Positions 1 through 64,000 of a DNA stretch of 64,000 nt are shown one piece after another; the first letter of the stretch is position 1, and every line of letters starts with the position of its first letter. A program made the translations under genes and the position numbers. Source of the DNA: Chondrosia reniformis (Eukaryota; Porifera; Demospongiae; Chondrillida; Chondrillidae); assembly GCA_947172415.1 (NCBI GenBank), contig OX359200.1, positions 2,501 to 66,500 on the forward strand. Reading direction: 5' to 3'. Under the pieces are notes generated by a model. It was not told the origin of the DNA. It saw only the letters and a list, made by a program, of their open reading frames with translations, and did not search any database.

Positions 1-918
1 AGCCCTATGCCCTAGCCCTATGCCCTAGCCCTATGCCCTAGCCCTATGCCCTAGCCCTATGCCCTAGCCCTATGCCCTAGCCCTATGCCCTAGCCCTATG
101 CCCTAGCCCTATGCCCTAGCCCTATGCCCTAGCCCTATGCCCTAGCCCTATGCCCTAGCCCTATGCCCTAGCCCTATGCCCTAGCCCTATGCCCTAGCCC
201 TATGCCCTAGCCCTATGCCCTAGCCCTATGCCCTAGCCCTATGCCCTAGCCCTATGCCCTAGCCCTATGCCCTAGCCCTATGCCCTAGCCCTATGCCCTA
301 GCCCTATGCCCTAGCCCTATGCCCTAGCCCTATGCCCTAGCCCTATGCCCTAGCCCTATGCCCTAGCCCTATGCCCTAGCCCTATGCCCTAGCCCTATGC
401 CCTAGCCCTATGCCCTAGCCCTATGCCCTAGCCCTATGCCCTAGCCCTATGCCCTAGCCCTATGCCCTAGCCCTATGCCCTAGCCCTATGCCCTAGCCCT
501 ATGCCCTAGCCCTATGCCCTAGCCCTATGCCCTAGCCCTATGCCCTAGCCCTATGCCCTAGCCCTATGCCCTAGCCCTATGCCCTAGCCCTATGCCCTAG
601 CCCTATGCCCTAGCCCTATGCCCTAGCCCTATGCCCTAGCCCTATGCCCTAGCCCTATGCCCTAGCCCTATGCCCTAGCCCTATGCCCTAGCCCTATGCC
701 CTAGCCCTATGCCCTAGCCCTATGCCCTAGCCCTATGCCCTAGCCCTATGCCCTAGCCCTATGCCCTAGCCCTATGCCCTAGCCCTATGCCCTAGCCCTA
801 TGCCCTAGCCCTATGCCCTAGCCCTATGCCCTAGCCCTATGCCCTAGCCCTATGCCCTAGCCCTATGCCCTAGCCCTATGCCCTAGCCCTATGCCCTAGC
901 CCTATGCCCTAGCCCTAT
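1..918. repeat. Telomere-like 13-bp tandem array
   Basis: About 70 head-to-tail copies of a 13-bp unit, CCCTAGCCCTATG, run without visible variation from the first base and stop abruptly at 918. On the other strand it alternates CTAGGG and CATAGGG, close to the animal telomere repeat TTAGGG. The C-rich strand reads 5'->3' at the left end, the orientation expected of a left chromosome end. It could be a variant telomere or a telomere-adjacent satellite; the sequence alone does not decide. Confidence 0.8.
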
Positions 919-1029
919 TGTCCGTAGTGTTAATGACAATAGGGTCATTGGCTGCATGGTTAAATATTAGCAATAGGTTTTTTGGCGGAAGTGATAACAA
1001 CGGTAGGGTTTGCGGAGGAAGGGTCAGTG

Positions 1030-1460
1030 GCGGTAAGGATTGCAGTGGTATATAGAGTTAGCGGCGGTAGGGTTAACAGCTTTAGGGTTAGCAGCGGTAG
1101 GGTTAGCGGCAGAAGGTTTAGCAGCAGAAGAGTTAATGGTGGTTGGGTTAATAGCGGTAAGGTTATCTGCGCTAGGGTTATCCTCACTATGGTTATGGGA
1201 ATTAGGGTTATCGTTTCTAGGGTTATAGGCGTTAAGGTTAAGGGTGCTAGCGTTAGGGTTAGTGGCCGTAGGGTTAGCGGCAGTACGGTTAGTGGCGGTA
1301 GGGTTAGCGGCGGTAGGGTTACCGGCTGTAGGGTTTGCAGCGTTAGGGTTAACGGTGGTAAGGTTATTTGCGATAGGGTTATCCGCACAAGGATTATGGG
1401 GAATTAGGGTTATCGTTTGTAGGGTTTTAAGCGTTAAGGTTAAGGGTACTAGCAATAGGG
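1030..1460. repeat. Degenerate 15-bp TTAGGG-like subtelomeric repeat
   Basis: A decayed tandem repeat with consensus near GGTAGGGTTAGCGGC (15 bp); most copies keep TAGGGTTA. Because 15 is a multiple of three, several frames stay open on both strands, but the peptides are low-complexity and not genes. A roughly 50-bp segment at about 1198-1250 recurs at about 1406-1452, showing higher-order duplication. Confidence 0.75.
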
Positions 1461-1479
1461 TATTTGAGGTACCCTCTTT

Positions 1480-1605
1480 GTGGGGATAGGGCCTTTGTGG
1501 GGCTAGGGTTTTTGTGGGCTTAGGGATTTTGTGGGGTTGGGGTTTTTGTGGGGCTAGGGTTTTTATGGGGCTAAGATTTTTGTAGGGCTAGGGTTCATGT
1601 CCATT
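1480..1605. repeat. G-rich 20-bp degenerate repeat
   Basis: Six or seven imperfect copies of a unit like GGGGCTAGGGTTTTTGTG. It still contains CTAGGG and TAGGGTT, so it is probably a further decayed telomere-related repeat at the inner edge of the telomeric tract. Confidence 0.55.
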
Positions 1606-1789
1606 AATGTGCTACAGTTAGGATTAGGTTAAGATTACCCAACCCTTAAAATCCTAGCCCCAAAACCCTAATTGATTAATTCTAATTAGTGAGTTGTTTT
1701 TCCATAATATTATTACTAAATGTGTAGAAAGTGGGTGGAGCTACTTTGGTTAATGTTTGAGAAACTCTAACATATTGCTTAATTTTAGG

Positions 1790-2530
1790 CACATGTAGTT
1801 GCATGACTCTTAGGGCTTTAGTAGCATATTGGTGCATGTAGGAACAAGTAAGTGCATGTAGCTGCATGTAGCCGCATGTAGTCACATGAAGGTTCAAGAA
1901 AGCAAATTAAGATACACTGTAGGCGCATGTAGGCGCATGTAGACGTATGTAGGCAAATATAGATGCATGTACGTGCATGCAGTAGCCGCATGTAGGCACA
2001 CTGTAGCTGCATGTAGGTGCATGTAGCCGCATGAAGTCACATGTAGGTGTATGTTGGCAAATGTTGGCAATTGTAAGCGCATTTAAGCACTTTTAGGTGC
2101 ATGTAGTCTCATGTAGGTGCACGTAGGTAAATATGTGCATGTAGATAGGAACATGTAGCTGAATGTAATTGCAGAAAGCCACTTCTAGACACATGTAGTT
2201 ACATGTTGACGAATCTATTGTTGTAGTTGCAAATATTGGTGCATGTAGATGCATGTAGTAGCCGCATGTAGGCACATATAGCTGTAAGTAGCATGTAGGT
2301 GTGTCATGGCCAATGATGGCACATGTAAGCACTTTTAGATACATATAGATGCATGTAGTCTCATGTAGATCCATGAAGGCGCTTTTAGGCGTATCTGGGT
2401 CCATGTAGGCAACTCTAGGTGGATGTACGTACATGGAGGCACATGTTCGAACATGTATCCGCATATAGGTGCATGTTGTCCCTTGTAGGTGCATGTAGGC
2501 ACATGTTGGCACATGTTAGCGCAGGCAGAC
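1790..2530. repeat. Degenerate 12-bp subtelomeric repeat (GCATGTAGGCAC type)
   Basis: About 740 bp of imperfect copies of a 12-bp motif near GCATGTAGGCAC or GCATGTAGCTGC. Longer blocks recur, for example GCATGTAG followed by GCCGCATGTAGGCAC around 1975-2000 and 2250-2275. The 12-bp period keeps minus-strand frames open and yields His/Tyr/Met/Thr/Cys-rich peptides, which I read as artefacts of the repeat. Confidence 0.7.
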
Positions 2531-2676
2531 ACATATAACCTCAATAAATAGCATGAGATTTTGCTTGCTAATACATTGAATAGGGCGGCCATTTTTTCCA
2601 GCCATACTTAGAGAGGACTACTGTACTCTCTGATAGGCAATACATAATATAGGTGTAAGTACTATTTTTTATTTAA

Positions 2677-2895
2677 CCCTTTAACAGCCGATAGCCACTA
2701 TAGTGGCTCTAAATTGTTTATATAGACTGTTAACAGCCGCAAAGTTACAAAATCGTCCTATCATGTTTACACAAATCGATAGATTTTCAATAGTTTAAGC
2801 TTTGTATGAAAATTATATGGGTTTATACTGCATAGGCTGAAATGTTAGTTCTTTTTTGATCTACTGACATCTAATAGAAGGGGGGGAAATACGGG
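2677..2895. mobile_element. Possible piggyBac-like MITE (TTAA-flanked)
   Basis: A 219-bp stretch is bounded by TTAA on both sides (2673-2676 and 2896-2899). It starts CCCTTTAACAGCCG and ends ACGGG, as in piggyBac elements with TTAA targets and CCC/GGG ends. A perfect 16-bp palindrome, AGCCACTATAGTGGCT, lies just inside the left end. Only the outermost three bases are inverted repeats, so the call is tentative. Confidence 0.3.
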
Positions 2896-3737
2896 TTAAT
2901 TGTGGCATTTTTTGGCGGCCATGCATTTTGTTTTCAGGTGCGATTTGCACGTTATATATATATATAATAATGATTGCAACAAACACTCCTTATATTATAT
3001 ATATACACATGGACAAGTACAAATATGAACAAAAACATAAGAAGAGAAGATAGAGCTTAAATTACCAAAGTTTTAATACGGTCGGCTAAACGAATTTCTT
3101 AATTAGCATCAATATAGACACAATTCGGCTCCCAAAGTCGAAAGATGACCCTTTCCAAAGATAAACATGTATGTATACCATGATATATGTTGGTTTCAAA
3201 GTGGTCTGACCAATTGAATTTTTTTATCAATATAACACTTGGTTTCAATATAAATTTTCTATAGCTTTTCTATAGTCCTATATGCATGCCATTTTATATG
3301 CAGACTTTGTCCTCCGTTTTCTACCAAACAGAGACCTATATCAATAAAAAAAATCCCTTAATTTAAAATGAGTTTTATATACCCTAAACCATAATACTAT
3401 GCCCATTTTGTTTCTAGGTCCTTTCTTGGAGCCATATGAATTATTTAATTATTATATTATTTGTTTATTTATTTAGTAATTTATTTATATTATATTAGAT
3501 TAGATTAGATTAGATTAGATTACCTTAGTGTATTGTAACTTGTACTATATATATTCAGTCGAGTTTGTTTGTTAGCTACCACGTTTCTCCGTCGTTTCTG
3601 GACGAAATGCAGTCTAACTCTCACAGATTATGGAGTATCACTTGGGAAGTGACCGGAAGTATTTCATTTACGAAAATTCGCCGCTGCCGAGAAGAGCGTC
3701 CGCTGCAAAACAAACAGCACTACAAATTCCCGCAGAC

Positions 3738-3851
3738 GCCATTTTTTATCGTTGTTCGTAGCCATTTTTTATCGTTGCTCGTAGCCATTTTTTATCGTTG
3801 CTCGTAGCCATTTTTATCGTTGTTCGTGGCCATTTTTTATCGTTGTTCGTA
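3738..3851. repeat. 23-bp minisatellite
   Basis: Five near-identical tandem copies of a 23-bp unit that begins GCCATTTTTTATCG and ends TTGTTCGTA. Units start at 3738, 3761, 3784, 3807 and 3829. Confidence 0.85.
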
Positions 3852-4056
3852 GTTGTGCAATTACTTATCCCAAGGATGTGGAAGTCACTTGCATGCGTGG
3901 GAGATGCCGGCGTACAACGCGCCGTAGCATATATATATATATAAGTCGCTTACAAAGGGCTGGCCAGGTGTATATAAATCATTTGTGGATGGGTGCAGAC
4001 AGTATACAGAGGGGCCTATATAAGTGTAGTGTACAAGACTGTGGACAGTATATATA

Positions 4057-4430
4057 AAGTTAAATAAAAACATTCAAAAATGAAGTTAAAAGTAGGGATG
4101 GCACTATAACAGTGATTGGCGCATCTAGAAAAAGTAACGAAACAAGAAAGTGATCATATGGTAAGGCTAACATTGCAGAAGTGGCATACTGAAACTTAAC
4201 TATACACATCACTTCTATGTTTGGGCGCATCATGGATATACTAGAAGTAGGGATCGATGCGCCCAAACATAGAAGTGATGTGTATAGTTAAGTTTCAGTA
4301 TGCCACTTCTGCAATGTTAGCCTTACCATATGATCACTTTCTTGTTTCGTTACTTTTTCTAGATGCGTCAATCACTGTTATAGTGCCATCCCTACTTTAA
4401 ACTTCATTTTTGAATGTTTTTATTTAACTT
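4057..4430. mobile_element. Foldback element: two ~175-bp inverted arms
   Basis: Left arm 4057-4231 and right arm 4256-4430 are near-perfect reverse complements separated by a 24-bp loop. Mismatches are few, for example GCGCATCT against AGATGCGTC. Both outer ends read AAGTT/AACTT. This is the structure of a foldback MITE, or of a recent palindromic duplication. A transcript would form a long hairpin. No clear target-site duplication was identified. Confidence 0.8.
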
Positions 4431-5640
4431 GTATTGCTCCTTTTTTCTTGTTAATATTTGTTTTGAAAGTTTTCTTGGCGAAAACTCGAAATAAAGTAGC
4501 AGAATAGACGATATAATAGAGAGCTCTAAATTAAAAAATGGCGTCCGAAAAGATCCCAAATTTGATAAGATGTTTTCTACCGTTCTTTAACATTCAGTTT
4601 AGGATATTAAAGGGTCCATAATCGTTAAGAATACGACTGTATATAGGCCCTGCAAAGCGACTAAGAAATTCGATCGCGGGTAACGGCAGTACCACAAATA
4701 TTACTCATTCGGGTTACTTATTTTATATAGAGAGAATTTGAAACTTAATTAAAAAATGGCGTTCAAAGAGGCCCTAAATTTTGCACTTTCAAAAGTAACA
4801 CGCTTCGGTTGGAGCGCGTTGAAATCTAGGGTAGCCTATTCCCTAGTTCGGAAACATTCATGACGATTTAGTATTTGTATGTACCTGCGTAAGTTTGCAT
4901 GTTAGCGCTAGCTCATTTGAAAAAAGAAGAAGAAAAAATGAGGAATTGCAGAATTTGGCCTATTTCGGTTTAACCACTTTGCGAAGGTTTTAGAGCATCG
5001 TAAAATGTTTTGGCGTTTAGAAAAGCATGCAAAAACGACTGCAAACACACGAATGCAACCGAAAATCTGAACGTTGTTGATTTATGAGGTGTTAATTGAT
5101 AATACATTGAATAGGGCGGCCATGTTTTTTTTCGGCCATCCCTACTTATAGAGTACTACCGTACTCTATGATACGTATTGAATAGGGTGGCCATTTTTCC
5201 AGCCTTTCCTAATTATACCGTTTTCATACGGCCACTCGTAAACTGGGTTCAACCCGGGTTGGGTCGAATCGGGTTAAGCTCTAGCCCGGTGTCACAGTAA
5301 ATTCTATCCCCCCTAAATTTTATCCCCCCGGATAAAATATCCTAGGATAAAATATCCCCCCGGGATACTTTATCCTAGGAAAAATTATCCTACCCTAGGA
5401 AATTATATCCTACTCTAGGATAGAATATCCTAGGATATTTTATCTGGGGGATGAAATAAACTAGGATAGTTTATCCTAATCATTTTGTCATATATGAATG
5501 TTTATTATTAATAAATAAGTACAAAATACTTAATAAAATACATAATCTGTTATGTCAAATGCATGAGATAAGAAAAAAATACTAAAATAATACTTGTCAT
5601 ATGTCATGAAATTACAAAAATTAAAATGCAATCTGTTATG

Positions 5641-8304
5641 TCAAGTGCACTGGGAGCAAACCCATGAAATGTCCTTCTCGGAGAATATCCTGTCTGGAAT
5701 GGCCTCACAAGATTTATGAAACCATCCCTGACAATTGCCACATAAGGCCATCTCCTCACCATCTTCAGGTAAAAGGCAATGGCAGTACAAACTGACATAC
5801 TTCTTTGTTAGAGGCTTTGGAGGCTTTATCTTTCTACTTGGAAAAGGAGCCACTTTACCATTTGTAAAGCATTCTAAGAAATGGCTCCTCATCTTTGCTT
5901 GGTCATACCTAATATGCATGTCACAAGAAGTTTTCAAATTAATCAAAACTCACATATATAACATAATCATGAATATACCTCTTGCTGCTTGGATCTTCTC
6001 CAAAGCACAGATCTGTAGCATAGGCTATTGCAAACAGGCCACAATCAGTCCCTCCTTTCTGCGTGGTCATTCTCATCAGTTCAAACACCACCTGTCTCTT
6101 GTCAGTTTTCATGATGCAACAAGACTGCACCTCAACAGGAGAAGTGATTGATAAATTCAGGCTGTCATAGACTCTTACTAATCCTTTGTTTATTCCAGCC
6201 ACAGTCAACCAGTGTCCTCTTCTATTATGGAGGATTTGCACAAATGGAGGTTCCTCTACTTGAAACCCTAAAATCTGGCCAAAGGTTGGTGGTTGCAGAC
6301 CATGCATATCAGGGAATTGTTTACTGAGCAGCTTATGTGCAAGCTGTATGTGATTGTCATTCAGCATACGCCCACTTTGGAGATCTTCAATGTCCATGTC
6401 ATTCAATGAAGGAACAGTATTGGTTGTTTTTCTTCTTTTTCTATGATCAAGAGTAGCTCTCTTGGATGGTCCCCTTTTCCTTGATGGAGATAACTGTGGT
6501 GTGCAGTCATGGCAAGGTGTACTGGACATTGGGCCATCTCTTTTTACAGGAGTGCTAGACTGTGGACTCTTGGAGGTAGGACTCACATTCATGGGTGTAG
6601 GGCAATCGTCTTTATTCTCTTTCATGGCTGTAGGGCAATCTTGTTCAAAATAATCCTTCAGTAGGGCACCATTATATAATTTCTTCAAAATGCCTCCTTT
6701 CAGGGATTTCAGTTGGTAGCGTCCCTTTGTCAACTTCTCCACAATCTCATAAGGTCCATCCCATTTTTCATCAAGTTTTCCACCCATTCTGTGATTGTTC
6801 CTCATGACCTTAACCAATACCTTAGAACCAACTGAAAATTCCTAAATGAACATGAATTATATATATAATGCATAATGAAATATTATACAGTAGTAAATAA
6901 CTTACATAATTAGAGTGTTTTACATCATAATACTTCTTTTGCCTTGCTTGTGCCTTAAGGATGTTTTCTGTGGCCTTTGCCTTATTGTGCTCCCTCAGTT
7001 CAATCAATTGCTTCACCAAAGTGTCCTTTCTGTCTTCATCATCAATGAGTGAGGCTGGGTCAATTGAAGAGTTTGCCAACTCATGATCAATGGCCTTTCT
7101 TGGGTGTCGATTGTACATTAAGAAATAAGGAGAGAACTTGGAAGAATCTTGCCTTGAGATCCTGTATGAGTACAAAACTCCTTCCAAATGAAGGTCCCAA
7201 TTTTCCTGCTGGTCCTGTGTGAGCTTAATGAGGGTTCTGACAAGGGTCTGATTCATCCTTTCATCCAAGCCGTTGGTTTGGGGATGATAAGCACTGCTGA
7301 TTCTATGCTCCACCCCTGTGAGTTGGAAGAGGCTTTTAGTGACATCATTCACAAACTCGCGACCTTGATCTGATTGGACAATTTGAGGCCATCCATGGCG
7401 GAAAAATATGGACATTAAAAATTCGGCAACACCTACTGCAGTCTTGTCTTGTAATGAAGCTGCTTCAGGCCACTTGGAAAAATAATCCGTTAAAGTGATA
7501 ATGTATCGGTTGCCACGTGGTGTCAATGGAAGTGGGCCAACTAAATCAATCCCCACTCTGTGCCACACATCTGTGACAGGAATGGGATGTAGTTCAGGCT
7601 TGTTCTTAGCCAGTTTGCTGTTAACTCTCTGGCAAGTGTCACAGTACTTGCAGAAATCAAGGACATCCTTTGTTAGTGACTTCCAGTAGAAGGACTGTGC
7701 TATCTATAGATGAAAATAGATATATATATATTAATTATCACTGTTGTAAAATCCATCAAAAAAATATAATAATATATATATATATATTAATTATCACTGT
7801 TGTAAAATCAATCAAAAAATATAATATATATATATATTAATTATCACTGTTGTAAAATTAATCAAAAAAGATATAATATATATTAATATATATACAATTT
7901 ATACATGTTTAATTCCTATGCATATGCCTAGTATATACAATTAGGGTTATAATGAGATAAACAAATATAACTATATATACTATGAAGCATGTACACACCT
8001 TGCTGTAGGTCTTATCTCGTCCAAAATGGGAGCCATCAATGCCGCTGTGGCAAGCTGTCAAAATTCGCTGCTTTTCTTCTTGGCTTGTGATCACTCGCTG
8101 CATCACCTCCTCTCCTGTGTCATTCTTGACGGTTTTTCGAAATAGAACGCCGTTTCGTTCATCAAATTTCTCGGCCTGCTGTCTCAACGCTCTCTTATCG
8201 TTAGCTGTGAATCCGTCAGGATATTCGGGTCGACTTTCCTTGCTTCCGTGGATATAGTGAACGAGTGCTTGGCATCTCTCCTCTGATAGTATCGTCGATG
8301 TCAT
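5641..8304 (-). CDS. Ginger transposase: integrase + GPY/F + Ulp1 protease + PHD
   Basis: Four exons (8304-7999, 7703-6906, 6841-5979, 5908-5641) with clean GT-AG introns give 744 codons without a break. The order is: H2C2 zinc-binding region across the exon 1/2 junction; integrase core with the acidic triad in GIDLVGP, QSDQGREF and GLDERMNQ; GPY/F module (KWDGPYEIVEKL) at the start of exon 3; then a basic low-complexity linker with SPSRKRGPSKRA. A C48/Ulp1-like protease follows, with His in GHWLTVAG, Asp in VRVYDSLN and Cys in GGTDCGLFAIAY. A C-terminal PHD finger (CHC...CGNCQGWFHKSC...CSQC) closes the protein. Ginger1 elements are known to add protease and PHD domains to the integrase. All catalytic residues I can see are present, so the element may be active or recently so. 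Intron 1 holds an AT-rich tandem repeat. Confidence 0.85.
7712..7890. repeat. AT-rich ~50-60-bp tandem repeat in transposase intron
   Basis: Three to four copies of a unit containing TTAATTATCACTGTTGTAAA followed by ATCAATCAAAAAATATAAT and an AT dinucleotide run. They lie entirely inside intron 1 of the Ginger transposase gene. Confidence 0.7.
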
Positions 8305-10170
8305 TGTAGATCGATTATTAAACTGTTACGGACGAAAATGCAACGGTTTTTATAGACATTTTCGGCGCTTTTTTATTTTGTCACTTTCCTATTGGCTGAA
8401 AATCCGAAAATCGTATCCCTTTTTCAGCCCAAGGTTCCTTCTTATGTATCTAAAGGATTTCGTGATGATACGCTTAAATCGTAGAGTATTAGATAAATTA
8501 TCCTAGGGTAGGATAAATTATCCTAGGGTAGGATAAAATTTCCTAGTTTCATTTATCCGCCCGGATAGTTTATACTATCCGGGCGGATAAAATACACGGG
8601 GGATAAAATATCCTGTGACACCGGGTTCGACTCAATTCGCGTTCATACTGTCTATCGAATGATTATCAATATTCGCTCGGTATACGTGTATAATGAGTAT
8701 GACGAATTTTTCCTACACTGCAAAAAATAAGGCAATTTACAGAGATTTAAACTGTTTGTACATGCAGGTGGACAAATAGTGTACACAGTTTGCAAATGGG
8801 TTATGGACAAATTTGTAACATGTTGTAAATGGACACTTTACAGACATGTACAAACATTTGCAACTTTCAGGTTTTGTTTGGTTTGTGGTCAGCTTTGTCA
8901 ATGAATAAGGTTGTCTAAGGTTTTCACAAGGAGAATATGAATATCATTAACACTTTGCCACTAATTGCACTTGCTAATGAAACTATGAATATTATTATTA
9001 ATTAATATTCATAGCTTCCAATGAATTAAAATTAAATCAGGAAATTTCTCAATATACAATTAAAATACAAAAAGTGATTAAAATAAACTGTTTAGCAGTT
9101 AATTCTTCAGAAGTCTATCTTGCTAGGTATGTAGCCATGAATTCTGAACCATGGCATGTTGGTTGAATCTAAACAAGAGAAGAAAAGTGGGAATTATACA
9201 AATATATAAATCTTCTTACCTAAATACTTACTGATCAATGATGATAATGTGTCTACCGGCCACTAGACACCCAGGATCTTCTGTTAAATACTGCCTAAAT
9301 AGAAAACATATTTTTCATCCCAAGCCCAAACTCAGTATCAAAAGCATTGAAATGTAATGTTATCTTACTTTGATTGTCTTCCTAGAGTAAGACATTCCAC
9401 ATTCAATTCACACTATATAATAGAATCAGTTGTTGTAAATAAAATGCAAGTATTATTATAAGTCTTTAAGTCTCCTTACTGGCACTATACCCTTCACTAA
9501 AGCTGCTGAAAGGAAGCGTTGCGCCAACTTTAACAGCCTAATAAAACAAAGACAATAGGTGAATTACCTCTACAAGGTATAAGGATTTTGCAGACTTACG
9601 TATACGTAATAGTCAAAAGAACTGTTTCCTTCGTGAATGGCGACGTTGGCGAGTTCCCTCCAAAGAGTTCCCTCCAAAAAGTATACGTTATAATTGCATT
9701 CATAGAATTGACCACGCTTTCACGAGATTTTGGTGGGACTAGGCGGTCTTCTCTGTGTACGATCGTGTTAACCTTGGCTTACTAAGACTTCGTAGAATTG
9801 CCGAACGTCGCCGAACTGATGCAATATGCGTATGCAGTACACTTGTAATATGGTTAGTTTCAATATGTTAACCCTGTAGCCATTATACACTGTAATATTC
9901 ATTGTATGTTGAGCAAAAGTGTACGTACGTACGTACCTACCTACCTTTCACTAGTAAACAGTTATACGTATCATAAAATATTCGATACGATTGTATGTCA
10001 GTTTAATGATTATGAAGCTTCAATATGACTTGAGCTGTTTTTGTCCCTTTAACTGAAACATTTCAGTGTATTAGATTCTTTATTAGTGTTATAGTACGTA
10101 CGTAAAACCAATTTATCATCTATACTTGTAAGCATTTGGTTGTAATTCATTATTATTAATATATATATGG

Positions 10171-10563
10171 ATTATGAAGCTTCTACAATAGCTACAAGGC
10201 TGTAAACAGTTTTACGTACGTAGCATAAAATATTCGATACGATTGTATGTAAGTTTAATGATTATGAAGCTTCTACGATAGCTACAAGGCTGTAAACAGT
10301 TTTACGTACGTAGCATAAAATATTCGATACGATTGTATGTAAGTTTAATGATTATGAAGCTTCTACGATAGCTACAAGGCTGTAAACAGTTTTACGTACG
10401 TAGCATAAAATATTCGATACGATTGTATGTAAGTTTAATGATTGTGAAGCTTCTACGATAGCTACAAGGCTGTAAACAGTTTTACGTACGTAGCATAAAA
10501 AATTCGATACGATTGTATGTAAGTTTAATGATTATGAAGCTTCTACGATATCTACAAGGCTAT
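10171..10563. repeat. 90-bp satellite, ~4.4 copies
   Basis: Units start at 10171, 10261, 10351, 10441 and 10531 (partial). Each runs from ATTATGAAGCTTCTACGATA through TTTTACGTACGTAGCATAAA to AAGTTTAATG. A diverged partial copy lies at about 9955-10025. It lies inside the CACTA-like element. Confidence 0.9.
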
Positions 10564-10839
10564 CAATTTGAACGCCGTCATTCACAGTAGTAATCTGGTG
10601 GCTCTGAGTTTGAATAGAGGCGAATTAGTCGTAGTGCCTTTAGTTAAGTTCTACTGAATAATCGTGTTTGAGCTTCTTTAAAGGCCTAAAGTGCTTGCCT
10701 GTTAAAGGTATGTATATCATTCAGGTTTAATTAACTTCCAGGAAGCCGTTATTTCGATCAGGTAACCGAACGCCGTCGATACTGACGAATTGATAATAAG
10801 CCTGTACCTGTCCAGTGAGACTTTTAAAATTGAAATGAG

Positions 10840-11738
10840 TGTACTGACGTGGAGAGCCTGTTTCGGGCTGTACCCACCAACATTTAATTAATACTATGGT
10901 GTGACAGTTGGAAGTGGAGGGCCTGTTTCGGGCTGTACCCACCAACATGTAATTAAAACTATGGTGTGACAGTTGGAAGTGGAGGGCCTGTTTCGGGCTG
11001 TACCCACCAACATGTAATTAAAACTATGGTGTGACAGTTGGAAGTGGAGGGCCTGTTTCGGGCTGTACCCACCAACATTTAATTAAAACTATGGTGTGAC
11101 AGTTGGAAGTGGAGGGCCTGTTTCGGGCTGTACCCACCAACATGTAATTAAAACTATGGTGTGATAGTTGGAAGTGGAGAGCCTGTTTCGGGCTGTACCC
11201 ACCAACATTTAATTAAAACTATGGTGTGACAGTTGGAAGTGGAGGGCCTGTTTCGGGCTGTACCCACCAACATTCGATTAAAACTATGGTGTGATAGTTG
11301 GAAGTGGAGAGCCTGTTTCGGGCTGTACCCACCAAAATGTAATTAAAACTATGGTGTGACAGTTGGAAGTGGAGGGCCTGTTTCGGGCTGTACCCACCAA
11401 CATTTAATTAAAACTATGGTGTGATAGTTGGAAGTGGAGGGCCTGTTTCGGGCTGTACCCACCAACATGTAATTAAAACTATGGTGTGATAGTTGGAAGT
11501 GGAGGGCCTGTTTCGGGCTGTACCCACCAAAATGTAATTAAAACTATGGTGTGACAGTTGGAAGTGGAGGGCCTGTTTCGGGCTGTACCCACCAACATGT
11601 AATTAAAACTATGGTGTGACAGTTGGAAGTGGAGAGCCTGTTTCGGGCTGTACCCACCAACATGTAATTAAAACTATGGTGTGATAGTTGGAAGTGGAGG
11701 GCCTGTTTCGGGCTGTACCCACCAACATGTAATTAAAA
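10840..11738. repeat. 65-bp satellite, ~14 copies
   Basis: The core GCCTGTTTCGGGCTGTACCC recurs every 65 bp at 10856, 10921, 10986 and so on to 11701 (14 copies). Copies differ at only a few sites, for example GACAG/GATAG and ACATGT/ACATTT. A diverged relative (GCCTGTTTTTGGCTGTACC) lies at about 12239. The core is itself an imperfect inverted repeat. Confidence 0.92.
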
Positions 11739-12934
11739 GCTGCAGCATAATTCACTTCTTGACTTTCGCCGAGCACATGCAGCTTCACTCAAGAAAGAAC
11801 ATCACTAATTATCCTTAAGTGGACAATACAGTGTGGTGTACTTCAAAAAGTGAACCTAACATGGCTTCCATTGTTTATTGAACTTTTCCTACACCATATA
11901 AGGCACATTGTGTACTGCATGAAATTATTCAATTCTTCTATATGTAAGGCCAGTTTTATTACTATATACTGCAAGCTCACGTCACTATAGTAGATGTGAG
12001 TAATATTTTTGTTGCATTGCGTATTTAAAAAGAGACGTTTTGGGTTCTACGTACTAGTTGCATCATTATTACCGAGCGGTATAGCGAGGTTAATTGTTTC
12101 TGTCGCAAGGGGAGTCGGATCGAGGTTGCCCACGTACATAATTGCCTAAAGGTGTGGCAAAGAATGTTTTGGTTCACTTTAGGCCCATATCTAAACTTTG
12201 TGTTAAGTGTGGCTAAAATGACTATGGGAATGTGGCAAGCCTGTTTTTGGCTGTACCTATTCTCCATTAACATCATTTACAGTTACTCCATCATTAATTT
12301 CTATAGCATGCAATCATATCAGGTCGTTTTGGAAGGAAGGACTAGGGCAGGAAGGATGGTTCTACAAACAAGACAACACTGGTTGAATAGAATAACATTT
12401 TAACAAACTTTTTTACTGTTCTACACTTACATCCATTTTAATTGTTACTAAAATACTTCTTTGTTACATATCTGGAATCCTAATTAAACAAACATGTAGT
12501 CTAGTGAATGCATCGTATACCATAGCTAGATCGTTACAGGTAGTTAGCTACGTTGATAACTAGCTCACTTGAGGAGAAAATCCAAAACTCAACATTCTTC
12601 ACAAAAAACACTGGTTGAAGTCTTCAACACTGTGACAGAAAGGTTTTACAAAACGTCATCCTCGCCATAACCGTGGCACATCTGATGTACAAATACCTCA
12701 GAATCCATTTTACCGGAGTATCATTAATATTATTCATAGTTATTTTAAGACATTCCAAATGACTTCACAGTTAAAAGCAACGCTGTTTACCTCAGTAAAC
12801 GCTATGATAACTTACGTAAACGTTTGGCAATTTGCGTAAACGAACCGTTGCGTAAACTTTTGTAAACTTTTGTGAACTACTAGTTTACACAACATTGTGA
12901 ACTGGTGTAAACTACTTTATTTTTTGCAGTGCTA

Positions 12935-13735
12935 TTTATTATTTTAGCAGTAGTCCTGCCACCTATAAGATGACGCAGACAACGACAACAGTGGCAGCGA
13001 TTGATAAGGTTAAGGGCAAGAAGACGAATTGAAGACTTTCGAAATAATCAAGAAAGAACTGCAAAGCTTATTTTTAAGGTAGAAAACGAAAGCCAGCCGA
13101 GCGTCCGCCATTTTGTTGACAGATATTTCCTACGTGTACATGTACGTAACAATTTCAGAATTAGGACCACCTCAAAATTAAGACCAAAAATGTGGTCCCA
13201 AAGGTGGTCACATTTGTGAGGTTCCACTGTATTTTATTTACATTGTATTTTAAAACATGCATTTTCATAGTGCTGAAAAGTTTCCAAGAACCCCATATTG
13301 TTCTTATAGTGAAAGGAATATCTTCAGAATAGAGCAATGAAACGAAAAAAGCTAGCCTCTGTAATTTTATAGGCGTTGTTATGGACAATCGGTATATAAA
13401 TTTATTCTCCTTGTATTATAAACAACGCGGTAATTGAAATATAAAATACGAAAATGGCCATTAACCGTATTCGGGTAGATCGCCCTTGAAGATGGTTTAT
13501 GGTAGCCTGACCAATCGTTTTCCAACGTGATCTAGATATACTAAAGCTTCTTCGCTGTAAGTTTCAAATCTGTATCTTATTTCTTTCTCGAGTTATAACC
13601 ACAAAGACGGCGGCGGCCATTTTAGGAAGTTTATGGTTAGGTGTACCGCATATATATATATTAATCAGTTCTACTATAATCTATCATCTCCAGTTACCGT
13701 GATTTGGTACAGGTATATATCACATAATTGCTGTA
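12935..13735. other. Gene-free stretch with a pogo/Tigger-like end
   Basis: I see no gene. Around 13160-13231 the sequence reads TTAGGACCACC...GGTGGTC...GAGGTTCCACTG and then TA. This matches the usual right end of pogo/Tigger elements (reverse complement CAGTGGAACCTC next to a TA target). The matching left end was not found, so this is a relic. The rest is AT-rich, with a GGCGGCGGCCATTTT motif near 13610. Confidence 0.45.
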
Positions 13736-13738
13736 AAA

Positions 13739-16700
13739 TCATTTGCAAACAAAAGAATGGTCAATAACAAAGTATCGATTCTTTTGCAAAAGTGTTCCTG
13801 TGTTTGTCTGTGGTTCAGTTTTAGGAGAGCAGAGTGAATCCACATTAACTTTCTGTAGCCTGTTACAAATGTCTGTAACACAGTTTATTGGTGGATCATC
13901 TTGGCCAAAGGGATCCAAAACCTGAGAAGACATTGGAATGTTCAGGCAGTGTAGATTGTTAACCAGGTATTCAGAGACATATTTTCCAGAACGGAAGTGT
14001 TTTCCTGAAGCTGTAAATTTTAAAGATATAATATTTCCCACACTTGTACATACAGTGTACATATTTATAGGCATCACAGACCAATTGCAAGTGAAGTCTC
14101 CCTCTCTGGGTGGCATCTACTGCAGTGTGTATCCCCTAACCTAACTAAACCAGCAAACCTAAAGGAAGAGCAAGGGTTAGACTTACGCATGTCAGAGAGT
14201 AGGTTCAGCTTTACATACATTCATATATAGTACGTACGTATATATCAATGTTGAAGAACATGGCTGCTTGATTTGTAATGCACTAACTTGTGAATATGTG
14301 GCAGGTGTAAAACTGTGTTCCTGGGTCTGTCATCAGTGACCTTTTCCCTAGCCATCTTTGGAGTGGAGGGCTTTTGTTTTGCTAATCTCCTTGCATGCTC
14401 ACGCTCCAAATAGTACTTAATCACTTCAACTGGATCAGTCGATTGAAGAGCATCTTCTGCAGGTGAGAAATATACAATAAATGATTGACAATCTAGGCAA
14501 TTAGCAATAAATAAACTGACCTCTCAACTTGAGTAAGTCTTTATTCATCTTTGTATTACTTGATGGTAAAATTCTTTCCCTCCTTAGATATACAATATTT
14601 AGAATTACGTATGTATCTTTAAATCACAAACAAACACTGACACATTGAGGGATACTCACATACTTTATTTTTTTAAATTTCAAAACCTCAAAGTACTGTA
14701 CAGCCCAAGAAGACAGCCACTCGAAGCAGCAGGAAAAGTCCTTGTTTTCACGTCTCCACTCTTCAGTTAATTGTTGCAGGTAATTGTTCTCATCACTTAT
14801 GCCAATACTTTTCAGATAGTACATTATATTCCTAAAAGGAATACACAATAAAACATGTGGTAGCATCCATGCACTTGTTCATAGCAACTGCATGAGGTTT
14901 GTATAGGTTAGCTTGTTTATTAATTATAGGCACTGTTTTCATGGGGTCAGTTGAGATGCTATGATTTGCTTACAGACACGCCCATCAATCTACAGACACG
15001 CCCATCAACCTGCAGACACACCCATCAACCTGCAGACACACCCATCAACCTGCAGACACACCCATCAACCTGCAGACACACCCATCAACCTGCAGACACA
15101 CCCATCAACCTGCAGACACACCCATCAACCTGTAGACACACCCATCAACCTGCAGACACACCCATCAACCTGCAGACACACCCATCAACCTGCAGACACA
15201 CCCATCAACCTGCAGACACACCCATCAACCTACTGTATCTCCAAATCTCCATGTGTCATAATGAACAAGAGAAGTGCCATGAACTGGTGTGACATAAATT
15301 TAGCTGTAAATAGATATTTCAATGTGTTTAGCACAAATTGTTTATGACTCCAATCACATGACTGCTGCAATGAGTCCATTAGATGTTGCACCAACAAGGC
15401 ACTGAAACTACTACTCTCAATCCAAAGAATATCCCTTTGTTTGTGTAACAGCAACACTGCCTAAAGAAAAACTAAATTATAATCATATACATATACCAAC
15501 TCCACTTAAACATCACGAACTTCAACAATGCTCCCTTTTATCTGGATGTCTGCCTTTGGAATACACATCAGTAGAGTTGTCACAAACTTTGATACTGACC
15601 AAGGCTTTGGAAATACCTTTGGGAGACACGTTAATAGTTTAACACGACAAGAAAATGTTAATAATGCTTACTTTAGAGGATGCATTTGGGAACAATTGCT
15701 CAAACCACTTTTGACCAATGAACTGACTAATGTATTCAGGGAGTGGTGTAGCAGGTGGTGTCACGGGCTTGGGTGGAGGTGAAGGACTTTGAGGGGGTGG
15801 GGTGGGAGTCTTCAGTCTACTACAGAGATTGAGCACATATGAGAAGTGGTACAGAGACTTCCACACGATACTTACGTACTTTGGAGGAGTACAAGGCTTG
15901 GGTGGACGAGTGACTCTCTTCTCTACTTTAATTGTTGTTCTCACTTCCTGTGGTGGCTGTCAAGGGAGGTACGTAAATGTAGCACACCTTTTATGATAGT
16001 TGGCCACTTACAGGTGAAGGAGTCGGGGGTGGACTGGGAGTGGGAGTGACTGGTGGTGTGTCCTCAAAATCCCTGTTTAGTAGGTCCTTCATTTTCTTGA
16101 AAAATTCATTGTCTTCTTCTTCAGACCCCTCTTGGTCTAATGAAAGCTGTAGTCATATAAGTACGTAATAGAGTATTGTTATACTATTTTGAGTACCTTC
16201 TTAACATGCAGACCAGGGCTGTATGCAGAACATCCCCCCCTTCTGTGCAGCCCTGCAGACCATTTAGTATTTTACAAAAGTTACCCTTTTTCTGCTAGCA
16301 AATTTTGAAATATCCTCATCTGAGAGGCCCTGGGCCTCCCACTCGCTGGCCAGGGCTACATCACTCTGATTCTTTCGCAGCTGTTGCAGTATAACTGAAT
16401 TAGGCAGCATACAGTCAGTGGCCAAGGGGTATGGAGGATCAAAGGCAGACAGGGGAGGGAAAAACCTTCGCAAAGGACCCCTCTTGTAAGGCTCATCTGT
16501 GCACAATGAAACAGTTTGTACGTACGTATGGATTAGAAAATAACATCTAAACACATTTGATTCTACAAATTATATTGTGCAATCTTACTAAAAGTATTTT
16601 CCACCTGTTTCTCATCTTCAGGGAACTAACATAAAGAGAAAACAATGTTATATTGTTTGTCTAATATTTAGACAGCAAACCTGTAGCTCCATTCTCTTAA

Positions 16701-19700
16701 AAGGCAGAACCGAACTCAAAAGATTATTCCACATGGCTCTACGCTGACTGCCCTTCAGCTTGACAGAGTGCTGTCTCCTGGGCTTCAGAAGGCCATCTCG
16801 AATCATCTTCAGTTCGCTATCCTGACTCCTGAGGTCTGCTATACACTGAAAAGAAGAATGCCACATTTGCATACGTACGTACGTATGAGGCTGCAGCTGT
16901 TTCAGACACTAACCTTGGCTTTTTTGCCCGCAGCCAAATTTATAAGTAGTGTCTCTTCTTCAGAAAGGCCACCTTTATATGAAAACCTGTTAAAATGACT
17001 CAGGAGTATGTAGATTGCACGGCCAACTAAGAGTATACTGACTGGTTAATCTTTTTTAAAGATTTGGTTAATCTCTCCCTGTCCTCTAGTGGGAGACTTT
17101 CCACATCATCAGCAAAGTCTATTTCCACATCTTGAAGAAGTTCAGGAAAAGCAATTGCAACCATTTGCTTTAACAGCTTATCGGGTAGATCTAGGATGCA
17201 ACAGATTTAGCTATAATCATATGACAGTCTAAGGGATGCATGTAACTTACATTTATCATGGGGTACGTGATGTAAGTGTCCTTGACTGGCAAACACAAGG
17301 TCCCCCTGAGGCGAGCCAAAGACCACACTCTCTGGGACAGAAGTCAATTGGAGCACTCTACAAGACAATGGACCAGATCAATCTGCACAGACCACACGTA
17401 CATAGACATACCTGAGTGGGTGGTTGTCCTCAGTCCAGATTCTGAGGGTACAATCTTCAGAGGACGAAATGAAAATATTCAGTGTTTCAAGGAAGTCTAA
17501 GCTGGTGATTCTGTTCAAATGTGACATTCCACTGCACTGACTGTAACAATCTGCAGTATGACATTAAGAGATTGTCAACTAGTTAAACTGTACCTGGGTA
17601 TCCATGTTACTCCTCACTGAGTGTGGTTAAGTCAAATATGGTAATTGAAAATGTGGCAGATTCTTCATCATTAACTGCTACACACAGTCTGTGCTTGCTC
17701 TTGCAGACAAGGCTGGGAACTCCATCAGTTAAAAAGCAACTCTTCCTTGTGAGTGCCTCCTCACTTGAGTGTGGGAAGATGTGCCACAGCACCACAGTAC
17801 AATCTGATAAAAGGAGGACAATTAGTAATGAGAGACTGTCTGCTTGTAAGGGGTGCTATTTAACAATCAAGTTGGCTGCACTCAATTAAACCATCATTAG
17901 CTACACCTGGAAATGCTTTTCTATATACATACCTTGTCCTGTGACTACAACTGTATTATCACTTTCAAAACAGGTAATGCTAGTCACACGATGGTCATGT
18001 GATTTGACACTATGTAAAACTTTTCCAGTCATGGGATCAAGTATTCCAATGTACCCTGTTTCCATTCCAACCAATACCAATATAGTCCCACCGAAGAAGT
18101 CATCCACAGTTTTCCTTTTATAACTAGGAAGATCTTCATTAGCTTCTACTGCCAGAGCCAGCCACTTATCTTGCATCAATGTTTGACTTATAGACTCCTG
18201 CAGATTGGAAAGAGTATCAAGTGTCATACAGAGAGATCCCCATTATACAAGGCTCCTACCTGGTCCATACACTATACAAGGCTCCTACCTGGTCCATCAC
18301 TATACAAGGCTCCTACCTGGTCCATACACTATACAAGGCTCCTACCTGGTCCATACACTATACAAGGCTCCTACCTGGTCCATACACTATACAAGGCTCC
18401 TACCTGGTCCATACACTATACAAGGTTCCTACCTGGTCCATACACTATACAAGGCTCCTACCTGGTCCATCACTGACTGGTAAAGACCAAAACAGGCAAT
18501 GTTGGGTGCCTTCCACCTCGTTAGCAGAGAACATGGATTTGTCGATGTGTCAAAGAGCAAGCATTCTCTATCCTCAGTGAGAGTGAGCAACTGCCTGGAG
18601 GAGGGGAGAGCCATTGAGGATCTGACCCGCACTGTAAGGGGCAGCAGAGTAGTGGTAATGACAGCTCCACTGGCAGGGGACACCAGTGGGATGGTGGAGT
18701 CACCACAGTTGACTGCTATCCGATGGGGGAACTACGTACAAGTGATGAGACATACGTACTTATGGAACATGCAATAAAGCACTAAATCTCACTCTAGCAT
18801 GTCTGTTGATTGCCATGGACTCCACTTTGGACCTACACAGGGTAATACTTGAGCTACAATCTGACCATACACATGTTGTGGCCTTTGTCAGAGTACATAC
18901 GTACGTACATTAATAAAACGGTCACTTGTCTTTTGAAAGGATCATCTTTCGAGACTGAAGAAGACCCTCAGGGTCAAAACCTCTGACAGCCAAGAAGAAA
19001 CAAAACTGCATCTTTAGATGATCCATTCAAAAGATAAGTTCCAGCAGTTAGAAGGAATCCCTAATCTATTAACTGTCACTTGGTTGGAACCAATAGAATC
19101 ATGATAGCATACACATACGTACGTATGTATGTAAATAAGTTTGTATACATCCCTGTGTACTTACCATAAGAGTGTATGTAAAGTTGACAAATGTTGGACT
19201 GTCCAAAAGATAATATTCGTTTTTGATCTGGATATAATGTCCTTTCTTTCAGGTTCTGCATAGAACTGCAACACCTCACCTCCAGGAGACAGCCTAGGGA
19301 GAGGAGGGGGACACAGCTATTGACAGCTCAGCAGGGGCTGCCTCCCACTCACACTTCCGCCTCATCCATGCTCTCCAGGTTCCACAGCTTCAGCGTTCCA
19401 TCTAGTGAGGAGGACATCACGTGAGCTCCGAGTGGGTACATACTGATGTGAGTGAGTGCAGCCAGATGACTGACAAAGCTGGCCACAAGCTGCCAGGTGG
19501 AGTTCCACACACAAACTGCAGCAGAGAGAGGACAGGTGGATAACGTGCACTAGTACAGTAGAGAGAGGACAGATGGATAATGTGCACTAGTGCAGTAGAG
19601 AGAGGACAGATGGATAACGTGCACTAGTACAGTAGAGAGAGGACAGATGGATAACGTGCACTAGTACAGTAGAGAGAGGACAGATGGATAACGTGCACTA

Positions 19701-20937
19701 GTACAGTAGAGAGAGGACAGATGGATAACATGCACTAGTACAGTAGAGAGAGGACAGATGGATAACGTGCACTAGTACAGTAGAGAGAGGACAGATGGAT
19801 AACGTGCACTAGTGCAGTAGAGAGAGGACAGATGGATAACATGCACTAGTGTATCACTAGTGTATCTCACTTGTTCCATCACAAGCTCCTGTTAACAGGT
19901 ACCACAGAGGTCGAAAGTAGTAAACACTACAAAACAGAACAGTCCACGTACGTACATGTGATACGGATATGGACACACAATAGACACAGACCTTGTTATG
20001 GTAGATATGTGCAGGTCCTCTAAGTCAGCAAGTAGTTCACCCGACACAAGATAATGGATTTTGACTCCACAATCAACAACTGAGAAACATCTTTGCTCCT
20101 TTCCAGGAACCTGCTCCAGATGAATCAGCTGCACACTATCACTCTGCCCTAGTCCTTCCTGAACATGTACAGAGAGACATTAGCACCGCATCTCAGCAAT
20201 GCAATCTTCATGTAGCAACTCACAGTGATGGGAGATCTGGGAGAGATCACTTTGCCTCCCTTGCGAAATAGCCAGGTCTGCAGCAGGAACACGTTCACTC
20301 AAAGCGCCTGGACATTTAGAGATTGCGTCATCGCTTACCAAAATGTAACCTTTACCAAAAGTGACTATCTCCCCAGATGACTCGTTATGGACAATCCTGC
20401 CGAACATATACAAACACGATTGTATTGACAACTGCATATACATACGTGTGTGTCACCTCAATAAACCAAACAGCGTCACACAAACAGCTTACCCTGTGAA
20501 CGCCCTCGGAGACTCTGCTTCGTATGTACTTTGAAATGCTGCATCCAGTAACTACATGAAACACATTTACAAGAAGCATCACACGTCATCATCTCCAGGC
20601 ACGCGACCGAACGTACATGTATCCTGTCCGCAGTAGTTCCAGCATAACAACCATATTTCGGAACGGCAAGAAGAGATTTCAGGTTTTTTAGTGTCTGGAA
20701 TCTCTCGATTAGAAAGAGTGGCCTGTCCTGAGACATAAAATGCTTCCTTCTAGAAGGATTCCGTCGAATTACTTGCACTTGCCCACCATCGTGTAATACA
20801 ACGTGGCGATTTTCCTTTATATCACATATGAAGCTTAAGATATCGTCTTCGAAAGAAAGTTCGTCCGTTCTGAGAGTTCCGTGACGAATTAGGATCCCTT
20901 CCTCGACTAAACTACTGGTGCTCCCTTCGTCGGCCAT
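13739..20937 (-). CDS. Large WD40-repeat protein, WDR87/WDR97-like
   Basis: A many-exon gene read from MADEGSTSS (ATG at 20937) to a stop near 13739. The N-terminal two thirds are WD40 repeats, for example HVMSSSLDGTLKLWNLE (about 19380), HDHRVTSITCFESDNTVV (about 17980) and FISSSEDCTLRIWTEDN (about 17450). The C-terminal part is a charged and proline-rich tail (PPTPTPSPPPTPS near 16040) with RRFFPPLSAFDPPYPL near 16440, followed by helical segments. A long WD40 protein with this kind of tail recalls WDR87/WDR97, a ciliated-tissue family, but I am not certain of the orthology. Introns contain three minisatellites. The start is 111 bp from the divergent ZDHHC start, implying a shared promoter. 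The C-terminal exons (13.7-15.5 kb) are the least secure. An upstream Met at 21030 exists, but MADEG is the more natural start. Confidence 0.7.
14971..15232. repeat. 20-bp intronic minisatellite (WD40 gene)
   Basis: About 13 copies of CTGCAGACACACCCATCAAC in an intron of the WD40 gene. The first two copies are diverged (ACAGACACGCCCATCAATCT type). Confidence 0.92.
18242..18476. repeat. 29-bp intronic minisatellite (WD40 gene)
   Basis: Eight copies of a unit starting TATACAAGGCTCCTACCTGG and ending TCCATACAC; two copies carry the shorter CATCAC. Each unit contains CCTACCTGG, which on the minus coding strand reads CCAGGTAGG and resembles a donor site, so it may affect splicing. Confidence 0.9.
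19520..19860. repeat. 37-bp intronic minisatellite (WD40 gene)
   Basis: Nine copies of a unit beginning TAGAGAGAGGACAGATGGAT and ending AACGTGCACTAGTACAG, with ACGTG/ACATG/ATGTG and TACAG/TGCAG variants. Confidence 0.92.
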
Positions 20938-21048
20938 TTTGACGTTGCTAAGGTTACTGATAATGTGGGCGTGTCTAGGAAGATGATTAATTAAATGGCT
21001 GCCATAGAAAAGTCCTAATTTCTCACGCAAAGTTGAGTTTATCGTCCA
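20938..21048. promoter_or_regulatory. Divergent promoter, WD40 gene / ZDHHC
   Basis: Only 111 bp separate the two opposite start codons, so one bidirectional promoter must serve both genes. No TATA box is evident. Confidence 0.6.
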
Positions 21049-22713
21049 ATGAGCGAAGGTGATTTGGAAGAAATGCGTAGAATGGATGATGGAAGTAAAT
21101 GGTTCGTCAAAGATCCCTGTGGCATAGCCTGTGCTATAGTGACGTATACTCTAGTGGTATACGGAATGTTTACTTTTTTTACTGTTTTACTTCCGCCATT
21201 TGTGGGCTTTTGGAGTTTGATAAACTCACTTATATTCGGTTCATTCGCTGTCTTAGCAGTTATTTGTCATTACAAATCAATGTGCACGGAGCCAGTAAGT
21301 TTCCCGCAAACACTGATCACACATTACCTGGTAATGAACGACACGTAATGTCATTCTGTTGTAGGGTATAGTACAGAGAGAACCGATCTCGGAGGATGAG
21401 GTACTGATGCGCCATCAGCAAGGAGAGAAGATTCGCTACTGTAAGAAGTGCAAGAGTGTGAAGCCAGATCGAGCCCACCACTGCAGCACATGCGACAGAT
21501 GCATTCGTAGGATGGACCACCACTGTCCCTGGGTCAACAACTGCGTCGGAGAGAATAACCAAAAGTACTTTGTTCTCTTTACTGTGAGTCTCTATTGTGT
21601 GATGTACTGTGAGTCTATACCGTGTGATGTACTGTGAATTAAATTTTCCAGCTGTACATAATGATGATGTCAATTCATGGTCTATTGACAATACTGTGGT
21701 TCTTTGTCAAATGTGCTTCCCAAGACTTTACTGGTTAGTACTCTCGTCCAACCACAAACTGTTCTCATTCCACCATCCCACCCAATAGCGTGTGATGCAT
21801 GGTACCCCGGACCAATGGTATTCATTTTTACACTGATGGGAGTTTTTGAAGGATTTCTCTTTGCTCTGTTCACTTGCATGATGTTTCTGTCGCAGATTCA
21901 TGCAATAGCAACAGATGAAACTGTAAGTCATTCCTGGATAGTAGTTACACACCCACCTCCCAATGAACCACGCCCACTTTAATAAGACACACCCACCTCC
22001 CAATGAACCACGCCCACTTTAATAAGACACACCCACTACCCAATGACCATGCCCACTTTAATAAGACACACCCACCACCCAATGACCATGCCCACTTTAA
22101 TAAGACACACCCACCACCCAATGACCATGCCCACTTTAATAAGACACACCCACCACCCAATGACCATGCCCACTTTAATAAGACACACCCACCTCCCAAT
22201 GAACCACGCCCACTTTAATAAGACACACCCACCACCCAATGACCATGCCCACTTTAATAAGACACACCCACCACCCAATGACCATGCCCACTTTAATAAG
22301 ACACACCCACCTCCCAATGAACCACGCCCATTTTAATAAGACACACCCACCACCCAATGACCATGCCCACTTTAATAAGACACACCCACCACCCAATGAC
22401 CATGCCCACTTTAATAAGACACACCCACCACCCAATGACCATGCCCACTTTAATAAGACACACCCACCACCCAATGACCATGCCCACTTTAATAAGACAC
22501 ACCCACCACCCATTGGACCACGCCCACTTTAATAAGACACACCCATCTCCCTATCTTTAGGGCATCGAGGCACTAAAGCAAGAGCACAGAAGTCGACTGA
22601 CATGGTACGACAGCTTTAGTGAAGTCTTTGGCAGTCCATTTGGAATCAAGTGGTTTTCTCCGTTCACTCCATCTATAAACTCCCCAAGGCACAGATTAAC
22701 AGTCAATGTGTAA
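21049..22713 (+). CDS. ZDHHC: DHHC palmitoyltransferase, ZDHHC3/7-like
   Basis: Five exons (21049-21294, 21365-21583, 21652-21733, 21789-21922, 22561-22713) join in frame. The protein is a Golgi-type S-palmitoyltransferase that transfers palmitate to cysteines of membrane-associated proteins. It begins [12 protein letters not shown], then [13 protein letters not shown], which is characteristic of ZDHHC3/7. Two membrane segments precede a zinc-binding cysteine-rich domain ([32 protein letters not shown]) with the catalytic DHHC intact, and two more membrane segments follow. The C-terminal tail includes WFSPFTPS. Exon 5 is separated by a 638-bp intron that is almost entirely minisatellite. It shares a divergent promoter with the WD40 gene. 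Confidence 0.92.
21942..22551. repeat. 39-bp minisatellite filling ZDHHC intron 4
   Basis: About 15 copies of a 39-bp unit made of AATAAGACACACCCACCACC followed by CAATGACCATGCCCACTTT. Variant copies read CCTCCCAATGAACCACGCCC. The 39-bp period keeps several frames open on both strands; these are not genes. Confidence 0.95.
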
Positions 22714-23059
22714 TTAGAACTGTGTTAACTGATCTTTAGCTGTCATAGTAAATTTACTTTTCAGTTTAGATAAAAATAATTTGTACAAAATCAGTAATTC
22801 ATTGTATACTACTTAAATAAAAGTTTCACAATCTTCTCTTTGAATACAAAACTTTACATTTCTTTGTAGAAAACGACATTACTAATTCCAATTACTTGAC
22901 ATATTTAAAGAGTTGACTTACATAATGGATTGGCGGGTTATTCTGTCCACTCAACAGAATTGACTGAACCTGATCTCTTTTCACGGTTGTCATTTTTTCT
23001 TATACTCCAAGTTCGACGAAAAGTTGTCAGTGATTTAAGTTTAAATGAAATTTTCTGCA
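22714..23059. terminator. ZDHHC 3' region with poly(A) signal
   Basis: An AATAAA hexamer at 22816-22821, about 100 bp past the ZDHHC stop, is the likely polyadenylation signal. The rest is AT-rich, separates the convergent ZDHHC and SOWAH genes, and shows no other feature. Confidence 0.55.
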
Positions 23060-25562
23060 TCAAAACATACAACATGTTATAAAGGACCTAGTGGATGGGA
23101 CCAAAGGCACAGGTGTGTGGGGGTGGGGAATAGATCCCTCACTGGGAGGGGGTGCGGCAATTGAACTAGTTATACATACTCGACTGGATCCATCAAAGTC
23201 TTCATCCTCTAATGTTTCATCAGTGGAGAAGCGATTCAAAGACGGTAAACTTCCTGAAAAAGAACGTGATTTTTTCTTTTTCTTCTTTTTTTGTTTGACA
23301 GGACTTGGCATTCCAACACTCAGCAAGTCTACATACACACAACACATAAAATGGCCTCTTATCAAGGGAAATCCCCTTGAGTGTACCTCTACTTCTATTG
23401 GCAAGTTTCCTCTGGCCCACATCACAAGGTCTCCGCCCACTATTGTCACGTATGGTTGTGCTGGCACCTATTTCAAAGGTAAGTAGAGCAGGCAGTGGGC
23501 GTGGCAGGGTCTGCACCCACCATAATGTGCCACTAGCAGCTGGATAATGTGATCATGTCCTCTTTGGGCAGCTAAGTGAAGTGCAGTTGAACCCTGGGAT
23601 ATGAGAGGAATGTCTCACCAGCTGCCCATACAAATGTATATGGTGTGTACTTACCATCTGTTGACCATTGTTGGCATCAAATGGGAGAAAAGATGATAAT
23701 TAGATGGAAGTTTACATCAAAGCAATGTGCAACTTACAATCTGGCCATGTCAGGTGTTAATTGTCATGTGAAAGAAAGGAATGAGTGGGAAGGTTACATA
23801 AGGCAAGCATCCTGTATGTCTGAGGAACCTACAGATCGGGTGTTAACTTCAGATCCATTCAGCAGCAGGGTTGATAACATCTGATCATTGCCATGAATAG
23901 CGGCCCAATGCAATGCAGTCTAACAACAGGGGAAATGCATTCATCAAGTAATACACAGTGTGGGAGCATGTAAAAACTTACATACTAAATGCAGTTGGTA
24001 AATTTGTCCATTTGGCAGAAGGAAAAAAGATTATTAATAGTCAATACAACACAATATGCTACTCACCCCCTTAAAAGAAATGCCATCATTTGAACAATGA
24101 TTCAAGTATGATGTAAATTAGGTGAAAGGAAAAGAAATAAAATCACTAGAATTCACAGGACATGTGTCTCACATACCATAACAAAGTCCTAAAGAAGAGA
24201 AGATCAAGTTATTGTAAGACAAACATGGCTGACATGACTTCAAACCTTCTTGTGAACAAGATTGGAATCGCTGTCCACCATTTGTTGAACTAGTTCATTG
24301 TTGTTCTGAACTGCTGCCATCATCCATTCATGCTCCAAAGGGTCCATCTGCAACAAGTTATCAAAGTGACAGCCGCCGCGACAACATAGCCACATTACTA
24401 ACCAGATCGTAGTCGAAGGCTGAGAAGGATGTGCTGATGGCTACAGAGAAGAGAAGTGCTAAAGGACAGTTGCACTGGTGGTGCAAAGGAAACTTACAAG
24501 ATGTTTCTTCTCTCTCCTCTGAATGCATGGATGGAGTGGAAGAAGACGCTTCACTCTAAAAGAGTTACAAGCGCTCACAAGATGTAACTGCATGTAGAAC
24601 CAAGCTTACCTTGACATTCACCATAAACCCGATTCCCGGAGGACCTGCCACAATAAAAAGGGAGCTTCAATCCATAAAATGGTATCGTCATGACAACAAC
24701 AGTGCACTAACCTGTTAATTTAGTTTGTCGATCATCCAGAGTGTCACCTTTCGGTTGCTTCCGAAACGTGGGTTTTCCCCCATTTTGTAGTTGTGGCACC
24801 TTAATGTGACTGTTGTTTGTCCTTGAGAGCACCTGGGAGTCCAGTGATATTGTAGAGAGAGAAGTCATCACTTCAGACTCATTGTCACTGTTGCCCCCGG
24901 CTAAGGTCAGATGGGGGACGGTCACCCCGGGGATGTGCACACTGCTCTTGTAGGGCTTGGTCGGCGAGGGGGCCCTGATGTCCGGATTGGAGGCGTAGCG
25001 GCTGCTGGACGAGGGACTGAGGCTGCTCCTGTTGGAAATTCAATTGAAACACTAAAAGCTTTCATTAAGAGATAATTAACGCTTCTAAGAAGACAAATTA
25101 GATTAGCGAACCTTATCAGTCCGGGTAGCGCGCCTCCCCATTCGGACGGGTAGTAGCGAGATTTGAGTATTATATATTTCTCTCCCTAGTTGCGCGAACA
25201 GAGATGATATTTACATTGGTACAACGTGGGAGCCATCAGCCCACGTAATACAAAACCAGAAACTCACTCCTTCCGACCGAACTGCAGCCAAACTATTTAC
25301 AATACTTTTAAAACTTTCTCTGTTAACGTCTACAAACAAGAGATTCAAAAGGCTTAGAGAAATCTCTACTCGCACGTACCTCGGCTTCATGCCATTATTA
25401 TAACATCGCCCAGGTCATACACGGTCAATAGGAACCTTTTTTAGTCGAATCCTCCGGCTGAAGGAACTTCCTGAAGTGTCGAACTAGGTCGACGTTTCGT
25501 ATAATTCCTCCATTTTCCAAGAGAAACTCTCTCACAATATCCAAGTCCGCAGGTTGGTCCAT
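23060..25562 (-). CDS. SOWAH: SOWAH (sosondowah) ankyrin-repeat protein
   Basis: The start ATG at 25562 opens a winged-helix-like N-terminus (DIVREFLLENGGIIRNVDLV, then RHFRKFL), as in SOWAH proteins. A serine-rich middle exon (about 24707-25033, YASNPDIRAPSPTKPY) follows. The family signature DPLEHEWMMAAVQNNNELVQ at about 24340 leads into ankyrin repeats (LHWAAIHGNDQM near 23900; TTIRDNSGRRPCDVG near 23440). The tail is basic, with a lysine run coded by a poly-AAG/AAA tract (about 23270-23300), then SFSGSLPSLNRFSTDE. SOWAH proteins are animal-specific with poorly known function. The exact exon junction after the winged helix is unresolved: the frame closes before the next clear exon, so a small exon may have been missed. 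The last-exon frame was chosen from the splice GAG|GTAC...TGTAG|ACTTG near 23325-23390. Confidence 0.75.
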
Positions 25563-25691
25563 AACACCAGCTCCTCCTTCAATTCCTAGTGCTTATGGGC
25601 CTTCGCTTTCTTTCTATGACTTCAGGTAACGCACAGAAACGGAAGTAATGAATATGATTATATTCCTAATGGTTATCAGTTGCACAATCGC

Positions 25692-27594
25692 CTAGGAGAA
25701 GACATTGTTCAGTTGCTGACCAACTCTTATGAAAGTGGTCCTTCTACTTAGTTCCTTAAGTTTACTGGCTCCCACATACGTACAAGTTGACCTGACCCCT
25801 CCTAGAAGGTCCTGCACAGTGCTTGTCACATCACCTCGATACTCCATCTCTATCGTCTTACCCTCAGAAGCCCTAAAGGAAAGGAATAAAGGGGTGGGGC
25901 AAGGAGTGGGAGGACACTGAGGGGGTGGGGCAAGGAGTGGGAGGACACTGAAGGGGTGGGGCAAGGAGTGGGAGGACACTGAGGGGGTGGGGCAAGGAGT
26001 GGGAGGACACTGAGGGGGTGGGGCAAGGAGTGGGAGGACACTGAGGGGGTGGGGCAAGGAGTGGGAGGACACTGAAGGGGTGGGGCAAGGAGTGGGAGGA
26101 CACTGAGGGGGTGGGGCAAGGAGTGGGAGGACACTGAGGGGGTGGGGCAAGGAGTGGGAGGACACTGAAGGGGTGGGGCAAGGAGTGGGAGGACACTGAA
26201 GGGGTGGGGCAAGGAGTGGGAGGACACTGAAGGGGTGGGGCAAGGAGTGGGAGGACACTGAGGGGGTGGGGCAAGGAGTGGGAGGACACTGAGGGGGTGG
26301 GGCAAGGAGTGGGAGGACACTGAAGGGGTGGGGCAAGGAGTGGGAGGACACTGAAGGGGTGGGGCAAGGAGTGGGAGGACACTGAAGGGGTGGGGCAAGG
26401 AGTGGGAGGACACTGAGGGGGTGGGGCAAGCATCACATCTCCATTATTTCTGACCTGTATTCTGCCACACCTCCAGAATATTTGTGCATGGCAGTTGCAG
26501 AGCTCATGCCATAAAACAACTTGAACCTTTTTCCATCTCTCTCTATAGTTTCTCCTCCCGACTGATCATGGCCAGCTAGCAGTCCTCCCAGCATGACAAA
26601 ATCGGCACCAGCACCTAGCAATGGGACACAACTGACATGAGGTGTCTACATTGTCTCAATGACTGTATGTACCAAATGCTTTTGACACATCACCTGGACA
26701 AGTACAGCCACCATCCTACAGAAGTTACAAGGTCACATGACAATCATGTGATCCTCACATAACTCACAGATATAATGTGTCCTCCAAGTCCGTGAGCAGC
26801 ATCTGCACACTCAATAACTGCACTCAATTGAGGATAGCCGACTCCAGTCTTCTTACGAGTGGTGCACACTGACCCTGGACCGATTCCCACTTTAATGATG
26901 TCTGCCCCGCTCAGTATCAGCTCCTCAACCATTTCTCCAGTCACCACATTCCCGGCAATCAGAGTTTGGTTGCTGTATTCCTTTCTGATCTCCCGCACAA
27001 ACTGCACAAAGTGCTCCGAATAACCATTTGCTACATCGACACAAATGTACTCTATCTCTGGAACTGCCTGCATGATCTCCTTCAACTTTTTAAAATCTTG
27101 GTCTCCTGTTCCAATGGACACGGCCACATTCTGGGGGCAAAAACACACTACAGTGGGTTACAGAGCTCACTGTTTGAAAGGTACCTTTAAGTAGTCTGGA
27201 TTTTCTGCAGCAAACGCTTTCCACTCCTCCACTGAGTAGTGTTTGTGGATCGTAACAAACATACCGTGCTGTTATTATAGCAGTGCAGAGCCAAATATGA
27301 CATACGGAGTCATGTGATTACGGCGACAGTACCTTAAACAGCGCTTGTGCCATCGAAAATGTGCCAACAGTATCCATATTGGCTGCTACTATTGGAATTC
27401 CTTTGTAGACCTTCTTCGAGTTGCGAAAGACAAACTCGCGATACAGATCAACCTATATACAGTACAGCCCTGTGCAGTACTACAGAAAAACGGCGTATAA
27501 CACTAACATCAGCTCTGCTTTTCAATGTGCTCCTCTTGGGTCGTATCAAAACATCCTTAAAGTCCAATTTCAAGTCGTTATCTACTCGCGGCAT
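25692..27594 (-). CDS. GMPR: GMP reductase
   Basis: The enzyme deaminates GMP to IMP with NADPH in purine salvage in the cytosol. Exon 1 (27594-27508) encodes [19 protein letters not shown]. Later exons give [14 protein letters not shown] and then a long exon with [14 protein letters not shown], the nucleotide-loop motif [20 protein letters not shown] including the catalytic cysteine, then [39 protein letters not shown] and the end LNNVFS. Length (about 345 residues) and motifs match vertebrate GMPR and GMPR2. [13 protein letters not shown] with no CBS domain separates it from IMP dehydrogenase. A 31-bp minisatellite fills the last intron. Its start codon is 42 bp from the divergent ADCK5 start. 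Confidence 0.95.
25889..26430. repeat. 31-bp minisatellite in GMPR last intron
   Basis: About 17 copies of a unit read as GGGGTGGGGCAAGGAGTGGG then AGGACACTGAG, with GAGGG/GAAGG variants. Because 31 is not a multiple of three, each minus-strand frame cycles through the same three peptides. This explains the long Pro/Ser/Cys/His-rich open frames, which are not genes. Confidence 0.95.
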
Positions 27595-27636
27595 CGTGCT
27601 CGCAGCTCAGGAGAGGTCACGTGATCAGCTAAGCGG

Positions 27637-30199
27637 ATGATGTCGAATCGTTCGATTTCTGGGCCTCTCAAGATTAAAAGCGGACAACCAAACACCTCTC
27701 TACTTCACAGGAGACGGTCAGTTTATAGAAATAAAGTCCTTTTAGGTTTAGCGGGAGGCCTTAGCGTTGCTATCGCTACTTACTACTGGCGCTCCGACAA
27801 ACGCCAAAGAAGAGTACTACGACAGACCCTTGACGGATTGACCAGATTCCTAAGGTGCGTCCTCAGGCACTCTCAAACTGCAATGACTTGGCGTTAAAGT
27901 ATTCTTTGTTCAGATCGGTGTATGCAGGCTTGCGTATCAGTTTAGACTATCAGTGGACATTGCGCAATAGTCAAGAGGCGAGTCGGCTGTCACGTGACTG
28001 CTTTACTTGTATGGTGTTTGTATATACTCGATAGTACTAATTAAATATGTGTGTTTGTGTTAGGGATCTCCTGAATATGAAAATGCACTACATTTGTGTC
28101 ATCAGAGAGCAGCCAATCGGATTGTAGATACAGCTCTTAAGAATGGTGGGCTTTATATAAAGTTGGGCCAGGGTCTGGCTTCCTTCAATCATGTGCTCCC
28201 GAAGGAGTACATCAAGACTCTCTCAGTTTTGCAGGATTTAGTGAGTCTGCTCCTCTGTCCTGGCTATCGTGGTTGGGTGTATTCAAACAATGTCCCTGCA
28301 GGCTCTTCGAAGACACGTCAGTGAGATTGATGAGATATTCATAGAAGACTTCAACCAAGGTCCAGAAGAGCTTTTTGCAGAGTTCAATCGTCAGCCAGTG
28401 GCTGCAGCAAGTCTTGCACAAGTGTTTAAAGCCAGGACCCATCAAGATCAGGAGGTTGCTGTCAAGGTCAGCCCGAGGGTGGGGGGCGGGGTAGGGTGTG
28501 TAGCATGCTTAATCATGGGCGTAGGTCCAGTATATTGACTTGCGAGACAGATTTAATGGAGATATGTTGACCATTGACTGGTTGTTAAGATTGGTACAGA
28601 GGATGCATCCAAAATTTGGATTTTCGTGGGTTTTTAAGGTATCATTGACTATTAGTGTTTGATGTTAGCTGATGCACTGACTGTTACAACTGTCTTGTTA
28701 GGAACTGAGAGATGCACTGAGTCAAGAGCTGGACTTCTCTAACGAAGGTCTAAATGCTGAGAGGTGCTTGAGAGAGTTATCACACTTGTCTTATGTCGGT
28801 GTGCCCAGAGTGCACTGGGAGCTGACGACCAAAGTTTGCACCAGGGGTGGGGGGTGGGGAGTGGAGGATACGTCCTGACTGAGTGTAGTTTTATCTCTTT
28901 AGCGTGTTTTGACTGCAGAATGGATTGATGGTGTTAAAATTTCTAATAGTAAAGGGTTAAAGGAACTAGGAGTCTCCATCAAAGAAGTTAGATCTCTGTT
29001 CCATGTATGTCATTGGATTTATTGCATTTTAAAACTTCAGGTTTGTCAGAAACTGGTTCACATTTTTAGTCATCAAATATTTCATTCTGGTTTTATACAT
29101 GGAGACCCACATCCAGGAAATTGTGAGTCTGTTTCCCACCCTCCATCCGTGCCCCTCCCACCCTCCATCCGTGACACTCCCACCCCACCCTCCATCCGTG
29201 CCCCTCCCACCCTCCATCCATGCCCCTCCCATCCACAGTGTTTGTTCGTAAGCAAGCAAATGGCAGTGCAGAGCTAATCATTCTGGACCACGGACTATAT
29301 ATGTACTTGCAGGAAAGGTACAGCTGCTGAGATGTGACAGCATCTTGACCAATCAGTGCTTCTCTCTACAGGTACAGGAGAGGACTGTGTAGTGTGTGGA
29401 AGTCCACTGTTTTGTGTGATGTCAAGCGTCTGCAGGAAAGTAGTCAAGATCTTGATATAGAAGGTAATGGTCTATTGTTAATGCATTTTACAAGGAAGTT
29501 GCAAAGGTATATAAAATAATGACATCTGTCTGTGGTATTGTTAGATTACAATCTGTTTGCACTCATACTGACTGGAAGATCTTTGGAGATGCATAAGAGA
29601 CACTTTGGAGGATTCACTGGTCTGTCACAACTTACCAAAGATGATGCTAACGCTGTTTTACAAAGCGTAACCAGTCGAATGGATGACACTATTGCCATCT
29701 TGAAAACACTACCAAAAGAAATGCTTTTAGTTTTCAGGTAAACACATTTGTGTGTGTAAAGGTACGCGATGTTACAAAGTGTATTTGCTCCCTCAGGAAC
29801 ATCAACACGGTCAGGTCCATCGTCCGCAGCCATGGCACTCCCATTAACAGGTTCAACATAATGGCAAGAAGGTAAACAAGTGTTGTTATGCATGTGCCAA
29901 CCTTTGACAAGTCCTTCTCCCTGACCAGTGCTATATCAGGAGAGTTTAATGTGACAGGAGGACGGAGCAGAGGAATTAGAGACAAATACAGGACGTGGAA
30001 GGGGAGGATGCAATTTGACATACAGCTGCTGTGAGAAGATTCCATTGATTTACTTTGTAGTTCTAGTTCTATTCATTTAACCTCCTTCAGGTGGTGGGAT
30101 GTGAGAATATGGCTCACTAGTCTGTACTTGAGGATATTGGTGTACATGAAGTTTGTACCAAATTCAACAGTACAAGTTGTTAAACAGTTGCAATCGTGA
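27637..30199 (+). CDS. ADCK5: AarF/ABC1 atypical kinase ADCK5
   Basis: A mitochondrial-type member of the UbiB/COQ8 atypical kinase family. The N-terminus is basic and hydrophobic ([18 protein letters not shown]), consistent with a targeting or membrane segment. Then come [14 protein letters not shown], the diagnostic KxGQ segment [20 protein letters not shown], the lysine motif [36 protein letters not shown], the catalytic loop [10 protein letters not shown] and the metal motif LDHGLY. The order and wording match ADCK5 rather than ADCK1/2 or COQ8. The intron after exon 2 appears to use a GC donor (27978-27979). The gene ends [10 protein letters not shown] at 30199, 32 bp from the convergent RANBP9/10 stop. 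Confidence 0.92.
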
Positions 30200-30231
30200 A
30201 ACATATATGTATGAATATTGTATTTAATAAT

Positions 30232-32370
30232 TTACTGTTCTAAAAGGCTTTCTATGTCGATGAAGCCTGCTGATCCCACACTGTGTTCAGTAAGCACCTT
30301 CATGCAGACATCAACATGACCTAGAGCCACTTCAAGCAGTGATTTTGGTGGTAGACACAAGGAACCTACATAATCACACTGTGTGAGGCATGCAGAGCAG
30401 CAGTAAATGAAACAAACTTGAAATAGTTGAGTTGAGTGCCAAACTGATCTCCTCTCTCTCCTGGTGGGCTAGCAGGTAGCTGACGGGACAGGAGTTGATA
30501 TTTGAGTAGGCTATCAGACTGAAGGCGTCCTACGAGCACACAGAAAGTTACCTAGAAGACCTACACATGCAGAGCTAACTCACTCGTAGCTGAGTCTGAA
30601 GGGAACTCTTCTTCTGACACGAGAGCTCCATCTCCTGCAACATGACTTGGAGGGATTGCCCAAAGGCCAGCAGATTCTCAATGGCCACTCTGTTTCCTCC
30701 ACAGGGCAGACCTGTCAGGTGAGTTGTCTCCATCGCACATTCCTCTTCTGCTGGCTGCAAGGAGTGGCCATTCACACCATTGGAGAGTCGGCCATTTTCT
30801 TGCTCGTCATTCCCAAGAGCTGGTGAATCTACATAGACTCTTCTAGGACTGCCAGAGTAAATCCCTGATGAAGAGTGGGGGCGTGGTGAGGAGGATGAGG
30901 GATGGCCACGCCCATAAGGACTGCATGATCCTGAGTAAGCAAAAGTAGGTATGTTGTAGCACATTACCCAGTATGTATGTATCTGTAACCTGCACCTTCA
31001 GAGATCAGAGCACTGGTGTCGGCCCCACTAATCATTTCAATAAACTGTCTACACTTAAGTCTGAATAGCAGCTCTTTGTGTCGGTCTAGCAGCCCCGGGT
31101 ACCGAGCTTCGGTAGTGGCAATGGCCTCGTGCAGTCGGCCTGACAATATCAAACTTTGAATTTCTACAATAAAGGGTGCATCATTACACACGCACCGGGA
31201 CATCTGTCCACGTCCCACCATACCCTGTCTGTTCTTGATGGAGGAGACGGGCTCCTTCAGCTCCTGTCCTGTGCACCTCGCAAAGGATTCGGCTGTTTTG
31301 GAACATCCATGAACAGTCAAGTAATCCAAGACCAATCTAAAAAGACTTTCTATGAACATGGTACATTTGAGTTATAGTAAATACAAACTTGTGAATCTTT
31401 GTCTGCCATTTGGCTTCGGAGTCACCCAGTGGATATGATAGCACTGACCTCTTGACCTCTGCTCCAGCCTCCTACAGAGCGAAAGGGTTAATTTGGGCCG
31501 AGAGAGATAGTGCGAAGCACTTACAGCCATGAGACTTGGAAAATCAAACTTGAAAGGAAAAGTTCCAAAATTGGCTTCCACGATTTCTCCTTGAGTCTGT
31601 AGTCCAACAACCGGATACAACTTCATGTTCACCTAACAACGTAGACAATTGACATCCCCATTCATATTGCACTGCAAGGCTACTTACAGGTATATCCTTG
31701 AAGGCAATCCCTACAATACGATGCACCAATAAACACTCTATCAGTTGACAAGAAATTCCACATACGTACGTACCTAGGTGTATGCCGTTCTTTGTGTAGA
31801 AGATGGACCTGTCAATGAGGTTGATCCCACAGCCAATGGTGTCTCCCGTTGTGAAGGTCGGTCCGTAGGGCTCTCCAGTGTTGGAAGACGCGCAGAACAC
31901 CTTACCATCGTCGGCATGGTAACCATAGCTGTACTTGTCCCAGCCAGGCAACCTGCCCAGATGCACTGAATTGTCAGACAATCCGACACCAATGTACCTT
32001 CAGACAGGCGGAGAGCGAGTAACTGGAGGAATGTTGGGCAGTGGTCACAACTCACCCGCTTTTCCCTCTACTAATTATGACTATCTCAAAGTAATATATT
32101 CCACACGCCGCTGGTATGGGGTGATTCGCCCTCACTGAGGCGGCGTCCTTGTGACTCTTTCCGGGACCTACAACAACGAGTTGTCCTGTGACTGATGGTT
32201 GGTCGCGGCGAGGCCGCCAGCTCACCTCCTTTGTAGTGGACCCTTAGGTTGTTGTTGGAGAGCCCGAGATAGTTGTACTTCTCCCGCGGGTTCCAACTAG
32301 TCGGGAGATGAGTATCGTTCGTACTCAATTGAGAATATATTCCCGTTTTCACCAATATTTCGTCCTCCAT
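30232..32370 (-). CDS. RANBP9: RANBP9/RANBP10 scaffold protein (CTLH E3 ligase)
   Basis: The start [15 protein letters not shown] (ATG 32370) leads to DRSIF-type SPRY sequence: [20 protein letters not shown], then [20 protein letters not shown], then [16 protein letters not shown] LisH motif ([20 protein letters not shown]), a CTLH segment ([14 protein letters not shown]...[14 protein letters not shown]) and a serine-rich linker follow, then the CRA region ([20 protein letters not shown] to [10 protein letters not shown]). This is the complete RANBP9/10 architecture, a scaffold of the CTLH ubiquitin-ligase complex. It lacks the long proline/glutamine N-terminus of human RANBP9. A 60-bp intron (31164-31223) between LisH and CTLH is open and in frame, so its retention would add 20 residues. 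Start codons are 126 bp from divergent LIPT1. Confidence 0.93.
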
Positions 32371-32496
32371 ATTTCTAGGATAACCCACTAGAGAAACCTA
32401 TTTATACACTACTTGTATCGTTGTAACAGTACAAAGTACAATTCCCTTCAATAAAGGCGTGGCTCAAAACAAAATGGCTTCCTACATTTGGTAAAA
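32371..32496. promoter_or_regulatory. Divergent promoter, RANBP9/10 / LIPT1
   Basis: Only 126 bp separate the two opposed start codons. No TATA box stands out. ACAAAATGGCT, read on the plus strand near 32470, opens a very short upstream frame (six codons) that could affect LIPT1 translation. Confidence 0.5.
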
Positions 32497-34039
32497 ATGA
32501 TATTTAGAAGTCTCTCCTGCGATATCTTTGAGAACTTGGCATTTGAAGATTGGTATATGAACATGTATTTAAATTAACGTGAAATTGAAAAGGAAATTTC
32601 CCTTCAACAGGATCTTTAAGAACTTTACTTCTATTGGCAGAAATAGAATTTATCTGTTTTGGTGCAATGATCCGAGTGTAAGTGATAGTGATTGTAAATA
32701 TCTTTAGAATTCGTAGACACTTTTCCATTTATAATTTCTGTTTAGATTGTCATTGGGAGGCATCAGGTACTTGATAAGTGCTACATATAATGATGTACGC
32801 CTCTAATGACATATTAGCGCCTTCCCTTACCAGAACCCGTGGTTGGAATGTAATGTGCAGCATCTGCAAAGTCGGGGAATTCCTATTGCTCGTAGAAGGT
32901 CTGGGGGCGGAACAGTGTACCATGTGAGTACTATACTGAACAGCTTGCAGCAGTGGTAAACTCTTCCCATTCTTAGGACAGTGGAAATGTAAACATAACT
33001 GTATTTACGAGTCCAAAAGATTACAATCGCAAGAGAAGTTTGAAGTGGATCACAGAGATGTTTAACAACAAATGGAAGATGAAGCTAGATATTAACCACA
33101 AGGATGATCTGACCTTTCAAGGTTACAAGGTCAGTCTAACTGACAGTGCAGTGCACCATGGTCAGTCTACGGGCACTTGCAGGTGTCTGGATCCGCCTCT
33201 CGAATAGCCAGGAGTGCTGCCTACCACCACTTTACTCTTTTGCTAAGGAGCAATCTCTCTTGCATGGAGCAGTATCTGACACAGGTCAGTCAGCCCTCGG
33301 GAAAGGAAGATTTGCTTAGAAATGCATTTTTTGTAGGATTTGGCTATTACAAGCAAAAGTGCTACAAGAAGTGTTCCCTCAAGAGTGGCAAATGTGTTTC
33401 CCTTTGTGGGCAGCAGTGATACAAATGGCTTCCCTTGGAATGACTTTTGGAACTCCTTGGCTGACAAGATTTATAGTAAAGAACAATTTCAAGACCTAAT
33501 TCATTCTGTGAGTGTCTGTCCCGTGTGTGAACATTAACTTGTATTTTAAAATGCATTACAGGTGGAAGAGGTTTATCCACTGCAAAGGGAAGCTCATTTC
33601 TCTGGTCTTAAAGAATCTCACAAAGAATTGACAGTTAGCATTGTGCTGAATGTTGTTATAAACTGTTATTATTTCCATTTTAATATTAGGATTGGGACTG
33701 GGTCTTTGGAAAGACACCTAAATTTGAAGTGGAAGGCAGGATATTCTTGAACGACTCTCTCATTGTAAGTGATCATGAAACATACTCTATTCTGCTGGTG
33801 TTTCATCATAGCCTTCTCTAACCTGTAGCCCGTCAAGTGCACAGTTGTGAAAGGCCTGGTTGAATATGTACAATGCAGATCCACTCATCTTAACCAGGAA
33901 CTTCAAAGTAACTTGATAGGTGAGTATATTCCGGCTGGAGTGCCTCTACGACAGAGTAACCTATACCTTTGCAGGAATGCCATTAAACTCTATCAAACTG
34001 CAACAAATGACAGAGCAACGTTCAGTGATACACGACTAG
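32497..34039 (+). CDS. LIPT1: Lipoyl amidotransferase LIPT1
   Basis: Transfers lipoyl groups onto the E2 subunits of mitochondrial 2-oxoacid dehydrogenases. Exon 1 starts [19 protein letters not shown]. Splicing then gives [10 protein letters not shown], then IVIGRHQ joined to [15 protein letters not shown], and [11 protein letters not shown], the biotin/lipoate-ligase core with the lipoyl-binding RRxSGGG. Next come [36 protein letters not shown] and [16 protein letters not shown]. The last splice, CTTGATAG|GTGAGT to TTTGCAG|GAATGCC, ends the protein [13 protein letters not shown]...VIHD at 34039. The motif series is diagnostic of LIPT1 rather than LIPT2. It converges on the next gene with 106 bp between stops. 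Confidence 0.9.
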
Positions 34040-34145
34040 TCAAACTGCACTTGTGCAGGACTTGGGAATCGTATTTGAATATTTATAATTTGTTAAAAAG
34101 AGACTATGAAAACTGTGTCACATGTTTTGTGTTATTCACACATTT

Positions 34146-37100
34146 CTATAAGATATTGATGTATCTGGCCAGCCAGTAAGGCATCAGCCAAGGTCCGGGG
34201 TCCATCTCACTGCTGGCTGCTCCACTGTCTAACTGGAAAGGGTTGCCGTTCCATCTCAGCTGGCCTCTTTCGTTGGCAGGTAACACGTGCACAGACTGCG
34301 AGTGTGAGTGATCATCCCTGGGGGAGGGGGGTGGGACAGTATTGTGGTGGACCTACAGGTGGTCTATGTACTAACCTATCCTGTTCCGGATTAAAGTGTA
34401 TGTCCAACCTGTGTGAGTTCTGTGTTTCCCACTGAACCAGTTCAAGAGGCCACGTACGCAAGTTCCACACTATATCAGCAATCATTTCTGTATTGTTACC
34501 TATAGATAGTGAAGCAGATATTTAAACCACAAGTGTTTACTTCACTGATGCACTGCAAACCTTTAGCAAATAAGTAGATGGCTGTCCAGGCACTGCTTCT
34601 CCCTTTTCGCACTGTCCTCCATGTGGCATCCAAACTGAGCTTGACTGATCCCATGAGCTCACTGGCCAGGACAGGGTCCTTCTGTGCAAGCAGCTGTAGA
34701 CACACATTTCTCACGTCCATTATGAGATAGAGTTTATCAAACACACTTACTTTGATGGAGTAGAGATAAGTGAAGTACGGAAGAAATGCCAATTCATCGT
34801 CTGAAAAGTTGTCATCCCTGGGAAATGTGATCTTTTGATTAATAATATTCAGTCCGTAATGGTTTGCCAGGTTATTTGAGGTCCCGTTGTACAGATTCTG
34901 TGGAAGGTTAGAGATGACACATTAGTCCTAGAATAGGTCAACTGTGAGAGTTACGTACTCACCAGCCAACCATTCAAGTAGTCTTTGTTGTTTGTGATGC
35001 GATATGCTGATAACAAGTAGGTCAGGATTTGCAACGAGTTGAGGCCATGTTCATCAGCCCATGACTGGTTCCAGTTCAACTGCTCCGGAGCCCACACCCC
35101 CCACCTGGTGGGCCTGCCTGTCACATCCACCAAATAGTAGCCATTGCGCTTAATATAACCTAACATTGCATACAAACACAGTGGGTGGGTGTGTGGGTGT
35201 GTGTGTGTGGGCCGGCGCTTACCAACAATATCGTCAATCAGTTGAAACACTTGGTCCTTCTCTTCGATGGACTCTGCTATCAAATCATATGCGATTGAGA
35301 GTGCAAACATGTGACCAACAACCTCATCTGAACTGGTGTCTCCTTTCCACTTCCATCCCTTGTAGTAGCTGGAGTTGTGCCACGTCCCGCCAGACACCTT
35401 TACAGTGTCCCTGACAACAGAACGGGCCATTAAGCCCTTCACACCAGTAACCTGACATTAGGGTTAATATTAGTATAACAGTTTAAACAATTCAAATACA
35501 TTTACCTTATTTAGAAATTCCATCCCTTTGAAGAGCGCCCAAGCATTATTGCGAGCCGATTCATTTCTGTTCACTTTATACCTGTAGCACCACAGAGTGT
35601 GTCAGTATGACCCCTTGTAACCATAGCAACCTACCTAAATGCTTCAGCAGCTACCAGCCAGGAGGTCCAGAGTCCATCATTATCAGTTGTATAAGGTGCA
35701 CAAGTCAAAGGGTCAAAGTTCACAAGAGGGCAGTCTGCTACAATACCTAGAGTCACATGACAATCATGTAATGCATTACGAGCCACACAGTTATCTCCTT
35801 ACCTGGTGTTCGAGTGTGCCTCGGTAAGACTGTTTGGTAGTAGACAGCCTTTTCAGCCAAAGTCCAGTTCTCCGCACTAAGCAGTGCCCAACCTCCTATT
35901 GCTATAGCAAGAAAACTATCACTACCCAAAGATGTAACTGTTATTATTCTATTGCCTGGCAACCAACGGCGACCATAAAAGTAATTGATAAATTTTGCAG
36001 AATCCAAATCATATATGGCAATACCCTGAGTGGTTGCCATGACAATACTACCTGTGTCGCTGTAGTCTACTGCCCTACCAAAGGGGTCAGGATAGTTTAC
36101 TTTGAAAGGAACAAAGGAAAGAGCAGTGATGTTTCCCACTGGCAGTCCCTGGAGAGGTCCCAGCCGGTAGAATGTATAGTTCACTGACAACACGCTTAAG
36201 GACACATTATTAGCCAAAAACAAGTCTCCATTGGGTGCAAAGGAGAGGGATGTAACGGGACCGTCCACCACGCCCCCAAGCCCATCCCACCAGCGAGATG
36301 CCCATTCAAACCACCATTGATTACCATCAAAGAAATATACTTTAAATCCAGCTCCGACTACCAGCAATCCAAATTCAGTCTGGGAATGAGCAGCAGGTTT
36401 GACTAAAGTCATGTGATCATCATGTGATGCCAGCAGCCACTGTTTATGTACCCACGCATCAAATAGACTGTCATCTCCATTCCATGAAATGCCATTTGAA
36501 TGGAAAGAGGATTTCCCCAAGATGCACTTGGAAGAGTTAAACAAGAAAGTCTTCTTCTCCAGTGTCACAAACTGGTTTATTGCCTCTCCCTCCCCCACAA
36601 GGGCAGGAGGATCTGCACAGTCCACACTGCCCACCTGCGTGCTGGTGGGCACACCACTGCTACCAACCACCTTCAGCGGTGCCCTCCAGGAGATGGAGTA
36701 TACTGGGTCTGTGACATTGGCTACCTTAGTCGGAGGACCAAGGCCACCTGAGGTCTGTATCCTAGCAACAAACAGTCCCACACTGCCTCCAATCCACATA
36801 CTTCCATCATTGTTTGCTATAGCAATGGATGTCACATCACCCAGGTGCAATCCAGTCATTTTTTGCAAAATTTTACAGCTAAAAATAATGTAGAGATAAT
36901 TATTATAATACAACACACCTTTAAAACCACACACCCTTGACACACCCACCTCCCAACCCACACTCCCTTAACACACCCACCCCCTATAAACACATGCGTA
37001 CCTGCCCTTTCTGAGAGCTGAACAAGTAAAATGAGTGATTGACGTAGCATCCACAACAAACACACTTCCGTTGGAGTGTCTCGCTACTCTGGTTTTGGGC

Positions 37101-37877
37101 GAGGAGGAGACACTTAGGTAACTTGTCACATTGAACACTTGCAGCTCTTCACTCTCCGATAGCTCCCATACAAACACAACACTGTCGTTCGTTAGGGCCC
37201 ACACGCCATTCAAACCTCCTACTGCACCTGCAACTACTTGATGTACCATTTCTAGTCGCCACGGTAACTGAGGCCAATTAGAAATATTCTGTCCATGATA
37301 GGACCATCGCCGTGACAACCACTCTGTGTAGGGCAGATCTACAAACCTCGGGTTGTTACCCTACGCAAGAAGGGCAGAGAAGTATGCACTAGCTGGGGCA
37401 TTATGTTAATTGGTACACTTAAGGCTGCTCTTAGCTACTTGCGAGAGATTCGGACTCACGTTCCTCAGTTCGCCTCCCAGTGGCCTACCAAGGTTCTCCA
37501 GGTTGTCGTAGAAGCTGCCGTAGAGGCCATGTTGCTCCGCATATATCGCCACGTAGACAGCCGCCAGCACTAGACACACAACCAGGTACGCTATACCAAC
37601 CACTTTCCAGTAGTAGGGATTGCCGCATCGCTTGATCCACTGATTTGCCGCAGATTCCACACGCTACAGAAAAAGAAATGATAATGAGATGATCTGGTTA
37701 CAACAGAAATGAGCCGGGGAGACAAACCTCTTCCGGTAAGACGCGGTCCGTCTCGTCCAATTCTGTTGCTGATTTAACAAGATTTTCACTTTCTTCCTTC
37801 AAGAAAACGGATTCTCCAGAGCAACCGAGATCAATTTCTTTCTCAACTTCTTTATCCACTAAAGGATCTGAGGCCAT
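34146..37877 (-). CDS. Type II membrane protein: beta-propeller + alpha/alpha-toroid-like ectodomain
   Basis: Exon 1 (MASDPLVDKEVEKE) gives an acidic cytoplasmic tail of about 60 residues. Exon 2 adds one membrane helix (VVGIAYLVVCLVLAAVYVAI). The rest, roughly 900 residues, is predicted extracellular or lumenal and is rich in Asn-X-Ser/Thr sites (QNISNW, NYTFY, NWTLAE, NESARN, NSSYY, NGTSNN). The first half shows repeats like bacterial two-component-regulator propellers (VTSIAIANNDGSMWIGGSVG, VTSLSFAPNGDLFLANNVSL, GSIVMATTQGIAIYDLD). The second half looks like an alpha/alpha-toroid hydrolase-type fold (DNDGLWTSWLVAAEAFRYKV, TSSDEVVGHMFALSIAYDLI, GLNSLQILTYLLSAYRITNN) and ends GPWLMPYWLARYINIL. 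I recognise no named animal family. A carbohydrate-directed role is only a guess from the fold resemblance. The start is 19 bp from the divergent SLC35C2 start. Confidence 0.8.
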
Positions 37878-37896
37878 TTTTATATAGGGAAACAAA
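37878..37896. promoter_or_regulatory. 19-bp divergent spacer, membrane protein / SLC35C2
   Basis: Only 19 bases lie between the two opposite start codons, so promoter elements and 5' UTRs must overlap the partner's transcribed or coding DNA, or an upstream non-coding exon must exist. The repeat GGCCATTTTTATA...AAAATGGC makes the two start contexts partly mirror-symmetric. Confidence 0.55.
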
Positions 37897-39655
37897 ATGG
37901 CTGCCCTAAATGAGTTACAAAGAACCGTTATTATTGACGTCGTTAGAAGCTTTTGCTTGATTGCCATTTTCTTCACTTTTTCCATTTCTTTGACATTTTA
38001 CAACAAATGGATCTTATCTGTAAGTGCCTGTACGCAAGTGTATCCTTAGGAAAGTATCTCTTTTCGTAAATGTAGACAGAGAATTTGAAATTTCCATTGT
38101 CAATAACAGTAACTCACTTAGTAATCAAGTTTTTTCTAAGCTGGATAATCAGAAGGGCGTGGATCCTTGTCAGCCACACCCCTCGTCCAATGCTGGAATG
38201 GAAGACATACATCAAACGGGTAACACTAACTGGTCAGTTGTAAAGTATGAGATGTCCAGTGTTTTGATGTGCTGTGTGTATTGGCAGGTGTAACAAGTTC
38301 ACTTGACATTGGCTTGTCCAACTGGAGCCTGCTCTACATCAGTGTTGCTCTGTGAGTGTGCACTGGTCATGTGACATGTGCATGTGACAGTCATGTGACC
38401 TGTTTCTGTGTTACCTCTAGGTACACCATGTCAAAGTCAACTGCTACAATATTTGTACTTTTGTTTGCTATAATATTTAAACTTGAAAAATTTGTAAGTT
38501 CAATTACATAGTCATAATAGTCATAATAATAGTCATTATGTCCCTGACTTGAGGGGTGTGTCACCCTTGTGGGTGGGGTGTCTGTCCCATATTTGAGGGG
38601 GCCTTGCTCGTTAATTAGGAAGCCTTGAACAAACTGAAAGTCTTTGTATGGGAGTGTATTGACTGGTAGTAACAGCTTGTTTATCTACTTTTCTCACAGA
38701 GGCTGATAACAGTGGCTGTTGTAGGTCTAATTGTGGGTGGTCTATTCATGTTCACTTACAAGTTTACAGCATTTGATTGGGAAGGTTTCATTTTGGTGAG
38801 AGTATAGCCAGCCATTTTGTTGGCAGCCACTCAAAGATTGCCTTCTTCCAGGTCATCACAGCATCTGTGTTAACAGGTATTCGCTGGACCTCTGCTCAGA
38901 TTCTGTTGCAGAAAGAGGAATGTGGGCTGTCCTTCCCTTTAGATGCCATGTTCCACCTTCAGCCCATCATGATTCTCACGCTGACCCCTCTAGCTGTTAT
39001 TGTTGATGGTAGGGTTAGGGTTTCACTCTTCCTTTTTGTTGAACTATTGAAAATTGTAATAATATAATTGGATAAAGTATAGTTTTATTGTATCTGCTCT
39101 GTAGGTACTGCTATGAGTACTTCACTCAAAGTGTTGAGATACTTGCAGTTTGTGGACTTTCTCAAGTCAGCTGGAATGATCCTTTTTGCCGCTCTGGTGG
39201 CATTCTGCTTGGAGTGGTCGGAGTTCCTAGTGGTGCGTCACACATCTGGACTGGCTCTGGCCATTTCAGGAGTGGTCAAAGTGAGAATGGTTACACTGAA
39301 TGCCTGGCATGTGTCATGTAACATTTCTGCATTTGCAGGAGGTGCTGACACTGTCAATAGCAATTCCATTGCTCGACGAAGGCTCACTGTCCACAGTCAA
39401 CGTTATTGGAATGGTCTTGTGTCTGTCTGGAGTTGTCCTGCATGTCATCATCAAAGTCCTTCGCCAGACTAAAGGTACGTGCCTATGAGCAAGTCCACTA
39501 CTCTATAATGTTGTTAATTCTTGTTCCTTCGGTCAGCAAACAGAATGACCAGTAAAAGTGAAGATGGACAACCCCTGGTAAGGCCATTAGAAAAACCTTT
39601 TCAAAATGTTGACTCCGAGAGTGAAGAAGAAATTATTTATTCAAGTCAACAATAG
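37897..39655 (+). CDS. SLC35C2: SLC35C2 nucleotide-sugar-transporter family protein
   Basis: A multipass Golgi/ER membrane protein of the SLC35/TPT family, linked in vertebrates to GDP-fucose supply for Notch fucosylation. Exon 1 (MAALNELQRT...ISLTFYNKWILS) joins through TGTAG|ACAGAG to TENLKFPLSITVTHLVIKFF, then SSLDIGLSNWSLLYISVAL, YTMSKSTATIFVLLFAIIFK, GGLFMFTYKFTAFDWEGF, GIRWTSAQILLQKEECGLSF, MFHLQPIMILTLTPLAV, SEFLVVRHTSGLALAISGVV and LCLSGVVLHVIIKVLRQTK. About ten membrane segments result. The acidic tail (SESEEEIIYSSQQ) is also present in the family. The segment order matches SLC35C2 throughout. Confidence 0.92.
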
Positions 39656-39891
39656 CACTTCTATATCATGTACACATATATCTGTCACATTGTATACTTT
39701 TAAAAAATAATTTCTTTTCAATTTAATATATAATATAAAGAGATTGATTACTCAAAATAATTTATTTCAAAACAAGATTGGCGTTTGCTACATAAACTGT
39801 CATAAAATAATAAACAATTTTGTATACCCAATTGGGTATTATTGGGATAAAGGTTGCCATAGCAACCATAGACAGGACCGAGCTTGATCCA

Positions 39892-41974
39892 TTATTTGAG
39901 ATACTTTTGACAGAGTTGGATGATCAGATCCAGATCAGAATCACCAAGGTTTGGGTGGCGCTGCAAAACATACTGTATGACTTGGGGAGACATTTGAGGA
40001 ATGACAGCTTGTACCTCAGAGATGAGGTGTCTCACGTCAGTACCAGAGTACCAGCTCTGTCGAGTAGAACCCACGCCATTAGGGTACTGCACAGAGTGGG
40101 CGGGAACAGGAGAGGTGACTGGATATAGGTTATTCTGCACCATTCCCTGTGGATATGGAGGGGCCACAGAGTAGTAGAGTGGTGGGTGGTAGGAAGGGCT
40201 GGCTGTGGGAGGGAGTCTACCTCCTGGAGCTCGTGGGACCACAGGGGGGACTGTGGTTTGAGTGTAAGGGATACTGGACGGACCAGAGTGGAGAGGATCT
40301 GGAGGTGTACACTGGGAGGGGTTACTGGACTCCTCCCACTTTGTGTCTGGTGGATGATTCATAGTGCATTTGTGTTTAAAGCGGCATTTTGGTCCATGGG
40401 GACAATCCTTGACCTTTGACCTCTGCCCAGGCTCCAAGCCATTCTTGTTTCCAGTCTCCCTCTCCGGATGGTCATACTTGCAGTTCGGCCCCTTGGTGCA
40501 CCTCTTGCCAAATTTACAGGGACCATTCCCAGACTCCCCTGCCCCCACAGACATCCCGGGGTTGTGTAATAGGTCCTCTAAAGATGGGCCGCCCCTCCCA
40601 AGAGGGTCTTTGCTTGGCATAAACATGTCCCCCACCCAGGTGTACACGATGAGACAGCTGCTGATGGTGTCCCTCCACTCCGGGTGCTCTTTGGCTACAT
40701 CCCTGTAGTTGTCGTTTGAGACAATGACAGCTCTCTTCTTGTGGGCAGCCTCCACAATGACCAAATCATCGTAGGGTACTATGGTGGGACCATTGTAGAG
40801 TTTACGGATAGGGGAGAACGTGAGGTTGCCACTCTTTTCCAGTTCCTTCAAGATGTGCTGGTCGGTTATGGGAGTCGGTCCAATCTTCTCCTTTCTGTTG
40901 GCTGGGACTATGACAATGACATCAGAATGTCCACGATCTAGAAACCACTGCACCACTATCTTAATGCCTTTACATGAAAAGGTTGTACCGTTACCATGAC
41001 TACAGGAGATAAAACAGATTAACAATTAAGGCAATAGCATCTGAAATCATAATTACTAGGCAGCCATTTTAAGGTTACTTTCAATATGCAAATAGGGATT
41101 CCATAGCTCCAAATTCCATTAGACATCTAATAATTACAGTTATCAGGGGAGCCACTTTCAGTTTCAGTGACTGTGTATACATACACCAGCGGAGGATGTG
41201 GTCACTGCTGGCATTTCTATGTCAGCAGTGACAGGAGCACTACACTCACCTCATAGCCACATTGCTACCATCAATGATGATTGGTCTCAGAGTGGGCGTG
41301 GCCAAGGGGAGGCTGGAGGGGGGCGTGGCAGTCCTCTCCACTCTTGAATTGGGCTGTGTCATACTTGAGTTGCCCTGAATCAGCAATGTCATTACATCAT
41401 TGAAGGATGGCCTTGGCCCTATTCTGCTAATGTGAGCCTTCACAATTGACTCACTGTAGCCTATCTTGACACAGTCAGCGATGACCTCTTCTTCAGAGGG
41501 ACCAGAACAGGCCGTGCCTCGCTGGAGAACGGGTTCAATGCTACTGGTGGACACTCCCTGCTCCAACATCCTCTGCAGCTCCATAAAGGCTGCTTTCACA
41601 TTCTGTTCACTTCCTCTGATTTCCACAAAGTTGGTTTTGTGGGCGCAGATGACAGAATAGCTCCTTTCCAACTGACACTGGAGTCCTGTGAAGTGCTCTG
41701 CCAAGAGACTCTCCTGAAACTTCTCTCTCAGTACATACTCCGGAGAGCACATGGCTTTGACATACTCCTACAGACACACACCAGACACACGTTCACACAC
41801 ACACACAGACATGGGTACACTCCTAATATGGCACTGTACTGGACCATATTGGTGCATGAGATTAGTGTTCTAGTACATGGACAGCTACTGATGACTTGAC
41901 ATCTACAAAATGAGGCTGCAGGTCGAAAAGATAACCAGTATCGATGGCTAATAACCAACAGTAGAGTATGGCGT
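39892..41974 (-). CDS. ZC3H12 (Regnase)-like endoribonuclease with two CCCH fingers
   Basis: The main exons (about 41767-41247 and 41000-39892) encode an N-terminal KH-like or ubiquitin-associated-type region (EEEVIADCVKIGYSESIVKA), a NYN/PIN nuclease and zinc fingers. Nuclease motifs PIIIDGSNVAM, FSCKGIKIVVQWFLDRGHSD, ITDQHILKELEKSG, YDDLVIVEAA, VSNDNYRDV and FMPSKDPLGRGGPSLEDLL keep the acidic metal-binding residues. Two adjacent C-x5-C-x5-C-x3-H fingers follow, CKFGKRCTKGPNCKYDH and CPHGPKCRFKHKCTMNH, then a proline-rich tail ending LGDSDLDLIIQLCQKYLK. Vertebrate ZC3H12A-D have one finger. The family degrades stem-loop mRNAs in the cytoplasm. Splicing supports an upstream coding exon (about 41907-41974, LYCWLLAIDTGYLFDLQPHF) with no visible ATG, so the true 5' end is unresolved. 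Confidence 0.85.
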
Positions 41975-42504
41975 CAGCAGGGAGGCGAGTTGACCTTCGA
42001 CCCCAGCCCTAATGAATATTTTATGTAAAAGTGAAAGTGCTCGACAGCGCTTGAGACATAACTAGACCTGCGACGGATGTGATATCACAAGCTCTTGCCT
42101 ATTTTCAATATGACATTTAACACAAAGACATTAATCAAGAGTTACACGCGACGCACAATTAGCCGATCGTCCCACCGTCAGACACTTGATCGTCATGTAG
42201 TCACTTTGTAATGCTTGTAACTACTAGGTTAACGTACTTGGGCTTGTTCGGCGTGTCTTTTAGTGCGACCTTGTATCGTTACAGGACACTCCTTTTGGGA
42301 TGGACGCTCCTCCGAAACATTCACCGCTACGTCAAATAACTTCTCCACACGATCTTTTCCAAGATAGATTACGGAAAACAGTTCTCTTCCGATTCTTAGC
42401 TCTAGGCAGGATACTGCACTGTTCTCTGACATCAGCTGTGGCGAGAGACTTTGACGTACTAAAATTCCATGTAACCGAAAAGTTGCAAACTACGAATAGA
42501 AGAA
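41975..42504. other. Spacer between divergent ZC3H12-like and phosphatase genes
   Basis: About 530 bp probably containing the 5' ends of both divergent genes. A plus-strand frame at 42300-42512 (MDAPPKHSPLRQ) and an antisense frame at 42229-42432 are open, but neither shows recognisable similarity. They may be 5' UTR or a short unknown exon. Confidence 0.4.
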
Positions 42505-44061
42505 ATGGCTAATTGTCGCCTCAAAGCGCGCAGAATCCGACTACCTTGTGACTTGGTACTGTTAGCTTTTGGGATTTATAATTGTGTGCTTCCCCTAAAT
42601 GACGTAACTACATCAACATTCTACACGCCCTCCTTAGGCCTTACGGGGACGGCCATGTCGACTCAAATCCATTTTACCGGAGAAGCTAACTGTGACAAGT
42701 TTGTTCCAAATCGATTCAAAGAAAATATTTGTACTTCTTGTAATCAGCTTATTTCTAAACACGAGCGTCGAGCAATAGAGAATGATGACGTCATCCTAAG
42801 AGTAAGCCGTTTCGCTTTATCACTTTATATATTAAATTTACATGTTGCCTTGTGCTACAGGCCTTGGAGTACATGTTGCCTTGTGCTATAGGCCTTGGAG
42901 TACATGTTGCCTTGTGCTATAGGCCTTGGAGTACATGTTGCCTTGTGCTACAGGCCTCGGAGCCCCTCCCACTGGAAATGGGCTGGGTCCTGATTATCAG
43001 CTTGTACTGATGAAGAGGATTAAGAATATAAACCTATAATTAGTTGTAGTTAGCTTAAGAGGGAGAGCATGAGGTGGGCATTGCTGTGGTAGTTGTAGCT
43101 CAGTGGCAGAGCAACTGGTGATCATAATCAGCTGTCCTGTGTTCCATTCCCAGCAATTGCTTCTTTCGTGTTTTTCCCTCTTTATGATCTTTCATTGATT
43201 ATTACTTGTGGTTTGATTATCACATCGATTATTCATGTTGCCTTGTGCTATAGGCCTTGGAGTACTCGCAAAAAGGTGAAAAGGTTCCTAGCTGTATCCT
43301 GCCCTCTGGTCCGGGTATGGGTTGTTTGTATCAAGGAGGGTACCATTCTGTGATGAACACTCAGTATTTGCAGGAGAATGGCATAACGCACATAGTCAAT
43401 GCAGCCTTTGGACTTGAGAAAGTATTTCCAAGTTTTGGGGTTAGTATACATTACTTAGTTGATGAACACGCGTACACTGGACAGTGTCTTTACAGGAGGG
43501 GATGAGGAGAGCAAAAGACAAGTGTGGAATTGTCATTCTGACAATGAAATGGGAAGATTCAAACACTTTTCAGATTCCTCTTGAGGACCTGTGTCAGTGT
43601 GTGTGGTTCATTGAGAAGGCCCTTCAGTCATCCTCTTCAGTGCTGGTCAACTGTGCACAGGTACGCCTAGCATACTCATCTATGAATATCATTATATACA
43701 ATGATATTCATAAGGAAACCCTTTTTTACATGTACTATATACATTACATTGTTGTTGTTACAATACACTAAGTGGATTAGACTAACTGAAAATTGAGTTA
43801 GCACTCAAACGACAACACTTTCACACTTGTGAACCACTTCTCGTGTCTGATATGTGTGCACAGGGAAAGTCTCGGTCGACTGTCATTGTGATGGCGTACA
43901 TTATGGCAATCAAAGGGTTAAGTGCTGAAAAGGCTTTAGAAGAGATTCAAAAAGTAAGGAAAATGGCTGAACCAAATTCTGGATTTATGCAGCAAATGAG
44001 AGAATTTATGAAAACCAATGAATTTACAAAACTTCAAAAGAACTTGACTCATACAGATTGA
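42505..44061 (+). CDS. Dual-specificity phosphatase-like protein with Cys-rich N-terminus
   Basis: Exon 1 (to 42801) encodes ANCDKFVPNRFKENICTSCN plus QLISKHERRAIE, a small CxxC/His motif. Exon 2 begins at 43254 (ALEYSQKGEKVPSC) and opens the phosphatase fold: LPSGPGMGCLYQGGYHSVMN, GITHIVNAAFGLEKVFPSFG. Then come MKWEDSNTFQIPLEDL and the signature SVLVNCAQGKSRSTVIVMAY, the general acid region and a C-terminal helix ending KNLTHTD. The nucleophile Cys and Arg of C-x5-R are present, but the His usually preceding the Cys is Asn, which would change cysteine reactivity. It may be a weak phosphatase or a phospho-binding pseudophosphatase of the STYX kind. The intron between exons 1 and 2 contains duplicated acceptor sites and a tRNA-like segment. 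ATG at 42655 is an alternative start. Confidence 0.75.
42841..42965 (+). repeat. 31-bp tandem copies of a splice acceptor region
   Basis: Four copies (42841, 42872, 42903, 42934) of a 31-bp unit starting CATGTTGCCTTGTGCTATAG and continuing GCCTTGGAGTA. The same unit recurs at 43234-43264, where it is the real acceptor and first codons of exon 2 of the phosphatase gene. The four copies therefore act as potential decoy acceptors. Confidence 0.85.
43089..43160 (+). tRNA. tRNA-like (pseudo-tRNA or SINE head) in phosphatase intron
   Basis: A 72-nt segment has a fully pairable 7-bp acceptor stem (GTAGTTG with CAATTGC, two wobbles), a TA-GCTC/GAGC D-arm containing a polymerase III A-box-like TAGCTCAGTGGC, and a B-box-like TGTTCCATTCCC in a T-arm with one mismatch. 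A CTGGT/ATCAG anticodon stem closes the loop GATCATA. The loop lacks the usual T before the anticodon position (TCA by position), and one extra base sits between the D and anticodon stems. It is probably a decayed tRNA or tRNA-derived SINE, not a working tRNA. Confidence 0.4.
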
Positions 44062-44120
44062 TACATGTACATTCATTGTACAATATAATTACTAAATAAC
44101 ATCAACTGAATATTTATCAA

Positions 44121-46191
44121 CTACTCCTTGACTAGATCCTCGCCAACTTGAAGTGTTGGACCTAGTTTAGAACTCAATTCAAGAATCTGAAATGGAAATG
44201 AGTAACTAACCAACCCATAAAGTTACAAGCTCACAACACTCACTTCTGGATCAGAATGGGTCGTGCCTTTCTTCTTGACAATCGCTTCAAACTCTCTAAA
44301 CTGCTTAGCAGCTTGGCGCACATCTCCTTTGTTGTAGAGCCCCACGGCGAAGTTCAGATAAACTAACGGATCATTCCTTCCCATTTGCAGGGAGGGAGGG
44401 GGGAGGGAGAGAGGGAGGGAGGGAAGGAGGGAGAGAGAGATGCCAGCATGCAGACTGGTACTATATAGTAAAAAGATGCAAGGAGGAGTGGCTGGTTGAA
44501 TAAACAAATAGCTAGACTTTGAAAGTGAAACTATTTCCTAGCCTAATCCCAAGGATATTTCCCTAATTGCACAACTCACTTATCCAAGGCAATTGCTTGC
44601 TGATAAGCTTGTTGAGCATTCTTCCAGTCATTCAAGTGACTCAAAGTGACTGTATAGAGCAGACAATATGTCTCTTCACCTGACACTGGTGTGCATGGCT
44701 GTCTGCAGCACTCACCTCCCAGGAGCATGAAGAGGTCACTGCGGCGAGCCTTCCGGCTAATAGCTCCACTGAGGAAGTGGAAGGCAGATGCGTACTGCTG
44801 CATTGTCAAGTGTACCAGTCCCAAGTTGTACAGGATCTTCCAATCAAAAGGCGACAGGTAATTGGCTCTCTTTAAACAGCTGATCGCCTGCATACATAGT
44901 ACACATACCATCACTCCTATATATAAGACTATACACATTGGTTACATACTGCAACATATTTCCTCTTTCCAAAGAAGCACATTCCAATGTTATTCCACAA
45001 TTGCGGCGACTCTGGACTACTTGAAGCTGCAATTCTATATTTGGAGAGTGCCACGTCATAGTCGCCATGTTCCTGCATCATACAGCCTGCTGCCAATATG
45101 GCCTACACAGTGAAAAGGTGTTGCCATGGTAACAATCTGTAGATGATCACTGACCTACCTTTGTATTGCAAGAGTCGTAAGTGAGTGCGTTGCCCAAGAA
45201 CTCAAAGGCCTTTCGATACTGCTTTGTCTCCATATATAGAAGACCCAGGGTTGCTAGGAGATCTGGGTCTTCAGGGAAATGTCTAAACAGAAGTGTTGTA
45301 TCACAGTAGCCCTACACTCTACCATATCAACACTTACTCTATAGCCTCTTGATACACAGATATGGCTTCCGTGACACTGTTCTTCAGCAGGTGTACCCTC
45401 CCCAACTGGACGTAGGTCACTGCATTCTCGCTCATAGACAGAGCCTGTCTGAAGCAGTCGATGGCCTGTGAGGGGAGAGTATTATTTCAACCTCTTGAGG
45501 GCATGCATGCGGTACCTTGTCAAACTCCTTCAGGTACAAGAAGCAGATTCCTTTGTTGTGTACCAGCTCCTACACATGATTGGTACAGCTAGTGATGTAC
45601 TACTTGGTAACCATGGCAACTATACACCTACCCAATCAGTAGGAATCAGCTGAGATGTTTCCTTATAAGCATCTAAGGCCGCCTTGTGCTGCCCCAGGAG
45701 GAAGAGGGACCGCGACATCTGCTTGAGGAAGGCGGCGTTCTTAGGGTCCAGCTCCAACGCCTTCTGGAACAGTTCCAGGGACCTCTGGACATCCCCTTCC
45801 TGGCGCGAAATCAGCCCAAGAATGTAAATTGCATATTCGCACGTTTCGTCAGTCTCTGCGAGCATTTCCCGAATCAATACCTGAAGCAATCAAAATGCGC
45901 CAACTTCCACATAACTGAAGCACAACTTCCATGCAAACCATAGATATGTGCAAACACTACTTTGCAGGTCTCGTAGTCCTTTCTGACGTATTGCAAGTGT
46001 ATTAGCCAGTTCTTTCGCTCGTGAATGGGGATATCGGGCGCTGGATGGAGGAACACACATTGTCATTATCCAATAGCAGCTGATCATTCCAGTGTACCTT
46101 TCCCTCTCATTTGCCTTCCTTCCATTGTCCTCTTATAACCAGAAGACGCCGGAGATATCTCTCCAACGTCGCTAGAGCTTTCTGCACTCAT
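44121..46191 (-). CDS. BBS4: BBS4, BBSome TPR subunit
   Basis: The start [13 protein letters not shown] (ATG 46191) leads to [20 protein letters not shown], then a chain of TPR repeats: [52 protein letters not shown]-like segments, [100 protein letters not shown] and [20 protein letters not shown]. About a dozen TPR units and the conserved N-terminus are diagnostic of BBS4, which helps the BBSome carry membrane proteins in cilia and links to PCM1/dynein at centriolar satellites. The protein ends QVGEDLVKE. It converges with the phosphatase gene (59 bp between stops) and diverges from TRIP13 (102 bp). Confidence 0.93.
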
Positions 46192-46293
46192 TGTACCGAT
46201 TTCTTCCTAGCACCATAGATTAACACAGCAAAGCAGCCATTTTGGGCAATAATGACGTCATAGCCTCTACGCCTTTCAGCAGACGGTACCGCT
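46192..46293. promoter_or_regulatory. Divergent promoter, BBS4 / TRIP13
   Basis: There are 102 bp between opposed start codons, AT-poor and without a TATA box. It contains CCATTTTGGG and TGACGTCA, a perfect CRE/ATF-type palindrome at 46254-46261. Confidence 0.5.
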
Positions 46294-48849
46294 ATGACTT
46301 CCAGTGACCTGTCCGAGCTCTCTGCGGCGCTCCCCAGTGCCAAGCAAGCGCTGCTACATGTCGAGGTGCGACAGAAGAGTTGTAGGTCAGTGCAATTGCG
46401 TTAAAAGTGAAATGAGGCGCCCACTGCGCTGCGGTTCCACGCTTAGCACTGCAGCGGCTAGCGGACTGGAACCGCACATCGCGGCCTTTCTCACGCGAGT
46501 AGGGACCGTATATGGAGAAACGTGTCTGAAGGAATTTGATGATCCAGTACTCCGCGACCACGTCCAATCAATATCTCTTTGCGACATTGCAGCAAACGCG
46601 CGAGCAGTAAGAAATATCTTGAAAATATTATCTATTAATAATTAATTAATATATTTTGAGATTAGCACTTCATATTCAACTGCAGTTTTGGGACTTCTCT
46701 AAAAGTCAAGTTCAAATTCACATTTATCAGGTTAATGAGAATGGCCCAGTTTCTGAAGAGTTGGACACTGAGGAGGACATCACAGCCTCGCAGCATTGGT
46801 TGCTACCCAACAGTGAGCACCTCCACCACGCCCCTCCCTCACCTCCACCACGCCCCTCCCTCACCTCCACCACGCCCCTCCATCTACTCCACCACGCCCC
46901 TCCATCTACTCCACCACGCCCCTCCCTCACCTCCACCACGCCCCTCCCTCACCTCCACCACGCCCCTTCCTCACCTCCACCACGCCCCTCCCTCACCTCC
47001 ACCACGCCCCTCCCTCACCTCCACCACGCCCCTTCCTCACCTCCACCACGCCCCTCCCTCACCTCCACCACGCCCCTTCCTCACCTCCACCACGCCCCTC
47101 CCTCACCTCCACCACGCCCCTCCCTCACCTCCACCACGCCCCTTCCTCACCTCCACCACGCCCCTCCCTCACCTCCACCTATATTTACATGTAGTTGAGC
47201 TGGAGGGATCTTGGGAGAGTTTGGTATACGACAATGAAATAAAACACAAGGTCTGAGCCAAGGCAAGGAAACATTGATAGTATTATGTATTCTGTTAATT
47301 CCACTATTGTAGCTATTAAACTATGCTGAGACGGCCTTGCTGTTTTCCGACAAGTGAGTTTAGCTCCGACTTTTAATATTAAATTGAGAACACCCCATAT
47401 ACATCCATTTTTAGAGGCGTGGATGACAAGATAGTCACTTGGAACAGAGTGGTTCTGCTGCATGGTTAGGGACTTTTCCCTACATTAGCAGGCTTTATAT
47501 ATATAAACTGTCTTGTACCACCAGGACCTCCAGGGACAGGGAAAACTTCACTTTGCAAGGCTTTGGCCCACAAGCTGTCCATCCGTCTGGCTCCTCGCTT
47601 CCAGTACGGCCTGCTGGTGGAGATCAACAGCCACAGTCTCTTCTCCAAGTGGTTCTCTGAGGTAAGGGTGGGTGGCTCACACTTGCATGACCGTCAAGAT
47701 CCTGTTCACTTGCACACAGAGTGGCAAACTCGTTCAGAAGATGTTTGGAAAGATAACTGATTTGATATCCGACAGAGATGCTCTTGTGTGTGTCCTCATG
47801 GATGAGGTTGAGAGCCTAACGTCAGCTCGTAAGTCTGCAATGTCAGGCAGTGAGCCTTCCGACGCTATCAGAGTAGTGAACGCACTGCTCACACAAATTG
47901 ACCAAATCAAAAGGTATAACAAGACAACATTCTAAAGAATATTGCTGTAACACTACACATGCACACAGGTATCCAAACGTGTTGATTTTGACCACCTCCA
48001 ATGTCACTGGAGCTATTGATCTTGCCTTCGTTGACAGGTACAGACCACACCCACTCCCACTCCCACTCACACAAGACCACTCCACCCACTCCCACAAGAC
48101 CACTCCACCCACTCCCACAAGACCACTCCCACTCCCACTCACACAAGACCACTCCACCCACTCCCACAAGACCACTCCCACTCCACCCACTCCCACAAGA
48201 CCACTCCACCCACTCCCACTCACACAAGACCACTCCCACTCCCACAAGACCACTCCCACTCCACCCACTCATGTCTATCCTCCTATGCAATGTAGGGCAG
48301 ATATTAAACAGTACATTGGTCTCCCATCACAAGCTGCCATTTACAAGATCTACCAGTCCTGTATTAGGGAACTGGCTCGTGTGAGCACTTCTCTCATATC
48401 ACATGTAGCGTATACTGCACTCTAGTGGTCCTTGTGTCCAGGTGGGCATTATTAGGACTACAAATCAGATACTGGACTTCAGGTAACATAAATATGGCCA
48501 CCGCCCACAAAAACCTTGTACCCTTGACCTTTGACCTCTTGTAGGTCACTGGAGGTGATGCGCTTTGTGTCCAATGACGTAACTCAGTTAAGTCTACGAC
48601 TGAACAACATTGCCCAGTCCAGTGAAGGCCTTAGCGGTCGAACACTAAGGAAAATGCCTTTTCTAGCTCACGCCTGTCACAGAAAGGTACGTTCACCTAA
48701 CCCACTTCAGACTACATTAGATAACTTTTCCATCCTTTACCAAGCAGGAAAACGACAGCTTGTCACTTGAAACATTTCTAGATGCATTGAACAATGCAGT
48801 CAAGGCCCAATTCAAAGACAGAGATGAATTATCAAAGGAAAACCTCTAG
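46294..48849 (+). CDS. TRIP13: TRIP13/Pch2 AAA+ ATPase
   Basis: An AAA+ remodeller that converts closed HORMA proteins (MAD2, HORMADs) in the spindle checkpoint and meiosis. It starts [18 protein letters not shown] with HVEVRQKS. The N-terminal domain follows: [63 protein letters not shown] and [10 protein letters not shown]. Walker [41 protein letters not shown], Walker [39 protein letters not shown], the sensor [19 protein letters not shown] and [20 protein letters not shown] complete the ATPase. The end is [17 protein letters not shown]...DELSKENL. Two introns carry CCACTCCC-type minisatellites. The stop is 25 bp from the CEP76 stop. Confidence 0.95.
46817..47182. repeat. 22-bp minisatellite in TRIP13 intron
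   Basis: About 16 copies of CTCCACCACGCCCCTCCCTCAC type (22 bp) with CCTTCCTCAC and CATCTACTCC variants. It makes long Pro/His/Ser/Thr open frames in two frames; these are not coding. Confidence 0.92.
48041..48275. repeat. Irregular CCACTCCCACAAGA minisatellite in TRIP13 intron
   Basis: Repeated combinations of ACACAAGACCACTCCACCCA and CACTCCCACTCC form an irregular higher-order array. It lies directly after the exon ending FVDR, whose donor GACAG|GTACAG stands at its left edge. Confidence 0.85.
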
Positions 48850-48874
48850 ATAGATACACTTTAAGAAAATAATG

Positions 48875-51071
48875 TTAAACAACTGATTTATACTGTACAG
48901 CAAACATTATCCAAACTGATGTCACGTCTTCTGGATAGATATGTACTGTCACACGCAAACCATGCTGCACCTTATCACCACGGCAACCAAATATCTCTCT
49001 GCAGACGTCCGACCTGTATGCATAGTGAAAGGTGCTGTTAGCACATCTTGTCAACCTAACAACCTAACAATATGTACTCACTTGAGACAAGTACCAAATA
49101 TCTTGTTTGCAGTGCAGTGCACAAACTGAACAGGAAAAGCTTTAAATGTGTTTCCACTTGTAACAGTGTTCCGGACTGCTTGCTGAAAGTCATCATCACT
49201 GACAGCCACTCCCAATAACCTCTCAGACTCGTATGCTGAGAGGGCAGAAGATAACACAAAACTCAACTGGTTATTCCAACAGGTTTCCAGACCCATTTCC
49301 ATTCTATAATGAATCAAACTGGATCTCAACTCGGTCTCCAATTGAGAGCTCACTAGAATAGGATCCATTCTCCCCAGTGCTGGAGCTACAGCCGGCAGCC
49401 TCCAGCGGACCAGACCCTGTCTCACGGCTGAAAGGGCGTCGGGACTCATGCACTTCCAAAGACCTCCTTCACTCAGGTTGAAGCAACAGGACAGCACAGA
49501 GTCGCTAGGCTACAGGTAACCATGGAAACAGGTGAAATACATCACTGGTGGTTGAACTACTAGGTGTACCTGTATATTAGCGTAGAATGACTGGTGGTTG
49601 AAGAGGCAGCCAATGGTCTTGTAGGGGTAGGGAGGTTGGGGGATGTGCACGGGACCAGAGTGAGCAGTGGGGTTCACCATTTGATGGACAAACCTAAAAA
49701 GAGATATTTGATGTTGGTGGACATTCTTCAAACCTGCATGCGTACCTCTGTCCAGTGAGGCTCTCCCAGAACTGAACACGGCCATCTTGTCCCAGAGTAA
49801 CCACCCATGCATGGATGCGACCTTTTCCCTTTGTACCCACACAGACATAAGCTTGCAGTCCAAACCCCAGGAGCAAGCTGCAGAGGAGCAGGGCGTGGTC
49901 CTCACAGTCCTGAGGGAGACAGAGGCACTCACAGACAGGCAGACATTAATCTCACACTGAAACTCACGCCTTTTTTGCAACTGAGGAGCGTATGAAGACT
50001 GCTCCATACTTCTCTACGGCAACCTTCTGATCCAAAGGTTGTGGAGCTTTGGACATAGGGAATCAGGGAGACAAACCTCGCTGCATGTCGAGGGCTCTCA
50101 AGGATCCAGTCAGCCTTGAGTGGATGGACAAATGAGAACACAGGCCATTTGGCACCAAACTCATCCTGGGAGAAGATCTTGATCAATCTCTGGCTGTGAC
50201 TAGGTCGAATCTGTAGAAACTCCTTCCACCACTGTTTTGTGTAAATGTAAAATAGTCTCTCCCTCTCCGAGAATCGGTTTTCTTCTACCTTCATGTGGGT
50301 GGAGAATGTCTCCATGGCAACAACCTTACCCCTCCATGGTACCAGCTCCACTACTAGATCAAGTATGCCTACTGTAACTGCACATTCAGCAGCTAGACCC
50401 TTCACCTCCACTGAACAGGAGGTCCTTCCGTGCTCGGACACTAGGACCCGCCTCCAGTCCAAGTAGCACCCGGCCACTGCCTCCCACTCTGCCCCCTTCT
50501 GACACAGCAGTATGAGGTGCAGCTGATCCGGTGTCTGCAGGAGTTGCTCCTCTTTTGAGTCACGTCCATCCCCTGCAGCCACTTCAAACAAAAAGGTCTC
50601 ATTAATTGTCGGCTCACAGGCGCATGCGAACTGGTTGGAGCGGACACGCTGGCCTTGAAAGAACATAGAAATGGTAAATGTCGACTGTCCAGGGTCTCCG
50701 GGCATGGACGCCCCCTCATGTTGGATGCAATCAAGAAACGCTCTTCCACCTGTTACCTTGACAACTAAATATAGTTTATTTTGAGATTCTGACTTGCATG
50801 TCACTGCAACTCCGTCTTCTCTTCTTTGACGGTGCCGTTCGTCCTCATTTTTTAGCTTCTCTGCAAACTGCTTGCTTAAAGAATCAACGATGTCTTCCAC
50901 AATGCCTTGCTCTTGCATAATTTGCAATACATCTTCCTGCATCGCCTGCTCACTCGCATCAGAGGACACTTTCTCGACGCAACTTTGAATTTTCTTGATA
51001 ATTTCCGTTTTATTAATTTCTGAATGAACTGTTTGACGAATTACCTGGAGCTTCTCAGCTGGATATTCCAT
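48875..51071 (-). CDS. CEP76: CEP76 centrosomal protein
   Basis: A large first exon (51071-49968) starts MEYPAEKLQVIRQTVHSEIN, then gives a C2-like domain (LVVKVTGGRAFLDCIQHEGA, CACEPTINETFLFEV, CYLDWRRVLVSEHGRTSCSV). The signature ERERLFYIYTKQWWKEFLQI, RPSHSQRLIKIFSQDEFGAK and RHAARFVSLIPYV follows. Exon 2 has the transglutaminase-like core GDCEDHALLLCSLLLGFGLQ plus AYVCVGTKGKGRIHAWVVT, then YPYKTIGCLFNHQSFYANIQ. The C-terminus FKAFPVQFVHCTANKIFGTC ends VWIMFAVQYKSVV. Residue order matches CEP76 over its length. CEP76 limits centriole reduplication and acts at centriolar satellites. The catalytic-like Cys and His of the core are present here. It is convergent with TRIP13. Confidence 0.94.
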
Positions 51072-51438
51072 TTTACGTGCAAACCGGTATTACACAATTA
51101 TCGGGTCACGTGATAAAAACAGGTCATCAATTAATTATATTGGAATACAGATACAAATGAACCTTTGAATGTTATATTGGCAATTTTGAAAATATGAAAA
51201 TGATGTTCAAACAATTGCTCATAAGTTTGCATGATCATGTTCTTCTCTTGAACGGTTACTGCATGGACTCTTGCACGCTACAGTTACTGTTCATTAATTT
51301 AGAGCACCTCACTGCTTTTCATTTTAAATGCAATAAAGATCAGATTAATGGGTTCCCACACCAGTCCGTAGCTGCCAAGTAAAGTCCGTAACGCACACTG
51401 TGTCCACGTATATATAATTTTATACGGAAGAGAAGAAA
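51072..51438. promoter_or_regulatory. Divergent intergenic region, CEP76 / ANKS gene
   Basis: A 367-bp AT-rich spacer between opposed start codons, with no convincing gene. A plus frame at 51194-51382 is open but has no recognisable similarity. TATATATAATTTTATA lies at about 51408-51423, 15-30 bp before the ANKS start, and may be TATA-like. Confidence 0.45.
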
Positions 51439-54400
51439 ATGGACGCCGTTTCAATTGGAGAAGTTTTGTCGGCTGCTGTTCACGGCGACGTCGAGAAGCT
51501 AAGATTACTTGCGGAGGAGGACCCGAACTGCATTGATCTATTTAATGAAGAAGGATGTTCTCCCCTGATGTACGCTGCGGCCAACGGGAGGGAAAGTGCA
51601 ATACGGTACCTCCTGGCTAACGAGGCGAACGTTGAACGTCGAAACAGATACGGGTGGACAGCGCTTTTACAAGTACATGAATTAACAGTGATAGCTCAAA
51701 GGCTATTCCTAGTCCCACCCCTCACCTGGACCCCACCCCTCACCTGATCCCCACCCCTCACCTGATCCCCACCCCTCACCTGATCCCACCCCTCACCTGA
51801 TCCCACCCCTCACCTGATCCCACCCCTCACCTGATCCCACCCCTCACCTGGTCCCACCCCTCACCTGATCCCCACCCCTCACCTGATCCCACCCCTCACC
51901 TGATCCCACCCCTCACCTGATCCCACCCCTCACCTGATCCCCACCCCTCACCTGGTCCTTGGTCGTTCCCCTGTAGGCCTGCTACTATGGACACACATCT
52001 GTGGTGGGCGTGCTGCTGGAGCGAGGTGCCAGTGTGCACAGTACCAACCACTGGGGTGCCACTCCACTGTTGGCCGCCACACAGAGCCAGAATCTAACAC
52101 TTGTCAAGATGCTGGTATCTCATGGCGCATCAGTCAACCTTGTCAGTGACAGCCCAACCAGTTTCACTCCTCTGATGGCTGCTGTTCAGAGTGGGAATGA
52201 AGGCATCACGGCAGTCTTGTTGAACAACAGTGCCGACCAAGATGTGCAGATGAAAGGTGTGTGGCATTTGCAGTCACTTTTGTTAATTATCCTTCTTATA
52301 TGTGTTCTTGTGTTTCAGGTAGTAAATTCACTGCTCTCATGTTTGCTACGTTGAATGGTCATGCTAACATTGTTCGTCAACTCTTGCGTCACAACGCAAA
52401 TAAGGAGCTAGTGTCCTCTCTTGGCCACAAAGCTGTCAATATTGCTTGGGCAATCGGTAGAGAAGACATTGTTAAGCTGCTTGGATACAGTAAAGGAGAC
52501 AATCTATCAAAGGCATCATCTCCTCCGAGTGCGGTAGGGAGAGTTATGAGTGTCAGTGAAGACATATTTAGTGCAGTTAAATTGGGTAAGTGGTTGCCAG
52601 TCAGTTGAGAGAATAGATCACTCGTCTTGTTGTGTTAGGGGACAGCCATCTGAGGGACATTTGCCAGTTGCTGACAAAGGAGGTGGATTGCGTTAATGCT
52701 CGTGACTCTTATGGAGCTACACCACTCATGTATGCAGCCATGAGGGGATATCCCCAGGTTAGAAGTCTAGACCCGCCTTCTGCCCCATCCTCCGACCATA
52801 ACAATTTTATGTAGACATGCAATGTTCTGCTGGAGAAAGGAGCGGATGTGAACGCCCAGGACAGCGTGAGTGGATGGACTGCATTCATGCAAGCAGTTCA
52901 TCACAAGTGAGTTCACTTGGAAGCACTTTGGAGCTCCTTTAAATGTCAGACTGTACCTGCTCAGTGCGTGTTCTGTGGTATCTGCAGTCAGTACATTTCT
53001 GCCAGGATACTCCTCAGCTCCGGTGCCTCCATTGATGTCAAGGCAAAGGATGGCTGTACTGCCCTGCAGATAGCAACGTACAACGGAGATATTAAAATGA
53101 TGCAACTCATTTCCCAGTACACACAGAGAGACGTTCCAAGTACACTCCATCTCGCAACCCACCATTCCTCATGTTCAGTGCCATCGCCTTCCCACAGGTT
53201 CCTCCTCTAAAGACAACTTGAGGCCTTCAGAGAGTGGTGAATTGGGCAACCTACAGAGGTGGATGAAGAAGCTAAATGTGGAGATGGGTTAGCTCAGTGC
53301 AGTGGTCTGTATGTTGTGCCTTTATCTATCAGCCTTACATGCAGATGGCCAGTCTGGGGGTGGAATTCCTCACCAAACCAGACCAGTGCAGCCTCCATCT
53401 TTTGCTATATCCCTTACACCTGACATTATAATACAGAGAGTGAGCAATTCCTTTGGCAAAGGTATTGAGCAATCACCTAGTGACATTGAGCAATCACCTA
53501 GTGACATTGGACAATCACCTCCCAACATGGAGCAATCACCTGGTGATATTGAACAATCACCTGGTGATGTTGGGCCATCTCCTGTGCTCCCATCTGGTTC
53601 CAGGAGCTCCACTGTTCCAGCAGATCGGACACAGTCTCCTACAGCCGTCACTCATCCCTCTGGACGCAACAGAGGAGCAGTAGTGACGCCTTCCTTTGCC
53701 ATGGCCACTCTCCCTTCTTCCTCTGGCTCAACCAAAAAGATGAACATGAAGCGACCCCAGCTGACCTTTAAGAACCAGATGAAGCTATCAGAGCAAGTAA
53801 TTTTGGAGGAGCCTGCTGACACACTGGCTGTACCCAAGCCTCCACCTCCGACATCAAAGAAAGAGGTGACCACACCCATCCTCACTCCAAAGACTCCACC
53901 CACACCACTTGTGGAGGTTAACTTGACCACGCCCACTCCTGAGAGTGAACAAGTCAAATCTGTACCACAGAGTGACAAGTTGCAAGAACTACTGAAGAAA
54001 CCTGCTAATTGGTCACACAGCCATCACATGCTGGCATCACATGACAGTCACATGATTTCTGAAGGAGTACTAAGAACAGGAAGCCACATAGGACCGGCTT
54101 ATTCACAAGAAGGTCACAGACGACCACCAAAAAAGCGTCGAGATGAGGATGACGAAGTTTTGCCTGGTACTTGGCAGCTGTGACTACATGTACTGTTCCA
54201 CTAACCCTCTGTGTGTGTTCCCTGTAGATACTGTAGATGCCATCCTGAACGGCCTCCACTTGGAGCAGTACCTCCCCATTATGCAAGAGAACGAGGTACT
54301 ATATGTACTGGATACTAGAGTGATCTGTCACTGTTTAATCACCTCTTCTGTTAGATTGATGTAGAGACATTTCTAACTATGTCAGATGAAGATTTAGAAG

Positions 54401-54654
54401 ATGTTGGTATTGAAAATGCAGAACACAGATTAAAATTTCTCAATAAGATTTTAAAGTTGAACAGACTTTTGGTAAGTGCTCCAAAACTGTCCTTTCTACA
54501 TCTACAGACACTTCTCTTTCCTTGCAGGTGCCGCACGATGACAGAGTACGTCCAGCAGCTAGATCCCATCAAGGTACACTTAATTTGGATTGGAATTACA
54601 CTATATACAATCATCTTTGTATTGACATTCTCTGTAGGTATCTTTCAATTCTAA
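51439..54654 (+). CDS. Ankyrin-repeat + SAM protein, ANKS6/ANKS3-like
   Basis: MDAVSIGEVLSAAVHGDVEK opens nine or so ankyrin repeats: CSPLMYAAANGRESAIRYLL, ACYYGHTSVVGVLLERGASV, ATPLLAATQSQNLTLVKMLV, FTPLMAAVQSGNEGITAVLL, FTALMFATLNGHANIVRQLL, GATPLMYAAMRGYPQTCNVL, VSGWTAFMQAVHHK and GCTALQIATYNGDIKMMQLI. A long low-complexity exon follows (EQSPSDIEQSPSDIGQSPPN type repeats, then SKKEVTTPILTPKTPPTPL). A SAM domain (ILNGLHLEQYLPIMQENE / IDVETFLTMSDEDLEDVGIE / HRLKFLNKILKLNRLL) and a short end finish it. Vertebrate ANKS6 and ANKS3 have this plan and work in the ciliary inversin compartment. Which of the two is the true relative is unclear. The final exons (54527-54654) are inferred only from splice sites. 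Confidence 0.78.
51708..51960. repeat. 17-18-bp minisatellite in ANKS intron 1
   Basis: About 14 copies of CCCCTCACCTGATCCCA, alternating with a C-extended variant (ATCCCCA) and a few ACCTGG copies. Each ACCTG... unit resembles neither splice end on the plus strand. Confidence 0.9.
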
Positions 54655-54967
54655 TAGTAACACTTTTCAATCATTATATATTCAATTATGTTTTTAACAG
54701 TTTATGACAATTAAAACAAGTTTACAGAGCAAAGGTGTTATATCATTAAATTGTCATGCATGGCTGGTACAATTACCAGTTAGTTAGTAGAAGGTGACCC
54801 CTGTGGGTAGGGGTGAGGTGACCCCTGTGGGGAGGGGTGAGGTGATCCCTGTGGGTAGGGGTGAGGTGAAACAGATGTTCTTTCCTCCAAGAGTCTCTCT
54901 AATGTAGGACCTATATTCAATACATAATACATACAAGGGTAATGTCATGTGACTGTCACATGACTGG
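54655..54967. other. Convergent spacer, ANKS / HSF
   Basis: A 313-bp spacer between convergent stop codons. It is AT-rich at left and has three copies of a GTGACCCCTGTGGGTAGGGG-type unit at about 54794-54870. No gene is seen. Confidence 0.5.
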
Positions 54968-57714
54968 TTACTGACAGTCGCTCAAAGGGCTGCTAGGTTT
55001 GATGTCTGCACTTGGAGAAGGAAGTATCATCGGAAGGTTTTCACGGTTTAGTGACAGGTCAAGATGGCTTCCATGGTCCTGAAGAGTCTGAAGCAACTTC
55101 TACAAACAAATCAAAGCTGAAGGTTGATTGACATGAGTTGGACAGTTAGACAACCACTCACAGCTGTGTCATTTGCATCGTAGTTGGGCAATGGAACCTC
55201 AGAGTTTGAAAGAAACTGGAATAGAAATATTATTCAAAGTCACATGACAGTCACATGATATTTCTAGATAGTTTACTTGTAAAAAGTCTTGTGGATCAAG
55301 ATTAAACACTCCATTAAAAGATCCTTGTAATGCATCAATATCTGCTTGCTGTTGACTTATCTGATCAACAACACTAAACAGAGAAAGGTGACAGTCTATA
55401 CACACACGGTGACAGTCTATACACACACGGTGACAGTCTATACACACACGGTGACAGTCTATACACACACGGTGACAGTCTATAAGCGCAGGGTGACAGT
55501 CTATAAGCGCAGGGTGACAGTCTATAAGCGCAGGGTGACAGTCTATAAGCGCAGGGTGACAGTCTATAAGCGCAGGGTGACAGCCTATAAGCGCAGGGTG
55601 ACAGCCTATAAGCGCAGGGTGACAGCCTATAAGCGCAGGGTGACAGTCTATAAGCGCAGGGTGACAGTCCATAAGCGCAGGGTGACAGTCCATAAGCGCA
55701 GGGTGACAGTCCATAAGCGCAGGGTGACAGTCCATAAGCGCAGGGTGACAGTCCATAAGCGCAGGGTGACAGTCTATAAGCGCAGGGTGACAGTCTATAA
55801 GCGCAGGGTGACAGTCTATAAGCGCAGGGTGACAGTCTATAAGCGCAGGGTGACAGTCTATACACAAAAGGTGACAATCCAGATTATATTGAGAAATTTA
55901 CTCTGATGATTGGCCGAGGTCTTGGTCCCATGGCAACGCTAACATATTCTGAGGTTCCCCGGAGTTTGTTTGAACTCTAATGAAATGGACAGTGCATTCA
56001 CAAGTTACACAGAACACTACATTGTACGTACATGCTGTTCTGCTCGTGAACTGGAGCAACTGATACAAGATCAAAGTCTGGTAAGGAGCTTGCTTCCAAG
56101 GAAAAAGAGGGGATTTCCCCTTCTATGTTGCCAATGCCATCCCTCAAGTCTCCCCCTGGCATGGATGACAAAGCCGAACTTGTCAGCTGATCAGGGACTA
56201 CATCACCTAGTAGAATCACAATCAAGAGCCTTATCACATGACTGTCATGTGACATCAGAGGGTATGCTAACCTGAATATACAGATTGACCCTGGTATTGA
56301 TCAGGATACTGCTCAGGGGCAGCCATTTTGGAGACTTTGGCAGCCGGCAAGTTCTGTTCAAAGGACTGATCCACTGCTGTGATCATTAGAGGTCTGCAGA
56401 CACACGGATCATGTAACACTCATTCAGTGGCTACCATGGCAATATACTTACCGTTTCTTTTTTCCAAGAGGTAGTCGATTTGAGTATATTATACTCACCA
56501 TAAACTGTATCAACTATGTAATATAATAACAGCTAAGTATAATAGCAAGTATACAAAGAGTATACTAAGTACTACGGCAAGTATACAAAGAGTATACTAA
56601 GTACTACGGCAAGTATACAAAGGGTATACTACAAATTCCATTAATTTGCTTTACTTTATTGAGTATTTGTTGCTGTTGCTGGTGCTTTCGTTTTAAAGAG
56701 TCAACTTCATCTACGAGGTGCTTGTTTTCCCTGTTGTATAGAAGAGGAGTACTTGGACAGCGGAACTAGACGAGTGTGTCTATGGTCCTGTTACACTGGC
56801 TCACCACTGACTGCTCACACAAGGTACAAAGGCACTGACCTGTGAAGGGTGTGGATCACTTCTGCAAGACCCTGGTGTCGATCTCTCAGAGTGTGAATGT
56901 CCTTCATCAGTCGGTTCACTTCTTCTGACCTGACCGACTGCTCATCCACTTTGGGCTGCGTGTTCCCCTTACGCTGCATCATATGGAGCAGCTCTGGATG
57001 GCCCTGACGGAAGTTGGCGTGGTAAAACTCAATTGGCTCAACTGAATTGGCAGTCGCCAGAGATCCACGGTCCACCTTTGTCATCTTACGAAATCCATCT
57101 ACATACATACAGTACACAATAAATATCCTCTAAAGTTGAGTGGGCGGGGCTCTAGGGGGCTGGGTGGGGTGCCATGGGAGATAGGAGGGGCACTAGGAAG
57201 GCATTAGAGAGGTGGGAGGGGCATTGGAGGAGGTGGTGGAAGACGTGCTACGTATGCTCAATACTTACAGAGATTAAGTTGTCTTACGAAACTGTTGAAA
57301 TTGTTATGTTTGAAGAATTTTGGTAAAAGTTTTCTGGCAAATTCGTGATAGTCGTGGACAATAAAACTCTTCCCATCCTGCAGGAGAGACTCGGACTCAA
57401 CTCATGTTTGACAGCGTCTTCACCCACTCACTTGTGACCAAGATATGAGAGACTGGTAGTTCGGCGTCTCCACCAGATTCCAAAGCTTCTGTACAAATCT
57501 CGTGACCTCTTGCGCGTTTGAGGAGCTGGGCTCGCCCATTGGCAAGGAGAGCAGTCCCGTGTCAGCACCTACAGCGACAATAACCACACCATCAGGTTAA
57601 GTAGCGACCAACGTATCGATCGTGTGGTAAGGCTATTCTAAACTGTACACATTCACCGCACTTACTATCTGGTAGGTCAAATGGTTTTATATCACCAAAG
57701 AGCTGATGCGCCAT
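54968..57714 (-). CDS. HSF: Heat shock transcription factor (HSF)
   Basis: The start [16 protein letters not shown] (ATG 57714) leads to the DNA-binding winged helix: [67 protein letters not shown]. Then comes the trimerisation coiled coil ([40 protein letters not shown]), [11 protein letters not shown] and an acidic, Ser/Pro-rich activation part ([36 protein letters not shown]). The last exon is [12 protein letters not shown]...SPLSDCQ. It binds nGAAn repeats and drives chaperone genes after stress. The single HSF here is HSF1/2/4-like. A 21-bp minisatellite lies in an intron of the C-terminal part. The gene lies 80 bp downstream of LONP2 on the same strand. Confidence 0.94.
55378..55870. 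repeat. 21-bp minisatellite in HSF intron
   Basis: About 23 copies of GTGACAGTCTATAAGCGCAGG (21 bp), with ACACACG variants at the left edge, GCCTATAAGC in the centre and GTCCATAAGC next to it. Variant copies are grouped in blocks, a sign of segmental expansion. The 21-bp period opens frames on both strands. They are not genes. Confidence 0.95.
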
Positions 57715-57794
57715 TTTCTTGGAATAACCGGTAAATTACGGAAGCGAAGACGGAATACAAGGTACAATGTACATGTACAGGCAACTGAAATGAA

Positions 57795-60700
57795 TTATAA
57801 CATGCTAGTTAACTTTAGTGTTCCCTTGAACACAACCGCCAACACATCTTCTATTCTGTCAACAAAAGTGAAGATCATTTGCTTCTGCAGAGAAACAAAT
57901 GTGAAAGAAATGTGGAATACAAGTCTGTAAGCTGTGTATCTGCACTAATGGCATTGCATAGTGACATTATGCAGTAAGTACTGTAATATCTTGTGACAAC
58001 TCATAAAGATCTTTCTTGTTCTTCTTTGGAAGGAGAACGTGTCTGATGCCAGCTCTGTGTGCCGCTAGCACCTTCTCCTTGATGCCTCCCACCTGCAGCA
58101 TGCAATTCATACAGGATGACATTAAGAGCATTGGGCTCTAGACCACTGGTTGCTAGGCTACAGCTTACAGGGAGTACAACACCTCGTAAGGTGACTTCTC
58201 CAGTCATAGCTACGTCTTCAGTCACGCAAGTGTCACTGAAGAGGGAGGCCAGCACAGTGACAATGGTGACACCCGCTGATGGACCATCTTTGCTCACAGC
58301 CCCTTCAGGGAAGTGAATGTGAATGTCTGTCTTGTCCAAGTTACCGCACTCTATCCCAAACTGCAGAGAGGGAACACTCAGTGATACTGTTGGGACAAGA
58401 CACCTTTACACTTCAAACCTTTGAAGCGTTGGCTCGTATCCAATTAAGAGCAATCTGTGCGGACTCCTTCATTACATCACCTGCACCAACCGGTCCCAGC
58501 CAATCACCATGGTAACCACAGATATCAGATCCACACCTTACTTACCCAGCTGTCCAGTGAGCACCAACTTCCCTTCGCCAGCCATCTTGACAGCCTCTAT
58601 GAACATGATGTCACCTCCGAAGGTGGTCCACGCCAGACCTATAGCTACTCCTGGTCTACTCATGTGCTCAGAGTTATTCTGAAAGTACTTTTGAGGCTAA
58701 AAGAGAGCACTTGAATGAACCAGTTATAAGTACAAACCTCTTACAACTCACTCCCAACACCTCCTCCACAAAGGTGCCATCTGCAACAATCGGAAGAACT
58801 GATCCAACTTCTGCCTCTGTAACCTAGCATGGATAGTATGTTGCCATGGTAACATGGAATAAAAGCAGTCCTACTGTGTCATGCATACCTTGACAGCAGC
58901 TGATCTGCAGAGTGCACTCAACTTTCTCTCTAGCGCCCTAACTCCAGCTTCCCTGGTGTAGCCACTGACTGGAGGAGGGGGAGAGGAGAGGGGGAGGGGG
59001 AGTGGAGAGGGGGAGGAGGAGTGGAGAGGGGGAGGGGGAGGGAGAGGGGGAGGGGGAGGGGGAGTGAGAGAGGAGAGGAGGGGGAGGGGAATGGGAGAGG
59101 GCGGGGAGGGGGAGGGGGAGTGAGAGGGTGCAATAAAGGGGTCATTGACAATCAGTAACATACTGATAGTGTTAACTGCTCCATCAGTGATTACGAGGTG
59201 ATCTGCTGACAGTCCGTGTTGTGCAAGCTGTTTTGGAATCAAGTGATGCTTTGCTATCTCTAGCTTCTCCTCTTGTGCGTAACCAGGCACCTCAATAACC
59301 TACAAAACATATTCATTGACTGACAGAGGCTGAGAGAATACAGTGTTCAACTTGCAGTACCTCCATCCTGTCCAACAGAGCTGGTGGGATGGTTACCATG
59401 GTGTTGGCTGTGGCTATAAACAGGACCTAAAGATCACATGACTATCATGTGACTGAGAGGTTGCAAGCCACGGAGAACCTCAAACATGAGTGGGCGTGGC
59501 TTACCTTTGATAAGTCAAAAGGAATTCCCAAATAACTAGCCATTGTCAAGAAACAATACTTTATTAACAAACATTAAATATACATGTGAAAGGGTTAGGT
59601 GTGAAGGGGTTAGGTATGAAGGGGTTAGGTGTGAAGGGGTTAGGTGTGAAGGGGTTAGGTGTGAAGGGGTTAGGTGTGAAGGGGTTAGGTGTGAAGGGGT
59701 TAGGTGTGAAGGGGTTAGGTGTGAAGGGGTTAGGTGTGAAGGGGTTAGGTGTGAAGGGGTTAGGTGTGAAGGGGTTAGGTGTGAAGGGGTTAGGTGTGAA
59801 AGGTGGATACTGGTCGACGAATGAGTTATTTTGTTCTGGATCCAGCACCTCCAACAGAGCTCCCGCAGGATCTCCATGGATACCTCGTGTCTATTGAATA
59901 AGTCAATGCACGTAAGGTAGATTCACCAAGTAAAGACATACCATCTTATCAACTTCGTCCAGCAGGAACACTGGGTTGTTGACGTCAACTGTCTTCAGTC
60001 CCTGGATGATTCGACCAGCCATTGACCCAACATAGGTTCTCCTGCAGGTTGCATCAACAGTAAATCACATACAGGCAGTCACATGACAGTCACATGACAA
60101 GGGTTACCTGTGACCCCTAATCTCAGATTGATCGCTGACTCCGCCCAAGGATACTCTTATAAACTTCCTTCCCATAATCTTTGCTACAGACTTTCCGATA
60201 CTTGTCTTGCCAACGCCTGGTGCTCCCACAAAACACAAGATGGGACCTATATGTGTTGCCATAGTAACCAAACATCGAATGTATAGGAGGTCAAAGCACA
60301 CCCTTTAAGTCTTTCTTTAGTATACGAACAGCCAGGAACTCTAGGATCCTTCGTTTGGCCTTGTCCAGTCCAAAGTGGTCCGCTTCAAGGTCGGTCTTGG
60401 CCTGGCCAATATTCAGAGTGTCCTCGGTGGACCTGCTCCAGGGAAGGTCAGTGAGGTACTCCAAATAGTTTCTGCAGTTTTGCAAGACAAATTGCAATGG
60501 TTCACATAGGTACATATTAAAATGGTTACCTCGACAACGCATACTCGGGAAGGCTTGGTGGCATCACCTTTAATCTCTTAATTAATAGAATGAAAAAGTG
60601 GGTGTGGCAGGCAACTTTCAGGTGGGCGTGGCAGGTGAATGGGAAAGTACCTTAAATTCTTTATTAGCCGCAGCCAGTGCATGGGCTGGCAAACCACAGG

Positions 60701-61966
60701 TCCTACAAGAGGAAATCCCTTTAATTAAGGGCATAACAGTAGAAAGCACATCTCTCACTTAATCTTGTGTCCCAAATCTGATATATCGTCGCTACTGATT
60801 CCTTCTGAATCCTTCAGTTCCTCCAGTAACTTGACCTTCACAGGCTTCCTTGGAGGGTGCGCAGCCATAGTTGTGTCAGCTGCCTTCTGCAACAGTTTTA
60901 AAGTCTGCCAAATATATTTATACATGAAATAACACATTGTTTATATATAAGTATAAATGTACACCTCCAGTTGTCTGTTGACCAGTGGGTGGGTGGCCTT
61001 GATCCGATCAGACATGTCAACAGCTTTTAGCACTTTCAACTTCTCTGCAAAAGAACCCTTTACAATGCTAGACAGCAGATCTGGCAGGAGGTGATCTGGA
61101 ATCTGCTTCAACAGCATCTGCAATGTTCCATGGGACAGTGAGGTACGAGGGTGGGACAGTGAGGTACAGTCTACATACCTGGAGTCTCTTAATAGTAGGG
61201 TTTTGCAGCCCCAAGAGGGAGACCATCTCTTCTGCCGCTTCTCTGAGACCTTGAAGAAGGCTCTTTGTGGAAGTACTTGACATTGCTGAAAGAGAAAGGA
61301 ACATTTGTGTACAATTGAACTATTTAAGCTTCTGGCTGTTACCTTCTGGGTCAAGTGAGTCAAGATGTGTAACCATGGCAACGGTGTAGGGGTATACCCT
61401 GGATAGCTCTTTGATTCTAAATCTGCAAACTCCGACCACTAAAAGTGTGTAAGCAAGAACAGGTCTGGTCTGTGGTTGGGAGACTTCCTTTACTAAGGCA
61501 GTGGTCCCGAAGGAATGGAGTTCTTCCTGTGGGCGTGGCTTGTACATAATAGGCAGACCATGTCGGCATGTACTGCCATTTACCTCTGGCTCAGTCACAG
61601 AATCTCTGGGGACAATCCCTGCATACCAGTCCTTCTCAGAAAGGTGTCTCTCCACCAGCCTCACACTAGAAGCACAAACATGCTATGAACGGATAGCCAC
61701 TTAATAGAATACAGTATCATTATATGGAGACATTTCCCTTACAAATCAATACATTAAAGTTCTGTTTACAGAATATCTTTGACATTTCCTTACCTGCTCC
61801 AGTGTCGATGAAGAAGGACATGTACAACATACTGCTCTCTTGCTCTAAACACTTACCCTTTTCTGTCACTAACACTAATCACTGCACTGGAGCTGGGCAA
61901 GAGGACACGGCTTTCCAACTCGATAATTGGCAGTGAACTTGGAAGCTGAAACTTCGAAGCAGCCAT
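57795..61966 (-). CDS. LONP2: Peroxisomal-type Lon protease LONP2
   Basis: An ATP-dependent serine protease. It starts [20 protein letters not shown] with the LON substrate-binding domain ([48 protein letters not shown]). A helical region follows, then [20 protein letters not shown], Walker [37 protein letters not shown], Walker [52 protein letters not shown] and [20 protein letters not shown]. The protease domain has the catalytic Ser in [17 protein letters not shown] and Lys in [21 protein letters not shown] last exon, [19 protein letters not shown], ends TSML. The absence of a cleavable mitochondrial presequence and the [11 protein letters not shown] start favour LONP2 over LONP1. The terminal Ser-Met-Leu is a non-canonical PTS1 candidate. 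Introns carry G-rich arrays. It diverges from ACTR5. Confidence 0.93.
58972..59128. repeat. Purine-rich GGGGGAGGGGGAG tract in LONP2 intron
   Basis: About 150 bp of nearly pure G/A on the plus strand (C/T on the transcribed sense strand) with repeats of GAGAGGGGGAGGGGGAG. It could form triplex or G-quadruplex DNA and is a strong polypyrimidine tract in the LONP2 transcript. Confidence 0.85.
59587..59805. repeat. 15-bp GGGGTTAGGTGTGAA minisatellite in LONP2 intron
   Basis: About 14 copies of GGGGTTAGGTGTGAA, nearly identical except for one GTATGAA copy. Each contains GGGGTTAGG, a telomere-like core. The 15-bp period opens frames on both strands; they are not genes. Confidence 0.93.
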
Positions 61967-62061
61967 TTTAAATTATCTTGCATAATGTGGAACATCGATA
62001 TATCGCGATAATCAGCCACTGATTGCAAATGGCGGCTCTGTAACTGTAATTGTGAGCTCCG
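61967..62061. promoter_or_regulatory. Divergent promoter, LONP2 / ACTR5
   Basis: There are 95 bp between opposed starts. It contains the symmetric AAAATGGC/AATGGCGG-type elements seen at several starts in this window (GCAGCCATTTT and CAAATGGCGGC) and ATCGATATATCGCGAT, a near-palindrome at about 61994-62009. Confidence 0.5.
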
Positions 62062-64000
62062 ATGATAGCAGGTACAGTGTCGCTTTCCTAGCGGTTGCAT
62101 AGCCATGCTACTGCAGAGCTCTGGTCGTCTCCTGTAGATCCGAAGGACCCGAAGGTGTATGCCTTTTCGGACAGCTTCGTGGAGTCCGATCCCGTCTCGC
62201 AGGACTACAAGAAGTACAGGTCCCACCACACGCCTCTGGTCGTAGACAACGGTAGCGGTTACTGCCGCGCCGGATGGTCCACAGAAGATACTCCGCGTCT
62301 TGTCTTTAGGAACGTTGTCACAAAAGTGCGCACTAAAAAGGTATTTCAGCACCATTTACTCTATGCTACGTAGTATAGAGTGATTTAATTAGCCTCTACC
62401 CTCCTGTGTGCTCCTGCCCCCGTCCCCGTCCCCCAGAGTGACAGCGACATGCTGTGCGTTGGAAATGACATAAAGAATTTAGAGACTGTTCGCTCCTCTC
62501 TCAAGTCGCCTTTCGACCACAATGTTGTGACCAACTTCTCTTGTCAGGTTTGTGGCTGCATGGCTAAGCAGTCACGTGCACATCACGTGTCTGCTGTTCA
62601 CTTAGGAGCACGTGCTAGACTATGTGTTCTACCACCTTGGACTGGGAGCAGAGCCTCGTGTGGTCCATCCCATAGTACTCACAGAGGCAGTCTGTAATCC
62701 ATCTTACTGCAGGTCAAGTAAGTGACATCCATCGATGCACACATCCCCCCACCCACTTATTCATTCTTCAGATACATCGGAGCTGCTCTTTGAAGGCTAT
62801 GGTGTCCCCAGTGTGGCCTATGGAATAGATGCTATGTATTCTTTGCTGTATAATGCATCACTTCAAGGTAGCCACAATATGGTCTCACACAGTAATGTAT
62901 CCCTAAAGTATTATTCCCCTCCCCCTCCCCCTCCCCAGGCCTCTCCAGGGATGATGCTCTTGTGATCAGCTGTGGCCACCATACTGCGCACGTTCTGCCT
63001 GTTGTGGGAGGACGACTGGACACTCAGTACTGCAAGCGGATCAACTTGGGAGGAACTCACATGATCGTGTACATGCAGAAGCTGGTTCAGCTGAAGGCTC
63101 CCACATTGCAGCACCTCATTACTCAGAGTAGGGCTCAGGTGAGTCCCCTCCCCCTAGCCTGCCTCCCCTCCCCAAGCCTGCCTCCCCTCCCCTAACCTGC
63201 CTCCCCTCCCCCTAGCCTGCCTCCCCTCTCCCTAGCCTGCCTCCCCTCTCCCTAGCCTGCCTCCCCTCCCCCTAGCCTGCCTCCCCTCCCCCTAGCCTGC
63301 CTCCCCTCCCCCTAGCCTGCCTCCCCTCTCCCTAGCCTGCCTCCCCTCTCCCTAGCCTGCCTCCCCTCCCCCTAGCCTGCCTCCCCTCTCCCTAGCCTGC
63401 CTCCCCTCTCCCTAGCCTGCCTCCCCTCTCCCTAGCCTGCCTCCCCTCTCCCTAGCCTGCCTCCCCTCCCCCTAGCCTGCCTCCCCTCCCCCTAGCCTGC
63501 CTCCCCTCCCCCTAGCCTGCCTCCCTTCTCCCTAGCCTGCCTCCCCTCTCCCTAGCCTGCCTCCCCTCCCCCTAGCCTGCCTCCCCTCCCCCTAGCCTGC
63601 CTCCCCTCCCCCTAGCCTGCCTCCCCTCTCCCTAGCCTGCCTCCCCTCCCCTATCAGTGCTCTTATATATTACATGTTGTATATACTTTTATAGGAATTG
63701 GTGTACAGTCATTGCTACTTTGCTGGTAACTATGGCGATGAGCTGGGTGAATGGGAGAAAGGAAATAGAGAGAGCTTTGTTAGGAAAGTGCAACTGTCAT
63801 TTTTTAAGGCAAGTCTCTTTGGCCTGTCCGGGGCAGTTGACCATATAGTCCTCTTATTAGAGTGCTCTGGAGAATGCCCCAGATCCCTTGAAGGATTTAA
63901 GAGACTCTGAAAGGAGGAAGAAGGCCGGAGAGAGATTAAAGGAATTTAACAAGAAGAGAAAGGCAGAAAAGGTACATAATATTGTCACATGACCTGATCA
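62062..64000 (+). CDS. ACTR5: ACTR5 (ARP5), INO80 complex actin-related protein, partial
   Basis: A 10-nt first exon (ATGATAGCAG) is followed by a 66-bp intron, then exon 2 from 62138 gives [40 protein letters not shown] and [17 protein letters not shown]. Next come [112 protein letters not shown] and [20 protein letters not shown], then the charged helix [20 protein letters not shown]. These are the actin-fold phosphate loops and the insert characteristic of ARP5, which with IES6 couples INO80 ATPase to nucleosome sliding. The gene continues past the window end. An intron (about 63138-63690) is a large minisatellite. Confidence 0.9.
63138..63655. repeat. 20-bp minisatellite in ACTR5 intron
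   Basis: About 26 copies of CCTAGCCTGCCTCCCCTCCC or the CTCTCC variant. The two variants alternate in blocks. Pyrimidine-rich on the sense strand with a CTAGCCTG core. Confidence 0.95.

Follow-up and report, generated by a model that had tools for sequence, protein, structure and literature searches.

A complete Ginger1 DNA transposon with a predicted Ulp1-type protease and a PHD finger in the sponge Chondrosia reniformis

The element and its gene

Within the 64,000 nucleotides of Chondrosia reniformis DNA that were analysed (contig OX359200.1, positions 2,501 to 66,500; hereafter the window) we found a complete transposable element with a four-exon gene on the minus strand. Its features are the following.

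5290..8620, minus (gene strand): complete Ginger1 element, 3331 bp
5286..5289, no strand: left target site duplication CCGG, present as a single CCGG in three empty paralogous sites
5290..5489, no strand: left terminal and subterminal region, imperfectly repeated in inverted orientation at the right end and rich in TATCC/GGATA words
5641..5908, minus: exon 4, end of the predicted protease region, followed by the PHD finger (C698 to C743)
5979..6841, minus: exon 3, GPY motif, linker and predicted Ulp1-type protease (H578-D594-Q629-C635)
6906..7703, minus: exon 2, remainder of the zinc finger and integrase core (D155-D214-E250)
7999..8304, minus: exon 1, start codon, Y28-P29 within the N-terminus and the H2C2 zinc finger's first half
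7999..8620, minus: exon 1, the region upstream of it and the right end, all three CpG-undepleted (observed/expected ratios 1.10, 1.78 and 1.08)
8471..8620, no strand: right terminal and subterminal region with the same TATCC/GGATA word array
8621..8624, no strand: right target site duplication CCGG

The original prediction had claimed a CCGG duplication and matching ends, and both were confirmed to the exact base, with TGTCACAG at 5290-5297 and CTGTGACA at 8613-8620. Over about 130 bp the two ends are imperfect inverted copies of each other (74-80%), the arms 5280-5344/8566-8630 and 5363-5429/8492-8558 matching at 80% and 79%, respectively. Among the 29 TATCC/GGATA words in the element, 15 lie within the first 200 bp and 10 within the last 150 bp, an arrangement that suggests a probable transposase-binding array.

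The four exons join into a single frame of 744 aa without a stop, as had been predicted, and the introns of 295, 64 and 70 bp all follow the GT-AG rule. For every splice junction, one or more homologous loci in this genome (some of them decayed) encode a continuous, intronless protein sequence at that point. The predicted catalytic motifs were also located, namely the integrase triad D155, D214 and E250, with 35 residues separating the last two (DD35E), the protease residues H578, D594 and C635, and the PHD cysteines. Pfam matches above the cut-off were obtained for Integrase_H2C2 (PF17921, 1.8e-18), rve (PF00665, 2.3e-11) and PHD (6.6e-6), so that two of the three profiles originally proposed, rve and PHD, were recovered, whereas the third, Peptidase_C48, stayed below the cut-off. 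The zinc finger residues are H86, H93, C123 and C126, and upstream of them lies Y28-P29, a candidate for the first two positions of the YPYY motif. The GPY/F motif (WDGPYE at 395-400) is aligned with GPY or GPF in other loci and lies in a sub-threshold Pfam match to SH3_Tf2-1 (373-413). With NCBIfam, exon 2 gave sub-threshold matches to IS481 (1.3e-20), IS3 and IS21, and exon 3 gave none up to E 0.1; an AlphaFold single-sequence model of exon 3 had a mean pLDDT of 37.7, too low for interpretation.

Peptidase_C48 did not appear among the Pfam matches of the full 744-aa protein up to E 0.1, and with the C-terminal 245 residues as query it reached 0.07, which is below the Pfam cut-off. A profile built from five aligned rows matched SENP5 (9.9e-6) and yeast Ulp1 (1.1e-3), and H578, D594, Q629 and C635 were identical in all five loci. 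Judged by its sequence, the C-terminal domain is predicted to be a Ulp1-type cysteine protease, as expected for Ginger1, and it would release host proteins or transposase from attached SUMO or ubiquitin. The dN/dS of this domain was 0.06 and 0.26 in comparison to two C9 copies, 0.39 to C4 and 1.36 to a C14 copy that has two stops, and that of the linker was up to 4.8 with few changes; any codon containing a stop or a gap was removed beforehand, and these values are too noisy to serve as sole evidence.

Target sites, copies and recent mobility

A perfect 4-bp duplication was present in 24 of the 32 two-ended copies (21 CCGG, 2 CTGG and 1 CCAG) and absent in the other eight; 13 of 44 loci were excluded from this count, including L048, which has a right end without CCGG. 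The 12-mer CCGGTGTCACAG, which joins the end to the target, occurs 87 times in the genome as compared to 6 times for the reversed control. Because of this excess and the 24 perfect duplications, the association of ends and target is not due to chance. The search for empty CCGG sites suggested in the original prediction was likewise successful, as three paralogous stretches represent the same site without the element, each with one CCGG.

Three internally deleted copies (C3, C10 and C13) have both ends of the window element and are 99.4-100% identical to it in each retained stretch. Another copy on C10 differs by a single mismatch and a single gap of 3 bases within 954-3331 (2381 aligned positions, up to an unreadable stretch); it may be complete. 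In addition, pairwise comparison of six copies of 747 bp shows 0-4 differences, and the genome contains eight further related loci. Over their longest stretches the near-identical copies match at 97-100%, so the outcome that would have spoken against the original prediction, high divergence of all other copies, did not occur. The deleted copies and the 747-bp copies together indicate recent mobility, as had been proposed.

Beyond the directly observed anatomy, target site, empty sites and near-identical and deleted copies, we consider it very likely that this is an autonomous Ginger1 DNA transposon which was mobile until very recently. The 744-aa transposase, with its H2C2, DD35E and GPY modules, would attach to the repeats at and next to the ends, excise the element and join the TGT...ACA ends into CCGG at positions 4 bp apart, and gap filling would then yield the CCGG duplications. 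Incomplete repair would produce the internally deleted copies, and these, like the short copies with shared ends, would be movable in trans. It is also possible, although on balance rather unlikely, that the window copy is inactive and that another Ginger1 copy supplied the enzyme which mobilised the young short and deleted copies. The window copy is the only full-length copy that is readable, and therefore another copy could have supplied the enzyme recently; the near-identical C10 copy, possibly complete, and the eight related loci are candidates. In their last 489 bases the 747-bp copies show 8-10 differences to the window copy and thus descend directly from a sister of it, which also favours another source. 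However, the window copy has no stop, frameshift or splice defect, and the near identity of the three deleted copies to it likewise argues against its inactivity.

CpG context of insertions and the PHD finger

The median CpG observed/expected ratio was 0.83 at 31 insertion sites and 0.43 at 93 control CCGG sites, and it was highest (1.02) for the ten youngest copies (p 0.013 in comparison to the CCGG controls). At matched GC the contrast was weaker (p 0.026 at a GC of 0.44 or less; p 0.098 above 0.44). Inside the element, exons 2-4 have ratios of 0.08-0.24 and the left end 0.33. Based on the ratios at the insertion sites, the DNA around the insertions looks unmethylated. Loss of insertions from gene bodies, with no targeting involved, could produce the same excess in CpG-undepleted DNA, and we give this explanation not quite an even chance. 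Among the 2-kb tiles of the window, the four richest in CpG have a GC of only 0.36-0.37, which is expected if gene bodies have a higher GC, are methylated and contain few CpGs, and the weakening at matched GC points in the same direction. However, the ten youngest copies, which were least exposed to selection, have the highest median.

Six of the eight zinc ligands of the PHD finger are invariant in five aligned loci, and its best sequence matches in the PDB include the fingers of Spp1, PHF2, PHF8, BPTF and Dido1, which read H3K4me3. Residues Y697, M709 and W718 align with the Tyr, Met and Trp of Spp1 (COMPASS) that are part of its methyl-lysine cage; in the other four aligned rows the Trp is always present, the Met gives way to Leu in a single row, and the Tyr is present in one row, with His or Phe instead in the remaining three. 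The PHD finger would anchor the complex to the histone H3 tails of chromatin that is active and unmethylated, and the CpG-rich flanks together with its closest solved relatives are compatible with target-site control. In a more speculative proposal, which we regard as improbable, it would read H3K4-methylated, CpG-unmethylated chromatin and guide the CCGG-specific integrase, and the Ulp1-type protease would remove SUMO-dependent silencing. If true, the transposon would carry its own two-part system of chromatin guidance, retained in several Ginger1 families of one genome. As the loss of gene-body insertions would lead to the same CpG pattern, PHD-guided targeting is offered as a testable hypothesis only.

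The CpG pattern at insertions provides a directly testable prediction on the choice of landing sites. A complete and recently mobile Ginger1 with protease and PHD finger is, moreover, a concrete source for the biochemistry of a Gypsy-like integrase that acts as a cut-and-paste transposase, and offers material for testing the roles of both domains; the excision mechanism and the role of the protease were left open by Bao et al., 2010 (PMC2836005).

Relation to known elements

Two origins other than a transposon are both extremely improbable. An integrase remnant of a Gypsy retrotransposon would explain the Gypsy-like integrase core, H2C2 finger and GPY motif (PMC2836005), and many further loci, presumably Gypsy, match at 30-37%; a Ginger1-derived host gene such as Gin-1 would account for the CpG-undepleted start and CpG-poor body, which resemble those of host genes. 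The former was rejected because of the terminal inverted repeats, a protein that starts and stops inside the element without a reverse transcriptase match, the ends common to the deleted copies and the CCGG-specific duplication, and the latter because the element has intact ends and a duplication, and because recent copies and empty sites exist. Gypsy integrases and the bacterial IS481/IS3 transposases do share a related catalytic core with the sponge element (the IS481 match being below the cut-off), but the latter has inverted ends.

Literature searches on Ginger in sponges and on Ginger1 with Ulp1 and PHD revealed, by titles and abstract openings, no sponge Ginger1 paper among the matches listed, and one on PHD fingers and transposase integration none on Ginger among the matches listed. 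A scan of viral contigs gave no match either; its query, the exon 2 sequence by itself, detects close relatives only.

Bao, Kapitonov and Jurka (2010; PMC2836005) described Ginger1 with 4-bp target duplications of CCGG (75%) or CCGT, TGTNR ends, inverted repeats of 40-270 bp and a protein with YPYY upstream of the H2C2 zinc finger, a DDE integrase core, GPY/F and a C-terminal Ulp1 or OTU domain; the group is separate from the Gypsy lineages in the integrase tree. The sponge element likewise has the CCGG duplication, TGTNR ends, H2C2, DDE, GPY and predicted Ulp1 domain, supporting its assignment to Ginger1. Ginger2/Tdd, which has an AT-rich RTATAY target and lacks GPY/F, was rejected on the CCGG target and the presence of GPY. 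The Ginger1 hosts reported in that paper are hydra, a gastropod, lancelet and aphid, whereas the host here is a sponge. Compared by description only, Ginger1-9_HM of Hydra magnipapillata (PMC2836005, Table 1) is close to the sponge element in length (3,758 bp) and TIR (120 bp) and likewise has introns and a Ulp1 plus PHD C-terminus, but it has two introns instead of three and comes from another phylum. The Ginger1 type and the combination of Ulp1 and PHD were thus already known; new are the invariant protease residues and PHD ligands, the solved relatives of the PHD finger, and the CpG-undepleted DNA at the insertions.

Structure of the element and its gene

The transposon was found exactly where the original prediction had placed it, with the termini TGTCACAG and CTGTGACA in place and CCGG adjoining on either side, probably towards an end of Chondrosia reniformis chromosome 12. 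The gene, predicted to have four exons and an unbroken frame, indeed encodes 744 residues without a stop, with GT-AG introns of 295, 64 and 70 bp, and the stop-to-stop frames in the raw sequence were consistent with this model.

Features of the element (window coordinates)
5290-8620: Ginger1 DNA transposon, 3,331 bp, gene on the minus strand
8304-7999, minus strand: exon 1
7720-7893: three AT-rich tandem units in intron 1, spaced 56 and 50 bp
7703-6906, minus strand: exon 2
6841-5979, minus strand: exon 3
5908-5641, minus strand: exon 4

Eight further related loci (L040-L046 and L052) showed 28-59% protein identity per tblastn segment, and the Ulp1 region was matched by all of them except L042. 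The protein of L052 was continuous without an intron across residues 102/103, that of L045 across 368/369 and 655/656, and L043 and L044 also lacked an intron across 655/656; some loci uninterrupted over the junctions have stops elsewhere. As each junction is spanned by intronless relatives, the three splice junctions of the window are supported independently of RNA. The last junction is without an intron in L043-L046.

Profile searches placed Integrase_H2C2, rve and PHD above the Pfam cut-off and SH3_Tf2-1 and rve_3 below it; the expected rve and PHD matches were thus obtained, but Peptidase_C48 was weak for the window sequence alone (E 0.07). All predicted catalytic motifs were present, with D155, D214 and E250 in the integrase (35 residues separating the latter two) and the protease's active-site His, Asp, Gln and Cys unchanged in all five rows of an alignment of the window with four other loci, of which L045 and L046 look like one family. 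With E values up to 1 allowed, each of the five rows matched Peptidase_C48 (best 5e-6); among PDB entries, the alignment profile matched SENP5, which is an Ulp1-like SUMO protease, as well as SENP1 and Ulp1. The region is likely to cleave SUMO or ubiquitin, but not certainly, since four of the five rows also matched a YopJ-type acetyltransferase (best 2e-6). Six of the eight PHD zinc ligands were invariant across the rows, His720 being lost in L046 and Cys740 in L043, and the top PDB matches of the finger included Spp1, PHF2, Dido1, PHF8 and BPTF.

Copies, target duplications and terminal words

Recent or present mobility had been suggested, and a search of the genome (117,379,552 bases, 15 contigs) for near-identical copies recovered internally deleted copies on three contigs. 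One full-length readable copy was found among the 40 of 66 candidates scored.

Internally deleted copies (element coordinates; aligned codons compared with the window)
C3: keeps 1-1220 and 2136-3331; 4 mismatches, 7 gap bases; 3 of 460 codons differ, plus a 3-base insertion
C10: keeps 1-914 and 2182-3331; 0 mismatches, one 3-base gap; 0 of 342 codons differ
C13: keeps 1-506 and 1567-3331; 1 mismatch, 4 gap bases; 0 of 418 codons differ

Near 7821-7827 in intron 1 the window copy differs by 3-4 bases in length from its four nearest relatives, which include these three. Over 954-3331, a second C10 copy (L039:2702-9991) differs by 1 mismatch and a single 3-base gap; it then enters a stretch of N and may be complete. 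Two deleted copies on C9 (L050, C9:967219-969460; L051, C9:988712-990941), ~21 kb apart, showed ~97% identity over 1-1966 and 89-91% at the opposite end; their flanks are 98.5 and 99.5% identical, indicating one segmental duplication. Six 747-bp copies differed from each other by 0-4 bases.

Among 44 fetched loci, 31 had both ends assigned, giving 32 two-ended copies with the window; the other 13 (one-ended, of other families, or unclear) were kept outside the duplication count. A perfect 4-bp duplication was present in 24 of the 32, and four of the remaining eight differ by C-to-T or G-to-A within CCGG. Three of the 13 left-out loci (L052, L086, L089) have CCGG on both sides. The anticipated empty sites were also found: the window flanks, joined at a single CCGG, matched without interruption across the junction at three other places, and each of these paralogous sites, fetched and aligned, reads GCTCTAGCCCGGGTTCGACTCAATTC with one CCGG. 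For a second copy (C5:6612761) the empty-site evidence was weaker, the relatives extending only ~13-25 bases beyond the junction. Locus L057 (C4:8461106-8461852) is a 747-bp copy inside a tandem repeat with a 106-bp unit, and the neighbouring unit holds the same CCGG empty.

TATCC/GGATA words, which we consider putative transposase binding sites, were concentrated in the first 200 or last 150 bp of the element (25 of 29), their density in the remaining window being 1.38 per kb. L089 (C12:571848-571953) is a 106-bp element, scarcely more than two ends, and the 1,059-bp L086 (C7:1164861-1165919) has only the outermost ends and the target in common with the window family.

CpG content of the element and its insertion sites

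The observed/expected CpG ratio (o/e) was 1.1-1.8 in exon 1, the upstream region and the right end (within 7999-8620), 0.08-0.24 in exons 2-4 (5641-7703), and 0.33, from two CpGs, at the left end. With its undepleted promoter region and first exon and its strongly depleted body, the element resembles a gene with long-term body methylation.

Insertions in this sample were biased to CpG-undepleted DNA. With 200 bp on each side and one of the C9 pair dropped, the median flank o/e was 0.83 at 31 insertions versus 0.43 at 93 control CCGG sites (p 0.0013), 46 from the window and 47 from seven other loci holding related genes; it was 1.02 for the ten insertions that we grouped as youngest (p 0.013 versus the same controls). 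The value was 0.38 in 301 tiles from the control sources and 0.31 in regularly spaced genome tiles (19 of 20 readable; p 6.4e-5 for the 31 sites and 0.002 for the ten youngest). The three regular tiles holding CCGG had 0.95, 0.97 and 0.60, a warning about the small size and local origin of the CCGG control. A previous count that used only the 24 perfect duplications gave a flank o/e of 1.00 (p 4e-5), but such a filter in itself favours unmethylated sites. GC matching weakened the contrast (p 0.026 and 0.098). Targeting, an integrase requiring unmethylated CCGG, and loss of gene-body insertions are all possible causes of the bias. CpG methylation does occur in sponges: PMC5240623 describes CpG depletion in Amphimedon and methylation levels of 4.38-5.39% across Ephydatia stages; the word stem 'methyl' is absent from the Chondrosia reniformis genome paper (PMC12181767).

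Relation to known Ginger1 elements

The sections of Bao et al. 2010 (PMC2836005) drawn on here set out the defining features of Ginger1, propose a role of the protease in transposition, and report Ginger1-derived host genes in vertebrates. Such host genes are also described for crustaceans in PMC12863088, where a term search of the text gave no Ulp1, PHD, OTU, CCGG or sponge. According to the abstract of PMC8585004, Ulp1, a SUMO protease that is tethered to the nuclear pore, limits Ty1 transcription in yeast, so SUMO removal can affect such elements. The same sections of Bao et al. 2010 describe, in the lancelet, one autonomous copy accompanied by non-autonomous relatives, and already report Ginger1-9_HM with Ulp1 and PHD. 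The sponge element is a newly found Ginger1 of a kind, including the combination of Ulp1 and PHD, that was already known.
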